NCBI GenBank assembly: GCA_021151485.1
Contig: JAGKXB010000007.1
Span: 1 to 64,000, forward strand
Reading direction: 5' to 3'
Length of the DNA stretch: 64,000 bases
From: Oxalobacteraceae bacterium
Lineage (GTDB): Bacteria > Pseudomonadota > Gammaproteobacteria > Burkholderiales > Burkholderiaceae_D
The position numbers and the translations under genes were made by a program. This document shows, piece by piece, positions 1 to 64,000 of the stretch. Position 1 is the stretch's first letter; each line of letters opens with the position of its first letter. A model generated the notes under the pieces. That model saw only the letters and a list, made by a program, of their open reading frames with translations. It was not told where the DNA came from and searched no databases.

Positions 1-20
1 TTTTATTGATGGATTAATTT

Positions 21-29
21 TGTGCATAA
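21..29 (-). promoter_or_regulatory. DnaA-box match (TTATGCACA)
   Basis: The plus strand reads TGTGCATAA, the reverse complement of TTATGCACA, a full match to the DnaA box TTATNCACA. It lies just past the priA stop. The surrounding 16 bases (16-31) recur exactly at 2371-2386 just past the hemE stop. Function is inferred only. Confidence 0.4.
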
Positions 30-50
30 GTGCACACATCAAAACAAACG

Positions 51-2114
51 TCAAATGTCCATAGGATCGACTTCCAACGACCACTTGACCCGGCTTTTGA
101 GGTCGCGCAAAGCGGCCAACCAAATTTTTAAGAAGGCTTGCAAAGCAGGACGTGAGGGTGATTCGACCAGCAATTGTGCGCGGTCCAAATTGGCAATCCG
201 CGTCATACTCATGGGAATGGGGTCGTGGACAATAATGCCTTGATGAGCGATGGTTTGTTCGATTTGTTTGGCTTGCTCTAAAAAATCAAGCACGATGGGC
301 AATTGCGATGCTTCTGCCCGCAACATGGCCTGATAGGCATAAGGTGGCAGGCTTGCTTGGCGGCGCTCTTGCAGCAAGGTATGCGCAAAATGTTCGTAAT
401 CATGCCGCATCAAAGCTTCGTATAAAGGATGGTGTGGATAACGGGTTTGAATGAAGACTTCGCTCGGATTGCCGCCGTTCTTTTGCGCGGCTCGGCCAGC
501 TCGGCCAGCAACTTGCATCAACTGCGCAAACAAGCGCTCGCTAGCGCGGTAATCCTGAGCAAACAAAGCAGTGTCGGGATTCAGAATACCCACCAGCGTC
601 AAATTCTTAAAATCATGCCCCTTAGCCACCATCTGCGTGCCGATCAAAATATCCACTTCCCCTTGATGCATGCGATCAAACGCCGCTTGGGCACTGCCTT
701 TGCGACGAGTGGAGTCAGCATCAATACGCAAAATACGGGCAGCGGGAAAACGCTGCTGCAAGTTCTCTTCAATCCGCTGCGTACCGCGCCCCAGGGCGTG
801 TAAATCCACATTGCCACAAGTTGGGCAAGCGACAGGGATACGCAACTCTAAGCTGCAATGATGGCAACGCAATCTGTGTTCAGGTTTATGCAACACCATG
901 AAAGCCGTACAGCGAGTGCAATGACTAATCCAGCCACAAGCATCGCAATGGATGACGGGGGCATAACCCCGACGATTCAAGAACAACAGGGATTGTTCGC
1001 CACACGCCAAACGGGCTTCTAATGCTTGCACCAATTCTGGCGTCAGCCCTTCAACTGGCCTGTCTTGTTTATTCGCTTTTTGATGTTTATTTTTATCGTC
1101 TAAATTCAGTAATTTGATTGTAGGCAAACTAGCGTCTTGCACGGCTCTTTCACGCAAGACCAATTGTTGATAACGCCCAGACTGCGCATGCTGCCAACTC
1201 TCTAAGGCTGGCGTGGCCGAACCTAAAACGATAGGAATATTTTCCTGCCAGGCGCGCCAAACCGCCAAATCACGAGCGGAATAACGCAACCCTTCTTGCT
1301 GCTTGTAAGACACATCATGCTCTTCATCAATCACAATCAGCTTGAGACAAGGCAGCGATGCCAGCACCGCCAGGCGCGTGCCTAGAATAATGCGTGCGTG
1401 GCCCAAATGCGCCGCCAGCCAGTTTCGCGTGCGTTCGCCTTCCGCCAGACTGCTGTGCAATGTCGCCACCATCAGCTTGGGAAAACGATTGCGGATATTG
1501 CTTTCCAATTGTGGCGTCAAATTGATTTCGGGCACCAAAATCAGGATTTGTCCATCTGGATGCTGCGCCAGCATGCGTGCCGCCGCTTGTAAATAAACTT
1601 CTGTTTTGCCACTACCCGTCACGCCGTAGAGCAAAAGCGGCGTGTAAGTTTGTGCACCCGCAATCACACTCACCGCTTGTTGTTGTTCCAAATTTAACAC
1701 TGGCATGCTGACAGGTTGCGGATCGTGTTGATGCTGCTGGACGATTTTTGCCAGTTTGCTTAAGGCATTATCCAGCGCGGTGGTTTTAAGCGTGCGTAAA
1801 TTCTTGGGCAAACTTGGTAACGCCACTTCCCCCAATGGTCGTTGATAGTAATCCGCTGCAAATCCACATAAAGCCAGCCATTTTGTGGACAAAGGTAGCA
1901 ACTGCGAGCGCAAGGCGATGGCATCTTTGAGTTTGTCTTGTGCGACTTCGGTATCGCCCTGGTTTTTAATTTCAACAACCAAACCTACAATTTCCCGCCG
2001 TCCAAATCGCACCAGCACAAGCTGGCCGACTTCGGGAGTGGGACCACTCCAGCGATAGTCGAAACAACGATCCAGCGGCGTATCGAGCGCGATTTTTAAT
2101 ATGCAATTCGACAT
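51..2114 (-). CDS. priA: Primosomal protein N' (replication restart helicase PriA)
   Basis: PriA is the 3'-to-5' DNA helicase that recognises stalled forks and starts primosome assembly for replication restart. The 687-residue protein is of normal family length. Visible motifs are Walker A GVTGSGKT (residues 164-171), the DEEH Walker B box (263-266) and eight zinc-binding cysteines in four pairs (C390/C393, C399/C402, C417/C420, C430/C433). The start is an ATG giving MSNCILKIALDTPL, typical of the N-terminal DNA-binding domain. It follows hemE on the same strand, a known betaproteobacterial pairing, but the 307-bp gap suggests its own promoter. Identification is secure. Confidence 0.97.
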   Translation of the reverse strand: MSNCILKIALDTPLDRCFDYRWSGPTPEVGQLVLVRFGRREIVGLVVEIKNQGDTEVAQDKLKDAIALRSQLLPLSTKWLALCGFAADYYQRPLGEVALPSLPKNLRTLKTTALDNALSKLAKIVQQHQHDPQPVSMPVLNLEQQQAVSVIAGAQTYTPLLLYGVTGSGKTEVYLQAAARMLAQHPDGQILILVPEINLTPQLESNIRNRFPKLMVATLHSSLAEGERTRNWLAAHLGHARIILGTRLAVLASLPCLKLIVIDEEHDVSYKQQEGLRYSARDLAVWRAWQENIPIVLGSATPALESWQHAQSGRYQQLVLRERAVQDASLPTIKLLNLDDKNKHQKANKQDRPVEGLTPELVQALEARLACGEQSLLFLNRRGYAPVIHCDACGWISHCTRCTAFMVLHKPEHRLRCHHCSLELRIPVACPTCGNVDLHALGRGTQRIEENLQQRFPAARILRIDADSTRRKGSAQAAFDRMHQGEVDILIGTQMVAKGHDFKNLTLVGILNPDTALFAQDYRASERLFAQLMQVAGRAGRAAQKNGGNPSEVFIQTRYPHHPLYEALMRHDYEHFAHTLLQERRQASLPPYAYQAMLRAEASQLPIVLDFLEQAKQIEQTIAHQGIIVHDPIPMSMTRIANLDRAQLLVESPSRPALQAFLKIWLAALRDLKSRVKWSLEVDPMDI

Positions 2115-2421
2115 AAACTTAATGTAATGCTTTAAAAAATACGCTAACTCACGGTTTCATAAGCATTTTTCAGAATATCCACAAACACTGTGGATAACTT
2201 TGTTGATAACCACCACTTGACACGCTGAAACGCTAGTCTTTATGCGGTTTTCAACAAAATGCCCAAATCAAAAGCAAAAAAATAATGTGTTTAAAATCAA
2301 TAACTTAGATAAGAACGCATCACATCAAAAAATAAACCACAAAAAATAAAATTATTTTTATTTGTTATTGAATTTTGTGCATAAGTATGGCTGCGCTGTA
2401 GCTGCGCTCATTATTGACCGC
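2115..2421. promoter_or_regulatory. hemE-priA intergenic region with DnaA-box cluster and AT-rich tract
   Basis: This 307-bp gap holds no gene. It has two full matches to TTATNCACA on the minus strand (2189-2197, 2376-2384) and two near matches (2175-2183 and 2201-2209, one mismatch each), the upstream ones within 35 bp. An A/T-rich stretch runs from about 2265 to 2370. The priA promoter must lie here. Whether the DnaA sites regulate priA, titrate DnaA or mark a former or actual origin cannot be told from sequence; dnaA/dnaN are not in the window. Confidence 0.45.
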
Positions 2422-3501
2422 TCACAATCTCATGTTACGGCTAATTTCATGCACAGCCTCCACCATCACAGCAACAGCTTCCGGATTCGTATGTTGCGAA
2501 ATTCCATGCCCCAGATTAAAAACATGACCCGTCCCTGGACCTGGTTTACCAAACGATTCCAAGGTTTTCACGACTTCCGCGCGAATTTGGTCGGTGTCAG
2601 CTAACAACACCGCAGGATCTAGATTACCTTGCAAAGCCACGCGATCGCCGACGAGGGCGCGGGCACGCCCAAGATTCATCGTCCAATCCAAGCCCAAGGC
2701 ATCCGCACCGATATTGGCAATTTGTTCCAACCACAAACCGCCACCCTTGGTAAAGACAATGGAGGGAATACGCACGCCGTCCTTTTCCTTTTTCAGCTGA
2801 CGCACAACTTTTTCCATGTAGTGCAAAGAAAACGCTTGATACGCACCATCGGCCAAAGCACCGCCCCAGGAATCGAACAACATGACGGCTTGCGCACCGG
2901 CATCAATTTGCGCATTCAGATAGGCAGCGACAGCAGCGGCGTTAGTTTCCAAAATGTGATGCATCAAATCTGGGCGCTGATACAACATCTTCTTCACACC
3001 ATGAAATTCTCTGGAGCCACGCCCTTCCACCATATAACAAGCGAGCGTCCACGGACTGCCAGAAAATCCTATCAAAGGTACGCGACCATTCAATTCCGTA
3101 CGAATTTGCGTCACGGCATCAAACACATAGGACAAATCCGACAAATCAGGCGCACGCAAAGCCATCACCGCTTTTTCATCCTGCAATGGACGCTCAAACT
3201 GCGGGCCTTCGCCTTCGGTGAAATACAAACCCAAGCCCATCGCATCCGGCACCGTCAAGATGTCAGAAAACAAAATCGCCGCATCCAAAGGAAAGCGATC
3301 GAGCGGTTGCAGCGTCACTTCAGTAGCGTAATCAGGATTTTTAGCTAAGCCAAGAAACGAACCCGCACGCTGACGAGTAGCACGATATTCCGGCAAATAA
3401 CGCCCAGCTTGGCGCATCAGCCAAAGCGGTGTGTAATCAGTAGGCTGGCGCAACAAGGCACGCAAAAATGTATCGTTTTTGAGCGGGGCGTAGGAAGACA
3501 T
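2422..3501 (-). CDS. hemE: Uroporphyrinogen decarboxylase
   Basis: HemE removes four carboxyl groups from uroporphyrinogen III to give coproporphyrinogen III in cytoplasmic haem synthesis. The 359-residue length is standard. The N-terminal signature [13 protein letters not shown] (about residues 29-41) with substrate-binding arginines and the [14 protein letters not shown] segment (about 76-89, with the catalytic aspartate) are both present, as is the C-terminal NLGHGI motif. It begins at an ATG with product [10 protein letters not shown]. Upstream (3502-3656) is a short spacer before a palindromic repeat; priA follows downstream. Confidence 0.97.
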
Positions 3502-3656
3502 GGATAGATAAATGTGGGTAATTTGAACAAGTCAGCATTATCCCTGAAATTGCGTCTGGTAGGCTGATGGTATGCAGCGACAAAGCGGTGGCTGCCACAC
3601 CCCCTCTCCCACAACATAGGTATCTACACAAGTACGAAAAATGTTTACCTGACCTT

Positions 3657-3739
3657 GTAGGGCGTCAATAAGCGAAGCGCATTGCGCCGTATGATGGCCT
3701 TCGATGAAGGTGCAATGCGCTCCGCTTATTGCACTCTAC
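3657..3739 (+). repeat. 83-bp palindromic repeat, family A, copy 1
   Basis: The element starts GTAGGGCGTCAATAAGCG and ends with a near-complement of that sequence, enclosing a second internal inverted pair (CATTGCGCC / GGTGCAATG). Copies of exactly the same length occur at 53928-54010 and 62423-62505, and a shortened relative at 16244-16280. It lacks coding potential and resembles REP/MITE-type intergenic palindromes. It sits between hemE and the toxin-antitoxin promoter. Confidence 0.85.
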
Positions 3740-3748
3740 TTAGCCACC

Positions 3749-3792
3749 CTGACAATGAGCACACATATAGACTATTATGCTATAAAGTCTAT
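3749..3792 (+). promoter_or_regulatory. Toxin-antitoxin promoter with operator dyad
   Basis: A -35 box CTGACA (3749-3754) and a -10 box TATTAT (3773-3778) are 18 bp apart. Inverted arms ATAGACT (3767-3773) and AGTCTAT (3786-3792) straddle the -10 region. The placement fits autorepression by the Xre-type antitoxin encoded 22 bp downstream, as is usual for such modules; binding itself is inferred. Confidence 0.55.
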
Positions 3793-3813
3793 TATTGGAC
3801 AAACCAGACAAGG

Positions 3814-4233
3814 ATGACCATGAACAAACTTCCTCAAAATCAAAAAGCAATTGCTGTTGATCCTAAAAGACTCTCCACCGCAGGATTAAAGGCCTTCTTT
3901 AATATTGCTCGTGACTGGAATTTAAAGAACGATCAGGAAATCACTTTACTAGGCAACCCTAGCCGCGCCACTTATTTTAAGTGGAAAAAAACACCTGAAA
4001 CGGCTCAACTAAATCGGGATACCTTAGAGCGGATTTCTTACCTGCTTGGCATTTACAAATCTCTTCAAATATTGCTACCAAGCCACATATCCGCCGATAG
4101 CTGGATTAGCAAACCAAACAGTGCGCCTCTATTTGGAGGACGAAGCGCCCTTGACCGTATGTTGTCCGGCAATGTCGCTGATTTGTTCGTGGTACGCCAA
4201 TATCTTGATGCTGCTCGTGGTGGCTGGTCATAA
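3814..4233 (+). CDS. Antitoxin, Xre/MbcA/ParS type (DUF2384), partner of RES toxin
   Basis: Predicted antitoxin and DNA-binding autorepressor of a RES-type module. I place the start at ATG 3814 (or 3820), giving about 139 residues (MTMNKLPQNQ); a longer reading frame from 3682 would run through the upstream repeat and the promoter and is unlikely. The N-terminal half is an Xre-like helical region (LSTAGLKAFFNIARDW to the RATYFKWKK segment), and the C-terminal half carries the toxin-binding features NSAPLFGGRSALDRMLSG and VRQYLDAARGGWS, typical of the MbcA/ParS family. The stop overlaps the toxin start by one base (TAATG), implying translational coupling. Confidence 0.88.
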   Translation: MTMNKLPQNQKAIAVDPKRLSTAGLKAFFNIARDWNLKNDQEITLLGNPSRATYFKWKKTPETAQLNRDTLERISYLLGIYKSLQILLPSHISADSWISKPNSAPLFGGRSALDRMLSGNVADLFVVRQYLDAARGGWS

Positions 4234-4907
4234 TGGACTGGCCAACCACGACACTCAATTGGATGCCTGGCTTCAGAATTATCTCCACCAGATTTCCTTC
4301 GATTTATTTATTTGATCGAGTTGCAGATGCCGCTGATTTCGATGCCTTGTATGAAATCGAAGCAATGACCAATCCCCGTATTCGCAACGAAATTGGCGAA
4401 ATTTCCTTGATGCCAGAAAATGAACGGCTCTATGGAAATGGCGCTGGGCCAATCATGGCGGCATTCACGCACCTTAACCCCGATGGAAGTCGATTTTCGG
4501 ATGGCAGCTATGGTGTTTTTTATGCAGCAAAGGAAAAAGAAACGGCAATCGCAGAGACGAAACACCATTCAGCATCGTTTATGAAAGCCACCAATGAAGA
4601 AGCCATTTCCCTTCAAATGCGTCTTTATCACGTACAAATTAAAGGCTTGGTAACAGATTTTTCTGGAGCAAAAAATACTGCCCCAGATATATTTTCATTG
4701 AGTAGTTACACCGCTTCCCAGGCAATGGGAAAAGAACTTCGTGACAGTGGATCAAACGGTATTTGTTACCCCAGCGTACGTCGAGAAAATGGCACTTGCG
4801 TAGCTGCATTCAAAACGACAATTCTCAGTGACTGTCATCATGCTGCCTATCTTGAATATCACTGGGATGGCAAAGAGATCAATTATGTGATGGAGAGAAT
4901 TGAATAG
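4233..4907 (+). CDS. RES-domain toxin (NAD+-consuming type II toxin)
   Basis: A RES-family toxin; characterised relatives deplete NAD+ and stop growth. The 224-residue protein shows the order expected of the Arg-Glu-Ser domain: an early arginine region (FRIISTR to LFDRV, candidates R20/R29), GVFYAAKEKETAIAE with the conserved glutamate at about 108, and SNGICYPSVR with the serine at about 181. It overlaps the antitoxin stop by one base. The first codons may be non-native, because family members usually begin near the FRI segment, but the overlapping ATG is the natural coupled start. The pair stands alone between housekeeping genes, beside a palindromic repeat, consistent with horizontal arrival. 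Confidence 0.88.
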   Translation: MDWPTTTLNWMPGFRIISTRFPSIYLFDRVADAADFDALYEIEAMTNPRIRNEIGEISLMPENERLYGNGAGPIMAAFTHLNPDGSRFSDGSYGVFYAAKEKETAIAETKHHSASFMKATNEEAISLQMRLYHVQIKGLVTDFSGAKNTAPDIFSLSSYTASQAMGKELRDSGSNGICYPSVRRENGTCVAAFKTTILSDCHHAAYLEYHWDGKEINYVMERIE

Positions 4908-5044
4908 TTTTTATACAAGCAATTCAAACGGCTGCTCGAATGTTAAATCGCCTTAATTTCTGAGGGGCTTACCTTTCCTCCTTGTTGTAAAATCTGCCTC
5001 CACCCAAAAAGAGTAGCAATACGTCATCTCAGCGAGATAAATGC

Positions 5045-6226
5045 ATGAAAGCCATGATCCTTGCTGCCGGTAAAGGCACGCGTGTTCGTCCATTAACTTA
5101 CGATTTACCCAAACCCATGATTCCCATCCTGGGGAAACCCGTCATGGCTTATCTGGTGGAGCACCTAGCGAAATACGGCGTTCATGACATCATGGTGAAC
5201 GTCAGTTATCTGCACGAAAAAATCGAAGAATATTTTGGTGAAGGACATCAGTTCGGCGTGCAAATCGGTTATTCGTTTGAGGGATATACCGATGAAAATG
5301 GCGTAGTCGTACCACAACCATTGGGTTCGGCTGGCGGCATGAAAAAAATTCATGAATTTGGCCATTTCTTTGATGAGACCACCATCGTTTTATGCGGTGA
5401 TGCCTTGGTTGATTTGGATATTGATGCAGCACTACTCGAACATAAGCGCAAAGGCGCGTTGGCCAGCGTAATTACCAAGGAAGTACCTTGGAATAAAGTA
5501 TCGGACTACGGCGTAGTAGTGACTGATGATAACAACCGCATTCTTGCCTTCCAGGAAAAACCATCTGCCGAGGAAGCACGTTCCAATTTTGTCAGCACCG
5601 GGATTTATATCTTCGAACCCGCAGTCATGGACCTGATTCCTTCTGGTCAGCAATTCGACATTGGCGCAGACTTATTCCCATTGCTGGTGCAAAAAGGCTT
5701 GCCGTTTTATGCGCAAAATCACCAATTTAACTGGATCGATATCGGCACCGTTCCTGATTTCTGGTCGGTATTGCAAAACGTCTTGATGGGCGAGGTATCG
5801 CAACTCGAAGTACCCGGCAAACAAATCCAACCTGGTGTATGGGTAGGACTCAACACGCGTATCGAATGGGAAGGAACACATATTGAAGGGCCGGTCTATA
5901 TCGGCTCAGGTACCCATATCGAAGCGGGATGCAGCATCGTCGGCCCGACCTGGATAGGCCATGGCAGCCATATTTGCAACGGGGCAAAAGTGATCAAAAG
6001 CGTGTTGTTTGAATACACGCGCATTTTGCCGAATGTATTGCTGGATGAAGTGATCGTCTGCAAAGACTACAGCGTGAATCGGGCAGGTGACATGCGCCAT
6101 GTTTCTGAGTTAGACAACAAGGACTGGACCAACGCACGAGATAGACGCGAACAACATCAGGCCGATCAGGCTGCAAACGTTGAAGTTGCGCCTGCACAGA
6201 ATTTAAAAAATGGAGTCAATTTATGA
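5045..6226 (+). CDS. NDP-sugar nucleotidyltransferase with left-handed beta-helix tail
   Basis: Predicted to join a sugar-1-phosphate and an NTP to make a nucleotide sugar. The N-terminal signature LAAGKGTRVRPLT with LPKPMIPI (residues about 6-28), GSAGGMKK and the FQEKP block are all visible. After about residue 250 come hexapeptide-like repeats (VWVGLNTRIEWEGTHIEG, YIGSGTHI, TWIGHGSHI), a left-handed beta-helix. Length 393 residues fits GDP-mannose/glucose-1-phosphate enzymes. It overlaps manC by 4 bp (ATGA), so the two are probably an operon for surface polysaccharide precursors. Exact sugar specificity cannot be assigned. Confidence 0.88.
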   Translation: MKAMILAAGKGTRVRPLTYDLPKPMIPILGKPVMAYLVEHLAKYGVHDIMVNVSYLHEKIEEYFGEGHQFGVQIGYSFEGYTDENGVVVPQPLGSAGGMKKIHEFGHFFDETTIVLCGDALVDLDIDAALLEHKRKGALASVITKEVPWNKVSDYGVVVTDDNNRILAFQEKPSAEEARSNFVSTGIYIFEPAVMDLIPSGQQFDIGADLFPLLVQKGLPFYAQNHQFNWIDIGTVPDFWSVLQNVLMGEVSQLEVPGKQIQPGVWVGLNTRIEWEGTHIEGPVYIGSGTHIEAGCSIVGPTWIGHGSHICNGAKVIKSVLFEYTRILPNVLLDEVIVCKDYSVNRAGDMRHVSELDNKDWTNARDRREQHQADQAANVEVAPAQNLKNGVNL

Positions 6227-7650
6227 GAATTTATCCCGTCATTCTTTCTGGCGGTTCCGGCACCCGATTGTGGCCACTGTCTCGCGCCGCATTGCCCAAG
6301 CAACTGCAAAAACTGGTTTCCGATCACACCATGCTGCAGGAAACCATCCTACGACTGGCGAACTGGCCAGAATTGATGGCACCATTAATCGTCTGTGGCA
6401 ACGAACACCGCTTTTTGGTGGCAGAACAATTACGCGAAATCGAGATCGAACCCAATGGTATTTTGCTCGAACCAGAAGGGCGAAATACTGCACCCGCCGT
6501 CGCGGCAGCGGCCTATTACTTACAGCAGCAAGATCCAGAAGCACTGATGCTGGTCTTGCCAGCGGATCATGTGATCAACGATGTCGCAGCCTTCCATGCG
6601 GCGGTATTGCGTGCTGCACATGCGGCGCAAAACGGTGCGCTGGCTACGTTTGGCATCGTGCCGTCAAGCCCAGAAACCGGCTATGGTTACATCCGGCGCG
6701 GTGCTAGCCTGGCCAAGTATGAAGGTTGTTACAGCGTAGACCGCTTTGTGGAAAAACCCGATCACGCCACCGCCACCAGTTTTGTCGCAGAAGGCGGATA
6801 TGACTGGAATAGCGGCATGTTTCTGTTCCAAGCCGCACGTTATCTGGAAGAGTTACAAACCCTGCAACCTAAAATCGCCATCAACTGCCAACAAGCGGTA
6901 CAAAAAGACTATCGCGATCTGGATTTTTGCCGTTTAGAAGAACAATCCTTCATCAACTGTCCTTCTATCTCCATTGATTACGCAGTGATGGAACACACCC
7001 AACATGCCGTGGTCGTACCCGCCGATATAGGTTGGAGCGACGTCGGCTCCTGGTCAGCGTTGTGGGAAGTCCAAGCGGCGCAAACCTCAAACAAGGACGG
7101 CAACGTACTGCGTGGCGATGTATATACCGACAAAGTACGCAACTCCCTGGTGCGAGCCGAAAGCCGCATTGTTGCCGTGATAGGCGTGGAAGATCTGGTG
7201 GTCGTCGAAACTGCTGATGCGGTCCTGGTAACGCACAAAAACGAAGTACAACGCGTCAAACAAGTAGTCGAGCATTTGCATCATCATGGCCGCAGCGAGC
7301 ACGTCAACCACACGCGTGTGTATCGCCCTTGGGGATATTACGAAGGCATTGATGCTGGCGAACGCTTTCAGGTCAAGCGCATCACGGTTAAACCCGGCGG
7401 CAAACTCTCTTTGCAAATGCATCACCATCGCGCCGAACACTGGGTGGTAGTCAGCGGCACCGCGCGTATTACCTGCGGCGATGAGATCAAATTGCTCAGT
7501 GAAAACGAGTCCACTTACATCCCTATCGGTAGCAATCACCGACTGGAAAATCCGGGTAAGTTGCCGCTACATATCATTGAAGTGCAATCTGGTAGCTATT
7601 TGGGAGAGGATGACATTGTGCGTTTTGAGGATATTTATCAACGGACGTAA
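6223..7650 (+). CDS. manC: Mannose-1-phosphate guanylyltransferase / mannose-6-phosphate isomerase
   Basis: A two-domain enzyme that makes GDP-mannose, a precursor of LPS or exopolysaccharide. The N-terminal domain has SGGSGTRLWPLSR (residues 9-21), the PADHVI block and the DRFVEKP and WNSGMFLF motifs of type II GDP-mannose pyrophosphorylases. The C-terminal cupin contains KPGGKLSLQMHHHRAEHW and VVSGTARIT, the phosphomannose isomerase type II domain. 475 residues is the usual full length. It overlaps the upstream nucleotidyltransferase by 4 bp and is followed 14 bp later by the VanZ-like gene, which may be in the same transcript. Confidence 0.95.
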   Translation: MRIYPVILSGGSGTRLWPLSRAALPKQLQKLVSDHTMLQETILRLANWPELMAPLIVCGNEHRFLVAEQLREIEIEPNGILLEPEGRNTAPAVAAAAYYLQQQDPEALMLVLPADHVINDVAAFHAAVLRAAHAAQNGALATFGIVPSSPETGYGYIRRGASLAKYEGCYSVDRFVEKPDHATATSFVAEGGYDWNSGMFLFQAARYLEELQTLQPKIAINCQQAVQKDYRDLDFCRLEEQSFINCPSISIDYAVMEHTQHAVVVPADIGWSDVGSWSALWEVQAAQTSNKDGNVLRGDVYTDKVRNSLVRAESRIVAVIGVEDLVVVETADAVLVTHKNEVQRVKQVVEHLHHHGRSEHVNHTRVYRPWGYYEGIDAGERFQVKRITVKPGGKLSLQMHHHRAEHWVVVSGTARITCGDEIKLLSENESTYIPIGSNHRLENPGKLPLHIIEVQSGSYLGEDDIVRFEDIYQRT

Positions 7651-7664
7651 CAACAGACGCAAAC

Positions 7665-8807
7665 ATGAGCCTACCCAACGTGGCTGCCGAACCTAATACC
7701 TTTGCACGCCATTCATTGGCACGCGCCAGCTTGTTGGTGTATGGCTTGCTGATTGTTTATGCCAGCTGCTATCCGTTTTCAGGCTGGCACGATGTCGGTA
7801 TGTCGCCACTGGCGTACCTCACTTTCCACTTGCCACGTTACTGGACGATATTTGACGTGGGCACCAATATCGTTGGTTACATCCCGTTCGGTTTGTTACT
7901 AGTAATGACACTGACACGCAAAATACCCGGCTGGCTCGCGCTATGCATCGCAGTATTGGTGGGCGCGTTAGTTTCTGGGACGATGGAAGCATTACAAACT
8001 TATTTGCCCAGCCGCGTTCCATCAAGTCTAGATTTCGCAACCAATATTATCGGCACCACCATCGGTGCCTGCTGCGGTGTCGTACTCACCAAATTTTTCG
8101 CCTTTCATGAACGCATCCATATGCTGCGGCAACGCTGGTTTTCTTATCACGCGACAACTGGGTTGGTACTCGTAGCACTGTGGCCGCTAGCACAAATTTA
8201 TCCACAAGCGTATTTATTCGGCCATGGGCAACTCAGTCCAATTTTGTCGAGTTATCTGTCGCAACTATTGTCCACACCGATTGATTTAGCCAACATTCTG
8301 CGCAACGGCACCATGTTAACCGTCGAGCAATATTGGTTAACAGAAACACTAATCACTGCTTGCAACCTGACTGGCGCATCGCTCAGTCTGTTATGTTTGT
8401 TACGTAAATCGGCGCCTAGAGGCATGCTGCTAGCCTTTTTCAGCATCGCAGCCATCGCCATCAAAACACTGGCCTGCGCACTGTTATTTGCACCGATCAA
8501 TGCCTTTACCTGGATCACACCCGGCGCACAAGGTGGATTGTTGATCGGGATTATTTTGCTATCCGGCCTCATATTTGCACCTGCCGTGATACAACGCCGC
8601 CTGGCGGTCGTTACATTGTTACTCAGTTTGGCCATGATTAATGTCGTACCCGCCAACCCCTACTTCATTGAAACTCTGCAAGGTTGGGCGCAAGGGAAAT
8701 TCTTGAACTTTAACGGCGCAGCACAATTTTTATCGCTATCCTGGCCTTTTTTCACAATATGGTTTTTGTGCCATCCGTGGCATAAAAAACCGACTAGTCA
8801 GCATTGA
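7665..8807 (+). CDS. VanZ-like multi-pass membrane protein
   Basis: A 380-residue integral membrane protein of unknown biochemical role. The first 130 residues fit the VanZ-like pattern (LLIVYASCYPFSGW, then PFGLLLVMTLTRK and LQTYLPSRVPSSLDFATNIIGTTIGA). About eight further hydrophobic segments follow in the C-terminal two thirds. It follows manC by 14 bp, so a polysaccharide or envelope link is plausible from context but not shown. VanZ itself confers low-level teicoplanin resistance in enterococci; that function should not be transferred here. Confidence 0.8.
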   Translation: MSLPNVAAEPNTFARHSLARASLLVYGLLIVYASCYPFSGWHDVGMSPLAYLTFHLPRYWTIFDVGTNIVGYIPFGLLLVMTLTRKIPGWLALCIAVLVGALVSGTMEALQTYLPSRVPSSLDFATNIIGTTIGACCGVVLTKFFAFHERIHMLRQRWFSYHATTGLVLVALWPLAQIYPQAYLFGHGQLSPILSSYLSQLLSTPIDLANILRNGTMLTVEQYWLTETLITACNLTGASLSLLCLLRKSAPRGMLLAFFSIAAIAIKTLACALLFAPINAFTWITPGAQGGLLIGIILLSGLIFAPAVIQRRLAVVTLLLSLAMINVVPANPYFIETLQGWAQGKFLNFNGAAQFLSLSWPFFTIWFLCHPWHKKPTSQH

Positions 8808-8875
8808 TCAATGCTCATCAACACGTATCAACACTCAATTTTTTTGTTAATTTTCATACTCCGTACCTTCATACC

Positions 8876-9214
8876 ATGAGCAACTCCAACCCTCCCGATT
8901 CCGATTCAAACTATTTCCAACACCACGTCTTTTTTTGCGTCAATCAACGCGATGATGGCCGTCCTTGCTGCATGGAACGTGGAGCACAAGATGCGCAACA
9001 ACATGCCAAACGTCGCATCAAAGAATTAAACATGAATGGCCACGGCAAAATTCGCATTAACCAAGCCGGCTGCCTGGATCGCTGCGAAGAAGGTCCAGTG
9101 CTAGTGGTTTATCCACAAGGCACCTGGTACACCTACGTTGATAACAGCGATATCGATGACATTATCGACAACCACCTGCTAGGTGGGAAAGTCGTTGATC
9201 GCCTGAAAATCTAA
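8876..9214 (+). CDS. Thioredoxin-like [2Fe-2S] ferredoxin
   Basis: A small cytoplasmic redox protein of the thioredoxin-like 2Fe-2S family, about 112 residues from the ATG at 8876 (MSNSNPPDSD); an in-frame upstream ATG at 8804 overlaps the end of the VanZ-like gene and is less likely. Cluster-ligand cysteines are seen in HVFFCVNQRDDGRPCC and in QAGCLDRCEEGP, the pattern found in the NuoE-like/Azotobacter-type family. The partner enzyme is unknown. The alpha/beta hydrolase follows by 26 bp and is usually found beside this gene in Burkholderiales. Confidence 0.88.
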   Translation: MSNSNPPDSDSNYFQHHVFFCVNQRDDGRPCCMERGAQDAQQHAKRRIKELNMNGHGKIRINQAGCLDRCEEGPVLVVYPQGTWYTYVDNSDIDDIIDNHLLGGKVVDRLKI

Positions 9215-9240
9215 GCAATTTAAGAGTCCATTTTACGAAC

Positions 9241-9864
9241 ATGAATAACCAAACCCAACAATTTTTCCTGACTGGCGCCGCTGGCAAACTGGAATGCGCC
9301 ATCGACCATCCCACCACACCACCACGCGGTTTAGCCCTGCTAGGTCATCCGCACCCTTTATTCGGCGGCACGATGGATAACAAAGTCGTACAAACCCTGG
9401 CGCGTGCTTTCGTGGCCTTGGGTTACATCGCTATTCGCATGAATTTTCGCGGCGTCGGCCAATCCGAAGGCGTGCATGATGAAGGCAAGGGCGAAACCGA
9501 TGACATGGCACTTTTGCTGGATCATATGCGGCAGCAATATCCCGATTTGCCGCTAGCAATGGGCGGATTTTCTTTCGGCACTTTTGTACAAGCGCACCTA
9601 CAACAACGCTTAATAGCACAAGGTACACCAGCAGAGCGTTTGATTTTGGTTGGCACCGCGGCAGGTAAATGGGCGATGCCAGATGTACCGTCAAACACCA
9701 TCCTGATTCATGGCGAACAAGATGACACGATTCCGCTGATTGATGTGCTCGATTGGGCCAGACCACAGGATTTGCCAGTAACTGTGATTCCAGGCGCAGA
9801 TCATTTCTTTCATCGCAAACTGCACCATATTAAAAATCTACTCATCCAAGCTTGGCGAAGTTGA
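9241..9864 (+). CDS. Alpha/beta hydrolase (COG2945-like)
   Basis: A 207-residue serine hydrolase of unknown substrate. It shows the N-terminal LLGHPHPLFGGTMDNKVV block, the nucleophile elbow GFSFG (serine near residue 117), an acid in GEQDDTIP and the histidine in PGADHFFH, giving a complete Ser-Asp-His triad. No signal peptide is visible, so it should be cytoplasmic. It is probably co-transcribed with the ferredoxin upstream and is followed by dacC after a 76-bp gap that includes a TATAAT at 9870-9875. Confidence 0.85.
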   Translation: MNNQTQQFFLTGAAGKLECAIDHPTTPPRGLALLGHPHPLFGGTMDNKVVQTLARAFVALGYIAIRMNFRGVGQSEGVHDEGKGETDDMALLLDHMRQQYPDLPLAMGGFSFGTFVQAHLQQRLIAQGTPAERLILVGTAAGKWAMPDVPSNTILIHGEQDDTIPLIDVLDWARPQDLPVTVIPGADHFFHRKLHHIKNLLIQAWRS

Positions 9865-9940
9865 TAAGTTATAATCTCGTGTCTTTTGCGCCATATTTAA
9901 TTAGTCTTATTCGCATTCATCCTAGCCGTCATCCCACCCC

Positions 9941-11089
9941 ATGAAAACCAAATTTTTCGCCTTCCTGGCCGCCTCCTTATTCCTGCTCTCCACGGCATTC
10001 GGGCAAACTCTGCCATCACCCACTCTTGCTGCCAAATCCTGGCTACTACTGGATTTCACCAGCGGTCAAATCATCGCTGCAAAAGATCCCGATATGCGTA
10101 TTGAGCCAGCCTCATTGACGAAAATCATGACAGCCTATCTGGCATTTTCTGCGATTCGAGACAAAAAACTCAGCTTGGACCAAAAAGTTAATGTGTCAGT
10201 CCGCGCCTGGAAAGTCGATGCCAGTAGTTCAAAAATGTTTATCGACCCAGCCACACCGGTTTCCATCAATGATTTATTGCACGGATTGATGGTGCAATCT
10301 GGCAATGATGCAGCGGTCGCATTGGCAGAGGCTGTCGCAGGAGATGAAGCAGCCTTTGTGGCACAAATGAATCATGAAGCCCAACGCATGGGCTTAAAAT
10401 CCACCCGTTTTGCCAATCCACATGGTTTACCCAGCCCTGATAATTACTCTACCGCGCGCGATCTTTCCGTATTGGCATCGCATGTCATTAACGACTACCC
10501 CGAGTTTTATAAAATCGATTCTGTTAAAAGTTTTACCTACAACAAAATCACACAAGCCAATCGCAACCGTTTATTGTGGCTGGACCCCACTGTTGATGGC
10601 ATGAAAACTGGCCATACTGAGAATGCTGGTTATTGCATGATTGCTTCGGCAAAACGCCCCAACGGCAGTGGTGAGCGACGCTTAATCTCCGTCGTTTTGG
10701 GCACAGAATCTGACCAAACCAGGGCACAAGAAAGCCAAAAGCTCTTAAATTGGGGCTTTCAAAATTTCGAAACCGTCAAAATGTATACCAAGGGGCAAGC
10801 CGTCGCCACTCCTGAGGTTTGGAAAGGGTCACAAAACCAAGTCAAAATAGGCTTTACGCGCGACGTCTTTATCACCGTGCAAAAAGGTTGGGCTGCAAAA
10901 CTAAAACCGGTACTGGAACGCAAAGATCCTTTACTCGCCCCTATTACAGAGGGCAGCAAAGTCGGTACGATCAAAGTGATGGCAGACGGCAAGACACTAA
11001 TGGAGTTACCTGTACTCGCCCTAGAATCAGTCAAACCAGCAGGCATTTTTGGTCGGGCCTGGGATTCAATACGTTTATTGAGAAAATAA
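9941..11089 (+). CDS. dacC: D-alanyl-D-alanine carboxypeptidase (PBP5/6 family)
   Basis: A periplasmic low-molecular-weight penicillin-binding protein that trims the terminal D-Ala of peptidoglycan pentapeptides. There is a Sec signal peptide (MKTKFFAFLAASLFLLSTAFG, cleaved near residue 21). The three active-site motifs are present: SLTK (about 58-61), SGN (about 121-123) and KTG (about 225-227). The C-terminal 100 residues form the beta-rich PBP5 domain and end in an amphipathic stretch (ESVKPAGIFGRAWDSIRLLRK) that probably anchors it to the inner membrane. Full family length at 382 residues. Symbol could equally be dacA. Confidence 0.93.
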   Translation: MKTKFFAFLAASLFLLSTAFGQTLPSPTLAAKSWLLLDFTSGQIIAAKDPDMRIEPASLTKIMTAYLAFSAIRDKKLSLDQKVNVSVRAWKVDASSSKMFIDPATPVSINDLLHGLMVQSGNDAAVALAEAVAGDEAAFVAQMNHEAQRMGLKSTRFANPHGLPSPDNYSTARDLSVLASHVINDYPEFYKIDSVKSFTYNKITQANRNRLLWLDPTVDGMKTGHTENAGYCMIASAKRPNGSGERRLISVVLGTESDQTRAQESQKLLNWGFQNFETVKMYTKGQAVATPEVWKGSQNQVKIGFTRDVFITVQKGWAAKLKPVLERKDPLLAPITEGSKVGTIKVMADGKTLMELPVLALESVKPAGIFGRAWDSIRLLRK

Positions 11090-11094
11090 TCAGT

Positions 11095-11382
11095 ATGCCA
11101 ACTATGATAGATCGCCAAAATAAAGACGAAAGTTTGATTGTTTATCCCTGTGATTTTCCAATCAAAATCATGGGCGTAATGCGAGATGATTTTGCTCAAA
11201 CAATACTGGCACTAGTATTGGAATATGACCCCGAATTCCACGCCGGTCGACTAGAAATGCGGCCATCCTCCAAAGGGAATTATCTCTCCCTGACTGCCAC
11301 CGTACGCGCCACTAGTCGGCAACAACTGGATGACCTATACGTGGCATTGAGCGGACACGCCATGGTCAAAGTCGTGTTGTGA
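11095..11382 (+). CDS. DUF493 (YbeD-like) protein
   Basis: A 95-residue small ACT-like-fold protein of the DUF493/YbeD family; biochemical role unknown. The ATG at 11095 (or 11104) gives [27 protein letters not shown], and the typical features [11 protein letters not shown] and the closing [15 protein letters not shown] are present. It starts 5 bp after dacC and overlaps lipB, matching the conserved dacC-ybeD-lipB-lipA neighbourhood, so a role around cell-envelope or lipoylation control is only contextual. Confidence 0.88.
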
Positions 11383-12059
11383 TGGCTGCCAACTTGCATG
11401 AAACTGTAACGACTCCCGCGTCTATTATCATCCGGCAACGTGGCGTAGAAGATTACGCCACCAGTTATGCGGCGATGCGTCACTTTACTGATGCCCGCAA
11501 ACCCGACACACCCGATGAGCTATGGATAGTTGAACATCCGCCAGTTTTCACGCTAGGACTAGCTGCCGATCCTGCCCATATCCTCCTAAACCCCAATACC
11601 ATCCCGATCATTCAAACTGATCGTGGCGGCGAAGTGACCTACCATGGACCAGGCCAAGTCGTCATTTATCTCTTAATCGACCTGCGCCGCAAATCCTCCA
11701 ATGCTCGCTGGTTAGCGCGAGAATTCATCACCAAAATCGAGCAAGCCATCATCAACGTACTGGCAAAATATAATTTAACTGGCGAACGCAAACTTGGTGC
11801 ACCTGGCATTTACGTCAGCCAAGGTCCATGGAAAGGTGCAAAAATCGCCGCGCTGGGCCTAAAAATTCGTACTAATGGCTGCACCTATCACGGCGTATCG
11901 TTGAATGTCGCCATGGACTTACAACCCTTCAGCTGGATTAATCCATGCGGTTATGCCGGTTTAGCCACGGTAGATATGCAAACGCTGGGCAGTAAACCAC
12001 CGTTATCAGAGGTGCAAACTGCCTTAGCCGAAGCCTTATGCAACGAAATAAATAGCTAA
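11382..12059 (+). CDS. lipB: Octanoyl-[acyl carrier protein]:protein N-octanoyltransferase
   Basis: LipB moves octanoate from acyl carrier protein to lipoyl domains, the first step of protein lipoylation. About 225 residues. Motifs seen are [28 protein letters not shown], the catalytic-lysine segment [10 protein letters not shown] and the catalytic cysteine in [14 protein letters not shown]. The start is ATG 11382, overlapping the previous stop by one base (TGATG); an in-frame GTG at 11379 is an alternative. It works with lipA, which begins 37 bp downstream. Confidence 0.96.
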
Positions 12060-12096
12060 ATAATTATTTATCAAATACCAAATAAATCCAGACATT

Positions 12097-13086
12097 ATGA
12101 CCACTGATACGACAAATAACACGCATCCAGAAACAAGCGCTTATAACCCGAATGAAAAACAAAAGGGCGCTAGCAAAACCACCCGCATTCCCATCAAAAT
12201 CATTCCCGCTGAACGTTTAAAAAAACCCGATTGGATACGCGTCAAAGCAGCTTCACCTTCTACCCGTTTTTACGAAATCAAAGACATTCTGCGCGCCAAC
12301 AAGCTCGTCACCGTGTGCGAAGAAGCCAGCTGCCCCAATATCGGCGAATGTTTTGGCAAAGGCACCGCGACCTTCATGATCATGGGCGACAAATGTACCC
12401 GCCGTTGTCCATTTTGCGACGTTGGCCACGGCAGACCCGATCCGCTGGATCCGGATGAACCAGAAAATCTGGCCAAAACCATCGCCGCTTTGAAACTCAC
12501 TTACGTAGTCATTACCTCCGTTGACAGAGATGATTTACGCGACGGTGGCGCAGCACATTTCACCGCCTGCATCGAACGTGTACGTGCGCTATCACCGGCA
12601 ACAAGAATTGAAATCCTCACACCCGATTTCCGTGGCCGCATGGATCGTGCATTAGAAATCTTAAAAGCCACACCACCCGATGTCATGAACCACAACCTAG
12701 AAACCGTGCCACGCTTATACAAAGAAGCGCGCCCAGGTTCAGATTACGCTTACTCATTGAGTTTATTGAAAAACTTCAAAGCATTGCATCCCGATGTCCC
12801 CACGAAATCCGGCATCATGGTCGGCTTGGGTGAAACCGATGAAGAAATCCTGCAAGTCATGCGCGATATGCGCGCACATAATGTCGACATGCTGACCATA
12901 GGCCAGTATTTAATGCCATCCAACGACCACTTACCCGTACGCCGCTACGTTCATCCTGATACGTTTAAACAATTCGAAACCGCTGCTTACGAAATGGGCT
13001 TTTCCCATGCGGCCGTTGGCGCCATGGTGCGCAGCTCTTATCACGCCGATCAACAAGCACATCAAGCAGGCTTAATAGAAATATAA
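12097..13086 (+). CDS. lipA: Lipoyl synthase (radical SAM)
   Basis: LipA inserts two sulfurs into octanoyl groups on lipoyl domains. The 329-residue enzyme has both iron-sulfur sites: the auxiliary cluster cysteines in [12 protein letters not shown] and the radical SAM CxxxCxxC in CTRRCPFC. The C-terminal [10 protein letters not shown] segment carries the serine that ligates the auxiliary cluster. The N-terminal 50 residues are a polar, poorly conserved extension. It ends the dacC-ybeD-lipB-lipA string. Confidence 0.97.
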
Positions 13087-13117
13087 ACAAAAATAAAAAA
13101 ACAATATCTTTCCTTGA

Positions 13118-13156
13118 TGCAACAATGATAAAGTTGCAAAATGCAACAAATTGTTA
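13118..13156. promoter_or_regulatory. Clustered TGCAAC/GTTGCA hexamers upstream of the 522-aa exported protein
   Basis: TGCAAC (13118-13123), GTTGCA (13133-13138) and TGCAAC (13142-13147) occur within 30 bp, the last leading into an ACAAATTGT palindrome. The hexamers match the half-sites of the zur-associated dyads at 38.2-38.8 kb, but spacing and orientation differ (9 bp between arms, or everted with 3 bp). A regulator site is plausible; the same regulator is speculative. Confidence 0.3.
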
Positions 13157-13247
13157 CGATTAATCATTAGATTTAATCGCAGCATTGAGTTGTTTCATTG
13201 AGTTGCTGTATAACAAATTTAAAAAATGATGGGCCGAGGAGAAAATA

Positions 13248-14816
13248 ATGAACAAATTCATTTTGAATAAAAAAACAAGTGTTTTGGTATCCAGCATGAC
13301 ACTGGCACTGTGCGCAACTTCAGCGACGGCGGGTAACAAAGAAGACTTAAAAGCATTGGTTAATGCGTATATTGCACAAAATGCTTCCTCGCCAGTAAGT
13401 GCAGCAGTCTCCACATCTGCCATCCCTAGTATTGACAGTTTGAACTCTGCATATGATGCCTTTACCGCAGCATCAGGATTAGGCTTAACTTTTTACACAG
13501 CAGATTTAAGCTCAACTGGCTCTGCCACAAGCGCTAATGCAAGTGTGGCCAACACCGTGACTGTCAATAGTGCCAATAACAAAACCGCGACGGCTACGGG
13601 GGATGGAAAAATTCCAACAACCTCTAATGTCACCTCTCCCAACCACGACTCCAGTAAATGGATCAAAACGGTTAGTAACGCACAAAAAACATGGACTACA
13701 GCGCAAACTACGCTCAGCGATGATCAAGCGTCGTATCAAGCAATCACATCGTCTACCACACCGTTACTCGCATTAAGCGTTAATCGTTGCAGTGGACAAA
13801 CAGCACTCGATCCAAATGGAAAGTTATACGACCCATTAAGAGCTGCGATCACAACAGACATCGGCCTGACTTCTGCACAGATCACGGCATTTAACAACGC
13901 TAAAACGGCTTTTTGTAAACTAATACACGTCGCCGCTAACCTGCAAGCCAGATATAACAAATGGCAAGACATCAAAGAAAATGGGATTGTCCTTAAAAGC
14001 GCCACAATGGGTAGCAAGAAACTCACTGTCAGCACAACCTGGCATAAGTATGAACGCCACATAGATGCTGGCTATACACTGACTTATTTCCCATTATCAA
14101 AAGTCAGCTATGACAGCAATGGCATACCTGCCCCTGACCTAGATGCAAAAAGCTTAGCTTATAACTCTTGGATCAAATGGAGCAGCGATAACCCAACCCC
14201 CCTAAACATCCTCAAAACCTTGAGAGATTTCAAAAATAATAGCGGGGACAACTGTTCAGGCTTTTGTATACCGGTGATTGACTCCGTTCAAGGCAAGTTA
14301 TGCACAAAAATCGACGCCAGCAATAATGACAAATTAAATATTTCGAACTGTGTGCAAGCACGTTTTGAGGGATCAACAAAAACGGCTACCTTTCCCTCTT
14401 ATGAAATTCCTGCACCTTTTGGGTATTTAGCTGAAGTGGAAACCATGAAAGATCAAGCCATGGTCAACCTGCAAAACAATATTAAAAACAAGATCATGAC
14501 GATGATCAATTTGAACTCGCAAATGTTAGCTGTACTTTGTGTCATGCAAAGCAATGGTGACTCTGCAGCACTTTCAACTTGCGCAGCAAGTTATGCCGCA
14601 ACAAGTGGGAAAAACAACAAACCAGCGACTAGAAGCGAACCTGCAGCCTATGTGACTCCATCAACAGCAAACTCACTGCCAACAACCACAACCAATACAC
14701 TGCCAACATCACCTACAGCAGCGTATGCGCCATCCACGACCGTGTCGCAAAACATCTTTACGTCATCAAACTTCCTACAGCCGGTTATGCTCCGCTCACG
14801 AGATCTTAGGCCATAA
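13248..14816 (+). CDS. Exported protein of unknown function, 522 residues
   Basis: I do not recognise this protein. It has a good Sec signal peptide (charged start MNKFILNKK, hydrophobic core, cleavage expected after SATA near residue 28). The mature N-terminal part is rich in Ser, Ala and Thr (about residues 85-125). The middle is mixed and contains paired cysteines (NCSGFC, KLCTKI, SNCVQ), suggesting periplasmic or extracellular disulfides. The last 70 residues are Thr/Ser/Pro/Ala-rich, like a linker or a secreted tail. A strong ribosome site (GAGGAGA) lies just before the ATG. It stands alone between lipA and a terminator. Surface or secreted protein is the most that can be said. Confidence 0.75.
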   Translation: MNKFILNKKTSVLVSSMTLALCATSATAGNKEDLKALVNAYIAQNASSPVSAAVSTSAIPSIDSLNSAYDAFTAASGLGLTFYTADLSSTGSATSANASVANTVTVNSANNKTATATGDGKIPTTSNVTSPNHDSSKWIKTVSNAQKTWTTAQTTLSDDQASYQAITSSTTPLLALSVNRCSGQTALDPNGKLYDPLRAAITTDIGLTSAQITAFNNAKTAFCKLIHVAANLQARYNKWQDIKENGIVLKSATMGSKKLTVSTTWHKYERHIDAGYTLTYFPLSKVSYDSNGIPAPDLDAKSLAYNSWIKWSSDNPTPLNILKTLRDFKNNSGDNCSGFCIPVIDSVQGKLCTKIDASNNDKLNISNCVQARFEGSTKTATFPSYEIPAPFGYLAEVETMKDQAMVNLQNNIKNKIMTMINLNSQMLAVLCVMQSNGDSAALSTCAASYAATSGKNNKPATRSEPAAYVTPSTANSLPTTTTNTLPTSPTAAYAPSTTVSQNIFTSSNFLQPVMLRSRDLRP

Positions 14817-14836
14817 ATCGTTTAAATAACAGGATC

Positions 14837-14864
14837 AAAAAAGGCAGCTTTCGCTGCCTTTTTT
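14837..14864. terminator. Bidirectional rho-independent terminator
   Basis: Stem AAAAAAGGCAGC (14837-14848), four-base loop, stem GCTGCCTTTTTT (14853-14864). It ends the 522-aa gene on the plus strand and, because the arms begin with A and end with T, can also end the hisD transcript arriving from the minus strand (stop at 14891). Confidence 0.9.
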
Positions 14865-14890
14865 ATTGCCAAATTATTCTCAAACAAAAT

Positions 14891-16198
14891 CTATTTCACC
14901 CGATATTGAGCACTCAGTGCATGCGCCTGCAAACCTTCACCATACGCCAATTCAGCCGCTACTTGCCCAAGAGTATGCGCACCTTCCGCACTGGCATGGA
15001 TGATGCTGGAACGTTTCTGGAAATCGTACACGCCCAAAGGAGAAGAAAAACGCGCGGTACGAGAAGTCGGTAAGACGTGGTTAGGCCCCGCACAATAATC
15101 GCCCAAGGCTTCTGACGAATAACGGCCTAAAAATAAGGCGCCAGCATGGCGAACTTTATCAGCCCACTGTTGTGGATTTTCAGTCGAAATTTCTAAATGC
15201 TCTGCTGCAATAAAATTCGCGATTTCACATGCCTGATCCAAATCCCGCACTTTGATAAAAGCACCACGTCCCGTTAATGACGCGCGGATCACTTCCTGGC
15301 GCGGCATTTGCGGTAACAACTTTTGCATGCTGGCTTCCACTTGCGCAATATATGCTGCATCGGGACACAGCAGAATCGATTGCGCCAATTCATCATGTTC
15401 TGCCTGTGAAAACAAATCCATCGCAATCCAATCAGGATCGGTGGTGCCATCACAAATCACTAAAATTTCTGACGGGCCCGCAATCATATCGATCCCCACC
15501 AGACCAAACACACGCCGTTTGGCGGCGGCGACATAAGCATTGCCAGGGCCAACAATTTTATCCACCGCTGGAATGCTCGCTGTGCCATACGCCAAAGCCG
15601 CAACCGCTTGCGCGCCACCGATGGTGAACACGCGATCTACCCCAGCAATCGCAGCAGCTGCAAGCACCAAAGGGTTTTTCACGCCATCCGGCGTTGGCAC
15701 CACCATGATGATTTCTTTTACACCAGCCACTTTGGCGGGAATCGCATTCATCAAGACGGAAGAAGGATAGGCCGCTTTACCGCCTGGGACATAAATCCCC
15801 ACTCTATCGAGCGGCGTTACTTTTTGGCCCAATACTGTGCCATCGGCTTCAGTATACGAAAAACCGGCTGAACCACACTCCTGCTTTTGCCGCTCGTGAT
15901 AAGCACGCACCCGATCAGCCGCCTGTTGCAATGCGGCACGACGCTCGGGTTGTAATTGATCCAGTGCCGCTTGCATTTCGGATTGTGGCAACTCCAACTC
16001 GGCAATACTAGCGGCATGCAAGCGATCAAACTTATTGCTCGCTTCTAAAACAGCCGCATCGCCACGCGTTTTTACATCCGCCAACAATTGCACCACCGTG
16101 TGCTCGATAGCGTCGTCGATGCTGGCATCGAAAGCCAAGACGGTATTTAATTGTTGGGTGAAGTCGGCGTCAGTAGCATCAAGTTTGCGGATTTGCAT
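14891..16198 (-). CDS. hisD: Histidinol dehydrogenase
   Basis: HisD carries out the last two oxidations of histidine synthesis (histidinol to histidine, NAD+ and zinc dependent). The 435-residue length is standard. Typical segments include [25 protein letters not shown], the [13 protein letters not shown] block, the zinc-site GPSEILVI region and [21 protein letters not shown] near the end. It lies downstream of hisG with a 108-bp gap containing a repeat fragment, and is the last gene of the murA-hisG-hisD string. hisC, normally next, is about 24 kb away on the other strand. Confidence 0.97.
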
Positions 16199-16243
16199 AG
16201 CAGTGTTCTCTATTTACTGTGTATTGTGAACGGTCATATGACT

Positions 16244-16280
16244 ACATAAGGCGCAATGCGCTCTGCTAATTGCGCCGTAC
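16244..16280. repeat. Shortened family A palindrome between hisG and hisD
   Basis: A 37-bp inverted repeat (arms built on GGCGCAAT / AATTGCGCC around a GCGCTCTGCT core) that matches one end hairpin of the 83-bp family A element. It sits inside the hisG-hisD transcript and may form a hairpin in the mRNA. Boundaries are approximate. Confidence 0.6.
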
Positions 16281-16306
16281 AGGACCAGATTGCTTAATTT
16301 AATCGT

Positions 16307-16972
16307 TTATTGAGAAGCTGCCTCAAAAGCCGCTAAGATCGGTTGCAGGCGTTCCCGCTTTAATTTTAACGCGGCTTGATTGACAACTAAGCGCGATGAA
16401 ATGTCCATGATGTGTTCAATTTCCACCAGGTTATTGGCACGCAAGGTATTACCTGTACTGACTAAATCAACGATGGCATCGGCTAAACCTACTAGGGGTG
16501 CCAACTCCATCGAGCCATACAATTTGATCAAATCGACATGCACACCTTTGGCGGCAAAATGCTCTCTGGCTGTTTGCACGTATTTACTTGCCACCCGCAA
16601 ACGTGCGCCTTGGCGAACGGCATTTTCGTAATCAAATCCAGCTTGGACAGCAACCGACATGCGGCATTGGGCGATTTTTAAATCGATAGGCTGGTATAAA
16701 CCTTCGCCACCGTGTTCCAGCAACACATCTTTACCCGCCACGCCAAAATCTGCCGCGCCATATTGCACATAAGTCGGCACATCGGATGCGCGCACAATGA
16801 TGACACGGACATCTGGATTGTCAGTGGCTAAAATTAATTTGCGTGAGGTTTCGGGATTTTCCAATACGCGAATGCCGGCTGCTTCCAGCAATGGCAAAGT
16901 TTCTTCAAAAATCCGCCCTTTGGATAAGGCCAATACTAATTGTGTATTTGTGTTTGTATTTGTTGTTGTCAT
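16307..16972 (-). CDS. hisG: ATP phosphoribosyltransferase, short form
   Basis: HisG makes phosphoribosyl-ATP, the committed step of histidine synthesis. At 221 residues this is the short form lacking the C-terminal ACT-like regulatory domain, so activity and feedback control need the separate HisZ subunit, which is not in this window. Motifs include [21 protein letters not shown] and the PRPP-binding [14 protein letters not shown]. It overlaps the murA stop by 4 bp (ATGA), so translation is coupled to murA. Confidence 0.97.
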
Positions 16973-18234
16973 GCTGGGATCCGTGCGCTGATTCGTTCAA
17001 TATGGGCACCGACTGAGGACAATTTCACTTCCATTCTGTCGTAACCTCTATCCAAATGATAAATCCGATCAACCACTGTTTCACCTTGCGCTACCAATCC
17101 GGCGATGACCAAAGATGCCGAAGCGCGCAAGTCCGTCGCCATCACTGGTGCACCAACCAGTTTGTCGATTCCACGAATGAAGGCTGTATTGCCTTCCACC
17201 TCAATCACCGCACCCAAACGATGCAACTCCTGCACATGCATAAAGCGATTCTCAAAAATCGTCTCGGTCACATGACTGGTATTGCTGGCGATGCAATTAA
17301 GCGCCATGAACTGGGCTTGCATATCGGTAGGAAAACCCGGATATTCTGTTGTACGAAAACTCACAGGTTTAGGACGAGCCGCCATTTGCACCCGCATCCA
17401 ATCTTCACCCGACGTCAGCACTACGCCTGTTTCACGCAATTTATCCAACACCGCATCCAAAATATCACTGCGTGTGTTGGTTAACAATACATCGCCACCC
17501 GCTGCTGCAACCGCACACAAAAACGTACCCGTTTCAATGCGATCGGCAATCACTTTATGCTTAGCACCATGTAACTTCTCCACACCCTGGATCACCAATC
17601 TGTCAGTGCCTATACCATCAATCTTCGCGCCCATAGCTACCAACATGTGCGCCAAATCGGTAACCTCTGGCTCACGGGCCGCATTTTCCAGGATGGTTTC
17701 GCCCTCGGCCAAAGTTGCCGCCATCAACAAATTTTCCGTACCAGTGACGGTGATCATGTCCGTAACGATGCGTGCACCCCTGAGCTTTTTAGCCTTGGCA
17801 TGAATGTAGCCCGCTTCGATGCTGATTTCCGCTCCTAATGCCTGCAAACCTTTGATGTGCTGATCGACTGGGCGAGAGCCAATTGCACAGCCGCCTGGCA
17901 AGGACACTTTGGCTTCACCAAAACGCGCCAACAATGGCCCTAAAACTAAAATGGCAGCACGCATGGTTTTGACCAATTCATAAGGCGCTTCAAGCTTATC
18001 AATCGCACTACCGTTTAGTATCACCCGATCATCATGACGCTCCGCTCTCAAACCAGTTTGACGCAACAAAGTCAACATGGTGGCAACATCTTGCAAGTGA
18101 GGAACATTGGACAACTCAAGATCGTCAGCAGTCAATAAACCTGCACACAAAATAGGCAGTGCAGCATTTTTTGCGCCTGAAATCGCAATTTCACCATCTA
18201 AACGATGACCACCAATAATTCGTAATTTATCCAT
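16969..18234 (-). CDS. murA: UDP-N-acetylglucosamine 1-carboxyvinyltransferase
   Basis: MurA transfers enolpyruvate to UDP-GlcNAc, the first committed step of peptidoglycan synthesis, and is the fosfomycin target. The 421-residue protein has the substrate lysine in [14 protein letters not shown] and the catalytic loop [17 protein letters not shown] with the cysteine that fosfomycin alkylates. The sensitive Cys form is retained. It is 23 bp downstream of bolA and overlaps hisG, a conserved betaproteobacterial order. Confidence 0.97.
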
Positions 18235-18257
18235 ATCGTTTTGCTTTTATTATTATT

Positions 18258-18497
18258 TTATTTTTGTTGGAACTCTTCGGGCGTCAATGTTTTCATCGAC
18301 AAAGCATGAATCTCTTCCCGCATACGCTCACCTAAGGCTGCGTAAACTAATTGATGACGAGCAATCAAACGCTTACCAGTAAATAAAGGCGACACAATGA
18401 CAGCATTAAAATGCTGGCCGTCTCCCTCGACTTCGATATGCGAGCAATCAAGACCAGCCGTGATGTAGTTTTTAACAAGTTCTGGGGTAGGTAACAC
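18258..18497 (-). CDS. BolA/IbaG-family protein
   Basis: A 79-residue BolA-like protein. Family members bind monothiol glutaredoxin with a shared [2Fe-2S] cluster and can influence envelope genes. The class II KH-like features are seen: SHIEVEGDGQHFNAVIVSPLFTGK and RHQLVYAALGERM. The position between an ABC exporter and murA is the one occupied by ibaG (yrbA) in Gammaproteobacteria, so IbaG is the closer label than BolA proper. Confidence 0.9.
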   Translation of the reverse strand: MLPTPELVKNYITAGLDCSHIEVEGDGQHFNAVIVSPLFTGKRLIARHQLVYAALGERMREEIHALSMKTLTPEEFQQK

Positions 18498-18576
18498 AGG
18501 ATTTTCCTAATATGAATAACGCATTAATACGTTAATGCGCTTATGCGTAATACGATGAGATGGTGATACGAAAATA

Positions 18577-19359
18577 TTAATGACGCAGCTTGTAACCGCT
18601 TCTTAACAACTTCATCGCAATGCTAGCCAATGCGACAAAAAACACGCTCACAATCACTAAGCTATGCCATGGATTGACATCAGAAACGCCAAAGAAACCG
18701 TAACGGAAGCCGTCGATCATATAAAAAAATGGGTTGCAATGCGACACCATTTGCCAGAACGATGGCAGCGTATGAATCGAATAAAACACACCAGACAAAA
18801 ACGTCGCCGGCACGATGATAAAGTTTTGGAATGCTGCTAATTGATCAAATTTCTCCGCCCAAATACCAGCAATCAATCCCATCGTACCAAGCAAAGCAGC
18901 GGCCAATAAGGCAAACACAATACTCCACCACGGCGCAACAAATGACAAAGGCACAAACCACACCGTAATCAATAAAACGCCACCACCAACAACCAAACCA
19001 CGCACAACAGAAGCACACACATATGCGCAAAACAACTCTAACGCGGAAAGTGGCGGCAATAATACAAACACCAAATTACCAGTAATCTTGGATTGAATCA
19101 GTGAAGAAGACGCGTTGGCAAACGCATTCTGCAACACACTCATCATCACCAAACCAGGTATTAAAAATGCGGTATAGCGCACACCAGGATAAACCTGAAC
19201 ATGTGCCTCCAATACATGACCAAAAATAAGCAAATACAACATAGCCGTTAAGACCGGCGCAGTCACAGTTTGTGTTGCCACTTTCCAAAAGCGCAATACC
19301 TCTTTGTAAAACAAAGTACGGAAACCGACAGAAATCAAATTGGTAAGATTATTGAACAT
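18577..19359 (-). CDS. ABC-2 type transporter permease (YadH-like)
   Basis: The membrane subunit of a two-gene exporter. The 260-residue protein has six predicted membrane helices and the ABC-2 signature region around FLSGVFYSIHTLPSFWQMVSHCNPFFYMIDGFRYGFFG. The ATPase gene ends 15 bp upstream and completes the transporter. The substrate is unknown; location directly after mlaB and before bolA-murA is conserved in this order and hints at an envelope role. Confidence 0.92.
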   Translation of the reverse strand: MFNNLTNLISVGFRTLFYKEVLRFWKVATQTVTAPVLTAMLYLLIFGHVLEAHVQVYPGVRYTAFLIPGLVMMSVLQNAFANASSSLIQSKITGNLVFVLLPPLSALELFCAYVCASVVRGLVVGGGVLLITVWFVPLSFVAPWWSIVFALLAAALLGTMGLIAGIWAEKFDQLAAFQNFIIVPATFLSGVFYSIHTLPSFWQMVSHCNPFFYMIDGFRYGFFGVSDVNPWHSLVIVSVFFVALASIAMKLLRSGYKLRH

Positions 19360-19374
19360 ATTTTTTACCGCGCA

Positions 19375-20301
19375 TCACTGTGTATTTCCACTCATCACCT
19401 GCAAAAATACATCTTCCAAATCGGCCTTTTGCAAATGCATATCTTCTATAACAGCACCATTTTCACGAATTTTGGCCAAAATATGCTCCACTTCGGCATA
19501 GTCATTGATATGCAAAACAAATTTATTATTTGTATTACCCAATTGCACTTCGTCCGGGCGCAACACCAGCGGTTTCAAACTAGAAGGCAAATCGCCCAAT
19601 GCCAATTGCACCACGAGTTGCACACCAGAAATTCGCCTGATCAGCGCCGCCGTCGTATCCAAGGCAACCACTTTGCCACTTTTCAGCATGGCAATCCGCT
19701 TGCACAAAGACTGGGCTTCTTCCAAATAATGCGTCGTCAGAACAATGGTGTGACCTTCTTGATTGAGGCGAGTAATAAATTTCCATAATGTCTGGCGCAG
19801 CTCAACATCCACACCAGCAGTAGGTTCATCCAATACAATCACAGGAGGTTTATGCACCAGCGCTTGCGCAACCAAGACGCGGCGTTTCATACCGCCCGAC
19901 AGGGCACGCATATTGGTATCGGCTTTATGCGTCAAATCCAGATTTTCCATGACTTCATCAATCCAGCGATCATTATTAGCAATGCCAAAATAACCGGACT
20001 GCAGGCGCAAAGTTTCACGCACCGTAAAGAAAGGATCAAACACTAATTCTTGCGGCACCATGCCCAATTTCTGGCGTGCATCACGATAGTGACTGACGAC
20101 ATCATGACCATGAATACTAACGCTACCCATATCCGCACGATTCAAGCCAGCAATGATGGAAATAAGAGTGGTCTTACCGGCACCGTTCGGGCCGAGCAAG
20201 CCAAAAAACTCACCTTCTTCTATCGATAGCGTAACGCCATCCAAAGCCTGCAAAGATCCGTAACGCTTTTTAACATCTTTAATATGAATGGCTGCTGTCA
20301 T
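19375..20301 (-). CDS. ABC transporter ATP-binding protein (YadG-like)
   Basis: The 308-residue ATPase that powers the neighbouring ABC-2 permease. It has Walker A GPNGAGKTT (about residues 38-46), signature LSGGMKRRV, Walker B VIVLDEPTAGVD and the switch histidine in LTTHYLEEA. A C-terminal domain of about 80 residues follows the nucleotide-binding domain. It lies 57 bp after mlaB. Confidence 0.94.
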   Translation of the reverse strand: MTAAIHIKDVKKRYGSLQALDGVTLSIEEGEFFGLLGPNGAGKTTLISIIAGLNRADMGSVSIHGHDVVSHYRDARQKLGMVPQELVFDPFFTVRETLRLQSGYFGIANNDRWIDEVMENLDLTHKADTNMRALSGGMKRRVLVAQALVHKPPVIVLDEPTAGVDVELRQTLWKFITRLNQEGHTIVLTTHYLEEAQSLCKRIAMLKSGKVVALDTTAALIRRISGVQLVVQLALGDLPSSLKPLVLRPDEVQLGNTNNKFVLHINDYAEVEHILAKIRENGAVIEDMHLQKADLEDVFLQVMSGNTQ

Positions 20302-20358
20302 ACCGCTTAATTAATGAATTCGTTACTCGTTGTATGTTATCGGTCACTTACCAATCAC

Positions 20359-20634
20359 TTACCGATTGGAAATGCTCAACAAATCCGCCACACCATATAG
20401 TTGCGCCAGGCTTTGCAAATTAGCAGGAACGGCAATAAAACGTAAGGCCACACCCTGTTGCTGCGCTGCTCGTTGCCATCCAAGTAAAATCGCGACCGCG
20501 ATAGAATCACACGCTGACACTGGCGACAAATCAAACACCTGCTGACCCTGTGTAATCGCAAACAAACCAGCATCCAACGTACTTTTTGCTTGATCAAGTT
20601 GGTCCATAGTCAGGGTTGCACCAAGTGTAAACAT
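20359..20634 (-). CDS. mlaB: STAS-domain protein MlaB
   Basis: MlaB is the small cytoplasmic STAS subunit that stabilises and regulates the MlaFE lipid transporter. At 91 residues with FDLSPVSACDSIAVAILLGWQRA, it has the typical STAS core in which a Ser/Thr sits at the start of a helix. It is the last of six mla genes in order F-E-D-A-C-B. Confidence 0.85.
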   Translation of the reverse strand: MFTLGATLTMDQLDQAKSTLDAGLFAITQGQQVFDLSPVSACDSIAVAILLGWQRAAQQQGVALRFIAVPANLQSLAQLYGVADLLSISNR

Positions 20635-20673
20635 AATGAAAAAATGTATTGATTAGAGTGCTTATAAATGTGT

Positions 20674-21357
20674 TTATTTGTTATTCACAATATTGACACT
20701 GTTCGCCTTATTCGTTTTGGCAGCTTTTTCTGCCAACTTCTTATTTCTTTCCACCAAAACCTGAATCAAACCATCGATACCAGATTTATTAATTTCAGTA
20801 GCAAAGTTACCCTTGTAAGTCTCAATCAACCATGCGCCTAACACGTTGATATCATAAATTTTCCAACCAGCAGAATTTTTCTCCAGTCGATAGTTCAGCT
20901 GAATCGGCTCACCTCTTGATTGCACAACTTGAGAGCGCACGACAACTTCTGTATCCGAGGGGTCAATACGAAAAGGTTTGAATTCCAAACGCTGGTCTTT
21001 GATTTGTGAAATTGCCCCAGAATAGGTATAAATCAACAATGTACGAAACTCATCGCTCAACTGCTTTTGTTGCTCCGAAGTCGCAGAACGCCAGTGGCGA
21101 CCAGTAGCTAACGCTGTCATACGCTGGAAGTTAACATAAGGCAATATTTTTCCCTCTACCAAATCTAGAATGCGTTGTTGATTGCCAGCCTGAATTTCCT
21201 TATCTGCTTTTGCCACAGTCAACACTTCTTGGCTAATACGCTTGATCAAAGCATCTGGTGCCTCGTCTGCGGCACGAACAACAGTTGGCAAAATGAAACA
21301 AAGGCTCATAAAAAGCGTAAAAACAAATAATCGTTTGCGTATTTGCATGATTTTCAT
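20674..21357 (-). CDS. mlaC: Periplasmic phospholipid-binding protein MlaC
   Basis: MlaC shuttles phospholipids between the outer-membrane MlaA complex and the inner-membrane MlaFEDB complex. The 227-residue precursor has a signal peptide (core LFVFTLFMSLCFILPTVVRA, cleaved near residue 29). The NTF2-like fold is suggested by YVNFQRMTALATGRHWRSATSEQQKQLSDEFRTLL and the closing LGAWLIETYKGNFATEI. The last 25 residues are Lys/Asn-rich and probably disordered. Confidence 0.93.
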   Translation of the reverse strand: MKIMQIRKRLFVFTLFMSLCFILPTVVRAADEAPDALIKRISQEVLTVAKADKEIQAGNQQRILDLVEGKILPYVNFQRMTALATGRHWRSATSEQQKQLSDEFRTLLIYTYSGAISQIKDQRLEFKPFRIDPSDTEVVVRSQVVQSRGEPIQLNYRLEKNSAGWKIYDINVLGAWLIETYKGNFATEINKSGIDGLIQVLVERNKKLAEKAAKTNKANSVNIVNNK

Positions 21358-21426
21358 CCTTATTTTTAATTTTTTTATTGCGTAAGTTATTGCGTTACAT
21401 GCATCAATATTCTGAATACTAATAGG

Positions 21427-22191
21427 TTATGGCCGAGTCTCATCGGGAGAAGAAGCGTCAATCTCATCATTCTCGAACTTAAAATATCCAAACAAACCTG
21501 AGCGCACCGGATCACCATCATTAATTTGCCCAACACGTCGTTGCAAGTATGCATCTCGAACAAATTCATACCTATCTAACGCCGCATCTTCCAATAACCC
21601 AGACGCACCCAACACAGCAGCACGAGTATCCACCAAACGCACGGCAGTTCCTACATTACGCCAACGCACTGGCTCTTTTTGACCCCACACATCTGCACTC
21701 ACGTCCACTGGAAGAGCAACACTATCACGTAGAGTGGATGAACCAAAAAATGGCAACACAACGTAAGGGCCTGCTGGCACGCCCCATTCACCCAAAGTCT
21801 GACCAAAATCCTCTTTGTGTTTAGCCAAACCAGCCTCAGACGCCAAATCAATCAAACCACCCAATCCAAAAGTAGTATTGAAACTAACACGAGTAATATC
21901 TGACATTCCCTCAGCAACCTTACCTTGCAGCAAATTATTAGCCGCAGTCCACAAATCGCCCAAATTACCAAAGAAATTAGCAACACCTGTTTGAATGAAA
22001 GAGGGCACCAAAGATTGATACATGGTTGCGGCAGGTTTTAAGGCAACGTCATCCACCTTATCGTTAAATGTAAACATCGCTCGATTAAATTCCTCAAAAG
22101 GATCATTGGATGGATTAAGACTGGCACACCCAGATACAAAAATCGCAATAAAAATAACACACAACCTTATAAAACGAGAAAAATGCCTCAT
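21427..22191 (-). CDS. mlaA: Outer-membrane lipoprotein MlaA (VacJ)
   Basis: MlaA removes misplaced phospholipids from the outer leaflet of the outer membrane. The precursor is 254 residues with a lipobox in IFVSGCASLNPSNDPFEEFNR, acylated cysteine at residue 22. NDPFEEFNRAMFTFND and GPYVVLPFFGSSTLRDSV are the family hallmarks. In E. coli this gene is apart from the mla operon; here it lies inside it, overlapping the mlaD stop by 4 bp, as usual in Betaproteobacteria. Confidence 0.95.
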   Translation of the reverse strand: MRHFSRFIRLCVIFIAIFVSGCASLNPSNDPFEEFNRAMFTFNDKVDDVALKPAATMYQSLVPSFIQTGVANFFGNLGDLWTAANNLLQGKVAEGMSDITRVSFNTTFGLGGLIDLASEAGLAKHKEDFGQTLGEWGVPAGPYVVLPFFGSSTLRDSVALPVDVSADVWGQKEPVRWRNVGTAVRLVDTRAAVLGASGLLEDAALDRYEFVRDAYLQRRVGQINDGDPVRSGLFGYFKFENDEIDASSPDETRP

Positions 22192-22688
22192 TTATCGTCA
22201 CTCTTTCCTTCAGCAGCCTTGCTATACAAAAATTGACTAATCAGGCTTTCCAATACAATCGCCGATTGTGTCATTTTGATCTGATCGCCAGCCACCAGAT
22301 TATGGGTATCACCACCGGGCTCCAAACCAATGTATTGCTCACCCAATAAACCTGATGTCAGAATTTTGGCAGAACTGTCCTTGGGAAATTGATAACGCGC
22401 ATCCAAATTCATAGTCACCAATGCCTGAAAATTCTTATCATCAAACCTAATATCGACTACACGCCCGACGACCACGCCAGCACTTTTCACTGGGGCACGT
22501 GGTTTTAATCCACCAATATTGTCAAATTTGCTGGTCACCACATAATTTTTATCCAAAGACCATGCACTCATGTTGCCCACCTTGAGCGCTAAAAACAATA
22601 GCGCTACCACACCCAACAATACGAACAGCCCCACCCACATGTCTAATGTGTGCAATGTATTACGCTTATTAAGTTGTTTATCTTGCAT
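22188..22688 (-). CDS. mlaD: MCE-domain lipid transporter subunit MlaD
   Basis: MlaD forms the periplasmic hexameric ring of the inner-membrane lipid transporter. The 166-residue protein has one N-terminal membrane helix (MWVGLFVLLGVVALLFLAL, about residues 12-30) followed by the MCE domain (VTSKFDNIGGLKPRAPVKSAGVVVGRV). It overlaps mlaA by 4 bp; a 104-bp gap separates it from mlaE. Confidence 0.94.
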   Translation of the reverse strand: MQDKQLNKRNTLHTLDMWVGLFVLLGVVALLFLALKVGNMSAWSLDKNYVVTSKFDNIGGLKPRAPVKSAGVVVGRVVDIRFDDKNFQALVTMNLDARYQFPKDSSAKILTSGLLGEQYIGLEPGGDTHNLVAGDQIKMTQSAIVLESLISQFLYSKAAEGKSDDK

Positions 22689-22792
22689 AATTTTTACTTG
22701 GTTTATGTAGTTATGTACTTTTATGTATTTTTATAATTTTGCGCTTTGAGGTATGAAGTTGGCTTCATTATTGGCCAAATGATTTACCAACA

Positions 22793-23581
22793 TTAGTTAC
22801 TAAACATCAATGCTGTCAACACAAAATCCAGTCCCAACACGATCAATGACGCAATGACAACCGTACGCGTCGTCGCTCTAGATACACCCTCTGGTGTTGC
22901 TTGTGCCTCATAGCCTTGAAATAGAGCAACAAACGTCACTGCAAAACCAAAGACGATGCTTTTAATCACGCCATTCGCGACATCCTGCACCACATCAACA
23001 CCTGCCTGCATTTGCGCCCAAAATGCGCCATCATCCACACCAATCAATTGCACACCAACAACGTAAGCTCCACACACACCAAGCGCACTAAAAATAACTG
23101 CCAAAACTGGCATAGCAAACACACCGGCCCAAAAACGTGGCACCAACACGCGATGTAAAGGATTAACCGCCATCATTTCCATGGCTGCCAACTGCTCACC
23201 AGCCTTCATCAAACCAATTTCAGCCGTCAACGACGTTCCTGCTCGCCCGGCAAACAACAAAGCCGTCACCACGGGTCCTAATTCACGCACCAAAGATAGG
23301 GCAACTAGCAAACCCAAAGCCTGTTCCGAACCATATTTATTTAAAGTGTAATATCCCTGCAAACCCAGTACAAAACCGACAAACAAACCTGACACCGCAA
23401 TGATGACCAAAGAATGATTGCCAATAAAATGTATTTGCTGGGTCATCAACCTTGGCCGTCGCCACACAGCCAATGAGCCAGCGAATAATCCAAAAAACAA
23501 ACGCGTCGCCACACCAAGACGAACCACAAATTCACGCACGGGGTGCCCAAGAAGGGACAAAAAGTCAAGTTTCATGGGCAT
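22793..23581 (-). CDS. mlaE: Phospholipid ABC transporter permease MlaE
   Basis: The membrane permease of the Mla system, 262 residues with about five or six hydrophobic segments. The family signature is clear in SLVRELGPVVTALLFAGRAGTSLTAEIGLMKAGEQLAAMEMMAVNP. It overlaps the mlaF reading frame by 10 bp. Confidence 0.95.
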   Translation of the reverse strand: MPMKLDFLSLLGHPVREFVVRLGVATRLFFGLFAGSLAVWRRPRLMTQQIHFIGNHSLVIIAVSGLFVGFVLGLQGYYTLNKYGSEQALGLLVALSLVRELGPVVTALLFAGRAGTSLTAEIGLMKAGEQLAAMEMMAVNPLHRVLVPRFWAGVFAMPVLAVIFSALGVCGAYVVGVQLIGVDDGAFWAQMQAGVDVVQDVANGVIKSIVFGFAVTFVALFQGYEAQATPEGVSRATTRTVVIASLIVLGLDFVLTALMFSN

Positions 23582-24381
23582 GACTCCTGCTGCATCCCCA
23601 AATGTTGCGCAATTGATTGGCCTGGATAATGGAAGGGCACTGGCCCATCAGTTTCAGCATGTACAAATTGGCGCACATAGGGGTCATTGGAAGCCAACAT
23701 TTCCGCAGGTGTTCCTTGAGCAATGATTTTTCCCTGGGATAAAAAGTAAACAAAATCGGCAATCAAAAAAGATTCATGCACGTCATGCGAAACCAAAATC
23801 GAAGTCGAACCCAACGCATTATTCAATTTACGAATCAAATTGGCTATCACCCCCATAGAAATCGGATCCAACCCAGCAAATGGTTCGTCGTACATTAAAA
23901 GCTGTGCATCTAAAGCAATCGCGCGCGCCAAGGCAACACGACGTGCCATACCACCCGACATTTGATTAGGCATCAACTGCTGCGCGTTCCGCAACCCAAC
24001 CGCATGCAATTTCATCAATACCAAGTCGTGAATCAGCGATTCTGGTAAATCAGTGTGTTCACGCAAAGTAAAAGCAACATTCTCAAACACGGACAAATCG
24101 GTAAACAACGCTCCATGCTGAAACAACATACCCATCTTGCGTCGCAAGGCATACAAATTCTTGCTATCTAACGCATGCACAAATTGACCATCAACGGACA
24201 CAGTGCCTTCTTGCGGCTGCAACTGCCCCCCAATCAAACGTAAAATCGTTGTCTTACCTGAACCAGACCCCCCCATTACCGCCACAATTTTTCCGCGCGG
24301 AAAATCCATGTTCACGCCTGACAAAATCTGACGATCACCATAAGCGAACTGCAAATTACGAATTTCAACGAAATTAGACAC
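23572..24381 (-). CDS. mlaF: Phospholipid ABC transporter ATP-binding protein MlaF
   Basis: The ATPase of the Mla transporter, 269 residues. Walker A is GGSGSGKTT (about 36-44), signature NQMSGGMARRVALARA, Walker B LLMYDEPFAGLDP and switch histidine VSHDVHE. It is the first gene of the mlaFEDACB string. On the minus strand upstream, TTGATG and TTAAAT spaced 18 bp (around 24430-24460) could be a promoter, but this is weak. Confidence 0.95.
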   Translation of the reverse strand: MSNFVEIRNLQFAYGDRQILSGVNMDFPRGKIVAVMGGSGSGKTTILRLIGGQLQPQEGTVSVDGQFVHALDSKNLYALRRKMGMLFQHGALFTDLSVFENVAFTLREHTDLPESLIHDLVLMKLHAVGLRNAQQLMPNQMSGGMARRVALARAIALDAQLLMYDEPFAGLDPISMGVIANLIRKLNNALGSTSILVSHDVHESFLIADFVYFLSQGKIIAQGTPAEMLASNDPYVRQFVHAETDGPVPFHYPGQSIAQHLGMQQESCP

Positions 24382-24601
24382 GATGTGGTTTATATGTACA
24401 TTTAATTTAATGCGCGATATCGATATTTGTATTTAATGCTTGACACTTAATTGACATCAATTGCGCGAGACAGCCAACAGCGATTGTAACTGATATTGCT
24501 CATCACCATGATGAGGCAACTATGTTGGGACCATGCAGAATTTACAATGACACACACCAACCAAATGCGTATTTACTAGCACAACCACAAAGCCACAAAG
24601 A

Positions 24602-24633
24602 AAAAAGGGCTTACATTTCTGTAAGCCCTTTTT
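24602..24633. terminator. Rho-independent terminator after tRNA-Thr
   Basis: Stem AAAAAGGGCTTAC (24602-24614), six-base loop, stem GTAAGCCCTTTTT (24621-24633). Reading on the minus strand it lies directly after the tRNA-Thr 3' end and so ends the pet-ssp-tRNA transcript. It is symmetric and could act both ways. Confidence 0.9.
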
Positions 24634-24637
24634 ATTT

Positions 24638-24713
<76 letters not shown>

Positions 24714-24739
24714 GAAACCTGAAGAGCGAGCATTATATC

Positions 24740-25288
24740 CTATTTAATTCGAATAATGTTGGGTTTTCCATTTTTTTTTGGTGGTGGCGAATTATCGTCA
24801 CCACCATCCTCACGAAGATCACTAGATGAATGAGGCAAATCTAATGAGTCAGGTGAAGCTAACGTCCCTACTGATTTGGATGCTCCAATAGTCGAGGTAG
24901 GTACGCCTTTGAGGATGCCTCGTGACCCAGATTTTGACACCATACTTACCGGAACAACGGGATCATCAATTACAGGAGGCTGTACGTCAAACATCATACC
25001 TTGACCATTTTCGTTAGCATAAATTGCCAAGACATTGTGCACAGGAACCAAAATTTCACGCGAAACACCATTAAAACGGGCATGAAATTGAATAAAATCA
25101 TTATCCATTTTCAAACCACTTGTTGCACCAAAACTGATGTTTAATACAATTTCACCATTTTTGACAAACTCCATGGGAACACGAGTATTCCTATCGACTT
25201 TAATCGCGATATAGGGGGTATAGCCACTATCTGTACACCATTCATAAATGGCGCGGAGCATATAAGGTTTAGTAGAAATTTCGGACAT
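24740..25288 (-). CDS. sspB: ClpXP protease specificity-enhancing factor SspB
   Basis: SspB tethers ssrA-tagged proteins and other substrates to ClpXP. I choose the ATG at 25288 (MSEISTKPYMLRAIYEWC), the conserved family start; an in-frame GTG nine codons upstream is possible. The folded domain (about residues 1-105) includes TPYIAIKV, VLNISFGATSGLKMDNDFIQFHARFNGVSREI and VPVHNVLAIYANENGQGM. The tail is a low-complexity Ser/Asp/Pro stretch ending GKPNIIRIK, the short ClpX-binding peptide expected at the C-terminus. It follows sspA. Confidence 0.94.
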   Translation of the reverse strand: MSEISTKPYMLRAIYEWCTDSGYTPYIAIKVDRNTRVPMEFVKNGEIVLNISFGATSGLKMDNDFIQFHARFNGVSREILVPVHNVLAIYANENGQGMMFDVQPPVIDDPVVPVSMVSKSGSRGILKGVPTSTIGASKSVGTLASPDSLDLPHSSSDLREDGGDDNSPPPKKNGKPNIIRIK

Positions 25289-25334
25289 GATTTTCGCTGT
25301 ACTAAAACTTGGCACGTAATCGTGCCATACAGAA

Positions 25335-25946
25335 TTAACGACGCATTACCTTTTCAGAGGGTGTCAATGCTTCGATATATGCCGGACGAGAAAAAATACG
25401 CTCTGCATATTTCATCAAAGGTGCAGCCGTCTTAGAAAGTTCAATACTATAGTGATCCAAACGCCACAATAACGGCGCAATCGCCACATCCAACATAGAA
25501 AACTCATCACCCAACATGTACTTGTTTTTCAAGAACAAAGGGGCAAGCATGGTTAAACGATCACGAATTTCTGCGCGCGCTTTTTCATGTGTCTTTTCCA
25601 TGTTCTCCGCTTTTTCATTTTCAAGCGTGTGCACATGAATAAACAATTCTTTTTCAAAATTAAAAAGCATCAACCTTGCACGCGCACGCATCAATGGGTC
25701 TGCGGGCATAAGCTGTGGATGAGGAAAACGCTCATCAATGTACTCGTTAATGATATTGGACTCGTACAACACCAGATCACGCTCAACCAAAATAGGCACC
25801 TGACCATACGGATTCATCACCGAAATATCTTCTGGCTTATTAAACAAATCCACATCACGTATTTCAAAATCCATCCCTTTTTCGAACAAAACGAGACGGC
25901 AACGTTGGGAAAAAGGACAGGTTGTACCAGAGTAGAGAACCATCAT
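25335..25946 (-). CDS. sspA: Stringent starvation protein A (GST-fold)
   Basis: SspA is a glutathione-transferase-like protein that binds RNA polymerase in E. coli. The 203-residue protein begins MMVLYSGTTCPFSQRCRLVLFEKGMDFEIRDVD, a thioredoxin-like domain, followed by an all-helical C-terminal domain (LDVAIAPLLWRLDHYSIEL). The YGQVPILVERDLVLYESNIINEYIDE block is characteristic. It lies between petC and sspB in a conserved betaproteobacterial order. Confidence 0.95.
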   Translation of the reverse strand: MMVLYSGTTCPFSQRCRLVLFEKGMDFEIRDVDLFNKPEDISVMNPYGQVPILVERDLVLYESNIINEYIDERFPHPQLMPADPLMRARARLMLFNFEKELFIHVHTLENEKAENMEKTHEKARAEIRDRLTMLAPLFLKNKYMLGDEFSMLDVAIAPLLWRLDHYSIELSKTAAPLMKYAERIFSRPAYIEALTPSEKVMRR

Positions 25947-26033
25947 TGTTATAGTTCCTTAAGAAATAAGGGGTGAAACGCTGTGCAATATGCGATCACC
26001 CCCAAATAATTACCTGTTAACACAGGGACAAGT

Positions 26034-26804
26034 TTACTTTACATCTTTCCAATAAGCCGCATTCAAACGCCAGGCCAAAAAGCAAAATACGCCCAGGAAA
26101 AATAACACCAAAACACCCAAACGTTTACGATGGGTTTGCGCTGGCTCTGCCATCCAATTCAAATAAGCCACTAAATCAGCGACAGCGGAATCATACTCTG
26201 TCGCAGTCAACTGACCGGCTTTAACCGTTTCAAATCCATCAAACTTATGAAGCACTTTACTGGCGTCATGCGGATCTTTTACTTCGACAAATTTGGCAGT
26301 CTTAACACCTTGCAACTCCCATAACGCATGCGGCATAGCCGCATTTGGAAACACCAAATTATTCCAACCATTCGCACGTGTATCGTCTTTATAAAAAGTA
26401 CGCAAATACGTATACAAATAATCCGCGCCCGAGCCAGCACCAGAAGCCTTAGCACGGGCAATGACGGAAAGATCTGGTGGAACCACACCAAACCACGCTT
26501 TTGCATCTTTTGCTGACAAAGATGTTTTCATCAACTCACCGACCTTGTCACCGGTGAATAACAAATTTTGCGCAATTTGCTCTTCTGTTAAACCGATATC
26601 CTTGAGTCGGTTATAACGCATTGCAGAAGCCGAATGACAATTTAAGCAATAATTAACGAATAACTTCGCTCCGTTTTGTAAAGCAGCCATATCGGTAGAG
26701 CGATCTGGCGCTTGATCCAATGGATGAGAAGCACCACTTGCCCACCCAAATAATGGAGCTGAAGCTAAAGTTAACGCCGCGATTAATTTTTTAAGCAATT
26801 TCAT
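26034..26804 (-). CDS. petC: Cytochrome c1 of the bc1 complex
   Basis: The membrane-anchored haem c subunit of ubiquinol-cytochrome c reductase. 256 residues with a signal peptide, the haem-attachment motif CLNCH (about 53-57), a later FPNAAMPHALWELQG stretch that likely supplies the methionine axial ligand, and a C-terminal membrane anchor (LGVLVLFFLGVFCFLAW). It ends the petABC group. Confidence 0.95.
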   Translation of the reverse strand: MKLLKKLIAALTLASAPLFGWASGASHPLDQAPDRSTDMAALQNGAKLFVNYCLNCHSASAMRYNRLKDIGLTEEQIAQNLLFTGDKVGELMKTSLSAKDAKAWFGVVPPDLSVIARAKASGAGSGADYLYTYLRTFYKDDTRANGWNNLVFPNAAMPHALWELQGVKTAKFVEVKDPHDASKVLHKFDGFETVKAGQLTATEYDSAVADLVAYLNWMAEPAQTHRKRLGVLVLFFLGVFCFLAWRLNAAYWKDVK

Positions 26805-26847
26805 GTATGTCCCTTTGTTCTTATGCTTAAGTTCATTTATTCATAAC

Positions 26848-28257
26848 TCAGTGTGGATGAAACGTCACACGATCCGGGACTTTCTTGAATGTACCCATGG
26901 TACTCCACCATGGCATCAACAAGAAAAAGCCGAAATAAATGAAGGTACATATTTGCGATATACGCTCTCCGATTGGTGAAGGCGCCTGCACACCCAAATA
27001 ACCCAGAGTAACGAAAGCAATACCAAATACCAAATAGACATACTTATGCCAGTCTGGACGATAGCGTATCGATTTAACAGGAGACAAATCCAACCAAGGC
27101 AAAGCAGCCAAAATAACAACTGAAGAACCAAACAACACCACGCCCCAGAATTTTGCATCCAATGCACCTGGCAACATACCGACAATTGCGACTAAACCGA
27201 CAGCAGCAATCGCAGCTTTCATCTTGGCATTTAATTTTGATTTCAAATAAATCAAGCTAACATAAGCAACGATACCAACCATGAGCGCATACAAAAACTC
27301 AGAAGTCGTAGCACGCAAAATTGAGTAGAACGGTGTGAAATACCAAGTTGGCGCAATGTGTGGTGGCGTCTTTAAGGAGTCAGCTGGAATAAAGTTGTTA
27401 TATTCCAAGAAATAACCACCCATTTCTGGCGCAAAAAATACAACCGTGCTGAAAATAAGCAAGAAAATTGATACGCCAAAAATGTCATGCACCGAGTAGT
27501 ACGGATGTGAAGGAATAGAATCCAAAGGATGACCATCTTCGCCAAGATGCTCCTTTACCTCAATCCCATCAGGGTTACTTGATCCCACTTCATGCAATGC
27601 AATCAGATGCGCCGCGACCAAACCTAACAACACCAAAGGAATAGCAATCACGTGAAATGCAAAGAAACGATTCAATGTCGCATCCGACACAACATAATCG
27701 CCACGTATCCACAAGGAAAGATCTGGCCCGATGAAGGGGATCGCACCAAACAAGTTAACAATAACTTGCGCACCCCAGTAAGACATTTGCCCCCAAGGCA
27801 ACAAATAACCAAAGAAGGCCTCAGCCATCAAACACAAGAAAATGGCAAAACCAAACAACCAGATCAATTCACGTGGCTTGCGATATGAACCATAAAGCAA
27901 GCCTCGCGTCATGTGCAAATACACAATAATGAAGAAAGCCGAAGCACCAGTTGAATGCATGTAACGCACCAACCACCCCCATGGCACTTCACGCATGATG
28001 TACTCAACGGAAGAAAACGCCAGATTTGCATCAGGCTTGTAATGCATCGTCAAAAATATACCCGTGACAATCTGCAAAACCAGTACAAACATGGCGAGTG
28101 AACCAAAGATGTACCAGAAATTGAAATTTTTTGGTGCGTAATATTGACCCCACTGATCATTCCAAAGCTTGCTGAGTGGAAAACGTGCATCCACCCAATT
28201 CAATGCCTTTTTAGCAGCAGGCGCATCAGCTGGGAGTTTTTTCTCTTGGAATGCCAT
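26848..28257 (-). CDS. petB: Cytochrome b of the bc1 complex
   Basis: The haem-b subunit of the proton-pumping bc1 complex, 469 residues with eight or more membrane helices. Histidine ligands lie in [22 protein letters not shown] and [32 protein letters not shown]. The PEWY-type Qo motif appears as [14 protein letters not shown], i.e. TWYF in place of PEWY, a form seen in Proteobacteria. petA stops 2 bp upstream. Confidence 0.96.
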
Positions 28258-28259
28258 AA

Positions 28260-28868
28260 TTAAGCCTCACCCTTTTCGTCCTTGCCAATGATCAGCTTGT
28301 TATCACCAACAAACATATGACGCGGCACTTGTAAATTATCGGGCGCTGGCTTGTTTTTATAGACACGACCAGCAAGATCGAAAGTGGAACCGTGACAAGG
28401 ACACAAAAATCCACCTGGCCAATCGTCCGGCAAAGAGGATTGTGGGCCCGGCTGGAACTTAGTACTTGGGGAACAACCGAGATGAGAACAAATACCGACC
28501 ACAACCAACAATTCTGGCTTGATGGAGCGATACTCTTTGCGCGCATATTCAGGCGTCAATTCATCTTTATTACGCTGCGAATCGGGATCCGCAAGTTGAT
28601 CATGAGATTTTTTGAGCGACTCCACCATTTCTGGCGAGCGCTTCAAGATCCAGATAGGCTTGCCGCGCCACTCAACTGTCTTCATTTCGCCAGGAGCCAA
28701 ACCCGTCACATCCACTTCCACCGGTGCGCCAGCAGCTTTCGCGCGCTCAGATGGCTGGAATGTACTTACCAATGCCCCTGTTGTCGCCAATCCCGCAACA
28801 CCGCCCGCCGCACACGTGGCGACGAGCAAGCCGCGTCGGCCGGAATCGACCTGCTTTTCTTCACTCAT
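28260..28868 (-). CDS. petA: Rieske iron-sulfur subunit of the bc1 complex
   Basis: The 202-residue [2Fe-2S] subunit that takes electrons from ubiquinol. Cluster ligands are in CSHLGC (about 126-131) and CPCHGSTFD (about 153-161). The N-terminus has a twin-arginine signal ([15 protein letters not shown]) followed by one hydrophobic helix, so export should depend on Tat, encoded at 45.8-47.4 kb. It is the first gene of petABC. Confidence 0.96.
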
Positions 28869-29012
28869 ACCAATTCCACCAATCAGTCAAAAAATCAAAA
28901 AAAATTTGTAAAAAACCCGCAACCCTAAATTATAACGGAGCTGAGGCTTGTTATAAAGAAAAATGTCGTTTTATAGCATGATCGTATTGTCATTAGACAC
29001 AAATTAAGCACA

Positions 29013-29162
29013 ATGAACACAACCGCACCTCATTCACACGTCAGCAATAAACACTGCATTACTTGCAAAAAAATACTGGATATTTTGAAAACCCATCCCC
29101 ACATTAAAAATTCTAGGTTACAAGAATCATTAAATCGTTTAATTTTTGCCCCTCATGATTGA
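29013..29162 (+). CDS. Small ORF with CxxC motif upstream of the DegQ-like gene
   Basis: An ATG frame of 49 codons (MNTTAPHSHVSNKHCITCKK...) ending TGA at 29160-29162, overlapping the first possible start codons of the protease. It has one CxxC (residues 15-18) and is His-rich near the start. No recognised homology; no strong ribosome site. It may be a real small protein or chance. Confidence 0.25.
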   Translation: MNTTAPHSHVSNKHCITCKKILDILKTHPHIKNSRLQESLNRLIFAPHD

Positions 29163-29172
29163 TAGGTTTGAT

Positions 29173-30360
29173 ATGCGACGTTTCTGGCTGTTATTTGCAC
29201 AAACTGTGACTGTTGGTTTGGCTATTTATTTTATTTTTGCCACATTAAAGCCCGAATGGATAAACCAAATGATGCGCGAAGCTCAAAATACGCATATCGC
29301 ATCCTCCACAGTGACGCTACAAGAAGCACCCACGTCAATGGCGCAAACTTCTTATCGCGATGCAGCGAAACGTGCGATGCCTTCTGTAGTCAATATTTTC
29401 ACAACAAAAGAATCCCGACAACCGAGAAATCCACTGTTAGAAGATCCATTTTTTAGGCGATTTTTCGGCGACCGCTTCCGCGATGAGGAAGAAAAACAAT
29501 CCAGCCTGGGTTCGGGTGTCGTAGTCAGCCCCCAAGGATATATATTGACAAACAATCATGTTATTGAGGCGGCCGATGAAATAGAAGTGGCATTAGCCGA
29601 TGGGCGCAAAACCACCGCAAAAATTGTCGGTACCGATCCCGACACGGATCTTGCTGTGATTAAAATTGATTTACCCAATTTGCCAGCAATCACCCTTGGT
29701 CATGTCGAACTATCCAAAGTGGGAGATGTCGTGCTCGCCATCGGAAACCCATTTGGAGTTGGGCAAACAGTGACTATGGGCATTATTTCCGCTTTAGGAC
29801 GTAATCATCTTGGCATTAATACTTTTGAAAACTTTATTCAAACTGATGCCGCCATCAACCCTGGCAATTCTGGTGGGGCGCTGACTGACTCTAATGGCCA
29901 TCTAATTGGCATCAATACCGCCATTTATTCACGAAGCGGAGGCTCCCAGGGTATCGGCTTCGCCATTCCAGTATCAACCGTCAAAACAGTCATGGAGTCC
30001 ATTATTAAAACCGGTCACGTTGTGCGCGGCTGGATTGGCGTCGAACCACAAAACATCACCACCGATTTAGCGGAGAGTTTTGGCTTAAAGAAAAAAACTG
30101 GCGCACTCATTGCAGGCGTATTAAGAAATGGGCCAGCGGACAAAGCAGGCATCCAACCAGGCGACATCTTGTTAGCGATTGAAAACAAACCCATCGCAGA
30201 CACTACCGAAATGTTGGATTTTATTGCTAAATTATTGCCCGGCAAAACAACAAAAATGACCCTTTTACGAAGAAATCAGGAAATCACTCTTACGGTCACT
30301 GTAGGTAAACGACCCAATGTCAAGCGAACAAGAAATGAAATTGATCGCGGAATTGAATAA
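29173..30360 (+). CDS. Membrane-anchored S1C serine protease (DegS/DegQ-like, one PDZ)
   Basis: An HtrA-family envelope protease, about 395 residues from ATG 29173 (MRRFWLLFAQTVTVG); ATG 29155 is the alternative. A single N-terminal hydrophobic helix (about residues 5-22) anchors it. The triad is seen in LTNNHVIEA (His), DPDTDLAVIK (Asp) and NPGNSGGAL (Ser). Only one PDZ domain follows (KTGALIAGVLRNGPADKAGIQPGDILLAIENKPI), so its layout is nearer DegS than the two-PDZ DegP/DegQ. In Burkholderiales this gene usually follows tatC and precedes petA; here it is divergent from petA. Confidence 0.92.
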   Translation: MRRFWLLFAQTVTVGLAIYFIFATLKPEWINQMMREAQNTHIASSTVTLQEAPTSMAQTSYRDAAKRAMPSVVNIFTTKESRQPRNPLLEDPFFRRFFGDRFRDEEEKQSSLGSGVVVSPQGYILTNNHVIEAADEIEVALADGRKTTAKIVGTDPDTDLAVIKIDLPNLPAITLGHVELSKVGDVVLAIGNPFGVGQTVTMGIISALGRNHLGINTFENFIQTDAAINPGNSGGALTDSNGHLIGINTAIYSRSGGSQGIGFAIPVSTVKTVMESIIKTGHVVRGWIGVEPQNITTDLAESFGLKKKTGALIAGVLRNGPADKAGIQPGDILLAIENKPIADTTEMLDFIAKLLPGKTTKMTLLRRNQEITLTVTVGKRPNVKRTRNEIDRGIE

Positions 30361-30633
30361 ATCACCATCAATAGACCCGCATCAACATATGCTCGGGCCT
30401 TGCCTCCAACGTGCGTCTCAAACATTGAAAAACGATGTGGCGATTGCCTGAACGGTGTCCATACCAACGCAGGCAACCAACAGTTGATATTGCCCCATGT
30501 ACCTTGTTCTTGGGCGAAATAGAAATTGAGGTCTTTTATTCAGCCTAGCGCTATCTTGAATAACGAGAGCGAGATAGCGCCGTAGTCTCTTTTATTTATT
30601 TACCTACTTACCTACTTAATCCGTCTGTTTGCA
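30361..30633. other. Non-coding stretch after the DegQ-like gene
   Basis: No convincing gene is seen. A hairpin GCGCTATCT (30548-30556) / AGATAGCGC (30572-30580) with a 15-base loop is followed by a short T-rich tail and may end the protease transcript. The rest is unremarkable. Confidence 0.5.
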
Positions 30634-30674
30634 ATATTAATTGCCTAGGCATATAATGCCTAGGCAATTAATAT
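30628..30674 (+). promoter_or_regulatory. Promoter and 41-bp operator dyad of the marR-efflux operon
   Basis: A perfect inverted repeat with 19-bp arms (30634-30652 and 30656-30674) and a 3-bp centre. Each arm holds its own palindrome TGCCTAGGCA (30642-30651 and 30657-30666), 15 bp centre to centre. TATAAT (30652-30657) sits at the exact middle, with TTTGCA (30628-30633) as a -35 box 18 bp upstream. A MarR dimer on each palindrome would block RNA polymerase. The marR start is 20 bp downstream. Confidence 0.85.
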
Positions 30675-30694
30675 AACCTTTCCCTACTCTGACT

Positions 30695-31138
30695 ATGCCG
30701 TCGCTCTACACCCTGCAAAACTACACGCCCGAAGAAAGCATCGGTTTTTTACTGAAACGTGCCGGCTGCCAATTAACGGTCACGATTGATCGCCGCTTGG
30801 CTGCATTTGATATGACGCATGCACAGTTTGGGATTTTCTTGCGGCTGTTGCATGGTCATGCGGATACAGCGGCGGATTTGGCACGAGAGATGATGACGGA
30901 TGCAGGAGCGATGACGCGCATGCTGGATCGTTTGGAAGGAAAAGGGTTTTTGGAGCGCGTTCGTAGTAGCGAAGATCGCCGGATTGTCAAAGTGGTATTG
31001 ACGGACAAGGGTAAGGTGCTGGCGGATCAGATGATGCAAGTTGCGGTGGATGCGTTGAATCAGCATTTGTCTGGTTTTACAGAGGCAGAACTTGCGCAAT
31101 TTAAAGATTTTTTGCGTCGCATGACGGCTAATGCTTGA
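30695..31138 (+). CDS. MarR-family transcriptional regulator
   Basis: A 147-residue winged-helix repressor predicted to control the efflux genes that follow. The DNA-binding core is FGIFLRLLHGHADTAADLAREMMTDAGAMTRMLDRLEGKGFLERVRSSEDRRIVKVVLTDKG, with the wing in SSEDRRIV. It resembles EmrR/MprA, which senses lipophilic drugs. Genes downstream (NodT-type outer-membrane channel, EmrA, EmrB) start 21 bp later and should be co-transcribed. Confidence 0.93.
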   Translation: MPSLYTLQNYTPEESIGFLLKRAGCQLTVTIDRRLAAFDMTHAQFGIFLRLLHGHADTAADLAREMMTDAGAMTRMLDRLEGKGFLERVRSSEDRRIVKVVLTDKGKVLADQMMQVAVDALNQHLSGFTEAELAQFKDFLRRMTANA

Positions 31139-31159
31139 TTTAAATTTGAAGGAAAACAC

Positions 31160-32689
31160 ATGCGGCGCTTAGTTCATTTTTCGTATTTTTCACATGTTTC
31201 ATATCGCTTACCTTCCTGGAGTTTGCTGATAGGCGTGACGCTACTGAGCTCGGCGTGCGTGAGTTTTCAGGACATTGCACCACAGGCGACGACGATGCAG
31301 CCACAAGCATTAACTCCTCCACCAGGAGTCACAATTGTTGACGCAGCTTGGCCCCAGGCGGATTGGTGGTTGGCGGAAGGGGATGCGCAGTTGAATCAGT
31401 TGATGGCGCGGGCGTTGGCTGCCAACCCGACTTTGGCGACGGCGAAGGCGCGTTTGGCGCGTGCGCAGGCGGCGCTGCAGATGAGCCGTGCGGCCAGCAA
31501 GCCGCAAGTTGGGGCGAATGCGAATGTCAGCTATGGTCGCTTGTCGGAGAATTTTGAAATCCCCGCACCGCCAGTAGGGCCCGGAGGTCAATTTGTTGGT
31601 CAAGGTTTGGCGACGCTGGATTTTAGTTATGAGCTTGACGTGTGGGGCAAAAACGCAGCGTTGATTGATTCTGCCCAAGCGCAATACCAAGCCGTAGCGT
31701 TTGACCAAGCGGCGGCACGTTTGGCATTGAGCACCGCAGTGGCGCGGACTTATGCGCAATTGGCGATGCAATATGAGCAGCAGGATGTATTACAAGCTTT
31801 GCAAAAACAACGCCAAACCACGCAAAAATTGCTAATGCAACGCGCAGCAAAGGGTTTGGATAACAGCATTGATTTGCAATCGGCCAAAACCGCTGTTGCC
31901 AGCACGCGTGCGGAGTTGGCGCAGCTGGCTAACAACATGGACGTCACACGTTTGCAATTAGCGGCGCTGATGGGCGACATGCCGCAAGCAACGCAAAACA
32001 TGATACGCCCAACCTTATCGCTTTTACCTTTGCCAATACCAGGCAATTTGCCCTTGGATTTTTTAGCACGCCGCCCAGAAGTCGCGGCGCAGCATGCGCG
32101 GGTTGTGGCAGCGACGGGACAAGCGCAGGCAGCTAAGGCGCAGTTTTATCCCAACATCAATTTGAATGCGTTGGTGGGGTTGCAAGCGATTGGATTGCAC
32201 AATTTGTTGTCGACTGATAGTGCCATGAGCAGCATGGGGCCGGCGATTCATTTACCGATTTTTGATGCCGGTCGCCTGCGTGCCAATTACCAGGCCAAAA
32301 CTGCTGACATTGACGAAGCCGTGACTCAATACAACCAACTAGTGGTGGCGGCAGCGCAAGACGTGGCTGAGCAATTGACTCGCGCGGCTAATTTGGCTCG
32401 CGAGGAAGACGCAACCAAGCAGGCATTGTCTTCTTCCGAACACGCGCATCAATTGGCCTTGTTGCGTTATCGCGCTGGTTTGTCATCGTATCTTCCAGTG
32501 CTGACGCTGGAAGAACAAGTGCTGGTGCAGCGGCGTGCCGTGATTGATTTGCAAGCTAAACATCGCGATTTGCGGATTGCATTAGTACGCGCACTGGGCG
32601 GCGGGTTTAACACAGCAAATGAAATCGCCAAAACAAACGAAACCATCAACACAATCAACACAGTAGATTCAAGAGGAAATCATGAGTGA
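31160..32689 (+). CDS. Outer-membrane efflux lipoprotein (NodT/TolC family)
   Basis: The outer-membrane channel of the tripartite exporter. 509 residues with a lipobox in VTLLSSACVSFQDIAPQ (acylated cysteine near residue 33). Two OEP repeats are visible (about 70-270 and 290-480), including YGRLSENFEIPAP and FLARRPEVAAQHARVVAATGQAQAAKAQFYPNINL. A GAAGGA ribosome site precedes the ATG. It overlaps emrA by 8 bp. Confidence 0.93.
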   Translation: MRRLVHFSYFSHVSYRLPSWSLLIGVTLLSSACVSFQDIAPQATTMQPQALTPPPGVTIVDAAWPQADWWLAEGDAQLNQLMARALAANPTLATAKARLARAQAALQMSRAASKPQVGANANVSYGRLSENFEIPAPPVGPGGQFVGQGLATLDFSYELDVWGKNAALIDSAQAQYQAVAFDQAAARLALSTAVARTYAQLAMQYEQQDVLQALQKQRQTTQKLLMQRAAKGLDNSIDLQSAKTAVASTRAELAQLANNMDVTRLQLAALMGDMPQATQNMIRPTLSLLPLPIPGNLPLDFLARRPEVAAQHARVVAATGQAQAAKAQFYPNINLNALVGLQAIGLHNLLSTDSAMSSMGPAIHLPIFDAGRLRANYQAKTADIDEAVTQYNQLVVAAAQDVAEQLTRAANLAREEDATKQALSSSEHAHQLALLRYRAGLSSYLPVLTLEEQVLVQRRAVIDLQAKHRDLRIALVRALGGGFNTANEIAKTNETINTINTVDSRGNHE

Positions 32690-33848
32690 AACAACCAACG
32701 CTACGGCAGCGCCTGGAGCAACTAAACGCCAAAAGATTTTGCGCACCATTGCGATTATTTTTGCTCTGATCGGTTTGGGATGGTGGCTGTATTGGACACT
32801 GTTCGCCCGCTATGTGGAAGAAACAGATGACGCTTACGTACAAGGTAATGTGGTGCAAATCACGCCGCAAATCGCCGGCACTGTGACGCAAATTTACGCC
32901 GACGACACTGACGTAGTAAAGCCGGGACAAGTGTTGATGCGTCTGGATACCGGTGATACCAACGTTGCATTGGCGCAAGCTGAAGCTGCGCTGGCACAAA
33001 CTGTGCGCCAAGTACGGACTCTGTACGCAACGACTTCGCAAGGCAACGCCAACCTGGCGGTACGCCAAACCGAATTGAAACGTGCGCAGGATGACTTGGT
33101 ACAACGCCAAAGTTTGACTGGCACGGGGGCTATTTCTGAAGAAGAAATTCGGCATGCACAAAATGCAGTCGTGGTAGCAAAAGCCGCCGTCGCCGTTGCA
33201 CAAGAGCAACTGAATGCCAGCCAGGCGCTCACACAAGGCGCGAGCGTGGCCAAGCATCCAAATGTGCAAGGCGCGGCAGCGCGCGTGCGCGAAGCCTTGC
33301 TGGCGCAAGAACGTACGACCTTGTATGCACCGATTGGTGGGCAGGTAGTCAAACGCAACGCGCAAGTCGGGCAACGCGTGAATGCAGGTACGCCAGCAAT
33401 GGCAATTGTGGCGCCTGATCAATTGTGGGTAGATGCCAATTTTAAAGAAGGACAATTGCGCAAAATGCAGATCGGCCAACCTGTCACACTCACCGCCGAT
33501 TTGTACGGTAGCCAGGTGGAATATAGCGGCAAAGTCGTCGGCTTTGCGGCAGGAACAGGCGCAGCGTTTGCCTTGTTGCCCGCACAAAATGCTACCGGTA
33601 ACTGGATCAAAGTCGTGCAGCGCGTGCCAGTAAGGATTGCTTTAGATGCCAAACAACTAGCAGCGCATCCATTGCGGATTGGTTTGTCGATGCATGTTGA
33701 GGTGAATTTGCATAAACAAGTATCAACATCCGCCAACAACCAACAAAAATTAGCGCCAACTTTAAGTGTGTACACAGATCCATTGGCCACCTTCAATAGC
33801 AAAGCGCAAGCAAAAATTGATGCCTTGATTGCGGCGAATTTAAAGTAA
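32682..33848 (+). CDS. emrA: EmrA-type membrane fusion protein
   Basis: The periplasmic adaptor that links the inner-membrane pump to the outer-membrane channel. 388 residues: one N-terminal membrane helix (about 22-42), ETDDAYVQGNVVQITPQIAGTV at the start of the biotinyl-lipoyl-like half, a long coiled-coil hairpin (about 90-190), then TTLYAPIGGQVVKRNAQVGQRV and VDANFKEGQL. These are typical EmrA motifs. A ~100-bp hairpin repeat separates it from emrB. Confidence 0.93.
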   Translation: MSETTNATAAPGATKRQKILRTIAIIFALIGLGWWLYWTLFARYVEETDDAYVQGNVVQITPQIAGTVTQIYADDTDVVKPGQVLMRLDTGDTNVALAQAEAALAQTVRQVRTLYATTSQGNANLAVRQTELKRAQDDLVQRQSLTGTGAISEEEIRHAQNAVVVAKAAVAVAQEQLNASQALTQGASVAKHPNVQGAAARVREALLAQERTTLYAPIGGQVVKRNAQVGQRVNAGTPAMAIVAPDQLWVDANFKEGQLRKMQIGQPVTLTADLYGSQVEYSGKVVGFAAGTGAAFALLPAQNATGNWIKVVQRVPVRIALDAKQLAAHPLRIGLSMHVEVNLHKQVSTSANNQQKLAPTLSVYTDPLATFNSKAQAKIDALIAANLK

Positions 33849-33862
33849 ATAAACCAAACCTC

Positions 33863-33958
33863 CCGTCGTTCCCGCAGGGGTAGGCGGGAACCCAGTGGCT
33901 TTCGTTGTTTGCTCATAAAAGACGCTGGGTCCCCGACTAAGACACTCGGGGACGACGG
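33863..33958 (+). repeat. ~100-bp double-hairpin repeat, family B, copy 1
   Basis: Ends CCGTCG / CGACGG form an outer inverted pair. Inside are two hairpins: TTCCCGC...GCGGGAA (33869-33890) and GTCCCCGA...TCGGGGAC-type (33929-33952). A copy in the opposite orientation is at about 43692-43792. A broken third piece (GGGAACGACGGTG) follows at 33979-33991. It lies within the presumed emrA-emrB transcript. Confidence 0.8.
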
Positions 33959-34032
33959 TGCTGAGGGTTACGGTACTGGGAACGACGGTGCTGGAATATT
34001 TAAAGTAATTTGATCATTTACAAGAGCTAAGC

Positions 34033-35607
34033 ATGTCGACTTCTACTTCTGCTGCTGCTGCAACGACCAATACACCTATCGGCGCGTTGCCGCCGCTTAA
34101 AGGGCCGATGTTGATTTTGTTGGCGATCGCGGCCTCCATGTCGACTTTTATGGAAATTCTCGACATTACGATCGCTAACGTGTCCATTCCTACTATTGCT
34201 GGTGCGCTGGGTGTGTCAACCAGCCAGGGCACTTGGATTATCAGTGCTTATTCCGTGGCGGCGGCGATCTCGGTGCCGTTAACCGGCTGGTTGGCACGGC
34301 GTTTGGGCGAGGTCAAATTGTTTGTCATGTCAGTGCTGGCATTTACCTTGATGTCCACGCTGGCGGCTTTTTCTACCAACTTGCCTATGTTGGTGGGATT
34401 TCGTTTGCTACAAGGATTGGTATCCGGCCCGATGGTGCCGCTTTCGCAAACCCTGATGGTGCGTAATTTTCCGCCAGAAAAGCGAGGGGCTGCCATGGGG
34501 CTATGGGCGATGACGGTGATTTTGGCGCCGATTTGCGGACCTTTGTTGGGCGGCTATATCAGTGACAACTATCACTGGTCCTGGATTTTTTTAATCAACA
34601 TTCCAGTGGGTTTATTTGGCGCAGCCACCATCAGCATGTTAATGCGTGGGCGGGATTCAGTTACCCAAAAAGTCTCACTCGACTGGGTCGGCCTTGGTCT
34701 CATGGTCGTGGGCGTTGGTTGTCTACAATTGATGTTGGAGATTGGCAAGGAATACGACTGGTTCGCTTCCTCTTTTATCGTTTCCCTGGCCGTGATTGCC
34801 GTTGTGGCGCTCACTTTCTTCATCGCTTGGACCTTGACGGCCAAACATCCCATCGTGGATTTATCTTTGTTCAAGGATTTAAATTTCCGCTACGGCGTGA
34901 TCTTGCTTTCCGTCGGCTTTATGACCTATTTTGGCTCGGTCGTCGTTTTTCCGTTATGGCTACAAACAGTGATGGGCTACACCGCCGCGCAAGCTGGTAT
35001 GGCGATGGCGCCGATTGGGATTTTTACTCTCATCTTGTCGCCAATTATTGGTAAAAATGTCGCCAAGCTCAATCTACGCGTTTTAGCCACTTTTGCCTTT
35101 TTGGTCATGGGTGGTGTGTCGGTGTGGAATAGCTTTATGTCGCTAGATGTCGGTTTCTGGAACATCATTAGCCCTCGTCTGGTACAAGGCATCGGCATGG
35201 CCTGCTTTTTTATTCCGATTCAAACCCTGATGCTCTCCAACATCACGCCAGACCACATGGCTGCTGCGTCGGGCTTATCCAACTTTTTACGCACCTTAGG
35301 CGCCGCCATGGGCACCGCCATCAGCGTGACGTTATGGGAACATCTGGCATCCGCACACCACGCCCGCTTGATGGAAAACGTGACGCCCTTTTCCAGCATT
35401 TCACGTGGCTATTTAGAAACCCTGCAAGCCGGTGGTTTGTCGCTAGAACAAGCGTATGGCGTAGTAGAACGCACCATCAATGCACAGAGCTACATGTTGG
35501 CAACCAATGAGTTCTTTTTGTACTCCGCTTGTTCATTCTTTGCGTTGGTGATCGTGGTGTGGATGACCAGGCCGAAGGCTAGGGTGAGTGTGGAGATTGG
35601 GCATTGA
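34033..35607 (+). CDS. emrB: EmrB/QacA-type drug:H+ antiporter (DHA2, 14 helices)
   Basis: The inner-membrane pump of the exporter. 524 residues with about 14 hydrophobic segments. Family motifs: LDITIANVSIPTIAGALGVSTSQGTWIISAY (motif D1/helix 1), GWLARRLGEVKLF (motif A) and LGPICGPLLGG-like VILAPICGPLLGGYI (motif C, antiporter). Together with emrA and the NodT-type channel it should expel lipophilic compounds under MarR control. Confidence 0.94.
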   Translation: MSTSTSAAAATTNTPIGALPPLKGPMLILLAIAASMSTFMEILDITIANVSIPTIAGALGVSTSQGTWIISAYSVAAAISVPLTGWLARRLGEVKLFVMSVLAFTLMSTLAAFSTNLPMLVGFRLLQGLVSGPMVPLSQTLMVRNFPPEKRGAAMGLWAMTVILAPICGPLLGGYISDNYHWSWIFLINIPVGLFGAATISMLMRGRDSVTQKVSLDWVGLGLMVVGVGCLQLMLEIGKEYDWFASSFIVSLAVIAVVALTFFIAWTLTAKHPIVDLSLFKDLNFRYGVILLSVGFMTYFGSVVVFPLWLQTVMGYTAAQAGMAMAPIGIFTLILSPIIGKNVAKLNLRVLATFAFLVMGGVSVWNSFMSLDVGFWNIISPRLVQGIGMACFFIPIQTLMLSNITPDHMAAASGLSNFLRTLGAAMGTAISVTLWEHLASAHHARLMENVTPFSSISRGYLETLQAGGLSLEQAYGVVERTINAQSYMLATNEFFLYSACSFFALVIVVWMTRPKARVSVEIGH

Positions 35608-35743
35608 ATCAACAATCTTTTATATCACGCACAAGCATTCAATCCATCACCAATCCCATTGCTCATGATTTAAAAATTCTGGAACCTTGCCTTGCGTTGG
35701 CTACCAATTCTCAACGCTAAATGTTCTGATCAGAATAATCCTG

Positions 35744-38164
35744 TTAATGTTGGCAATTTTTCCCATGTTGATGCACAGGGCGGAACCTTTTTTTCTTTGG
35801 AGGAGCAAGTTCTCCCGCTGGATTTTGGCCATTTTGCAGATTGTGGAGTTGCGCGAAAAATTCAGGGCCTGATCCACAAAACACAAAGTTTTGATCGAGT
35901 TTTTCCTCTTCCACTCCCTTTTCTTCTAGTTCTTGCCCACGCTCCTCAGCCGTGTTCTGATCTATGACGATGTTGTTTTCTACATCATCCATTGCTACTG
36001 CAGGTGCCGATAAAGATTGGGGCGAAGATGGCGGTAAATGATCAGGAAACGCATTGCGTGTTTTAACCATTTCGTTGACAGAGTTGATGAGCGAATAGCC
36101 AAGATAAGCCAAAAAGTTTGCAGGTTGGTGGTGTAGTCCTTCAAACATTCTTGATCCCATTTGGAGATACGCAATCAGTGGTGCAATTGCAATGCCAAGA
36201 TGCGTTGAGTTTTCAAACAAATTAAAACCAGCAAACAATTCTTTAAATATGTCAGCGATTTCAGCCCCGCCACCCAGATTGGCATACAACGTATCTAGTT
36301 GTAGCCAGTCAAAAATATGGTCAGGAAAATTCGTTGCATAGGTTGTGTACATTTCTTTATGGCCAGTAACCTTTTCATAGATTGCACTTCCTGCAAACAA
36401 CATAACAATTGCTGCCATTGCCAACACTACCTGTTCTCCACTAGGGGCATGGGGCAAAGAAGCTTGGAGGCGTGTTTCAAATGCAATTAATCCAAAATGC
36501 GCACGACAATAAAATGCGGCGATTTTGGCGTTATTGGAAGGTGGAGCAAGCAAGATGCCATCTCGCGCAAAGGTGTCGCAAAAGTCATGCAGTAGTTGAT
36601 GGATGCTGCTGCCAGGATTTTTCTTTTGATAAACATCAGCATAAGCAGTGAGCAATGCGTGGCTATCGTTTAAAGCTTGATTAAAATCCTGTTGCAATAG
36701 CGCATTGATTGATGGGGGACTGGTGTGAAGTTCGTCAATCAAATTTTGTATTGTGTCTTTTAACTCACTTTCCACCGGATTGTCTTGGTAAGCTGCCTGC
36801 CATTTTCTTAGGCCTGCCCACATTTCATTTTCATTGAGAAAGGACTGTGTTCTTTTTAAAATATTGCCAACTTCTTCGGCATCAGTGCGGCAAAAAGATC
36901 CATTAATCATGTTTGTATTCAAACCAGCTTCAAGGTCAATCCCAAGATCAATGTCGCGATCAATGCCGCGATCAAATTCGTTTCCTGAATCGCGTGCCAC
37001 TAACGGATTCTTTGCAGATCCGGCAATGTTGGAAAAACAGCTGTAAATCTTTTTAAACTCAATATACGTTTTATCGTAAACAGCAACCGCAATGAAGGCA
37101 GGTGCAGCTAAGATCAACGAATGAGACAGGTTTTCCAAAACACCATTTACCACTAAAAAGAATGCGGCCAACTCAGCCGATGCACCCATATTGTTACGTA
37201 ATGAATCGGCGCTTTTTTGATCTCCAATAGAGCGAAAAACCAACCCTATCGCCCCAACAATACAAAATGTATAAAAAAAAGAGGGGCATACCTTATAGCC
37301 AGATTTTGTTACACCAATGAATAAATCAATCCATGTTTTCCAAGTTAGATTAACGATATCTCTGGATTGTTTTAACAAATTGCTTCCACTTTCTTTTATC
37401 AGTTCGATTTTCTTCCAGGTGTTATGTAAATCAAATTGATTAACTAAGTAATCTTTGCCATCTGACATGGCGCGCGTTTCGCCATGAATAGTTCGACCAC
37501 GAATTGAATCGATAATGCCAAACATCAGATTGAAATCATGGCTTTTTCGCGAGATAAAATCCTTTCCTCCACTGAGCTGATCTTGTGCTTTATTCAGTGC
37601 AGAGAGCGTAAAAAGATCATGCCGATGGGTCGGATTGTTCGGATTAAAAGCATCACTAAAAACGACGTCAATCGCTTGTGAAATTTTTCTCTGCGCGATG
37701 AGAAAATTCCCATTGATTGCGATATGTCGGCAATCTTGCTCAGACACTCCCTGTCCATGTGAATGACAGCAATGTGCTTGAGAAGTGTCATCATCCAATG
37801 CTTGCCAAAAACGGGGACTTGCATTTGTTATCATCAATTCTTGCCGAAACATATGGCGAGCAAGCAAATCCCGCATCGCCAACGTAGCAAAATGCATATC
37901 ACCAGCAGCAATTCTTGGCTTGCATCCATTTTCAATCCAGTTCTTCGCCAACGCCAGATCATTTTCTCGCACGATATGACTTGGGATGAATTCCCGATCA
38001 ACATTCATCAGCTCGCCATCATGCTGAAATTCAGACGATCGCAGCGATGATTGCGCAATTGCTGGTTGCACAATCACATCCGATCTTGCATCAATGGGAT
38101 CGTCATTCAATGAATAAAATGTATAGCTTGAGGAGAATGAAGAAGCGGGAGATACGGACAACAT
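35744..38164 (-). CDS. Unrecognised 806-residue multi-pass membrane protein beside zur
   Basis: I do not recognise this protein. The N-terminus is Ser-rich (residues 1-20) without a clear signal peptide. A Cys/His cluster lies at 131-147 (HCCHSH then C145, H147). Hydrophobic segments are at about 294-311, 331-345, 348-363, 578-597 and 656-668. A DRGIDRDIDLGID repeat spans about 398-410. The region 425-550 is helical and soluble. The tail has an acidic stretch (740-755) and ends basic with His and Cys (KKKRFRPVHQHGKNCQH). Two 15-bp dyads matching one in front of the adjacent Fur-family gene lie 42-90 bp upstream, so metal-dependent control is likely. A secreted effector, a metal-linked membrane protein or a lineage-specific protein are all possible. 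Confidence 0.8.
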   Translation of the reverse strand: MLSVSPASSFSSSYTFYSLNDDPIDARSDVIVQPAIAQSSLRSSEFQHDGELMNVDREFIPSHIVRENDLALAKNWIENGCKPRIAAGDMHFATLAMRDLLARHMFRQELMITNASPRFWQALDDDTSQAHCCHSHGQGVSEQDCRHIAINGNFLIAQRKISQAIDVVFSDAFNPNNPTHRHDLFTLSALNKAQDQLSGGKDFISRKSHDFNLMFGIIDSIRGRTIHGETRAMSDGKDYLVNQFDLHNTWKKIELIKESGSNLLKQSRDIVNLTWKTWIDLFIGVTKSGYKVCPSFFYTFCIVGAIGLVFRSIGDQKSADSLRNNMGASAELAAFFLVVNGVLENLSHSLILAAPAFIAVAVYDKTYIEFKKIYSCFSNIAGSAKNPLVARDSGNEFDRGIDRDIDLGIDLEAGLNTNMINGSFCRTDAEEVGNILKRTQSFLNENEMWAGLRKWQAAYQDNPVESELKDTIQNLIDELHTSPPSINALLQQDFNQALNDSHALLTAYADVYQKKNPGSSIHQLLHDFCDTFARDGILLAPPSNNAKIAAFYCRAHFGLIAFETRLQASLPHAPSGEQVVLAMAAIVMLFAGSAIYEKVTGHKEMYTTYATNFPDHIFDWLQLDTLYANLGGGAEIADIFKELFAGFNLFENSTHLGIAIAPLIAYLQMGSRMFEGLHHQPANFLAYLGYSLINSVNEMVKTRNAFPDHLPPSSPQSLSAPAVAMDDVENNIVIDQNTAEERGQELEEKGVEEEKLDQNFVFCGSGPEFFAQLHNLQNGQNPAGELAPPKKKRFRPVHQHGKNCQH

Positions 38165-38198
38165 AAGACACTTTCAGGTGAATAGAATAAAAACAGAT

Positions 38199-38227
38199 CA
38201 ACAAATGCAACTTAATTGCATTTGTTG
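38199..38227. promoter_or_regulatory. Zur/Fur-type operator 1 upstream of the 806-aa gene
   Basis: A perfect inverted repeat with 12-bp arms (38199-38210 and 38216-38227) around CTTAA. The 15-bp core at 38206-38220 is TGCAACTTAATTGCA. It shares the TGCAAC-N3-(G/A)TTGC(A/G) core with operators 2 and 3. It is 42 bp from the start codon of the 806-aa gene. Confidence 0.75.
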
Positions 38228-38238
38228 GGCAATAAAAA

Positions 38239-38253
38239 TGCAACCAAGTTGCA
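38239..38253. promoter_or_regulatory. Zur/Fur-type operator 2 upstream of the 806-aa gene
   Basis: TGCAACCAAGTTGCA, an inverted repeat TGCAAC/GTTGCA with a 3-bp centre; flanked by AA and TT that extend the dyad to 38237-38255. It is centred 33 bp (about three helical turns) from operator 1, so two dimers could bind on one face of DNA. Confidence 0.7.
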
Positions 38254-38282
38254 TTAATCGGCAAATAAACAACCATCAAAAA

Positions 38283-38732
38283 TCAGACACAATCTGCGCA
38301 CACCCCCTTCACGGTCAGTTCTGTTCCGAGTTGATGAAACCCAGCTGGCAACGCAGTCGCTCCAATATCAGCGCGGATATTTTCAAGGCAAATCACTTTT
38401 TTGCATTGACTGCATTTAAAGTGCGCGTGTTGGTGCTGCTGTGTCTCGTGATCGCTCACGCGGAATCGCCAGATGCGATCATCACTAATCACCTTGTGCG
38501 CCAATCCTTTTTCTATCAACCAATCCAGCACACGATACAAGGTCACGCGATCAATTTTTTCCTCACTCTCTGGGTCGTTTAAACCACTTTCAATCTGATA
38601 ATGCGTGACAGCACTTTGTTGTGATAACAAAAATCCAAATACACGTATACGAGACGACGTTGCGCGGTCGCCTGTCTCTCGGATTAACTGCTCTGCCTTA
38701 CTGAGGAATGGAGGTGTGGTCATGATGATCAT
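38283..38732 (-). CDS. zur: Fur-family metal regulator, probably Zur
   Basis: A 149-residue winged-helix metalloregulator. Residues 10-90 form the DNA-binding domain (VTLYRVLDWLIEKGLAH is the recognition region). The C-terminal domain has His-rich QQHQHAHFKCSQCKKVICL with C107/C110 and VKGVCADC with C145/C148, the two CxxC pairs of the structural zinc site. The His pattern and the gene's short length favour Zur over Fur, but the metal is inferred. A 15-bp dyad 16 bp upstream of the ATG suggests autoregulation. It follows mnmE by 118 bp and precedes the 806-aa gene. Confidence 0.85.
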   Translation of the reverse strand: MIIMTTPPFLSKAEQLIRETGDRATSSRIRVFGFLLSQQSAVTHYQIESGLNDPESEEKIDRVTLYRVLDWLIEKGLAHKVISDDRIWRFRVSDHETQQHQHAHFKCSQCKKVICLENIRADIGATALPAGFHQLGTELTVKGVCADCV

Positions 38733-38747
38733 TGGTCAAGCCAATAT

Positions 38748-38762
38748 TGCAACAAAGTTGCG
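38748..38762. promoter_or_regulatory. Zur/Fur-type operator 3 upstream of zur
   Basis: TGCAACAAAGTTGCG, the same TGCAAC-N3-GTTGC core as the two operators ahead of the 806-aa gene. It lies 16-30 bp before the zur start codon, where a bound repressor would block transcription or RNA polymerase escape. Confidence 0.7.
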
Positions 38763-38850
38763 TTTAAGGATTATAAATGAACAAGTATTGCACGACAAGT
38801 TACGTCCAACTCACCGTGCTTGTCGCGCTTGTTTAGATTAGAAAAACACA

Positions 38851-40260
38851 TCACTTTCCAATACAAAACCGACTAAAAATCACCCCCAACAAATCATCAG
38901 AAGAAAACTCACCCGTAATGCTACTTAAGTGCTCCTGAGTTAAACGCAACTCTTCTGCAAACAAATCCAACGCTTGGTCGCTTTGCGCGGCATGTTGTGC
39001 GGCTTGGTCGAGGTGGTCGCGGGCGGCTTTGAGGGCGATGAGGTGGCGTTCTCGGGCGAGGTACAGCGATTCGCCGGTTTGTTGCCAACCGGCGATGCGT
39101 AGCAGTGCGCTGCGCAGTAAGCCGATGCCGATTTGCTGGCTGGCTGAAAGATAGATGTGCGTGACGTCCTGTATCACTTCGGCACTGGGTTTGTGACCGG
39201 ACAAATCTATTTTGTTCCAAACGCGTAGTACCGGTATGCGTTCCGGAAAGCGTGCAATGATGGCTTCGTCAGCTTGGGACGGGCCTAAATCTGCGTCTAA
39301 TAAATGCAGGATCACATCGGCCTTTTCGACTTCCGCCCAGGTGCGTTGTATCCCGATTTGCTCAACAACATCAATATCATCTACTACGTCGCTATCAAAA
39401 GAACGAATCCCAGCGGTATCGATGATATTGAGCGGGATGCCTTCTATTTGTATTGTTTCGGTGATTTTGTCGCGTGTAGTGCCAGCGATGGGTGTGACAA
39501 TTGCTACATCGGATCCTGCCAGAGCATTGAGTAGAGAAGATTTGCCCACATTAGGCTGTCCAACCAACACTACATTCAAGCCTTCACGCAACAAAGCGCC
39601 TTGCGCTGCTTGGGCGAAGACGTTTCTCAAAGCCTGTTGAATCTCTTTTAATTGACTGCGCGCATTGGATTTTTCTAAGAAATCAATTTCTTCCTCAGGG
39701 AAATCCAGCGTTGCCTCCACCAACATGCGCAAATGCGTGACTTGTTCGACTAACACGTGGATGGTTTTTGAAAACGCACCAGCCAAGGATTGCGACGCCG
39801 ATTTTGCCGCTGCTTGCGTGGACGCATCAATCAAATCCGCCACTGCCTCCGCTTGCGCCAGGTCGAGTTTGTTATTTAAAAAAGCTCGCCGGGTAAACTC
39901 ACCCGGTTCCGCCAAACGTAAACCCAAACCCATGTTTTGACCAACTTCCAGGCAACGCGCCAGCAACATCTGTAACACGATCGGGCCGCCGTGACCTTGC
40001 AATTCCAGCACGTCTTCACCGGTATACGAATGCGGCGCTTGGAAATAAATCGCCAGTCCTTGATCAATCACGCTGCCATCTGCTCCTTTAAACGGCAAAT
40101 ACGTGGCATGACGTGCGGGCAGGGAGTCTACGGTATGGGTTTCTCCTAATAACAAGGGAAGAAGTGGCGCTAACTGTTTGCCGGAAATACGAACTACGCC
40201 AATGCCACCCCGTCCGGGGGCTGTCGCGATCGCTGCGATGGGGGAAGAGTCGAGATGCAT
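38851..40260 (-). CDS. mnmE: tRNA uridine-5-carboxymethylaminomethyl modification GTPase MnmE
   Basis: MnmE, with MnmG, modifies the wobble uridine of several tRNAs. 469 residues: N-terminal folate-binding domain ([24 protein letters not shown]), helical middle, and a G domain with G1 GQPNVGKSS (about 225-233), G3 DTAG and G4 NKID. The protein ends FCIGK, the conserved catalytic-cysteine tail. In many genomes it lies in the rpmH-rnpA-yidC-mnmE group near the origin; here the following genes are zur and the 806-aa gene. Confidence 0.96.
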
Positions 40261-40347
40261 AAAGTATTTTAGAATGGCACAAGAAGTGTCGCATTATCTG
40301 CGCAGCGCGGAATTTCATCAAAGAATTTAATTTTATCTACCCTATTT

Positions 40348-41415
40348 ATGCCCTCCATCACTCACATCATTCGTCCCGATATCCGTGCACTCCATGCTTA
40401 TCACGTACCGGACGCCAGCGGCTTGGTCAAACTCGATGCCATGGAAAATCCCTACGAGCTGCCACCCGCGCTACGTCAAGAATTAAGCCAACGACTGGCA
40501 CAGGTTGCACTTAATCGTTATCCGGTGCCGTCTTATCACGCGCTCAAAGCGGCGTTATGTGACAAATTGGGTGTGCCAGCTGGTTTTGATGTTGTGTTGG
40601 GCAATGGTTCCGATGAGTTAATCGCCATGATTTCCATCGCCTGCGCGCAACCAGGGGCCAAGGTATTGGCACCCGTGCCGGGTTTTGTGATGTATGCGAT
40701 GTCGGCGCAATTCGCTGGCATGGAATTCATCGGCGTGCCGTTGCAAGCGGATTTCGCGCTGGATAAAGCTGCCATGCTGACCGCAATTGCAGAGCACAAA
40801 CCTGCCATCGTGTATTTGGCTTATCCGAATAATCCCACCGGCAATTTGTTCGACGAACAAGCGATGTTGGAGATTATTCAAGCGCAAAGCGGTATTGGCA
40901 TGGTGGTGATAGATGAAGCGTATCAACCGTTTGCCCAAACCAGTTTTATGCCGCGTTTAGCAGAGTTTGATAACGTTTTAGTTATGCGCACGGTTTCCAA
41001 ATTGGGGTTGGCCGGCATTCGGCTCGGTTACATGGCAGCGCATCCTGCCTTGCTGGCGGAATTTGAAAAAGTGCGTCCGCCTTACAACATCAATATCCTG
41101 ACCCAAACCACGGCGGAATTTGCGCTGGAGCATATCGCTGTATTCGATGCCCAAGCAGCGCAATTACGTGCAGAACGTGCGAGTTTATCGGCGGCATTAG
41201 GCGCATTGCCAGGGATAGAAGTTTTTCCATCTGCTGCGAACTTTTTATTAATCCGCGTACCGGATGCCGAGTTGATTCACGCTCGTTTGTTGGAGCGCAA
41301 AATTCTGATTAAAAACGTTAGCAAAATGCACAGTTTGTTGAAAAATTGCCTGCGCATCACCGTCAGTACGAAGGAAGAAAACGCATTATTGTTGGACGCA
41401 TTGAAAACAATATAG
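40348..41415 (+). CDS. hisC: Histidinol-phosphate aminotransferase
   Basis: HisC converts imidazole-acetol phosphate and glutamate to histidinol phosphate using PLP. 355 residues of fold-type I. Seen are the [13 protein letters not shown] start, [10 protein letters not shown], the DEAYQPF block and the PLP lysine in [17 protein letters not shown]. It begins the second histidine cluster, hisC-B-H-A-F-I-E. Confidence 0.96.
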
Positions 41416-41562
41416 GACATAATCCCAAACGCAATCCCTGCGCAATTAGCAAAGTATAAAATTTTGTACCAAAATGTAGGTAAAATGCTCGGTTTGCTGG
41501 TTTATTGCGCTTTCTGTATTTTGTCATTTCATCTTTCTCTATTTCTATTCAAACGTATCGCT

Positions 41563-42159
41563 ATGTCCACTCAAAGAACGGCAACGATTAGCCGCAATAC
41601 CAACGAAACGCAAATCCAGGTTGCCATCAACCTGGATGGCACTGGTCAGCAAAAGCTAAATACCGGCGTGCCTTTTCTGGACCACATGCTGGATCAAATT
41701 GCGCGTCATGGTTTGATTGATTTGGACATTTCGGCCAAAGGCGATTTGCATATTGATGCGCACCATACGGTTGAAGATATTGGCATCACGCTGGGCCAGG
41801 CTTTTGCGCTTGCCATGCAGGACAAAAAAGGCATCCGCCGCTACGGTCATGCTTACGTACCGCTGGATGAGGCGTTGTCGCGCGTGGTGGTTGATTTTTC
41901 AGGTCGTCCAGGATTGGAATTCCACGTGCCATTCAAACGCGGCATGATCGGTGCATTTGATGTGGATTTGGTGCATGAGTTTTTCCAAGGATTCGTCAAT
42001 CACGCCCTGGTTTCATTGCACATCGATAATTTGCGTGGAGAAAACGCCCATCACCAATGTGAAACCGTGTTCAAAGCTTTTGGCCGCGCACTGCGCATGG
42101 CGATTGAATTGGATCCGCGCTCGGCTGGGATCGTTCCTTCGACTAAAGGTAGTTTGTAA
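41563..42159 (+). CDS. hisB: Imidazoleglycerol-phosphate dehydratase
   Basis: The monofunctional dehydratase form of HisB, 198 residues from ATG 41563 ([20 protein letters not shown]). An in-frame upstream extension to 41464 is hydrophobic, lacks family similarity and is rejected. Metal-binding motifs are [15 protein letters not shown] and NAHHQCE. There is no histidinol phosphatase domain, so that step must be done by another enzyme. Confidence 0.96.
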
Positions 42160-42173
42160 CTACATTTATCACC

Positions 42174-42812
42174 ATGAATAAAATTATTGTCATTGACTAC
42201 GGCATGGGCAATTTGCGCTCCGTAGCGCAAGCATTGCGCTTTGTCGCGCCCGACGCGGAAGTCAAAATTTCTAACTCAGTCGCCGATTTACAAAATGCTG
42301 ATCGATTGGTGTTGCCCGGACAGGGCGCGATGCCCGATTGCATGCGCAGCTTGCGTGAATCCGGTTTGCAAGAAGCCTTGCTGACAGCAGTACAAAGCAA
42401 ACCCTTGTTAGGCGTGTGTGTAGGCGAGCAAATGTTGTTTGACTGGAGCGAAGAAGGCGATACGCCCGGTTTGGGATTGTTGCCCGGTAAGGTAAAAAAA
42501 TTCCAGTTAGCCGACCAATTACAAGAAGATGGCACACGTTACAAAGTGCCGCAAATGGGTTGGAATCGGGTACAACAAACCACATCGCATCCTTTATGGG
42601 ATGGCATTGTCAACGATAGTTATTTTTATTTTGTACATAGTTACTATGCTGTGCCAGACAACGTGGCCGACACTGCTGGCCAGACCCATTATGGGGCACC
42701 GTTTACCTGCGCCGTGGCGAAAGACAACATTTTTGCAACCCAATTTCATCCAGAAAAAAGTGCTGCTGCGGGTTTGCAGCTCTACAAGAATTTCACTCGT
42801 TGGAATCCATGA
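42174..42812 (+). CDS. hisH: Imidazole glycerol phosphate synthase, glutaminase subunit
   Basis: HisH supplies ammonia from glutamine to HisF. 212 residues with the catalytic cysteine in [12 protein letters not shown] (family usually GICLGMQ) and the His/Glu pair in [11 protein letters not shown]. It lies 14 bp after hisB. Confidence 0.96.
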
Positions 42813-42895
42813 AACACGCTTAAATATGGTTTCATGTTTGTTTTTTTAATTCGTTTTGATTAACTTAATTACAATTTTTTACTACTTTCTCAGCC

Positions 42896-43663
42896 ATGTT
42901 GCTCATTCCTGCTATTGATTTGAAAGATGGTCACTGCGTTCGTTTGAAACAAGGTGATATGAACCAAGCGACGGTATTTTCCGAAAACCCTGCCGAAATG
43001 GCTTTGCACTGGTTAAAACAAGGCGCGCGCCGTTTGCATTTGGTGGATTTGAATGGCGCTTTTGCCGGCAAACCCAAAAATGAACCCGCCGTACGTGCCA
43101 TTCTGAAAGTTGTACAAAATTTTGCATTAGAAAATGATATTCCAGAAATTCCCGTGCAATTGGGTGGTGGCATCCGCGATTTGGATACGATAGAACGCTA
43201 CTTGGATGATGGTCTTTCCTACATCATCATCGGCACAGCAGCGGTGAAAAACCCTGGCTTTTTACAAGATGCCTGCTGCGCTTTCCCAGGTCAAATCATT
43301 GTTGGCTTAGATGCCAAAGATGGCAAAGTCGCCACTGATGGCTGGAGCAAATTATCCGGCCATGATGTGATTGATTTAGCACAAAAATTTGAGGACTATG
43401 GCGTCGAATCCATTGTCTACACCGACATCGGCCGCGATGGCATGATGGGTGGCGTCAATCTAGAGGCGACCGTCAAACTGGCACAAGCCATCAAAATCCC
43501 TGTCATTGCCTCTGGCGGCGTACATCAATTAAAAGATGTCGAAGCACTGTGCGCGGTTCAAGACAACGGCATAGAAGGCGTGATTTGCGGGCGTTCGATT
43601 TATGAAGGTACGTTGGATTTACAGTCGGCGCAGTTACGGGCTGATGCGTTGACAAACTCTTAA
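42896..43663 (+). CDS. hisA: Phosphoribosylformimino-5-aminoimidazole carboxamide ribotide isomerase
   Basis: HisA is a (beta/alpha)8 isomerase of histidine synthesis, 255 residues. The start [21 protein letters not shown] has the catalytic aspartate, and the second half has [14 protein letters not shown] with the second aspartate and IPVIASGGV for phosphate binding. A family B repeat separates it from hisF. Confidence 0.96.
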
Positions 43664-43691
43664 CCAAAATTTTCTATAGACTTAATTAAGT

Positions 43692-43792
43692 CCCCCGTCG
43701 TCCCCGAGTGCTTTAGTCGGGGACCCAGCGACTTTTAGCAGTAAACAGAAAAAGACACTGGATTCCCGCCCAAACCCGCGGGAACGACGGAG
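43692..43792 (-). repeat. ~100-bp double-hairpin repeat, family B, copy 2 (inverted)
   Basis: The reverse complement matches copy 1 at 33863-33958 from CCGTCGTTCCCGC to GGGGACGACGG. Hairpins are GTCCCCGA...TCGGGGAC and TTCCCGC...GCGGGAA. It lies in the hisA-hisF gap, inside the his transcript. A half copy (GCGGGAACGACGGG) is near 63509-63522. Confidence 0.8.
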
Positions 43793-43839
43793 GTTAATGG
43801 GCAATTTCAGTTAAATTTTAATAATTTTTTACTATTCTT

Positions 43840-44601
43840 ATGCTGGCAAAAAGAATCATTCCCTGTCTGGATGTCACAGCTGGGCGAGTCGTCAAAGGGG
43901 TGAACTTTTTCGCCCTACGCGATGCCGGTGACCCGGTTGAAATCGCACGTCGTTATGACGAGCAGGGTGCGGATGAAATTACCTTTCTCGACATCACAGC
44001 GTCCAGCGATGAACGCGATTTGATTTTGCCGATTATTGAAGCGGTGGCCTCGCAAGTGTTTATCCCCTTAACTGTTGGCGGCGGTGTGCGCGTGGTGTCG
44101 GATGTGCGTCGCTTGCTCAATGCGGGCGCAGACAAGGTCAGCATTAACACGTCGGCTGTAGTGAATCCGCAATTGGTGTTTGACGCTGCACAAACCTACG
44201 GCTCTCAATGCATCGTAGTAGCAATTGATGCCAAAGAAACCGCACCTGGCAAATGGGAAGTCTTCACCCACGGTGGCCGCAATGCAACCGGATTAGATGC
44301 GGTGGCCTGGGCGCAAAAAATGGAAAAGCTAGGTGCCGGAGAAATCCTGCTAACCAGCATGGATAGAGACGGGACCAAGATCGGTTTTAATCTGGAATTA
44401 ACCCGTGCAGTATCTGATGCCGTCGGCATCCCAGTCATTGCTTCTGGCGGTGTGGGCAGTTTGCAGGATTTGGCGGATGGTATAAAAATCGGCAAAGCAG
44501 ATGCTGTGCTGGCAGCCAGTATTTTTCATTATGGCCAACATACAGTGCAGGAAGCGAAACAATTCATGGCCCAACAAGGCATTCCAATGAGGTTGGCATG
44601 A
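43840..44601 (+). CDS. hisF: Imidazole glycerol phosphate synthase, cyclase subunit
   Basis: HisF uses ammonia from HisH to make IGP and AICAR. 253 residues; [23 protein letters not shown] holds the catalytic aspartate, [11 protein letters not shown] the second, and [12 protein letters not shown] binds phosphate. It overlaps hisI by 4 bp. Confidence 0.97.
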
Positions 44602-44996
44602 GTACCCAATGGCGCAATAAAATCAAATGGGACGAGCACGGTTTAGTGCCAGTCATTGCACAAGAAGTTGGCACCAATACCGTGCTGATGTTCGCTTGGA
44701 TGAATAGAGATGCGTTGGCCAAAACAGTCGAACTGGGTGAAGCCGTGTACTGGAGCCGTTCACGTAAAAAGCTATGGCACAAAGGTGAAGAATCCGGCCA
44801 TATCCAAAAAGTACGCGAAATCCGCCTCGATTGTGATGCTGACGTCATATTGTTAAAAATAGAACAAGTCGGCGGCATTGCTTGTCACACTGGACGGCAT
44901 CATTGCTTTTTCCAAAAGTTTGAGGGCGATGCGCACGACGGTGAATGGGAAACAGTCGATCCCGTATTAAAAGATCCAGAAAATATTTATAAATAA
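44598..44996 (+). CDS. hisI: Phosphoribosyl-AMP cyclohydrolase
   Basis: HisI opens the purine ring of phosphoribosyl-AMP. 132 residues, single-domain form. The segments [27 protein letters not shown] and [10 protein letters not shown] supply zinc and magnesium ligands. HisE is separate, as in most Betaproteobacteria. Confidence 0.96.
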
Positions 44997-45020
44997 GCAG
45001 AATAAATAAATAACATCAAC

Positions 45021-45389
45021 ATGAGTGAAACGCTGAATCGCCTGGCCGCCATCATTGAAACGCGCAAACTCGCCAATGGCGGCGATCCTGACAAATCCTA
45101 TGTCTCACGCCTGTTTGCCAAAGGCGACGACGCCATTCTCAAAAAGATAGGTGAAGAAGCCACCGAAACTGTGATGGCCGCAAAAGATGCGCGACATAGC
45201 GGCGAATCCTCTAAAGTGCTGTATGAATGCGCGGATCTATGGTTTCACTCCATGATCATGCTGGCGCAATTTGACTTGACACCGCAAGACGTGTTGCAGG
45301 AATTGGCACGGCGTGAAGGCATCTCAGGTCTAGAAGAAAAAGCCGCACGCAAAGATGTGTTGCGCGATGCGGAAGAATCCAGAAATTAA
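45021..45389 (+). CDS. hisE: Phosphoribosyl-ATP pyrophosphohydrolase
   Basis: HisE hydrolyses phosphoribosyl-ATP to the AMP form. The 122-residue all-helical protein has the MazG-like [12 protein letters not shown] and [14 protein letters not shown] motifs for magnesium. It follows hisI and precedes hinT by 34 bp. Confidence 0.95.
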
Positions 45390-45423
45390 ACACAAACGTT
45401 AACAACACAAAACCGGAGCTGCC

Positions 45424-45804
45424 GTGGAAAACTGCATTTTTTGTAAAATTGCCGCCAAAAAAATCCCCTCGGATTCGGTATATGAGGACGAACAAGTGCT
45501 CGTTTTCAAAGACATCCGCCCTGCGGCGCCCGTCCATTTGTTGCTCATCCCCAAACAACATATAGCCAGCCTGTCTGATTGTGATGATCAACATGCAGGA
45601 TTGCTGGGCAAGATGCTCACGCTGGTGCCAAAACTGGCGATAGAACACGGTTGTGGTTTGACGTTGAATGAAGATGGTTTACCAGTCAAAGGTGGTTATA
45701 AAACCATCATTAATACCGGCCCAGATGGTGGCCAGGAAGTCCATCATTTCCACATCCATTTGATAGGCGGCCCGCATCCATGGCGGGTGGGCGGATCAAA
45801 CTAA
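45424..45804 (+). CDS. hinT: HIT-family nucleotide hydrolase (HinT-like)
   Basis: A purine nucleoside phosphoramidase family member, 126 residues. The start is GTG (product MENCIFCKIAAKKIPS), preceded by CGGAG. The histidine triad HHFHIHLIGG is present near residue 112. Position between hisE and tatA is a conserved betaproteobacterial arrangement. Confidence 0.93.
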   Translation: MENCIFCKIAAKKIPSDSVYEDEQVLVFKDIRPAAPVHLLLIPKQHIASLSDCDDQHAGLLGKMLTLVPKLAIEHGCGLTLNEDGLPVKGGYKTIINTGPDGGQEVHHFHIHLIGGPHPWRVGGSN

Positions 45805-45819
45805 TTCAAGGAGAAAAAC

Positions 45820-46107
45820 ATGGGTACCTTCAGTATCTGGCACTGGTTGATCGTATTAATCATCGTGATGTTGGTGTTCGGCACCAAAAAACTCGGCAAT
45901 ATCGGCACCGATCTTGGCAAAGCGGTCAAAGGCTTTAAAGACGGTCTCAAAGGGGAAGAAGAAAAGTCCACCACGCCAACGCCAATACAAAACGATCAAT
46001 CGCAGCAATCACAACAAGCACAACATATCGCCGATCAAACGCACACACGTACCGGCAACAACACGATTGACGTCGAAGCAAAAGAAAAAAACACGACTGG
46101 GCATTAA
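45820..46107 (+). CDS. tatA: Twin-arginine translocase subunit TatA
   Basis: The pore-forming Tat subunit. 95 residues: one membrane helix (about 4-22), the [23 protein letters not shown] amphipathic helix, and a hydrophilic tail rich in Gln, Thr and His, longer and more Gln-rich than in E. coli. AAGGAG precedes the ATG. It helps export folded proteins such as the Rieske subunit encoded at 28.3 kb. Confidence 0.94.
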
Positions 46108-46122
46108 TTCGTTCCTATCCAC

Positions 46123-46617
46123 ATGATTGATCTTGGTCTCACCAAACTTGCCTTAATCGGCGTCGTAGCACTCATCGTCATCGGCCCCGAAAGATTGCCC
46201 AAAGTCGCCCGCATGGCCGGTACCTTATATGGCCGCGCACAGCGTTATTTGGCGCAAGTCAAGTCAGAAGTCAGTCAAGAAATGGCGTTAGATGAATTAC
46301 GCCAAATCCAGCAAAACATGCACGAAACAAGCGAGTCGATCAAACGCGATATCGCCGCTGCCACCAGCACCGCCAAGGATAGGAATGTCAATACGGACCT
46401 ACCTTTAGCCACCCCGATGGAATTAATGCAAGAGCACTACGCAGAGCAACATGCGCGCAAAGTGCAAAGCTTCCGTAGAAGAAAACTACACCGCAGCTCC
46501 GCCATCCCCGCTTGGTACAAGCAACAACAAGGCTGCAAAACGCACGTTATCTCTGCCGCAGCACGGGTAGCCAGATATCGTCCCGGCATGAAAACTACCT
46601 CTTCCTTTTTCCAATGA
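46123..46617 (+). CDS. tatB: Twin-arginine translocase subunit TatB
   Basis: The substrate-receptor partner of TatC. 164 residues with MIDLGLTKLALIGVVALIVIGPERLPKVARMAG, the TatB-type Glu-Arg pair after the membrane helix, and a long charged helix. It overlaps the tatC start by 4 bp (ATGA). Confidence 0.94.
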   Translation: MIDLGLTKLALIGVVALIVIGPERLPKVARMAGTLYGRAQRYLAQVKSEVSQEMALDELRQIQQNMHETSESIKRDIAAATSTAKDRNVNTDLPLATPMELMQEHYAEQHARKVQSFRRRKLHRSSAIPAWYKQQQGCKTHVISAAARVARYRPGMKTTSSFFQ

Positions 46618-47396
46618 CTAAGCAGCAAACCGGCGAAACTGACAACACAGACAAAACCGACGGAAAAGAACACTTCATTTCCCATTTAATCGAATTACGC
46701 AATCGCCTGCTCAAATCCGCTCTGGGCGTCATTTTGATGTGCGGCATTTTGCTCTGCTGGCCCGGCCCCGCAAGGATTTACGACTTCCTGGCGCAACCGA
46801 TGCTCGCCTCCCTACCAGCCGGAGCAAAAATGATCGCAACCGGCGTCCTGGCGCCATTTCTAGTCCCCATGAAGCTGACTTTGCTAGTCGCCTTCGTTCT
46901 AGCCCTACCTTGGGTGCTGTACCAACTCTGGGCCTTCATTGCGCCCGGCTTATATCTGCACGAAAAGAAAATCATCCTGCCCTTGGTGATTTCTTCCTCT
47001 TTATTGTTTATTGCAGGGATTGCATTTAGTTATTTTTTCGTATTCGGCCGCGTATTCCACTTCATCAACACCACCGCCCCCAGCGCTATCACCGTCGCGC
47101 CGGATATCGAAAACTACCTGGATTTCGTCATGACCATGTGCCTAGCCTTCGGCACCGCCTTCGAAGTCCCCATCGTCGTCGTCCTGCTAGCCCGCATGGG
47201 CATCGTCACCATCGAGCAACTAAAGTCCGCCCGCCGCTACATCATCGTCGCCGCCTTCATCATCGCCGCCATCGTCACACCACCCGACATCATCAGCCAA
47301 TTCGCGCTGGCGATACCGATGTGTTTGTTGTATGAGCTGGGGTTGTGGGTGACGCCTATGTTTTTAAGGAAGGAAGAGCGGGGGATCGGAGAGTAA
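46614..47396 (+). CDS. tatC: Twin-arginine translocase subunit TatC
   Basis: The multi-span Tat receptor, about 260 residues from ATG 46614 (MTKQQTGETDNTDKT); an in-frame upstream extension lies inside tatB and is rejected. Six membrane helices and the EHFISHLIELRNRLL start motif are seen, plus FAFGTAFEVP-like CLAFGTAFEVPIVVVLLARMGI. It closes the his-hinT-tat string. Confidence 0.95.
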   Translation: MTKQQTGETDNTDKTDGKEHFISHLIELRNRLLKSALGVILMCGILLCWPGPARIYDFLAQPMLASLPAGAKMIATGVLAPFLVPMKLTLLVAFVLALPWVLYQLWAFIAPGLYLHEKKIILPLVISSSLLFIAGIAFSYFFVFGRVFHFINTTAPSAITVAPDIENYLDFVMTMCLAFGTAFEVPIVVVLLARMGIVTIEQLKSARRYIIVAAFIIAAIVTPPDIISQFALAIPMCLLYELGLWVTPMFLRKEERGIGE

Positions 47397-47451
47397 GCCA
47401 AAGAAACACTTCTTACGAAGGATTACCCGAAGAAACTTGAAGCAAAAAATG

Positions 47452-47480
47452 AAAAAGACGAACCTAAGTTCGTCTTTTTT
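47452..47480. terminator. Bidirectional rho-independent terminator
   Basis: Stem AAAAAGACGAAC (47452-47463), CTAA loop, stem GTTCGTCTTTTTT (47468-47480). It ends the tatC transcript on the plus strand and the tRNA-Val/tRNA-Asp transcript on the minus strand. Confidence 0.92.
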
Positions 47481-47486
47481 AAATGC

Positions 47487-47563
47487 TGGCGGAGTGGACG
47501 GGACTCGAACCCGCGACCCCCGACGTGACAGGCCGGTATTCTAACCAACTGAACTACCACTCC
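47487..47563 (-). tRNA. tRNA-Asp (anticodon GTC)
   Basis: A 77-nt cloverleaf with encoded CCA. The minus strand starts GGAGTGGTAGTTCAGTTGG; the anticodon loop CCTGTCACG gives GTC. T arm GCGGGTTCGAGTCCCGT. It is 24 bp from tRNA-Val, and the two are probably cut from one transcript. Confidence 0.97.
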
Positions 47564-47587
47564 TAATTTGAAACATTGTTTTGTTGA

Positions 47588-47663
47588 TGGTGGGTGCTGA
47601 GAGGCTCGAACTCCCGACCTACGCCTTGTAAGGGCGCCGCTCTACCAACTGAGCTAAGCACCC
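47588..47663 (-). tRNA. tRNA-Val (anticodon TAC)
   Basis: A 76-nt cloverleaf with encoded CCA. The minus strand starts GGGTGCTTAGCTCAGTTGG; the anticodon loop CTTACAA gives TAC. All stems pair well. It lies upstream of tRNA-Asp on the minus strand. Confidence 0.97.
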
Positions 47664-47811
47664 AACTACGCTGCTTAGTCAACAAAACATTTCAGTGAAT
47701 GTCACCTCACTTGAAGGAAAAGAATTATACACAACTTATTTTCTTTTGCCAACAAAAAAATAAAAAACAATAAATAAAGGCAAATAAGTCAATTATTGAT
47801 TATTGGAGTAT

Positions 47812-49701
47812 CTAAATTTCGACCTGAGTGCCTAATTCAATGACCCGATTAGACGGAATATGATAATAGTCAGCCGCACCACGCGCATTACGCGACATCG
47901 CAACGAACAAATGTTCTCGCCACGGTGCCATCCCGGCATCTGGTGTGGCAATTAATGTTTGGCGTGCAATGAAGAATGAGGTCGTCATCATCTCAAACTC
48001 CAATCCAGCCTCGTTAGATTGCGTTAATACTTGTGGAATGTGTGGCTCGTCTTTGAAGCCATAATGCAAGTTCATCTGATAACAATTATGGCCAAGATCC
48101 TGGATACGTATCCTTTCTGCAGCAGGTACCCAGGGCACTTCATGAATATAAACGGTTAAAAAAACCACACGCTCATGCAATATTTTGTTGTGCGACAAAT
48201 TGTGCAGCATCGCATGAGGTACTCCGTCGCTTTCACCGCGTAAGAAAACCGCTGTACCTGGCACACGTGTCAAACTTGCACTGAATAAAGAGGTTAAAAA
48301 ATCCTCAAGGGGAATAGCATGTTTCTGTAAATTTTCAAACACCAATTCACGACCACGCTTCCAAGTCAACATGATGGTCAACAAACACATACCCAACAAT
48401 AATGGGAACCAACCACCATGCAATATCTTCAAGACATTCGAAGAAAAAAGCGTGGCATCAATCATCAGAAAAAATCCAGTCGCTGCCCAGCATAAAAAAA
48501 TGTTGTATCGCCAGCGGTAGCGAATAACGAAAAAAGTCAGAACAGTCGTGGCCAACATTGTTCCCGTTACGGCGATACCGTAGGCAGCAGCAAGATTTTC
48601 TGATGACGTAAAACCAATGACAGCGATTACTACAATGATCAATTGCAGCCAGTTAATCAGAGGAATATAAATTTGACCAATTTGACTAGCAGAAGTGTGG
48701 ATGATTTTCATCCTTGGTAAGAAACCCAGCGCAATCGCCTGCTTTGTCATCGAAAACGTACCTGAAATTGTTGCCTGTGAGGCAATCACGGTGGCAATCG
48801 TTGATAAAATGACTAAGGGATAAATACTCCAAGCACCAAGTTGCTGATAAAAGGGATTGGAGATTGCCGCCGGATTCGATAATAACAACCCACCTTGCCC
48901 AAGGTAATTTAAAGCAAGAGCAGGAAAAGTCATACCAGCCCATGCCAAGCGTATGGGCTTTTTACCAAAATGCCCCATATCCGCATACAACGCTTCAGCA
49001 CCAGTAAATGCCAACACCACGGCACCAAGGGCGATAAATGCAATAAAACGATTTTGATTTAGAAAAGACAAGGCATGCAAAGGATTGAGTGCAGTCAAAA
49101 TCTCTGGCGCTTTCAGAATATTAATGACGCCCATGACAGCCAAGCTGACAAACCAAATAATCATTATCGGGCCAAACCATTTACCGATCCCTTCGGTACC
49201 GCGTGATTGGAGTGCATATAGAGCAACCAATACCAATACCGTTAACGGGACAACATAGGGTTTGAATGCAGGTGTTGCGACTTCTAACCCCTCAATCGCG
49301 GATAGCACCGAAATTGCCGGTGTAATAATGCTATCACCATAAAAAAGAGAAGCACCAAATACACCTATTAACATTAATGGATAGTGCCAACGCGATGTTT
49401 TGCTTACGGAAGACAAGGCCAATGACATTAAGGCCATGATGCCGCCCTCGCCACGATTATTGGCCCGTAAAACCAACGTGACATACTTGAGGGAAACAAT
49501 AATAATCAAGCCCCACACTATTAAAGATACGATACCGAATAGATTACTAGGATTCAGCATCAGACCATGTTCTGGGGCAAATACTGCCTTCATCGTGTAC
49601 AAGGGACTCGTGCCAATATCACCGTAGACAATACCAATCGCGGCAATAGTTAATGCAGCCAAACTGCTTTTGTGATTTTCTGAGGACAAGGGAACACCCA
49701 T
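47812..49701 (-). CDS. kup: Low-affinity potassium transporter Kup
   Basis: A K+/H+ symporter of the KUP family in the inner membrane. I use the ATG at 49701 (MGVPLSSENHKSSLAALTIAAIGIVYGDIGTSPLYT), giving 629 residues; a TTG frame to 49749 is possible. Twelve hydrophobic segments occupy the first 430 residues, followed by a cytoplasmic domain of about 190. The GDIGTSPLYT motif is diagnostic. It is divergent from ettA. Confidence 0.95.
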   Translation of the reverse strand: MGVPLSSENHKSSLAALTIAAIGIVYGDIGTSPLYTMKAVFAPEHGLMLNPSNLFGIVSLIVWGLIIIVSLKYVTLVLRANNRGEGGIMALMSLALSSVSKTSRWHYPLMLIGVFGASLFYGDSIITPAISVLSAIEGLEVATPAFKPYVVPLTVLVLVALYALQSRGTEGIGKWFGPIMIIWFVSLAVMGVINILKAPEILTALNPLHALSFLNQNRFIAFIALGAVVLAFTGAEALYADMGHFGKKPIRLAWAGMTFPALALNYLGQGGLLLSNPAAISNPFYQQLGAWSIYPLVILSTIATVIASQATISGTFSMTKQAIALGFLPRMKIIHTSASQIGQIYIPLINWLQLIIVVIAVIGFTSSENLAAAYGIAVTGTMLATTVLTFFVIRYRWRYNIFLCWAATGFFLMIDATLFSSNVLKILHGGWFPLLLGMCLLTIMLTWKRGRELVFENLQKHAIPLEDFLTSLFSASLTRVPGTAVFLRGESDGVPHAMLHNLSHNKILHERVVFLTVYIHEVPWVPAAERIRIQDLGHNCYQMNLHYGFKDEPHIPQVLTQSNEAGLEFEMMTTSFFIARQTLIATPDAGMAPWREHLFVAMSRNARGAADYYHIPSNRVIELGTQVEI

Positions 49702-49939
49702 GGTTGTTATGGTGCGTCGCACAATAAAATAGCGCTTAATAAAAAGCAAGGATATTTTTAGTTGAAATAAAGATCATATAAGACCACATCACCATTGCCT
49801 GGACGCAACTTTTGGGCGCAATCTTTTTATTTATTTCATTATTGATCCATTATTTATTACTTTCATATCGGTTATTCTGGCGGTTTTTCGTAGCTCCTCT
49901 TTTCATTCATTAAATTCCCTCAATAAGTAGACAATCTCT

Positions 49940-51607
49940 ATGGCAAATTACGTATACACCATGAACCGCGTGGGCAAAATTGTTGCCTCTAAGCGTCAAA
50001 TCCTAAAAGACATTTCTCTCTCCTTTTTTCCTGGCGCAAAAATCGGCGTGCTGGGTATCAATGGGTCAGGCAAATCAACGTTACTCAAAATCATGGCTGG
50101 CCTGGATAAAGACATTCAGGGTGAAGCCGTTCCCATGCCCAACTTGAATATTGGGTATTTACCGCAGGAACCACTACTTGATCCGACACAAACCGTGCGT
50201 CAAGCCGTGGAAAGTGGTTTGGGCGAAGTCTTTGAAGCTCGCGCCAAGTTGGATGCAATTTATGCTGCATATGCTGAGCCAGATGCGGATTTTGATGCCT
50301 TAGCTGTTGAACAGGGCCGGCTGGAAGCGATTATTTCAGCTTCTGCTGGCGACAACCTGGAATTGCAACTGGAAATGGCCGCCGATGCGCTGCGTTTACC
50401 TGCATGGGATGCGGTGATAGGCGTGTTGTCCGGCGGAGAAAAGCGTCGTGTCGCGCTGTGCCGTTTATTGTTGTCCAAACCCGATATGTTGCTGTTAGAT
50501 GAGCCAACCAACCATTTAGATGCGGAATCGGTAGATTGGTTGGAACAATTTCTGTTGCGCTTTCCCGGCACAGTAGTTGCGATTACCCATGATCGTTACT
50601 TCCTGGACAATGCTGCAGAATGGATTTTGGAATTGGATCGTGGACATGGCATTCCATGGAAGGGTAATTACAGCTCTTGGTTAGAACAGAAGGCTAATCG
50701 CTTAAAACAAGAAGAAGCGAACGAATCGTCACGCCAAAAAACAATCGCTAAAGAATTAGAGTGGGTACGTCAAAACCCCAAAGGCCGACAAGCGAAGAGC
50801 AAGGCGCGCTTGGCACGCTTTAATGAATTGAGCGAGCACGAATATCAAAAACGGAATGAAACTCAAGAAATTTTTATCCCCGTTGCAGAGCGTTTGGGTA
50901 ACGAAGTCATCGAGTTCAACAATGTGTCAAAAGCATTTGGTGACCGTTTATTGATCGATCAATTAAGCTTCAAAATTCCCGCCGGTGCTATCGTTGGCAT
51001 CATCGGGCCAAACGGCGCCGGGAAATCAACCCTATTCAAAATGATTACTGGCAAAGAACAACCAGACAGCGGCGAGGTTGTGATCGGAAAAACAGCAAAA
51101 GTGTCTATCGTCGATCAATCACGCGAATCATTGGAAGATAACAAAACCGTCTTTGAGGATGTCTGTGGTGGCGCGGACACTTTAACCGTTGGCCGTTTTG
51201 AAATGCCATCCCGCGCTTATCTAGGCCGCTTTAATTTCAAAGGTGGTGATCAGCAAAAAACAGTGGGGCAATTGTCGGGCGGTGAACGTGGGCGCTTACA
51301 TTTAGCCAAAACGCTATTACAAGGCGGCAATGTGCTGTTACTGGATGAACCATCGAACGATCTGGATGTGGAAACCCTGCGCGCATTGGAAGATGCCTTG
51401 CTAGAATTTGCCGGCAGCGTAATGGTGATTTCGCATGATCGTTGGTTCTTAGACAGAATTGCGACGCATATTTTGGCATTTGAAGGCCAATCGCAAGTCA
51501 CCTTCTTTGATGGCAACTATCAGGAATATGAGGCAGACAAAAAGAAACGGTTGGGCGAGGAAGGGGCCAAACCGAAGCGAATTCGTTACAAACCGCTCAC
51601 CTATTAA
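49940..51607 (+). CDS. ettA: Energy-dependent translational throttle protein EttA (ABC-F)
   Basis: A ribosome-binding ABC-F ATPase that gates entry into elongation according to ATP level. 555 residues, two nucleotide-binding domains: Walker A GINGSGKST (about 38-46) and GPNGAGKST (about 355-363), signatures LSGGEKRRVALCRLLL and LSGGERGRLHLAKTLL. The linker with LEWVRQNPKGRQAKSKARLAR and the C-terminal KKRLGEEGAKPKRIRYKPL are EttA hallmarks. Identity is secure. Confidence 0.95.
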   Translation: MANYVYTMNRVGKIVASKRQILKDISLSFFPGAKIGVLGINGSGKSTLLKIMAGLDKDIQGEAVPMPNLNIGYLPQEPLLDPTQTVRQAVESGLGEVFEARAKLDAIYAAYAEPDADFDALAVEQGRLEAIISASAGDNLELQLEMAADALRLPAWDAVIGVLSGGEKRRVALCRLLLSKPDMLLLDEPTNHLDAESVDWLEQFLLRFPGTVVAITHDRYFLDNAAEWILELDRGHGIPWKGNYSSWLEQKANRLKQEEANESSRQKTIAKELEWVRQNPKGRQAKSKARLARFNELSEHEYQKRNETQEIFIPVAERLGNEVIEFNNVSKAFGDRLLIDQLSFKIPAGAIVGIIGPNGAGKSTLFKMITGKEQPDSGEVVIGKTAKVSIVDQSRESLEDNKTVFEDVCGGADTLTVGRFEMPSRAYLGRFNFKGGDQQKTVGQLSGGERGRLHLAKTLLQGGNVLLLDEPSNDLDVETLRALEDALLEFAGSVMVISHDRWFLDRIATHILAFEGQSQVTFFDGNYQEYEADKKKRLGEEGAKPKRIRYKPLTY

Positions 51608-51636
51608 TTTGATATTTATTACTTTGTACTTTGTAT

Positions 51637-51668
51637 GTACTAGCTCTTGTCTGAGCTAGTACGCTTTT
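51637..51668 (+). terminator. Terminator after ettA
   Basis: Stem GTACTAGCTC (51637-51646), six-base loop, stem GAGCTAGTAC (51653-51662), then GCTTTT. It lies 30 bp after the ettA stop. The rest of the gap to the pilin (to 51821) shows a smaller hairpin CTCCTG...CAGGAG (51790-51811) and nothing else clear. Confidence 0.8.
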
Positions 51669-51821
51669 AATGCTTGTTGATGCTTGTTAATACCTGCTAC
51701 TTATTTTCAACATGCATCTAACGTATATGGGCTGTATGGCGTGTGCGCTACGCCTGATGTGTCTATCGTGCACCGGTAACCGCCTACAGCTCCTGCCAAA
51801 AATGTCAGGAGACTGAAAAAA

Positions 51822-52268
51822 TTAGCAAATATCACCCACCTCAGTACAGGTTCCTGAAACCTTAAAAACAACGGTTTTATCGCCGCTTCTCGTAACAGAT
51901 GGCGTCAAAATGTAAGTGTAACCACCAGCAGGTGCTGTGGCCGTCGCAAAGATCACTGCTGTTTTATCGGCAATGTTAATACTGCGCAAATCTTCATTCG
52001 GCGCTGGCATCATAATGCTCAGTTTTTCGACTGAATCACAGGATGATAATGATCCAAGGTGTTGTTGTATGCATGCAGTCATGGCAGCCTTCACTGGCTC
52101 AACCAATACTTTGACATTAGAAAAGCGGGATTTAACCAAGTAATCTTTATAACTAGAAACTGCTGCCAAGGCAAAAACGCCGAGGATGGCGACAATCACC
52201 ATCAGCTGAATCAATGTGAAGCCCACCTGTATAAATTGGCGATGTTGCGAAATCGCAGGATATTTCAT
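51822..52268 (-). CDS. Type IV pilin-like protein with Gln at mature position 5
   Basis: A class III (prepilin) signal: 16-residue leader ending QVG, then FTLIQLMVIVAILGVFALAAVSSYKDYL. The invariant Glu5 of mature type IV pilins is Gln here (CAG codon). The mature protein is 132 residues with four cysteines (preprotein C66, C77, C141, C148), the last two able to form a D-region loop. Size and fold fit PilA/PilE. No other pil genes are in the window. Glu5 helps filament assembly, so this may be a minor or non-assembling pilin, or competence-related. The gene is convergent with ettA and divergent from rsmD. Confidence 0.88.
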   Translation of the reverse strand: MKYPAISQHRQFIQVGFTLIQLMVIVAILGVFALAAVSSYKDYLVKSRFSNVKVLVEPVKAAMTACIQQHLGSLSSCDSVEKLSIMMPAPNEDLRSINIADKTAVIFATATAPAGGYTYILTPSVTRSGDKTVVFKVSGTCTEVGDIC

Positions 52269-52412
52269 ATTGATACTCCCTGAAAAATTGTAGTAACGAA
52301 GTGACGCAAAGAGCAGGGGGCAGTATAAAGCCTATACCTTGAGATTTCTAAATTTTCCAACTTGGATGCCAAGCAAGTGAATAATCAAATTAATCCAACA
52401 TGCTAATTCAAC

Positions 52413-53054
52413 ATGCAAAGAAAAATATCTATATCTAATCAGCATACGCATAGAAGATCTTCTGCTCCTCGCCAAGTTCGTATTATTGGTGGCATATGGA
52501 AACGTACCAATTTGCCCGTGCTAGAAGCCGCTGGTTTGCGCCCCACACCCGATCGGGTGCGTGAAACTGTATTCAACTGGATCAATCATATTGTTGATCA
52601 GGACTGGAGCCCACTCACCGTATTAGATTTGTTTGCCGGCACAGGAGCATTAGGTTTTGAGGCCGCCAGCCGTGGTGCGACGAGCGTTACCATGGTGGAT
52701 GCCTACCCACCAGTGATTCAGCAATTACATGCAACGAAAACAAAATTACAAGCGGAACAAGTCACCATCCTCCATGGCGATGCCTGCGCTATGGCGCAAA
52801 CGATGGCTAAACGTAGACAACGCTTTAACATGATTTTTTTGGATCCACCATATCAACAAGGATGGTTAAGCAAAATTTGGCCTAGCTGCACGCAATTACT
52901 GGCCGAAGATGGCTTGTTATACGTGGAATCCGGCATGCCGCTTCAAAATGAAATGGCAGCTACGCCGGATTATTTGGCTGATTGGGAAATCGTGCGTGCC
53001 GATCAAGCTGGCAATGTGTTTTATCACTTGTTGCAACGCAAAAAGGCCACCTGA
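52413..53054 (+). CDS. rsmD: 16S rRNA (guanine966-N2)-methyltransferase
   Basis: RsmD methylates G966 of 16S rRNA. 213 residues with the SAM site LDLFAGTGALGFEAASRGA, the catalytic FLDPPYQQG (DPPY) motif and the N-terminal RIIGGIWKRTNLPV. The first 20 residues are a basic extension and the true start may be a little downstream. coaD follows by 77 bp, the common rsmD-coaD pairing. Confidence 0.94.
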   Translation: MQRKISISNQHTHRRSSAPRQVRIIGGIWKRTNLPVLEAAGLRPTPDRVRETVFNWINHIVDQDWSPLTVLDLFAGTGALGFEAASRGATSVTMVDAYPPVIQQLHATKTKLQAEQVTILHGDACAMAQTMAKRRQRFNMIFLDPPYQQGWLSKIWPSCTQLLAEDGLLYVESGMPLQNEMAATPDYLADWEIVRADQAGNVFYHLLQRKKAT

Positions 53055-53116
53055 GCTTCGCTTTTTTTCAGGCATAATGCGGCCTTTTCTTATCCTGCAA
53101 TTTGTCAGTTATTTAG

Positions 53117-53635
<519 letters not shown>

Positions 53636-53643
53636 AAAGGTAA

Positions 53644-53904
<261 letters not shown>

Positions 53905-53927
53905 ATTCAACCAGCTTAACCACCTTG

Positions 53928-54010
53928 GTAGGGCGTCAATAAGCGAAGCGCATTGCGCCGTATGGTGCCTCCGAGAAAGGTGCAATGCGCTTCGCTTATT
54001 GACACCCTAC
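53928..54010 (+). repeat. 83-bp palindromic repeat, family A, copy 2
   Basis: Starts GTAGGGCGTCAATAAGCG and ends with the near-complement through CACCCTAC. It lies between the convergent ferredoxin and uvrA genes, where its hairpins could act as a two-way terminator. Confidence 0.85.
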
Positions 54011-54021
54011 TTTTCTGGAAA

Positions 54022-56895
54022 TCACAATAACGGCTGCAAATATTTCCCCGTCACACTAGCTGGATTCTTAGCTACCTCTTCCGGCGTACCAGTTGCAACG
54101 ATCAAACCGCCGCCAGCGCCACCTTCCGGGCCCAAATCCACCAGCCAATCTGCTGTTTTGATCACATCCAAATTGTGTTCAATGATGACCAAAGTATTGC
54201 CTTGATCACGCAGGCGATGAATGACTTTGAGCAATAAATCGATATCATGAAAATGCAAACCGGTGGTCGGTTCATCCAGAATGTAAAGCGTACGCCCCGT
54301 ATCACGCTTGGATAATTCCAACGACAATTTGACACGCTGCGCTTCGCCGCCGGATAGCGTGGTGGCGCTTTGGCCGAGTCGGATGTAACCCAGTCCAACG
54401 TCCAACAAAGTTTGCAGCTTGCGAGCAATTAAAGGCACGGGTTGAAAGAAAACATGCGCTTCTTCGACCGTTAAATCCAACACTTCGTGGATATTTTTGC
54501 CTTTGTATTGAACTTCTAACGTTTCCCGGTTGTAGCGTTTGCCGTGACAAATATCGCAAGGCACATACACGTCTGGCAGGAAGTGCATTTCAACCTTGAT
54601 CACGCCATCACCCTGGCACGCTTCGCAACGCCCACCTTTGACATTGAAAGAAAAACGCCCTGGGCTGTAACCACGCTCTTTGGCCATCGGCACGGTAGAA
54701 AACAAATCGCGTATCGGCGTAAACAAGCCGGTATAGGTCGCAGGATTGGAACGCGGCGTGCGTCCGATCGGCGCTTGGTCCACCGCGATGACTTTATCGA
54801 AATGCTCTAAACCGCTGATGGACTCATGCTCCGCCGGTTCTGCCTGTGAGTTATATAAATGCCGTGCAGTGGCGTGGTACAGCGTGTCGTTGACCAGAGA
54901 CGATTTGCCCGAGCCAGACACACCCGTAATGCAAGTCAATAAACCTACCGGCAAGTTGAACGTGACGTTTTTTAAATTATTCCCACTAGCGCCAGTAATA
55001 ACGACTTGTTTTTCAGGATTAAATGGCGTGCGTTTTTGCGGCACGGCAATTTTGAGCGTGCCATTTAAATATTGCGCCGTTAGTGATTTCTTACTTTTTA
55101 AAATATCCTGCAAGCTGCCTTCTGCAATGACTTCACCACCATGCACACCCGCGCCCAAACCCATGTCGACAATATAATCCGCGGTCCGAATCGCATCTTC
55201 ATCGTGCTCAACCACCAGCACGCTGTTACCGATGTCGCGCAAATGTTTGAGGGTATCGATCAGGCGATCATTGTCGCGCTGGTGCAAACCGATCGATGGC
55301 TCATCCAACACATACATCACGCCGGTCAAGCCGGAACCGATTTGCGATGCCAGCCGAATGCGCTGCGCTTCGCCACCAGACAGCGTATCAGCGCTGCGAT
55401 CAAGCGACAGATAATCCAGCCCGACGTTGTTTAGGAACGTCAGACGCGAAATAATTTCTTTAATGACGCGATCAGCGATTTCTTTTTTGGCGCCGGTCAA
55501 CACTAACTCGTTGAAAAAGCTCAGCGTTTGGCGCAAAGGTTTCGCCGCGACTTCATAAATCGTCTGTTCCTGCTCGCCATTCCCGACTTTGACAAAACGC
55601 GCTTCCACACGCAGGCGGGCGCCGTGGCAGGAGGGGCATTTTTTGCCGTTGATGAATTTCGCCAACTCTTCTTTGACCGCCATGGAATCCGTTTCCCGGT
55701 AGCGTCGTTGCAAATTATTTACCACGCCTTCAAAAGTATGTTCACGCACCACAAGCTGGCCGCGTTCATTCAAATAAGTGAAAGGAATGACTTCCTTACC
55801 GGATCCATGCAAAACGATTTGCTGCGCGTGTTCTGGCAAATTCTCAAACGGTGCTTCTATATCAAAACCATAAAACGCCGCCAGGCTGGATAACATCTGG
55901 AAATAAAACTGATTACGTCTATCCCAACCCTTAATGGCGCCACTGGCTAGCGACAAACTAGGAAACGCCAAAATACGTTTCGGATCGAAAAACTCGATAT
56001 GTCCCAAGCCATCGCATTCCGGGCAAGCACCCATGGGATTGTTGAAGGAAAACAGGCGAGGCTCCAACTCCTGCAAAGAATAAGAACAAATCGGGCAAGC
56101 GAATTTGCTGGAATAAATCCATTCCTTACCGGTGTCCATATCCAGCACCATCGCGCGGCCCTCTGCCAGGCGCAAAGCGGTTTCAAAACTTTCTGCCAAA
56201 CGTTGTTTGATTGGAGAAACGCCATTCGCATCAGAGTCAGATTGTGATGGGATTTTGATGCGATCCACCACAACAGAAATCGTGTGTTTTTCGGTTTTCT
56301 TTAATTTTGGTATGTCATCAATTTCAACAATTTGTGCTGGCTGGGTACCACTTTGCACCTGAAAACGTACAAAACCCTGCGCTTGCATTTGCTCAAAAAA
56401 GTCCACATGCTCGCCTTTGCGATTGCTAACCACGGGCGCCATGATCATCAATTTGCTTTGTTCTGGCATGGCAAGAACGGCATCCACCATTTGCGCCACC
56501 GATTGCGCGGCCAGCGGGTTTTCTGGGTGATCCGGGCAATACGGCGTCCCCACGCGCGCGTAGAGCAAACGCAAATAATCATGAATTTCCGTGACAGTAC
56601 CGACGGTTGAACGCGGATTGTGCGACGTCGCTTTTTGCTCAATCGAAATCGCAGGTGACAAACCCTCAATCAAATCCACATCTGGCTTTTCCATCAATTG
56701 TAAAAACTGGCGTGCATAAGACGACAAGGACTCCACATAACGCCGCTGACCTTCTGCATACAAAGTGTCAAAAGCGAGCGAAGATTTACCAGAGCCAGAC
56801 AAACCGGTAATCACGACTAATTTATTGCGAGGTAAATCCAGATTGATATTTTTAAGATTATGCGTGCGTGCGCCGCGAATGCGGATTTCTTCCAT
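54022..56895 (-). CDS. uvrA: UvrABC excision nuclease subunit A
   Basis: UvrA finds bulky DNA lesions for nucleotide excision repair. 957 residues with two ATPase modules: Walker [10 protein letters not shown] (about 31-39) and GVSGSGKSS (about 660-668), two ABC signatures ([31 protein letters not shown]) and zinc fingers [32 protein letters not shown] and CEACQGDG...CDICHG. It is divergent from ssb. I see no full CTGT-N8-ACAG LexA box in the 155-bp gap. Confidence 0.97.
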
Positions 56896-57050
56896 GTACT
56901 GCTTTCTGCTTTCAATGGGGGAATGAATAAACTGTTGCGGATAAACAAGACTGCGAACAAAGCGAACCTGCTACTATAACGGCTTTTGGCGATCATCGTA
57001 AAATCGCCCCAGCAGCAACAAACAGATCATAGAAAACAAAGGAGTGCGTG

Positions 57051-57557
57051 ATGGCATCAGTCAATAAAGTAATCATCGTCGGTAACCTAGGTCGCGACCC
57101 AGAAATGCGCTACATGCCCAGTGGTGATGCCATGGCTAGCATCACCGTCGCCACCACCGACAACTGGAAAGACAAAAACACTGGTGAGAAAAAAGAACAA
57201 ACCGAATGGCATCGCATCACCTTCTTCGGAAAATTAGCCGAAATCGCCGGCCAATATCTCAAAAAAGGCTCTCAAGTCTACATAGAAGGCAGCCTGCGCA
57301 CCCGCAAATACACTGACAAAGACGGCGTAGAAAAATACGCCACCGACATCCGCGCCGACACCATGCAAATGCTAGGCAGCCGTCAAGGCATGGGCAGTGC
57401 GCCGATGGACGATGGTTATGGCGGCGCTGCGCCGTATCAAAATGCGAATAACAGTAACGGTCATTACAACAATCAAAACACTCCACCAGCACGCCAAGCA
57501 CCTACGCCCAAACCTGCGCCGAATTTTTCGGATATGGATGATGACATCCCCTTCTAA
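57051..57557 (+). CDS. ssb: Single-stranded DNA-binding protein
   Basis: SSB coats single-stranded DNA in replication and repair. 168 residues from ATG 57051, with GGAG at 57041-57044 as ribosome site. The OB fold is residues 1-110 ([25 protein letters not shown]), followed by a Gly/Asn/Gln/Pro-rich linker and the acidic tail DMDDDIPF that recruits partners such as PriA. The uvrA-ssb divergent pair is widely conserved. Confidence 0.97.
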
Positions 57558-57586
57558 ATGCGACCTTTGTAGTAGTTGCAAACAAG

Positions 57587-57621
57587 ATCCCAGCAAACCC
57601 CGTGTTTACTGGGATTTTTTA
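57587..57621 (+). terminator. Terminator after ssb
   Basis: Stem ATCCCAGCAAAC (57587-57598), loop, GTTTACTGGGAT (one mismatch), then a T run. It lies 30 bp after the ssb stop. Confidence 0.88.
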
Positions 57622-57771
57622 TGGCTCACGTTGGCGCGCCGCTTGCGCGAATTAGGTAGTATGTTCGAGGACGCGGACAACTGGCAAGCCTTCGCCATTC
57701 GTAACGGTCAACTGATCACTGCCCCCCAGCCCTCGGCAAAAGTCGCGGAGATGCTCATCGAAGCCCTCTGA
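57622..57771 (+). pseudogene. Remnant resembling a DJ-1/PfpI-family C-terminus
   Basis: The frame ending TGA at 57769-57771 encodes about 40 protein-like residues, ELGSMFEDADNWQAF then IRNGQLITAPQPSAKVAEML and IEAL. This resembles the last part of PfpI-type amidotransferase-like proteins (the NGxLITGxxPxS pattern). No start or N-terminal two thirds is present; a terminator lies directly upstream. A decayed gene end, probably brought in with the oxidoreductase, is the best reading. The assignment rests on a short match. Confidence 0.45.
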
Positions 57772-57859
57772 TCGGTAGAAGCCGGCAAAACTCAGGGTGA
57801 AGTTGCCATCCAGATTGCCAATCTTTAACGCCCATTTTTCAAGAAAGAAACTGCACATC

Positions 57860-58957
57860 ATGTCTCAACTATTTACACCCTATCGCCTCAAATCCATTGA
57901 ATTACGTAACCGTATCGCAATTCCTCCAATGTGCCAGTATTCTGCGAGTGACGGTATAGCCAATGATTGGCATTTTGCACATTACGCGGGCTTGTCTCGT
58001 GGTGGGGCCGGCCTAGTGATCGTCGAAGCCACTGCTGTCTCACCAGAGGGACGAATTACACCCGCCTGTCTGGGGCTGTGGAATGATGCTCAATCAGAGG
58101 CCCTCGCACCGATTGCCAAGGCCATCAAGGAAGCTGGTGCTGTAGCAGGTATTCAGATTGGGCATGCCGGTCGCAAAGCAAACGCCAACCGTCCTTGGGA
58201 GGGTGATGACCATATTCCTGAGAATGACCCACGTGCTTGGACGACAATTTCACCCTCCGCTTTAGCGTTTGGCGGTCATTTATCCAAAGTACCCAAAGCT
58301 ATGGAAAAACGTGATATTCAATCGGTCCGCGAAGATTTTGTCTCTGCGGCCATTCGTGCCCGCAACGCTGGTTTTGAGTGGCTGGAACTTCACTTTGCTC
58401 ACGGTTACCTTGGTCAGAGCTTTTTTTCCCGTCACGCAAACCAGCGCTCCGACGAATACGGTGGCAGTCCGGAAAACCGAGGTCGCTTCTTGTTGGAGAC
58501 GCTTTCAGCGGTTCGCCAAGTATGGCCAGAGCACTTGCCGCTCACGGTTCGCCTTGGGGTCATTGAATACGATGGTCGTGACGAAGAAACACTAGTTGAT
58601 TCGATCAGACTGGTTACCGAATTCCGTCAAGCAGGGATGGATTTCCTTAACGTCAGCATAGGGTTCTCAACCCCCGAAGCCGACATACCCTGGGGGCCGG
58701 CATTTCTGGCGCCCATTGCAGCACGGGTAAAACAAGAAGCCAAAATTCCTGTTGCCTCTGCCTGGGGTTTTGACGACCCCATCACCGCTAATCAGGTGAT
58801 TGCCGATGGTCAACTAGACTTGGTCATGATTGGCCGAGCCCATCTTACCAACCCTCATTGGCCTTATCACGCGGCAAAGGTTTTACAAATCGAGCGCCCG
58901 TCATGGACACTGCCCGCTCCATACGCCCATTGGCTTGAGCGCTACCGCGCAACCTAA
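57860..58957 (+). CDS. NADH:flavin oxidoreductase, old yellow enzyme (YqjM-like)
   Basis: An FMN-dependent ene-reductase of about 365 residues from ATG 57860 (MSQLFTPYRLKSIELRNRIA). Motifs are PPMCQYSASDG (Cys of the YqjM/XenA class), GHAGRKA, the HFAHGYLGQSFFSRHANQRSDEYGGSPENRGRF block and MIGRAHLTNPHW for FMN. It follows a gene remnant and has no functional neighbours; codon use looks somewhat richer in G/C than the genes around it. The natural substrate is unknown. Confidence 0.92.
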   Translation: MSQLFTPYRLKSIELRNRIAIPPMCQYSASDGIANDWHFAHYAGLSRGGAGLVIVEATAVSPEGRITPACLGLWNDAQSEALAPIAKAIKEAGAVAGIQIGHAGRKANANRPWEGDDHIPENDPRAWTTISPSALAFGGHLSKVPKAMEKRDIQSVREDFVSAAIRARNAGFEWLELHFAHGYLGQSFFSRHANQRSDEYGGSPENRGRFLLETLSAVRQVWPEHLPLTVRLGVIEYDGRDEETLVDSIRLVTEFRQAGMDFLNVSIGFSTPEADIPWGPAFLAPIAARVKQEAKIPVASAWGFDDPITANQVIADGQLDLVMIGRAHLTNPHWPYHAAKVLQIERPSWTLPAPYAHWLERYRAT

Positions 58958-59041
58958 ACAAAATTAGGAATCAGACCTGACAAAATTCGAGTAGCACGAG
59001 ACAAGCGTGCATATATTTGCATCCTACAATTCACACAAAAT

Positions 59042-59068
59042 CCCAAAAGTTGATATCCAACTTTTGGG
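59042..59068. terminator. Hairpin between the oxidoreductase and the exported lectin-like gene
   Basis: CCCAAAAGTTG (59042-59052) and CAACTTTTGGG (59058-59068) form an 11-bp perfect stem with a five-base loop. No clear T run follows on either strand, so it may be a weak terminator or another type of element. The genes either side are convergent. Confidence 0.55.
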
Positions 59069-59153
59069 GGACAATTCCGCTTTTTCCCGTTACAACAAAA
59101 CGTCAATGATTTTCGTGCAACTCGGTCAGATGCAGAAACAATCCTTTTTGTCA

Positions 59154-60128
59154 CTATAAACGTTCACATTTCTTATCATAAATATTGACTTGACTAAAAA
59201 CGCCATTTTTACCAGGTAGTGGAACAAATTCATAAGGACAACCAGCAGATGGTGGAAATGCTTTCACACCTTTTGTATTAAAGAATTTCAAGGTTCTTTG
59301 AAAATCTTCTTGCGTTGGTTTGAAGTTCGAACTGTCATTTGTAATTTGCTGTATGTCACCATTTGAAACAACAACTGTTCCAGCACCAATGACGGTGATA
59401 TTTTGGTATTTGGGAATCCGAATCTCCGCCCCCGGTTTCACTTTCGTCATGTCAACTGGCAAGCCCACCATAAAACCCATCAGTATACCTGCGTGGGTCG
59501 TAGCTCTGGGTATGGAGCAAGTAGATGTGGATGCATTTTGGGGTACTGAGCTACCTAAGCAATTGGCAGTTCCTCTAGCCTGGATGTATTGACCATCCAC
59601 ATTGACAAAGTAAATATGCCCCCCATCTCTTGCGTCAATAACATATAAGGTTTGTTTGTTTCCACCAGACCATGAAGTAAATTTTGTTGAATCACTTTTG
59701 TAATACGCTAAACCGTCTTTTATTTCGATTTCATAATTAGCTAAAGCATCTCGTGGTATTCCTAGCGCACAACGTTTTTTGTTACACGAACCAAACTCAG
59801 TATATTCATTGAGCAGTTCAAAAGTTTTGCAAATTACTTGATTATTAGCAACACAAGCCGGTGCTGGTTGTGGTGACATAACTATTATAGGAGTCGGCTG
59901 GTCGCATTCGCATAGACCAAGACCTGTGCTAGGCTGCTTCAACCAGCGACCATCCCAGGCCAACCCACGCATTTCACATGTGCCAGGGCATACTTTTTCA
60001 GGCCTTCCCTTCTGATCAAGAAACGTGCCAGTACTAACAGTTATTGCAGCAAACGCATAGTGACTTGCGAAACCTATACTCAATAACACCCCTAATATTG
60101 AGATGCATAATTTTTTAAATGTTTTCAT
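59154..60128 (-). CDS. Exported protein with lectin-like Cys/Trp motif
   Basis: A 324-residue exported protein. The start is ATG 60128 (MKTFKKLCISILGV), chosen because GGAGAG lies just upstream; an ATG five codons earlier lacks this. Signal peptide cleaved near residue 27. Residues 47-75 read C-P-G-T-C, then G-L-A-W-D-G-R-W, then C-E-C, a pattern like the repeat of mannan-binding MVL lectins (CPxxC, WxGxW, CxC). The remaining 250 residues, with further cysteines (about 92, 100, 115, 120, 190), are unrecognised. Function as a sugar-binding secreted protein is inference. Confidence 0.65.
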   Translation of the reverse strand: MKTFKKLCISILGVLLSIGFASHYAFAAITVSTGTFLDQKGRPEKVCPGTCEMRGLAWDGRWLKQPSTGLGLCECDQPTPIIVMSPQPAPACVANNQVICKTFELLNEYTEFGSCNKKRCALGIPRDALANYEIEIKDGLAYYKSDSTKFTSWSGGNKQTLYVIDARDGGHIYFVNVDGQYIQARGTANCLGSSVPQNASTSTCSIPRATTHAGILMGFMVGLPVDMTKVKPGAEIRIPKYQNITVIGAGTVVVSNGDIQQITNDSSNFKPTQEDFQRTLKFFNTKGVKAFPPSAGCPYEFVPLPGKNGVFSQVNIYDKKCERL

Positions 60129-60453
60129 AAACTCTCCATTCATTGATTTAGCTTATCCTGATTTATCCTGATGATAAGCCTAGCGGCCTATTGCAAGCAA
60201 GGATAAGGACATTGCCTAGTCATCAATCGATCATATCTAATCAGCTCTTCAATAGGCGTAGGTGTAGATGACGAATACAAAGACCTGCTATCATCTCGGA
60301 TTCGATTACAGATTACAGAATTCTTGCAGCAAAACCGCCGTAGCCACTGCCACTCATCAATCGCGCTAGCATAAAAACAATTCTAAGTAGCCGTAAGTTG
60401 GCGATCATCGTGCCGGATAAGTCAAATTTTCTTTACTAGCATTGGAGCACTCT
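60129..60453. promoter_or_regulatory. Divergent intergenic region, lectin-like gene / pckG
   Basis: No gene is seen in this 325-bp gap. Near the lectin-like gene is an inverted repeat GCTTATC (60151-60157) / GATAAGC (60173-60179) enclosing two direct TTATCCTGAT copies, a candidate operator. No clear promoter for pckG could be fixed by eye; GGAG before 60454 is its ribosome site. Confidence 0.4.
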
Positions 60454-62310
60454 ATGAATCAACCTGTTAAGGCTGATGTTGCAACACTGAACATTCCAGC
60501 TTATGTCAAACATCAAAAATTAATCAACTGGGTCGCAGAAGTCGCTGCCCTGGCCAAGCCAGACAGTATCTATTGGTGTGATGGCTCACAAAGCGAATAC
60601 GATCACTTGTGCGCTTTGATGGTCGAAGGCGGCACCATGAAAAAACTCAACGATGCCAAACGCCCAAACAGCTATTTAGCCTGTTCCGACCCATCGGACG
60701 TCGCCCGTGTTGAAGATCGCACCTTTATTTGCAGCGAGAAAAAAGAAGATGCCGGCCCAACCAATCACTGGATGGAACCCGCCGTTATGCGCACCACATT
60801 GAATGGCTTGTTTGATGGCTGCATGCGCGGTCGTACCATGTACGTCGTGCCATTCTCCATGGGCCCACTCGGCTCACCAATCGCTCACATTGGGATTGAG
60901 TTGTCCGACTCTCCTTACGTCGCCGTCAACATGCGCATCATGACGCGCATGGGCAAAGCGGTATACGACGTATTGGGCACAGACGGTGAATTTGTCCCTT
61001 GCGTACACTCAGTTGGCGCACCATTGGAAGCTGGTCAAAAAGACGTCGCTTGGCCATGCAACGCAACCAAATACATCGTGCACTTCCCTGAAACACGTGA
61101 AATCTGGTCCTATGGTTCCGGTTACGGCGGCAACGCATTGTTAGGTAAAAAATGCTTCGCTTTGCGTATTGCATCCACCATGGGCCGCGATCAAGGCTGG
61201 TTGGCTGAACATATGTTGATTTTGGGCGTGGAATCCCCCGAAGGTAAGAAACACTACGTCGCAGCCGCATTCCCATCCGCTTGCGGCAAAACCAACTTCG
61301 CCATGTTGATTCCACCAAAAGGTTTTGAAGGCTGGAAAGTCACCACCATCGGCGACGATATTGCATGGATCAAACCTGGCAAAGATGGTCGCTTGTATGC
61401 GATTAACCCAGAAGCCGGCTACTTTGGCGTCGCACCTGGCACCAATACCAGAACCAACTCCAATTGCATGGCTTCCATGAATGAAAACACCATTTTCACC
61501 AACGTTGCATTAACTGACGATGGCGATGTTTGGTGGGAAGGTTTGACCAAAGAAGCACCAGCGCATCTGATCGACTGGCAAGGCAAAGACTGGACACCAG
61601 AAATCGCTAAAGAAACTGGCCGGAAAGCAGCGCATCCCAACGCTCGTTTCACCGTTGCTGCAACACAAAACCCCGTCATCGATCCAGCTTGGGATGATCC
61701 AGCTGGCGTGCCAATTTCCGCCTTTATTTTCGGCGGCCGTCGTTCCACCACCGTGCCACTCGTCACCGAAGCACGTAACTGGGTTGAAGGCGTTTACATG
61801 GCAGCGACTATGGGCTCAGAAACCACTGCCGCCGCCGCTGGCCAAATGGGTGTGGTTCGCCGCGATCCATTCGCGATGTTGCCATTCATGGGTTACAACA
61901 TGAGCGACTATTTCCAACATTGGTTGAATGTCGGTGAAAAGATTCAACAAGCCGGCGCAGCCTTGCCAAAAATCTACTGCGTCAACTGGTTCCGTACCGA
62001 CGCTGAAGGCAAATTCGTCTGGCCTGGCTTTGGCGACAACATGCGCGTATTGAAGTGGATGTTAGATCGCATTGAGGGCCAAACCACTGGCGTTGAAAAC
62101 ATTTTCGGCGTATCACCACAATTTGCTGACTTGAAATGGGATGGCATTGAATTTACGCAAGAACAATTCGACACCATCACCTCCATCGACAAAGCAGCCT
62201 GGGAAACAGAGCTGAAATTGCATAGCGAATTGTTTGAAAAACTGCACTACCGCTTGCCACAAGCGCTGCAAACAACCAAAGAACAATTGCAATCGCGTCT
62301 TAATGGGTGA
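60454..62310 (+). CDS. pckG: Phosphoenolpyruvate carboxykinase (GTP)
   Basis: Converts oxaloacetate and GTP to PEP, CO2 and GDP in gluconeogenesis. 618 residues from ATG 60454. Motifs are the P-loop in [16 protein letters not shown], the GDDIAWI metal site, and [12 protein letters not shown]. The GTP-dependent form is recognised by overall length and the [14 protein letters not shown] and [12 protein letters not shown] segments. It ends at a strong terminator. Confidence 0.96.
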
Positions 62311-62344
62311 TGGGTAATAGCTAGACATTAAGTAGCAGAAAATA

Positions 62345-62381
62345 AAAGCGCGGAGTGAGTCAAATCACTCCGCGCTTTTTT
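62345..62381 (+). terminator. Terminator after pckG
   Basis: Stem AAAGCGCGGAGTGA (62345-62358), six-base loop, TCACTCCGCGCTTT (62365-62378), continuing as a T run. A strong rho-independent terminator 35 bp after pckG. Confidence 0.93.
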
Positions 62382-62422
62382 ATGCTTGATCACTAAGTAG
62401 GGTGCAATTTGTAGGGTGATTT

Positions 62423-62505
62423 GTAGGGTGTAATAAGCGAAGCGCATTACACCTTTATCGAAGGCCACCATACGGCGCAATGCGCTTCGCTTATTGACGC
62501 CTTAC
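62423..62505 (-). repeat. 83-bp palindromic repeat, family A, copy 3 (inverted), with short tandem lead-in
   Basis: The reverse complement matches copies 1 and 2 in full. Just upstream GTAGGGTG occurs twice more (62398-62405, 62411-62418), making three GTAGGGTG starts in a row. It lies between convergent pckG and cysK and abuts the cysK stop. Confidence 0.85.
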
Positions 62506-62508
62506 GTC

Positions 62509-63447
62509 CTACGCCAAGTCTGCAAACAAAGCCGTACTCAAATAACGCTCGCCAAACGAAGGAATAATCGTCACCAGCAACTTGCCAGCATTTTCTGGCC
62601 TTTGCGCCACTTGTATCGCTGCCCACAAGGCTGCGCCGGATGAAATGCCGACCAACAAGCCTTCTTCCTTAGCCGCCCGACGTGCTGTGACTAATGCATC
62701 GTCATTGGTGACGCGTACCACTTCATCATAAATCTTGGTATTGAGAATGTCTGGTACAAAACCCGCACCGATGCCTTGAATGACATGTGGCCCTTTGGTG
62801 CCGCATGACAACATGGGCGAAGCATCGGGTTCTACGGCAATCATTTGGACGCCGGGTTTGCGGGCTTTTAACACTTCACCCACGCCAGTAATCGTGCCGC
62901 CAGTGCCGATACCGGCGACGACGATATCAACCTTGCCGTCAGTGTCGCGCCAGATTTCTTCTGCTGTGGTGTTGCGATGGATTTCTGGATTGGCGAGATT
63001 TTTGAATTGCTGCGGCAGGAAATAACGCGCATCAGACGCCGCCAATTCTTCCGCTTTTTTAATCGCACCAGGCATACCTTCTGCGCCTGGTGTCAAAATC
63101 AATTCGGCACCATAGGCACGCAACAACATGCGGCGTTCTTTGCTCATGGTTTCTGGCATCACCAACACGCAACGATAGCCACGTGCCGCGCATACCATCG
63201 CCAGCGCGATACCCGTATTGCCGCTGGTGGGTTCCACAATAATCGTATCGGACTTGATCAAGCCCGCCCGTTCCGCCGCGTCTATCATGGCGGCACCTAT
63301 CCGGTCTTTTACGCTATGTGCTGGGTTATAAAACTCTAGCTTGGCGACGACATCCGCAGTTGCACCATTCGCACCACTCACCAAACGGTTGATACGTACT
63401 AAAGGCGTGTTGCCTATTAATTGAACGACATCTTGAGCAATTTTCAT
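62509..63447 (-). CDS. cysK: Cysteine synthase A (O-acetylserine sulfhydrylase)
   Basis: A PLP enzyme that makes cysteine from O-acetylserine and sulfide. 312 residues from ATG 63447 ([18 protein letters not shown]), preceded by AAGGA; an upstream in-frame extension lacks family similarity. PLP lysine in [32 protein letters not shown] and the CysK-type ending [12 protein letters not shown] are all seen, favouring CysK over CysM. Confidence 0.95.
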
Positions 63448-63533
63448 GACTATCCTTAACGTTGAAAAAACAAAACCAAAAACCATAAAACCACGCTAAC
63501 CACCAAACCGCGGGAACGACGGGTGTGGCGGAT

Positions 63534-64000
63534 TTATAGTTTATAACTATGATCCCCACGCGCAAATTCTGGTGGTAGATCAACGCCCGCCCCAAGCACC
63601 AGCACCTTGAATAACTCACCCATTTCAGCAGGCGATACCAGTTTCTGCACGGCTTTCGCTTGTGGTAAATACCGCAGCGAATCCGTCACCGGCGTGCGCA
63701 TTAATAAATCACCGATGCCAGCATGAATCAAAAACGCCGCTTGCCCCATATACGCCAACACATCCAGGCCGCCCATGAGCGCTGTACGCGCCATCGCGCT
63801 GAAATCCACGTGCGCTGTCACGTCCTGCAAACCAGGCAAATAAAATGGATCAGCATGCGCATGGTGGCGGTAATGACACATCAAAGTTCCTTGCGAGCGC
63901 TGAGCTAAATAGTATTCATGCGCTGGAAAGCCATAATCGATCAAAATCGCCGCGCCACCGCTACCGCTACCACTATCACTTTGCATTCGCCCAGCTTGTA
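63534..64000 (-). CDS. MidA-family SAM-dependent methyltransferase, partial (C-terminal part)
   Basis: Runs off the right edge with an open frame; the ATG at 63986 is internal, because coding continues upstream (QAGR before it). Visible are AAILIDYGFPAHEYYLAQRSQGTLMCHYRHHAH and HVDFSAMARTA, typical of the NDUFAF7/MidA protein-arginine methyltransferase family (COG1565). In mitochondria the relative assists complex I assembly; the bacterial role is not settled. The last 155 residues are in the window. Confidence 0.88.
   Translation of the reverse strand, partial: QAGRMQSDSGSGSGGAAILIDYGFPAHEYYLAQRSQGTLMCHYRHHAHADPFYLPGLQDVTAHVDFSAMARTALMGGLDVLAYMGQAAFLIHAGIGDLLMRTPVTDSLRYLPQAKAVQKLVSPAEMGELFKVLVLGAGVDLPPEFARGDHSYKL

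Follow-up and report, generated by a model that had tools for sequence, protein, structure and literature searches.

Three closely similar dyads mark the gene for a Fur-family regulator and the gene that follows it, which codes for an 806-aa protein of no described family. To judge from the sequences, both genes are very probably under Zur-type control, and the 806-aa protein probably serves the cell under zinc starvation. Zinc transport by this protein has an even chance of being its activity. The complete explanation, a Zur-repressed zinc-starvation membrane protein acting in zinc acquisition, is one that we hold to be balanced between right and wrong. The features are listed in Table 1. The window (the whole stretch of DNA that was analyzed) has a length of 64,000 nt and stems from an Oxalobacteraceae genome.

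Table 1. Features of the zur locus in the window and of the paralog locus elsewhere in the same genome (positions with the prefix L050).
Feature	Position	Strand	Remarks
806-aa protein, undescribed family	35744-38164	minus	118 bp downstream of regulator gene
Zur-type box 1, TGCAACTTAATTGCA	38206-38220	.	within perfect 12-bp-arm dyad 38199-38227
Zur-type box 2, TGCAACCAAGTTGCA	38239-38253	.	exact match to core
Fur-family regulator, putative Zur type, 149 aa	38283-38732	minus	Pfam, NCBIfam, PDB comparison
Zur-type box 3, TGCAACAAAGTTGCG	38748-38762	.	15 nt 5' of zur start codon, directly behind promoter-like -10
Paralog, 772 aa	L050:5093-7408 (G000:C70)	minus	30% identity to 806-aa protein
Fur-type box before paralog	L050:7455-7479	.	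two mismatches of 19

Three Boxes at the zur Locus

Box 2 is identical to the core TGCAACNNNGTTGCA, and boxes 1 and 3 have one mismatch each. The gap upstream of the 806-aa gene holds boxes 2 and 1, which are 33 bp apart. The original prediction had placed two dyads before the 806-aa gene and one before the regulator gene, had attributed a shared core to them and had extended the first one to a perfect dyad with 12-bp arms. All of this is correct, and the extended dyad is seen on both strands. It had also been claimed that the window has no other such dyad. This holds when at most one mismatch to TGCAACNNNGTTGCA is allowed, which returns just these three sites; three further matches have two mismatches.

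At up to two mismatches, the number of sites in the window (6 found, 6.89 expected) is not above chance, so that the case for the boxes rests on their clustering and recurrence. The three sites that differ from the core by no more than one letter cluster within 557 bp, which is above chance. When 40 versions of the window were generated with a first-order Markov model, the mean number of such sites was 0.4 and the largest was 3. The Poisson probability for three of them in one given 557-bp stretch is about 7e-9. When Markov versions were made of the two intergenic stretches, none of 300 had any site.

The Regulator and Its Box in Related Genomes

The regulator appears to be a Zur-type repressor, whose DNA binding would depend on zinc. 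It has a FUR domain (Pfam PF01475, 38.3 bits, cut-off 23.1), and its best solved relative is the zinc uptake regulation protein 4mtd. Zur is the best of the 11 NCBIfam models listed, yet the score (57.4 bits) is below the cut-off of 167. Two structural CxxC motifs are present, and their cysteines (C107, C110, C145 and C148) are invariant across six aligned regulators. The regulator has a Phe at the residue aligned with what we take to be one ligand Cys of E. coli Zur. Relatives of the regulator with up to 56% identity are found in the same order.

The regulator was searched in 100 genomes (its own and 99 of the family and order). A match was found in 51 of them, and 30 loci were compared. The pattern TGCAAYNNNRTTGCA, with at most one mismatch, has 27 sites in 19 of the 30 zur loci, while the reversed pattern has none in any of the 30. 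When the locus in the window is excluded, 24 sites in 18 of 29 related loci are left; 11 of the 30 loci have no box. One of the sites (L018) is 1.4 kb off zur and is probably there by chance. A site at most 150 nt before the zur match is found for the zur gene of the window and for 13 of the 29 relatives. A would-be fourteenth (L021) has its site directly before the zur frame, in a locus that is cut short. The original prediction had considered the core doubtful, as it differs from the TATAAC-type box. Its recurrence in the related loci indicates that the TGCAAC-type box is the form used by the clade of this regulator, in print or not, which settles this doubt.

The boxes also occur after zur. 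In two loci (L023 and L032), zur has a pair of boxes behind it on its own strand, with a spacing of 38-39 bp, and cobW comes next. The order in the window is that of these two loci, with the 806-aa gene occupying the cobW slot. In L029, a small frame separates such a pair of boxes (38 bp apart, after zur) from cobW. The two genes zur and cobW are adjacent in L033, L034, L040 and L046, and in L019, zur is followed by a box and then by the gene for a TonB-dependent receptor. The cobW labels are based on Pfam for L023, L025 and L029 and on a sequence motif for the others. In L018 (1984-2409) and L030 (1925-2401, minus), a DksA-like frame (by eye) is found directly before zur.

Boxes and Metal Genes in the Rest of the Genome

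The genome comprises 2.18 Mb in 88 contigs and is rated 100% complete. Its gene content points to Burkholderiales, and an efflux gene beside the locus does so weakly: four of the first five rows listed for it are from Comamonas or Burkholderia, with similar scores for enterobacterial rows. When up to one mismatch to TGCAACNNNGTTGCA is allowed, the genome has 14 distinct sites, compared to 8 for the reversed control. Eleven of these are outside the locus, nine of them in open frames and two intergenic. The latter are found before pgk (C53) and before the frame that adjoins an rne-like gene on its left (C1:58637), the names being assigned by eye. Exact TGCAAYNNNRTTGC occurs at 16 distinct places (control: 3), three of which are the boxes of the locus. 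Outside the locus, 12 of the 13 places are in open frames, the exception being the one before pgk.

Two Fur-family genes are present in the genome. A single ZIP gene follows a trpF-like gene, and a TonB-receptor plug is encoded by four genes. Pfam searches of the genome found neither ZnuA nor CobW. At up to two mismatches, no box is found directly upstream of the ZIP gene or of the four TonB receptor genes; one two-mismatch site is located ca. 1.3 kb before a receptor gene (L065). A wider regulon would be expected, but a search for it in this genome gave none: the other sites are mostly inside open frames, and the ZIP and receptor genes have no close box. Because no other recognized metal gene bears a box, the regulon appears to be limited to this locus, as far as the pattern goes. 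The genome scan that had been suggested for finding links to metal genes thus has a divided outcome. No other metal gene with a box was found here, and in the relatives, the boxes accompany cobW or the gene for a TonB receptor.

Some unassigned genes adjoin the metal genes of this genome. The ZIP gene is followed directly by a long frame of unrecognized kind (L060:3-1277, minus). Two of the genes for TonB-dependent receptors are directly preceded by genes for small proteins (L064:828-1214 and L065:864-1262), in which HSxSH-like or CxxC motifs are seen by eye.

The Family of the 806-aa Protein

The 806-aa protein has no match in NCBIfam and no Pfam match over the cut-off. The sole Pfam line is a viral phosphoprotein model, which is below the cut-off (E 0.3). 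A PDB sequence search with the family profile gave one hit, with an E-value of 0.11. The earlier assignment to an unknown family is therefore upheld with respect to Pfam (over the cut-off), NCBIfam and PDB.

Protein searches, which scored just ca. 8000 candidates sharing most words, returned 18 homologs, with identities of 34-94% in the alignment. A profile search for distant homologs returned 15 proteins, all of them among the first 18, and a search with the paralog as query returned only the paralog itself. Plasmid records gave no match to the family. Within its own order, the 806-aa protein is found in this genome alone (399 genomes searched). A scan of species genomes resulted in nine loci, all from MAGs that are labeled Rickettsiales, Alphaproteobacteria or Pelagibacterales. 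In the order of one such MAG, 10 of 343 genomes have a match, one of which is weak.

The gene for a TonB-dependent receptor is directly upstream of the family gene in five of the nine loci. The receptor was called over Pfam cut-offs in L051, by eye in L052 and by NCBIfam models below the cut-off in L054, L056 and L059. In L054, the row of family gene and receptor gene is followed by ExbB and ExbD. A ZnuA domain protein adjoins the family gene in L052. ZigA is encoded upstream of it in L055 (667.7, NCBIfam cut-off 600). L058 has a divergent Fur-family gene, which scores highest with the NCBIfam model for Zur (96 bits, while the cut-off is 167), and L059 codes for a TonB-like protein that is just below the Pfam cut-off.

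Exact TGTTATGTTATAACA is found upstream of the family gene in three of the nine loci (L053, L055 and L058). In 60 Markov sets of the nine loci, there was no exact site, and the mean was 0.32 at up to one mismatch. At this level, the six other loci have no TGTTAT-type box. Two of these (L051 and L052) start at the contig end inside the gene row, and in one (L057), the gene is without its first half. In L054, L056 and L059, the upstream DNA is present, and there is still no such box. L053 has the box and no zinc neighbor, and L057, with its partial gene, has neither. Since exact TGTTAT-N3-ATAACA occurs in three of nine alphaproteobacterial loci, a single family is found under two different types of predicted Zur boxes (TGCAAC-type and TGTTAT-type). 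The postulated link between the regulator and the 806-aa protein is strengthened from two sides: among the relatives of the regulator, the same box is found next to zur, cobW and the gene for a TonB receptor, and zinc-uptake neighbors and TGTTAT-type boxes go with the family in another class. A literature search that joined Rickettsiales, zinc uptake, Zur and TonB found nothing.

Two further observations concern these loci. Small HSxSH-like/CxxC proteins (by eye) are encoded directly before TonB-dependent receptors in L051 (3-482), L054 (1907-2287) and L059 (3333-3701). Scans of those from L054 (Pfam and NCBIfam) and L059 (NCBIfam) gave no match. The family gene is interrupted (split frames or an internal stop) in L055 (2400-4603), in L058 (5977-8017) and in L053 (near 2479-2620). 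The interruptions in these three MAG loci could be assembly errors or decay.

Anatomy and Proposed Function of the 806-aa Protein

Just four inner hydrophobic segments stand out in the hydropathy analysis of the 806-aa protein (near residues 301, 343, 587 and 665); the very N-terminus is also at the threshold. Two cores, ENLxH (344-348, in the context ENLxH-x6-P) and ENSTH (651-655, in the context ENSTHLG), are invariant in the 25 rows of the alignment. The invariant residues are E331, E344, N345, H348 and P355 in the first pair of segments and E651, N652, H655 and P662 in the second pair, and they fall in the predicted membrane segments. The two halves can be superposed as E-N-x-x-H-x6-P, a faint likeness (hhalign probability 4.7%, P 0.0085). 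Cys/His stretches are found near both ends of the protein. A C-terminal tail (last 45 residues) with at least 3 His and 2 Cys is present in 14 of the 25 rows, and three more rows have 3-4 Cys. Two weak structure models were obtained (mean pLDDT 53.5 and 62.1), which are best in the large soluble helical parts and poorest in and around the membrane segments. In a fold comparison with both models, there was no PDB match at E 0.001.

We propose the following mechanism. When zinc is sufficient, the Zur-type repressor would be bound to the TGCAAY-N3-RTTGCA boxes. The single box would shut the regulator's own promoter, and the two boxes 33 bp apart would give a tighter shut-off at the 806-aa gene. 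Under zinc shortage, the repressor would leave the boxes, and the 806-aa membrane protein would be made. It would help the cell to acquire or keep zinc. Two related hairpins, in which an invariant His follows four residues after an acidic residue (E344/H348 and E651/H655), would probably provide a zinc route through the inner membrane, and the Cys/His stretches near the ends would collect zinc or hand it over.

It is quite possible that the 806-aa protein is controlled by Zur and is not a transporter. It might store, buffer or hand on zinc at the membrane, or it might aid a TonB-dependent receptor or a ZigA-type chaperone. Such a role would fit the large soluble helical domains, which are the best-predicted parts, and the Cys/His stretches near the ends. 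It would also fit the location of the gene directly after that of a TonB receptor in five of nine loci and after ZigA in one. However, invariant polar residues in hydrophobic segments would be unusual for a pure anchor. In addition, no CobW partner was found in the genome that contains the window, and its TonB receptors are encoded elsewhere, without a box.

Transcription of the zur Locus

A promoter-like site (TTGTCG-17-TATAAT, minus strand, 38798-38770) is found at zur; it is a consensus match only, and 2 such sites were found in the stretch vs 1.7 expected. The promoter consensus scan found no promoter-like site proper to the 806-aa gene. On the 3' side of the zur stop codon, the extended dyad of box 1 can also be read as a weak hairpin of the terminator type. 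Its RNA fold has -15.7 kcal/mol (z -5.35). A T-rich run with a late start is found behind it, on the transcribed strand, and 4 of its 13 pairs are G-C. The extended dyad may serve twice, as an operator and as an RNA hairpin.

The hairpin with its T-rich run, together with the failure to find a promoter-like site for the 806-aa gene, would be expected if the dyads were real Zur operators of the regulator alone. Box 1 would then be the zur terminator, and the 806-aa gene would be merely downstream. We consider this improbable. The hairpin has few G-C pairs and a late T run, and the gap holds not one but two boxes, one of them an exact match. A double box after zur also precedes cobW in relatives (L023, L032 and, past the small frame, L029). 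Finally, in another class, the genes for relatives of the 806-aa protein come with their own Zur-type boxes or zinc neighbors. Control of both genes by the Zur-type regulator is the reading that we prefer.

A Paralog with a Fur-Type Box

The genome codes for a paralog of the 806-aa protein. It departs from the invariant residues at E344, N345 and E651 (with Asp at 344 and 651), while H348, H655 and N652 are kept. Both proteins share most of an N-terminal extension (38% identity over 66 residues, E 7e-16 in a two-sequence comparison), which is absent from the alphaproteobacterial members. Upstream of the paralog gene is a stretch that resembles what we take to be the Fur box consensus. The expected number of such stretches in that locus is 0.01, and the window has none. 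Because the paralog gene carries a Fur-type box and the 806-aa gene carries Zur-type boxes, the sequences suggest that one genome holds zinc and iron versions of the family. The paralog gene is located behind a row of genes for Porin_O_P, FMN_bind, ApbE and DUF4405 proteins. This row looks like an extracytoplasmic flavin electron route.

It is very improbable that the regulator and its module serve another metal or signal (e.g., iron, cobalt or manganese): the regulator is below the cut-off of the Zur model and lacks one presumed ligand of E. coli Zur, and the Fur-type box of the paralog may mean that different metals are served within the family, but zinc is favored because of the CobW and TonB targets in relatives, the ZigA and ZnuA neighbors of the family elsewhere and the separate Fur-family gene in the same genome. 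For the 806-aa protein and its regulator, zinc thus remains the preferred metal.

Origin of the 806-aa Gene

The G+C content of the 806-aa gene is 42.1% overall and 36.9% at third positions, compared to 48.0-61.5% at third positions for five neighboring genes. The values for the paralog gene are 39.5% overall and 32.0% at third positions, and the nine alphaproteobacterial loci have 30.6-45.1% overall. The low G+C content, together with the distribution of the family, suggests that the 806-aa gene was acquired from a donor with lower G+C. The donor was probably a Rickettsiales-type bacterium, and the gene would then have been placed under the host's own Zur box. A tree has several long branches and does not settle where the window protein joins the alphaproteobacterial ones, so that it gives no direction of transfer.

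A more far-reaching proposal can be made, which we regard as rather unlikely. The family would be a new class of metal permeases, unrelated to ZIP, ABC and NRAMP, that has split into Zur-zinc and Fur-iron versions within one genome. It would have moved from Rickettsiales-type bacteria to another order, where a Zur box of the TGCAAC type would have replaced one of the TGTTAT type in its control.

Comparison with Known Systems and Significance

In ZIP transporters, the membrane helices contain conserved His and acidic residues, and His-rich stretches are present. The 806-aa protein resembles them in its His/acidic pairs in predicted membrane segments and in its His stretches. Unlike ZIP proteins, it has no Pfam match (including PF02535) and fewer hydrophobic segments, and no shared fold was found with the two weak models; the genome has a separate ZIP gene. 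With ZnuABC/TonB zinc uptake, the family shares the gene neighborhood, as its genes adjoin those for a ZnuA domain protein (L052) and for TonB receptors in alphaproteobacterial MAGs. It differs from the components of these systems, being neither a substrate-binding protein nor an ABC permease nor a receptor according to the models searched.

In Cupriavidus metallidurans, as described in two papers, two Zur boxes precede the tightly repressed cobW1 operon, whose expression is restricted to zinc starvation, and one Zur box precedes most other members of the regulon (PMC10882993, PMC11340326). The Zur targets named there include ZupT and three CobW proteins (PMC10882993, PMC11340326). The double Zur box before a target gene is thus alike in its arrangement. 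In contrast to what is described there, no CobW was found here, no box is close to the ZIP gene, and the gene behind the double box codes for an unrelated membrane protein. From Sinorhizobium fredii, a third paper reports a 15-bp inverted repeat before zinc-uptake genes with zinc-dependent binding of Zur, and the box is described as a 7-1-7 palindrome (PMC7029138). When compared with this description, rather than letter by letter, three loci of the family have ATGTTAT-N3-ATAACAT, whereas the window has TGCAAC-type half sites. The box terms were not found in PMC13192273. The regulation belongs to a familiar kind and has a box specific to the clade, and no connection of the target family to anything described was found.

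Zur regulons are a reliable route to proteins that matter under zinc scarcity. Besides the regulator itself, the sole target found here belongs to no described family and is encoded in a small genome in which neither ZnuA nor CobW was found. The 806-aa protein is a testable lead and a candidate for undescribed zinc acquisition or handling. The Fur-type box of its paralog would allow testing how metal choice evolves within one family.
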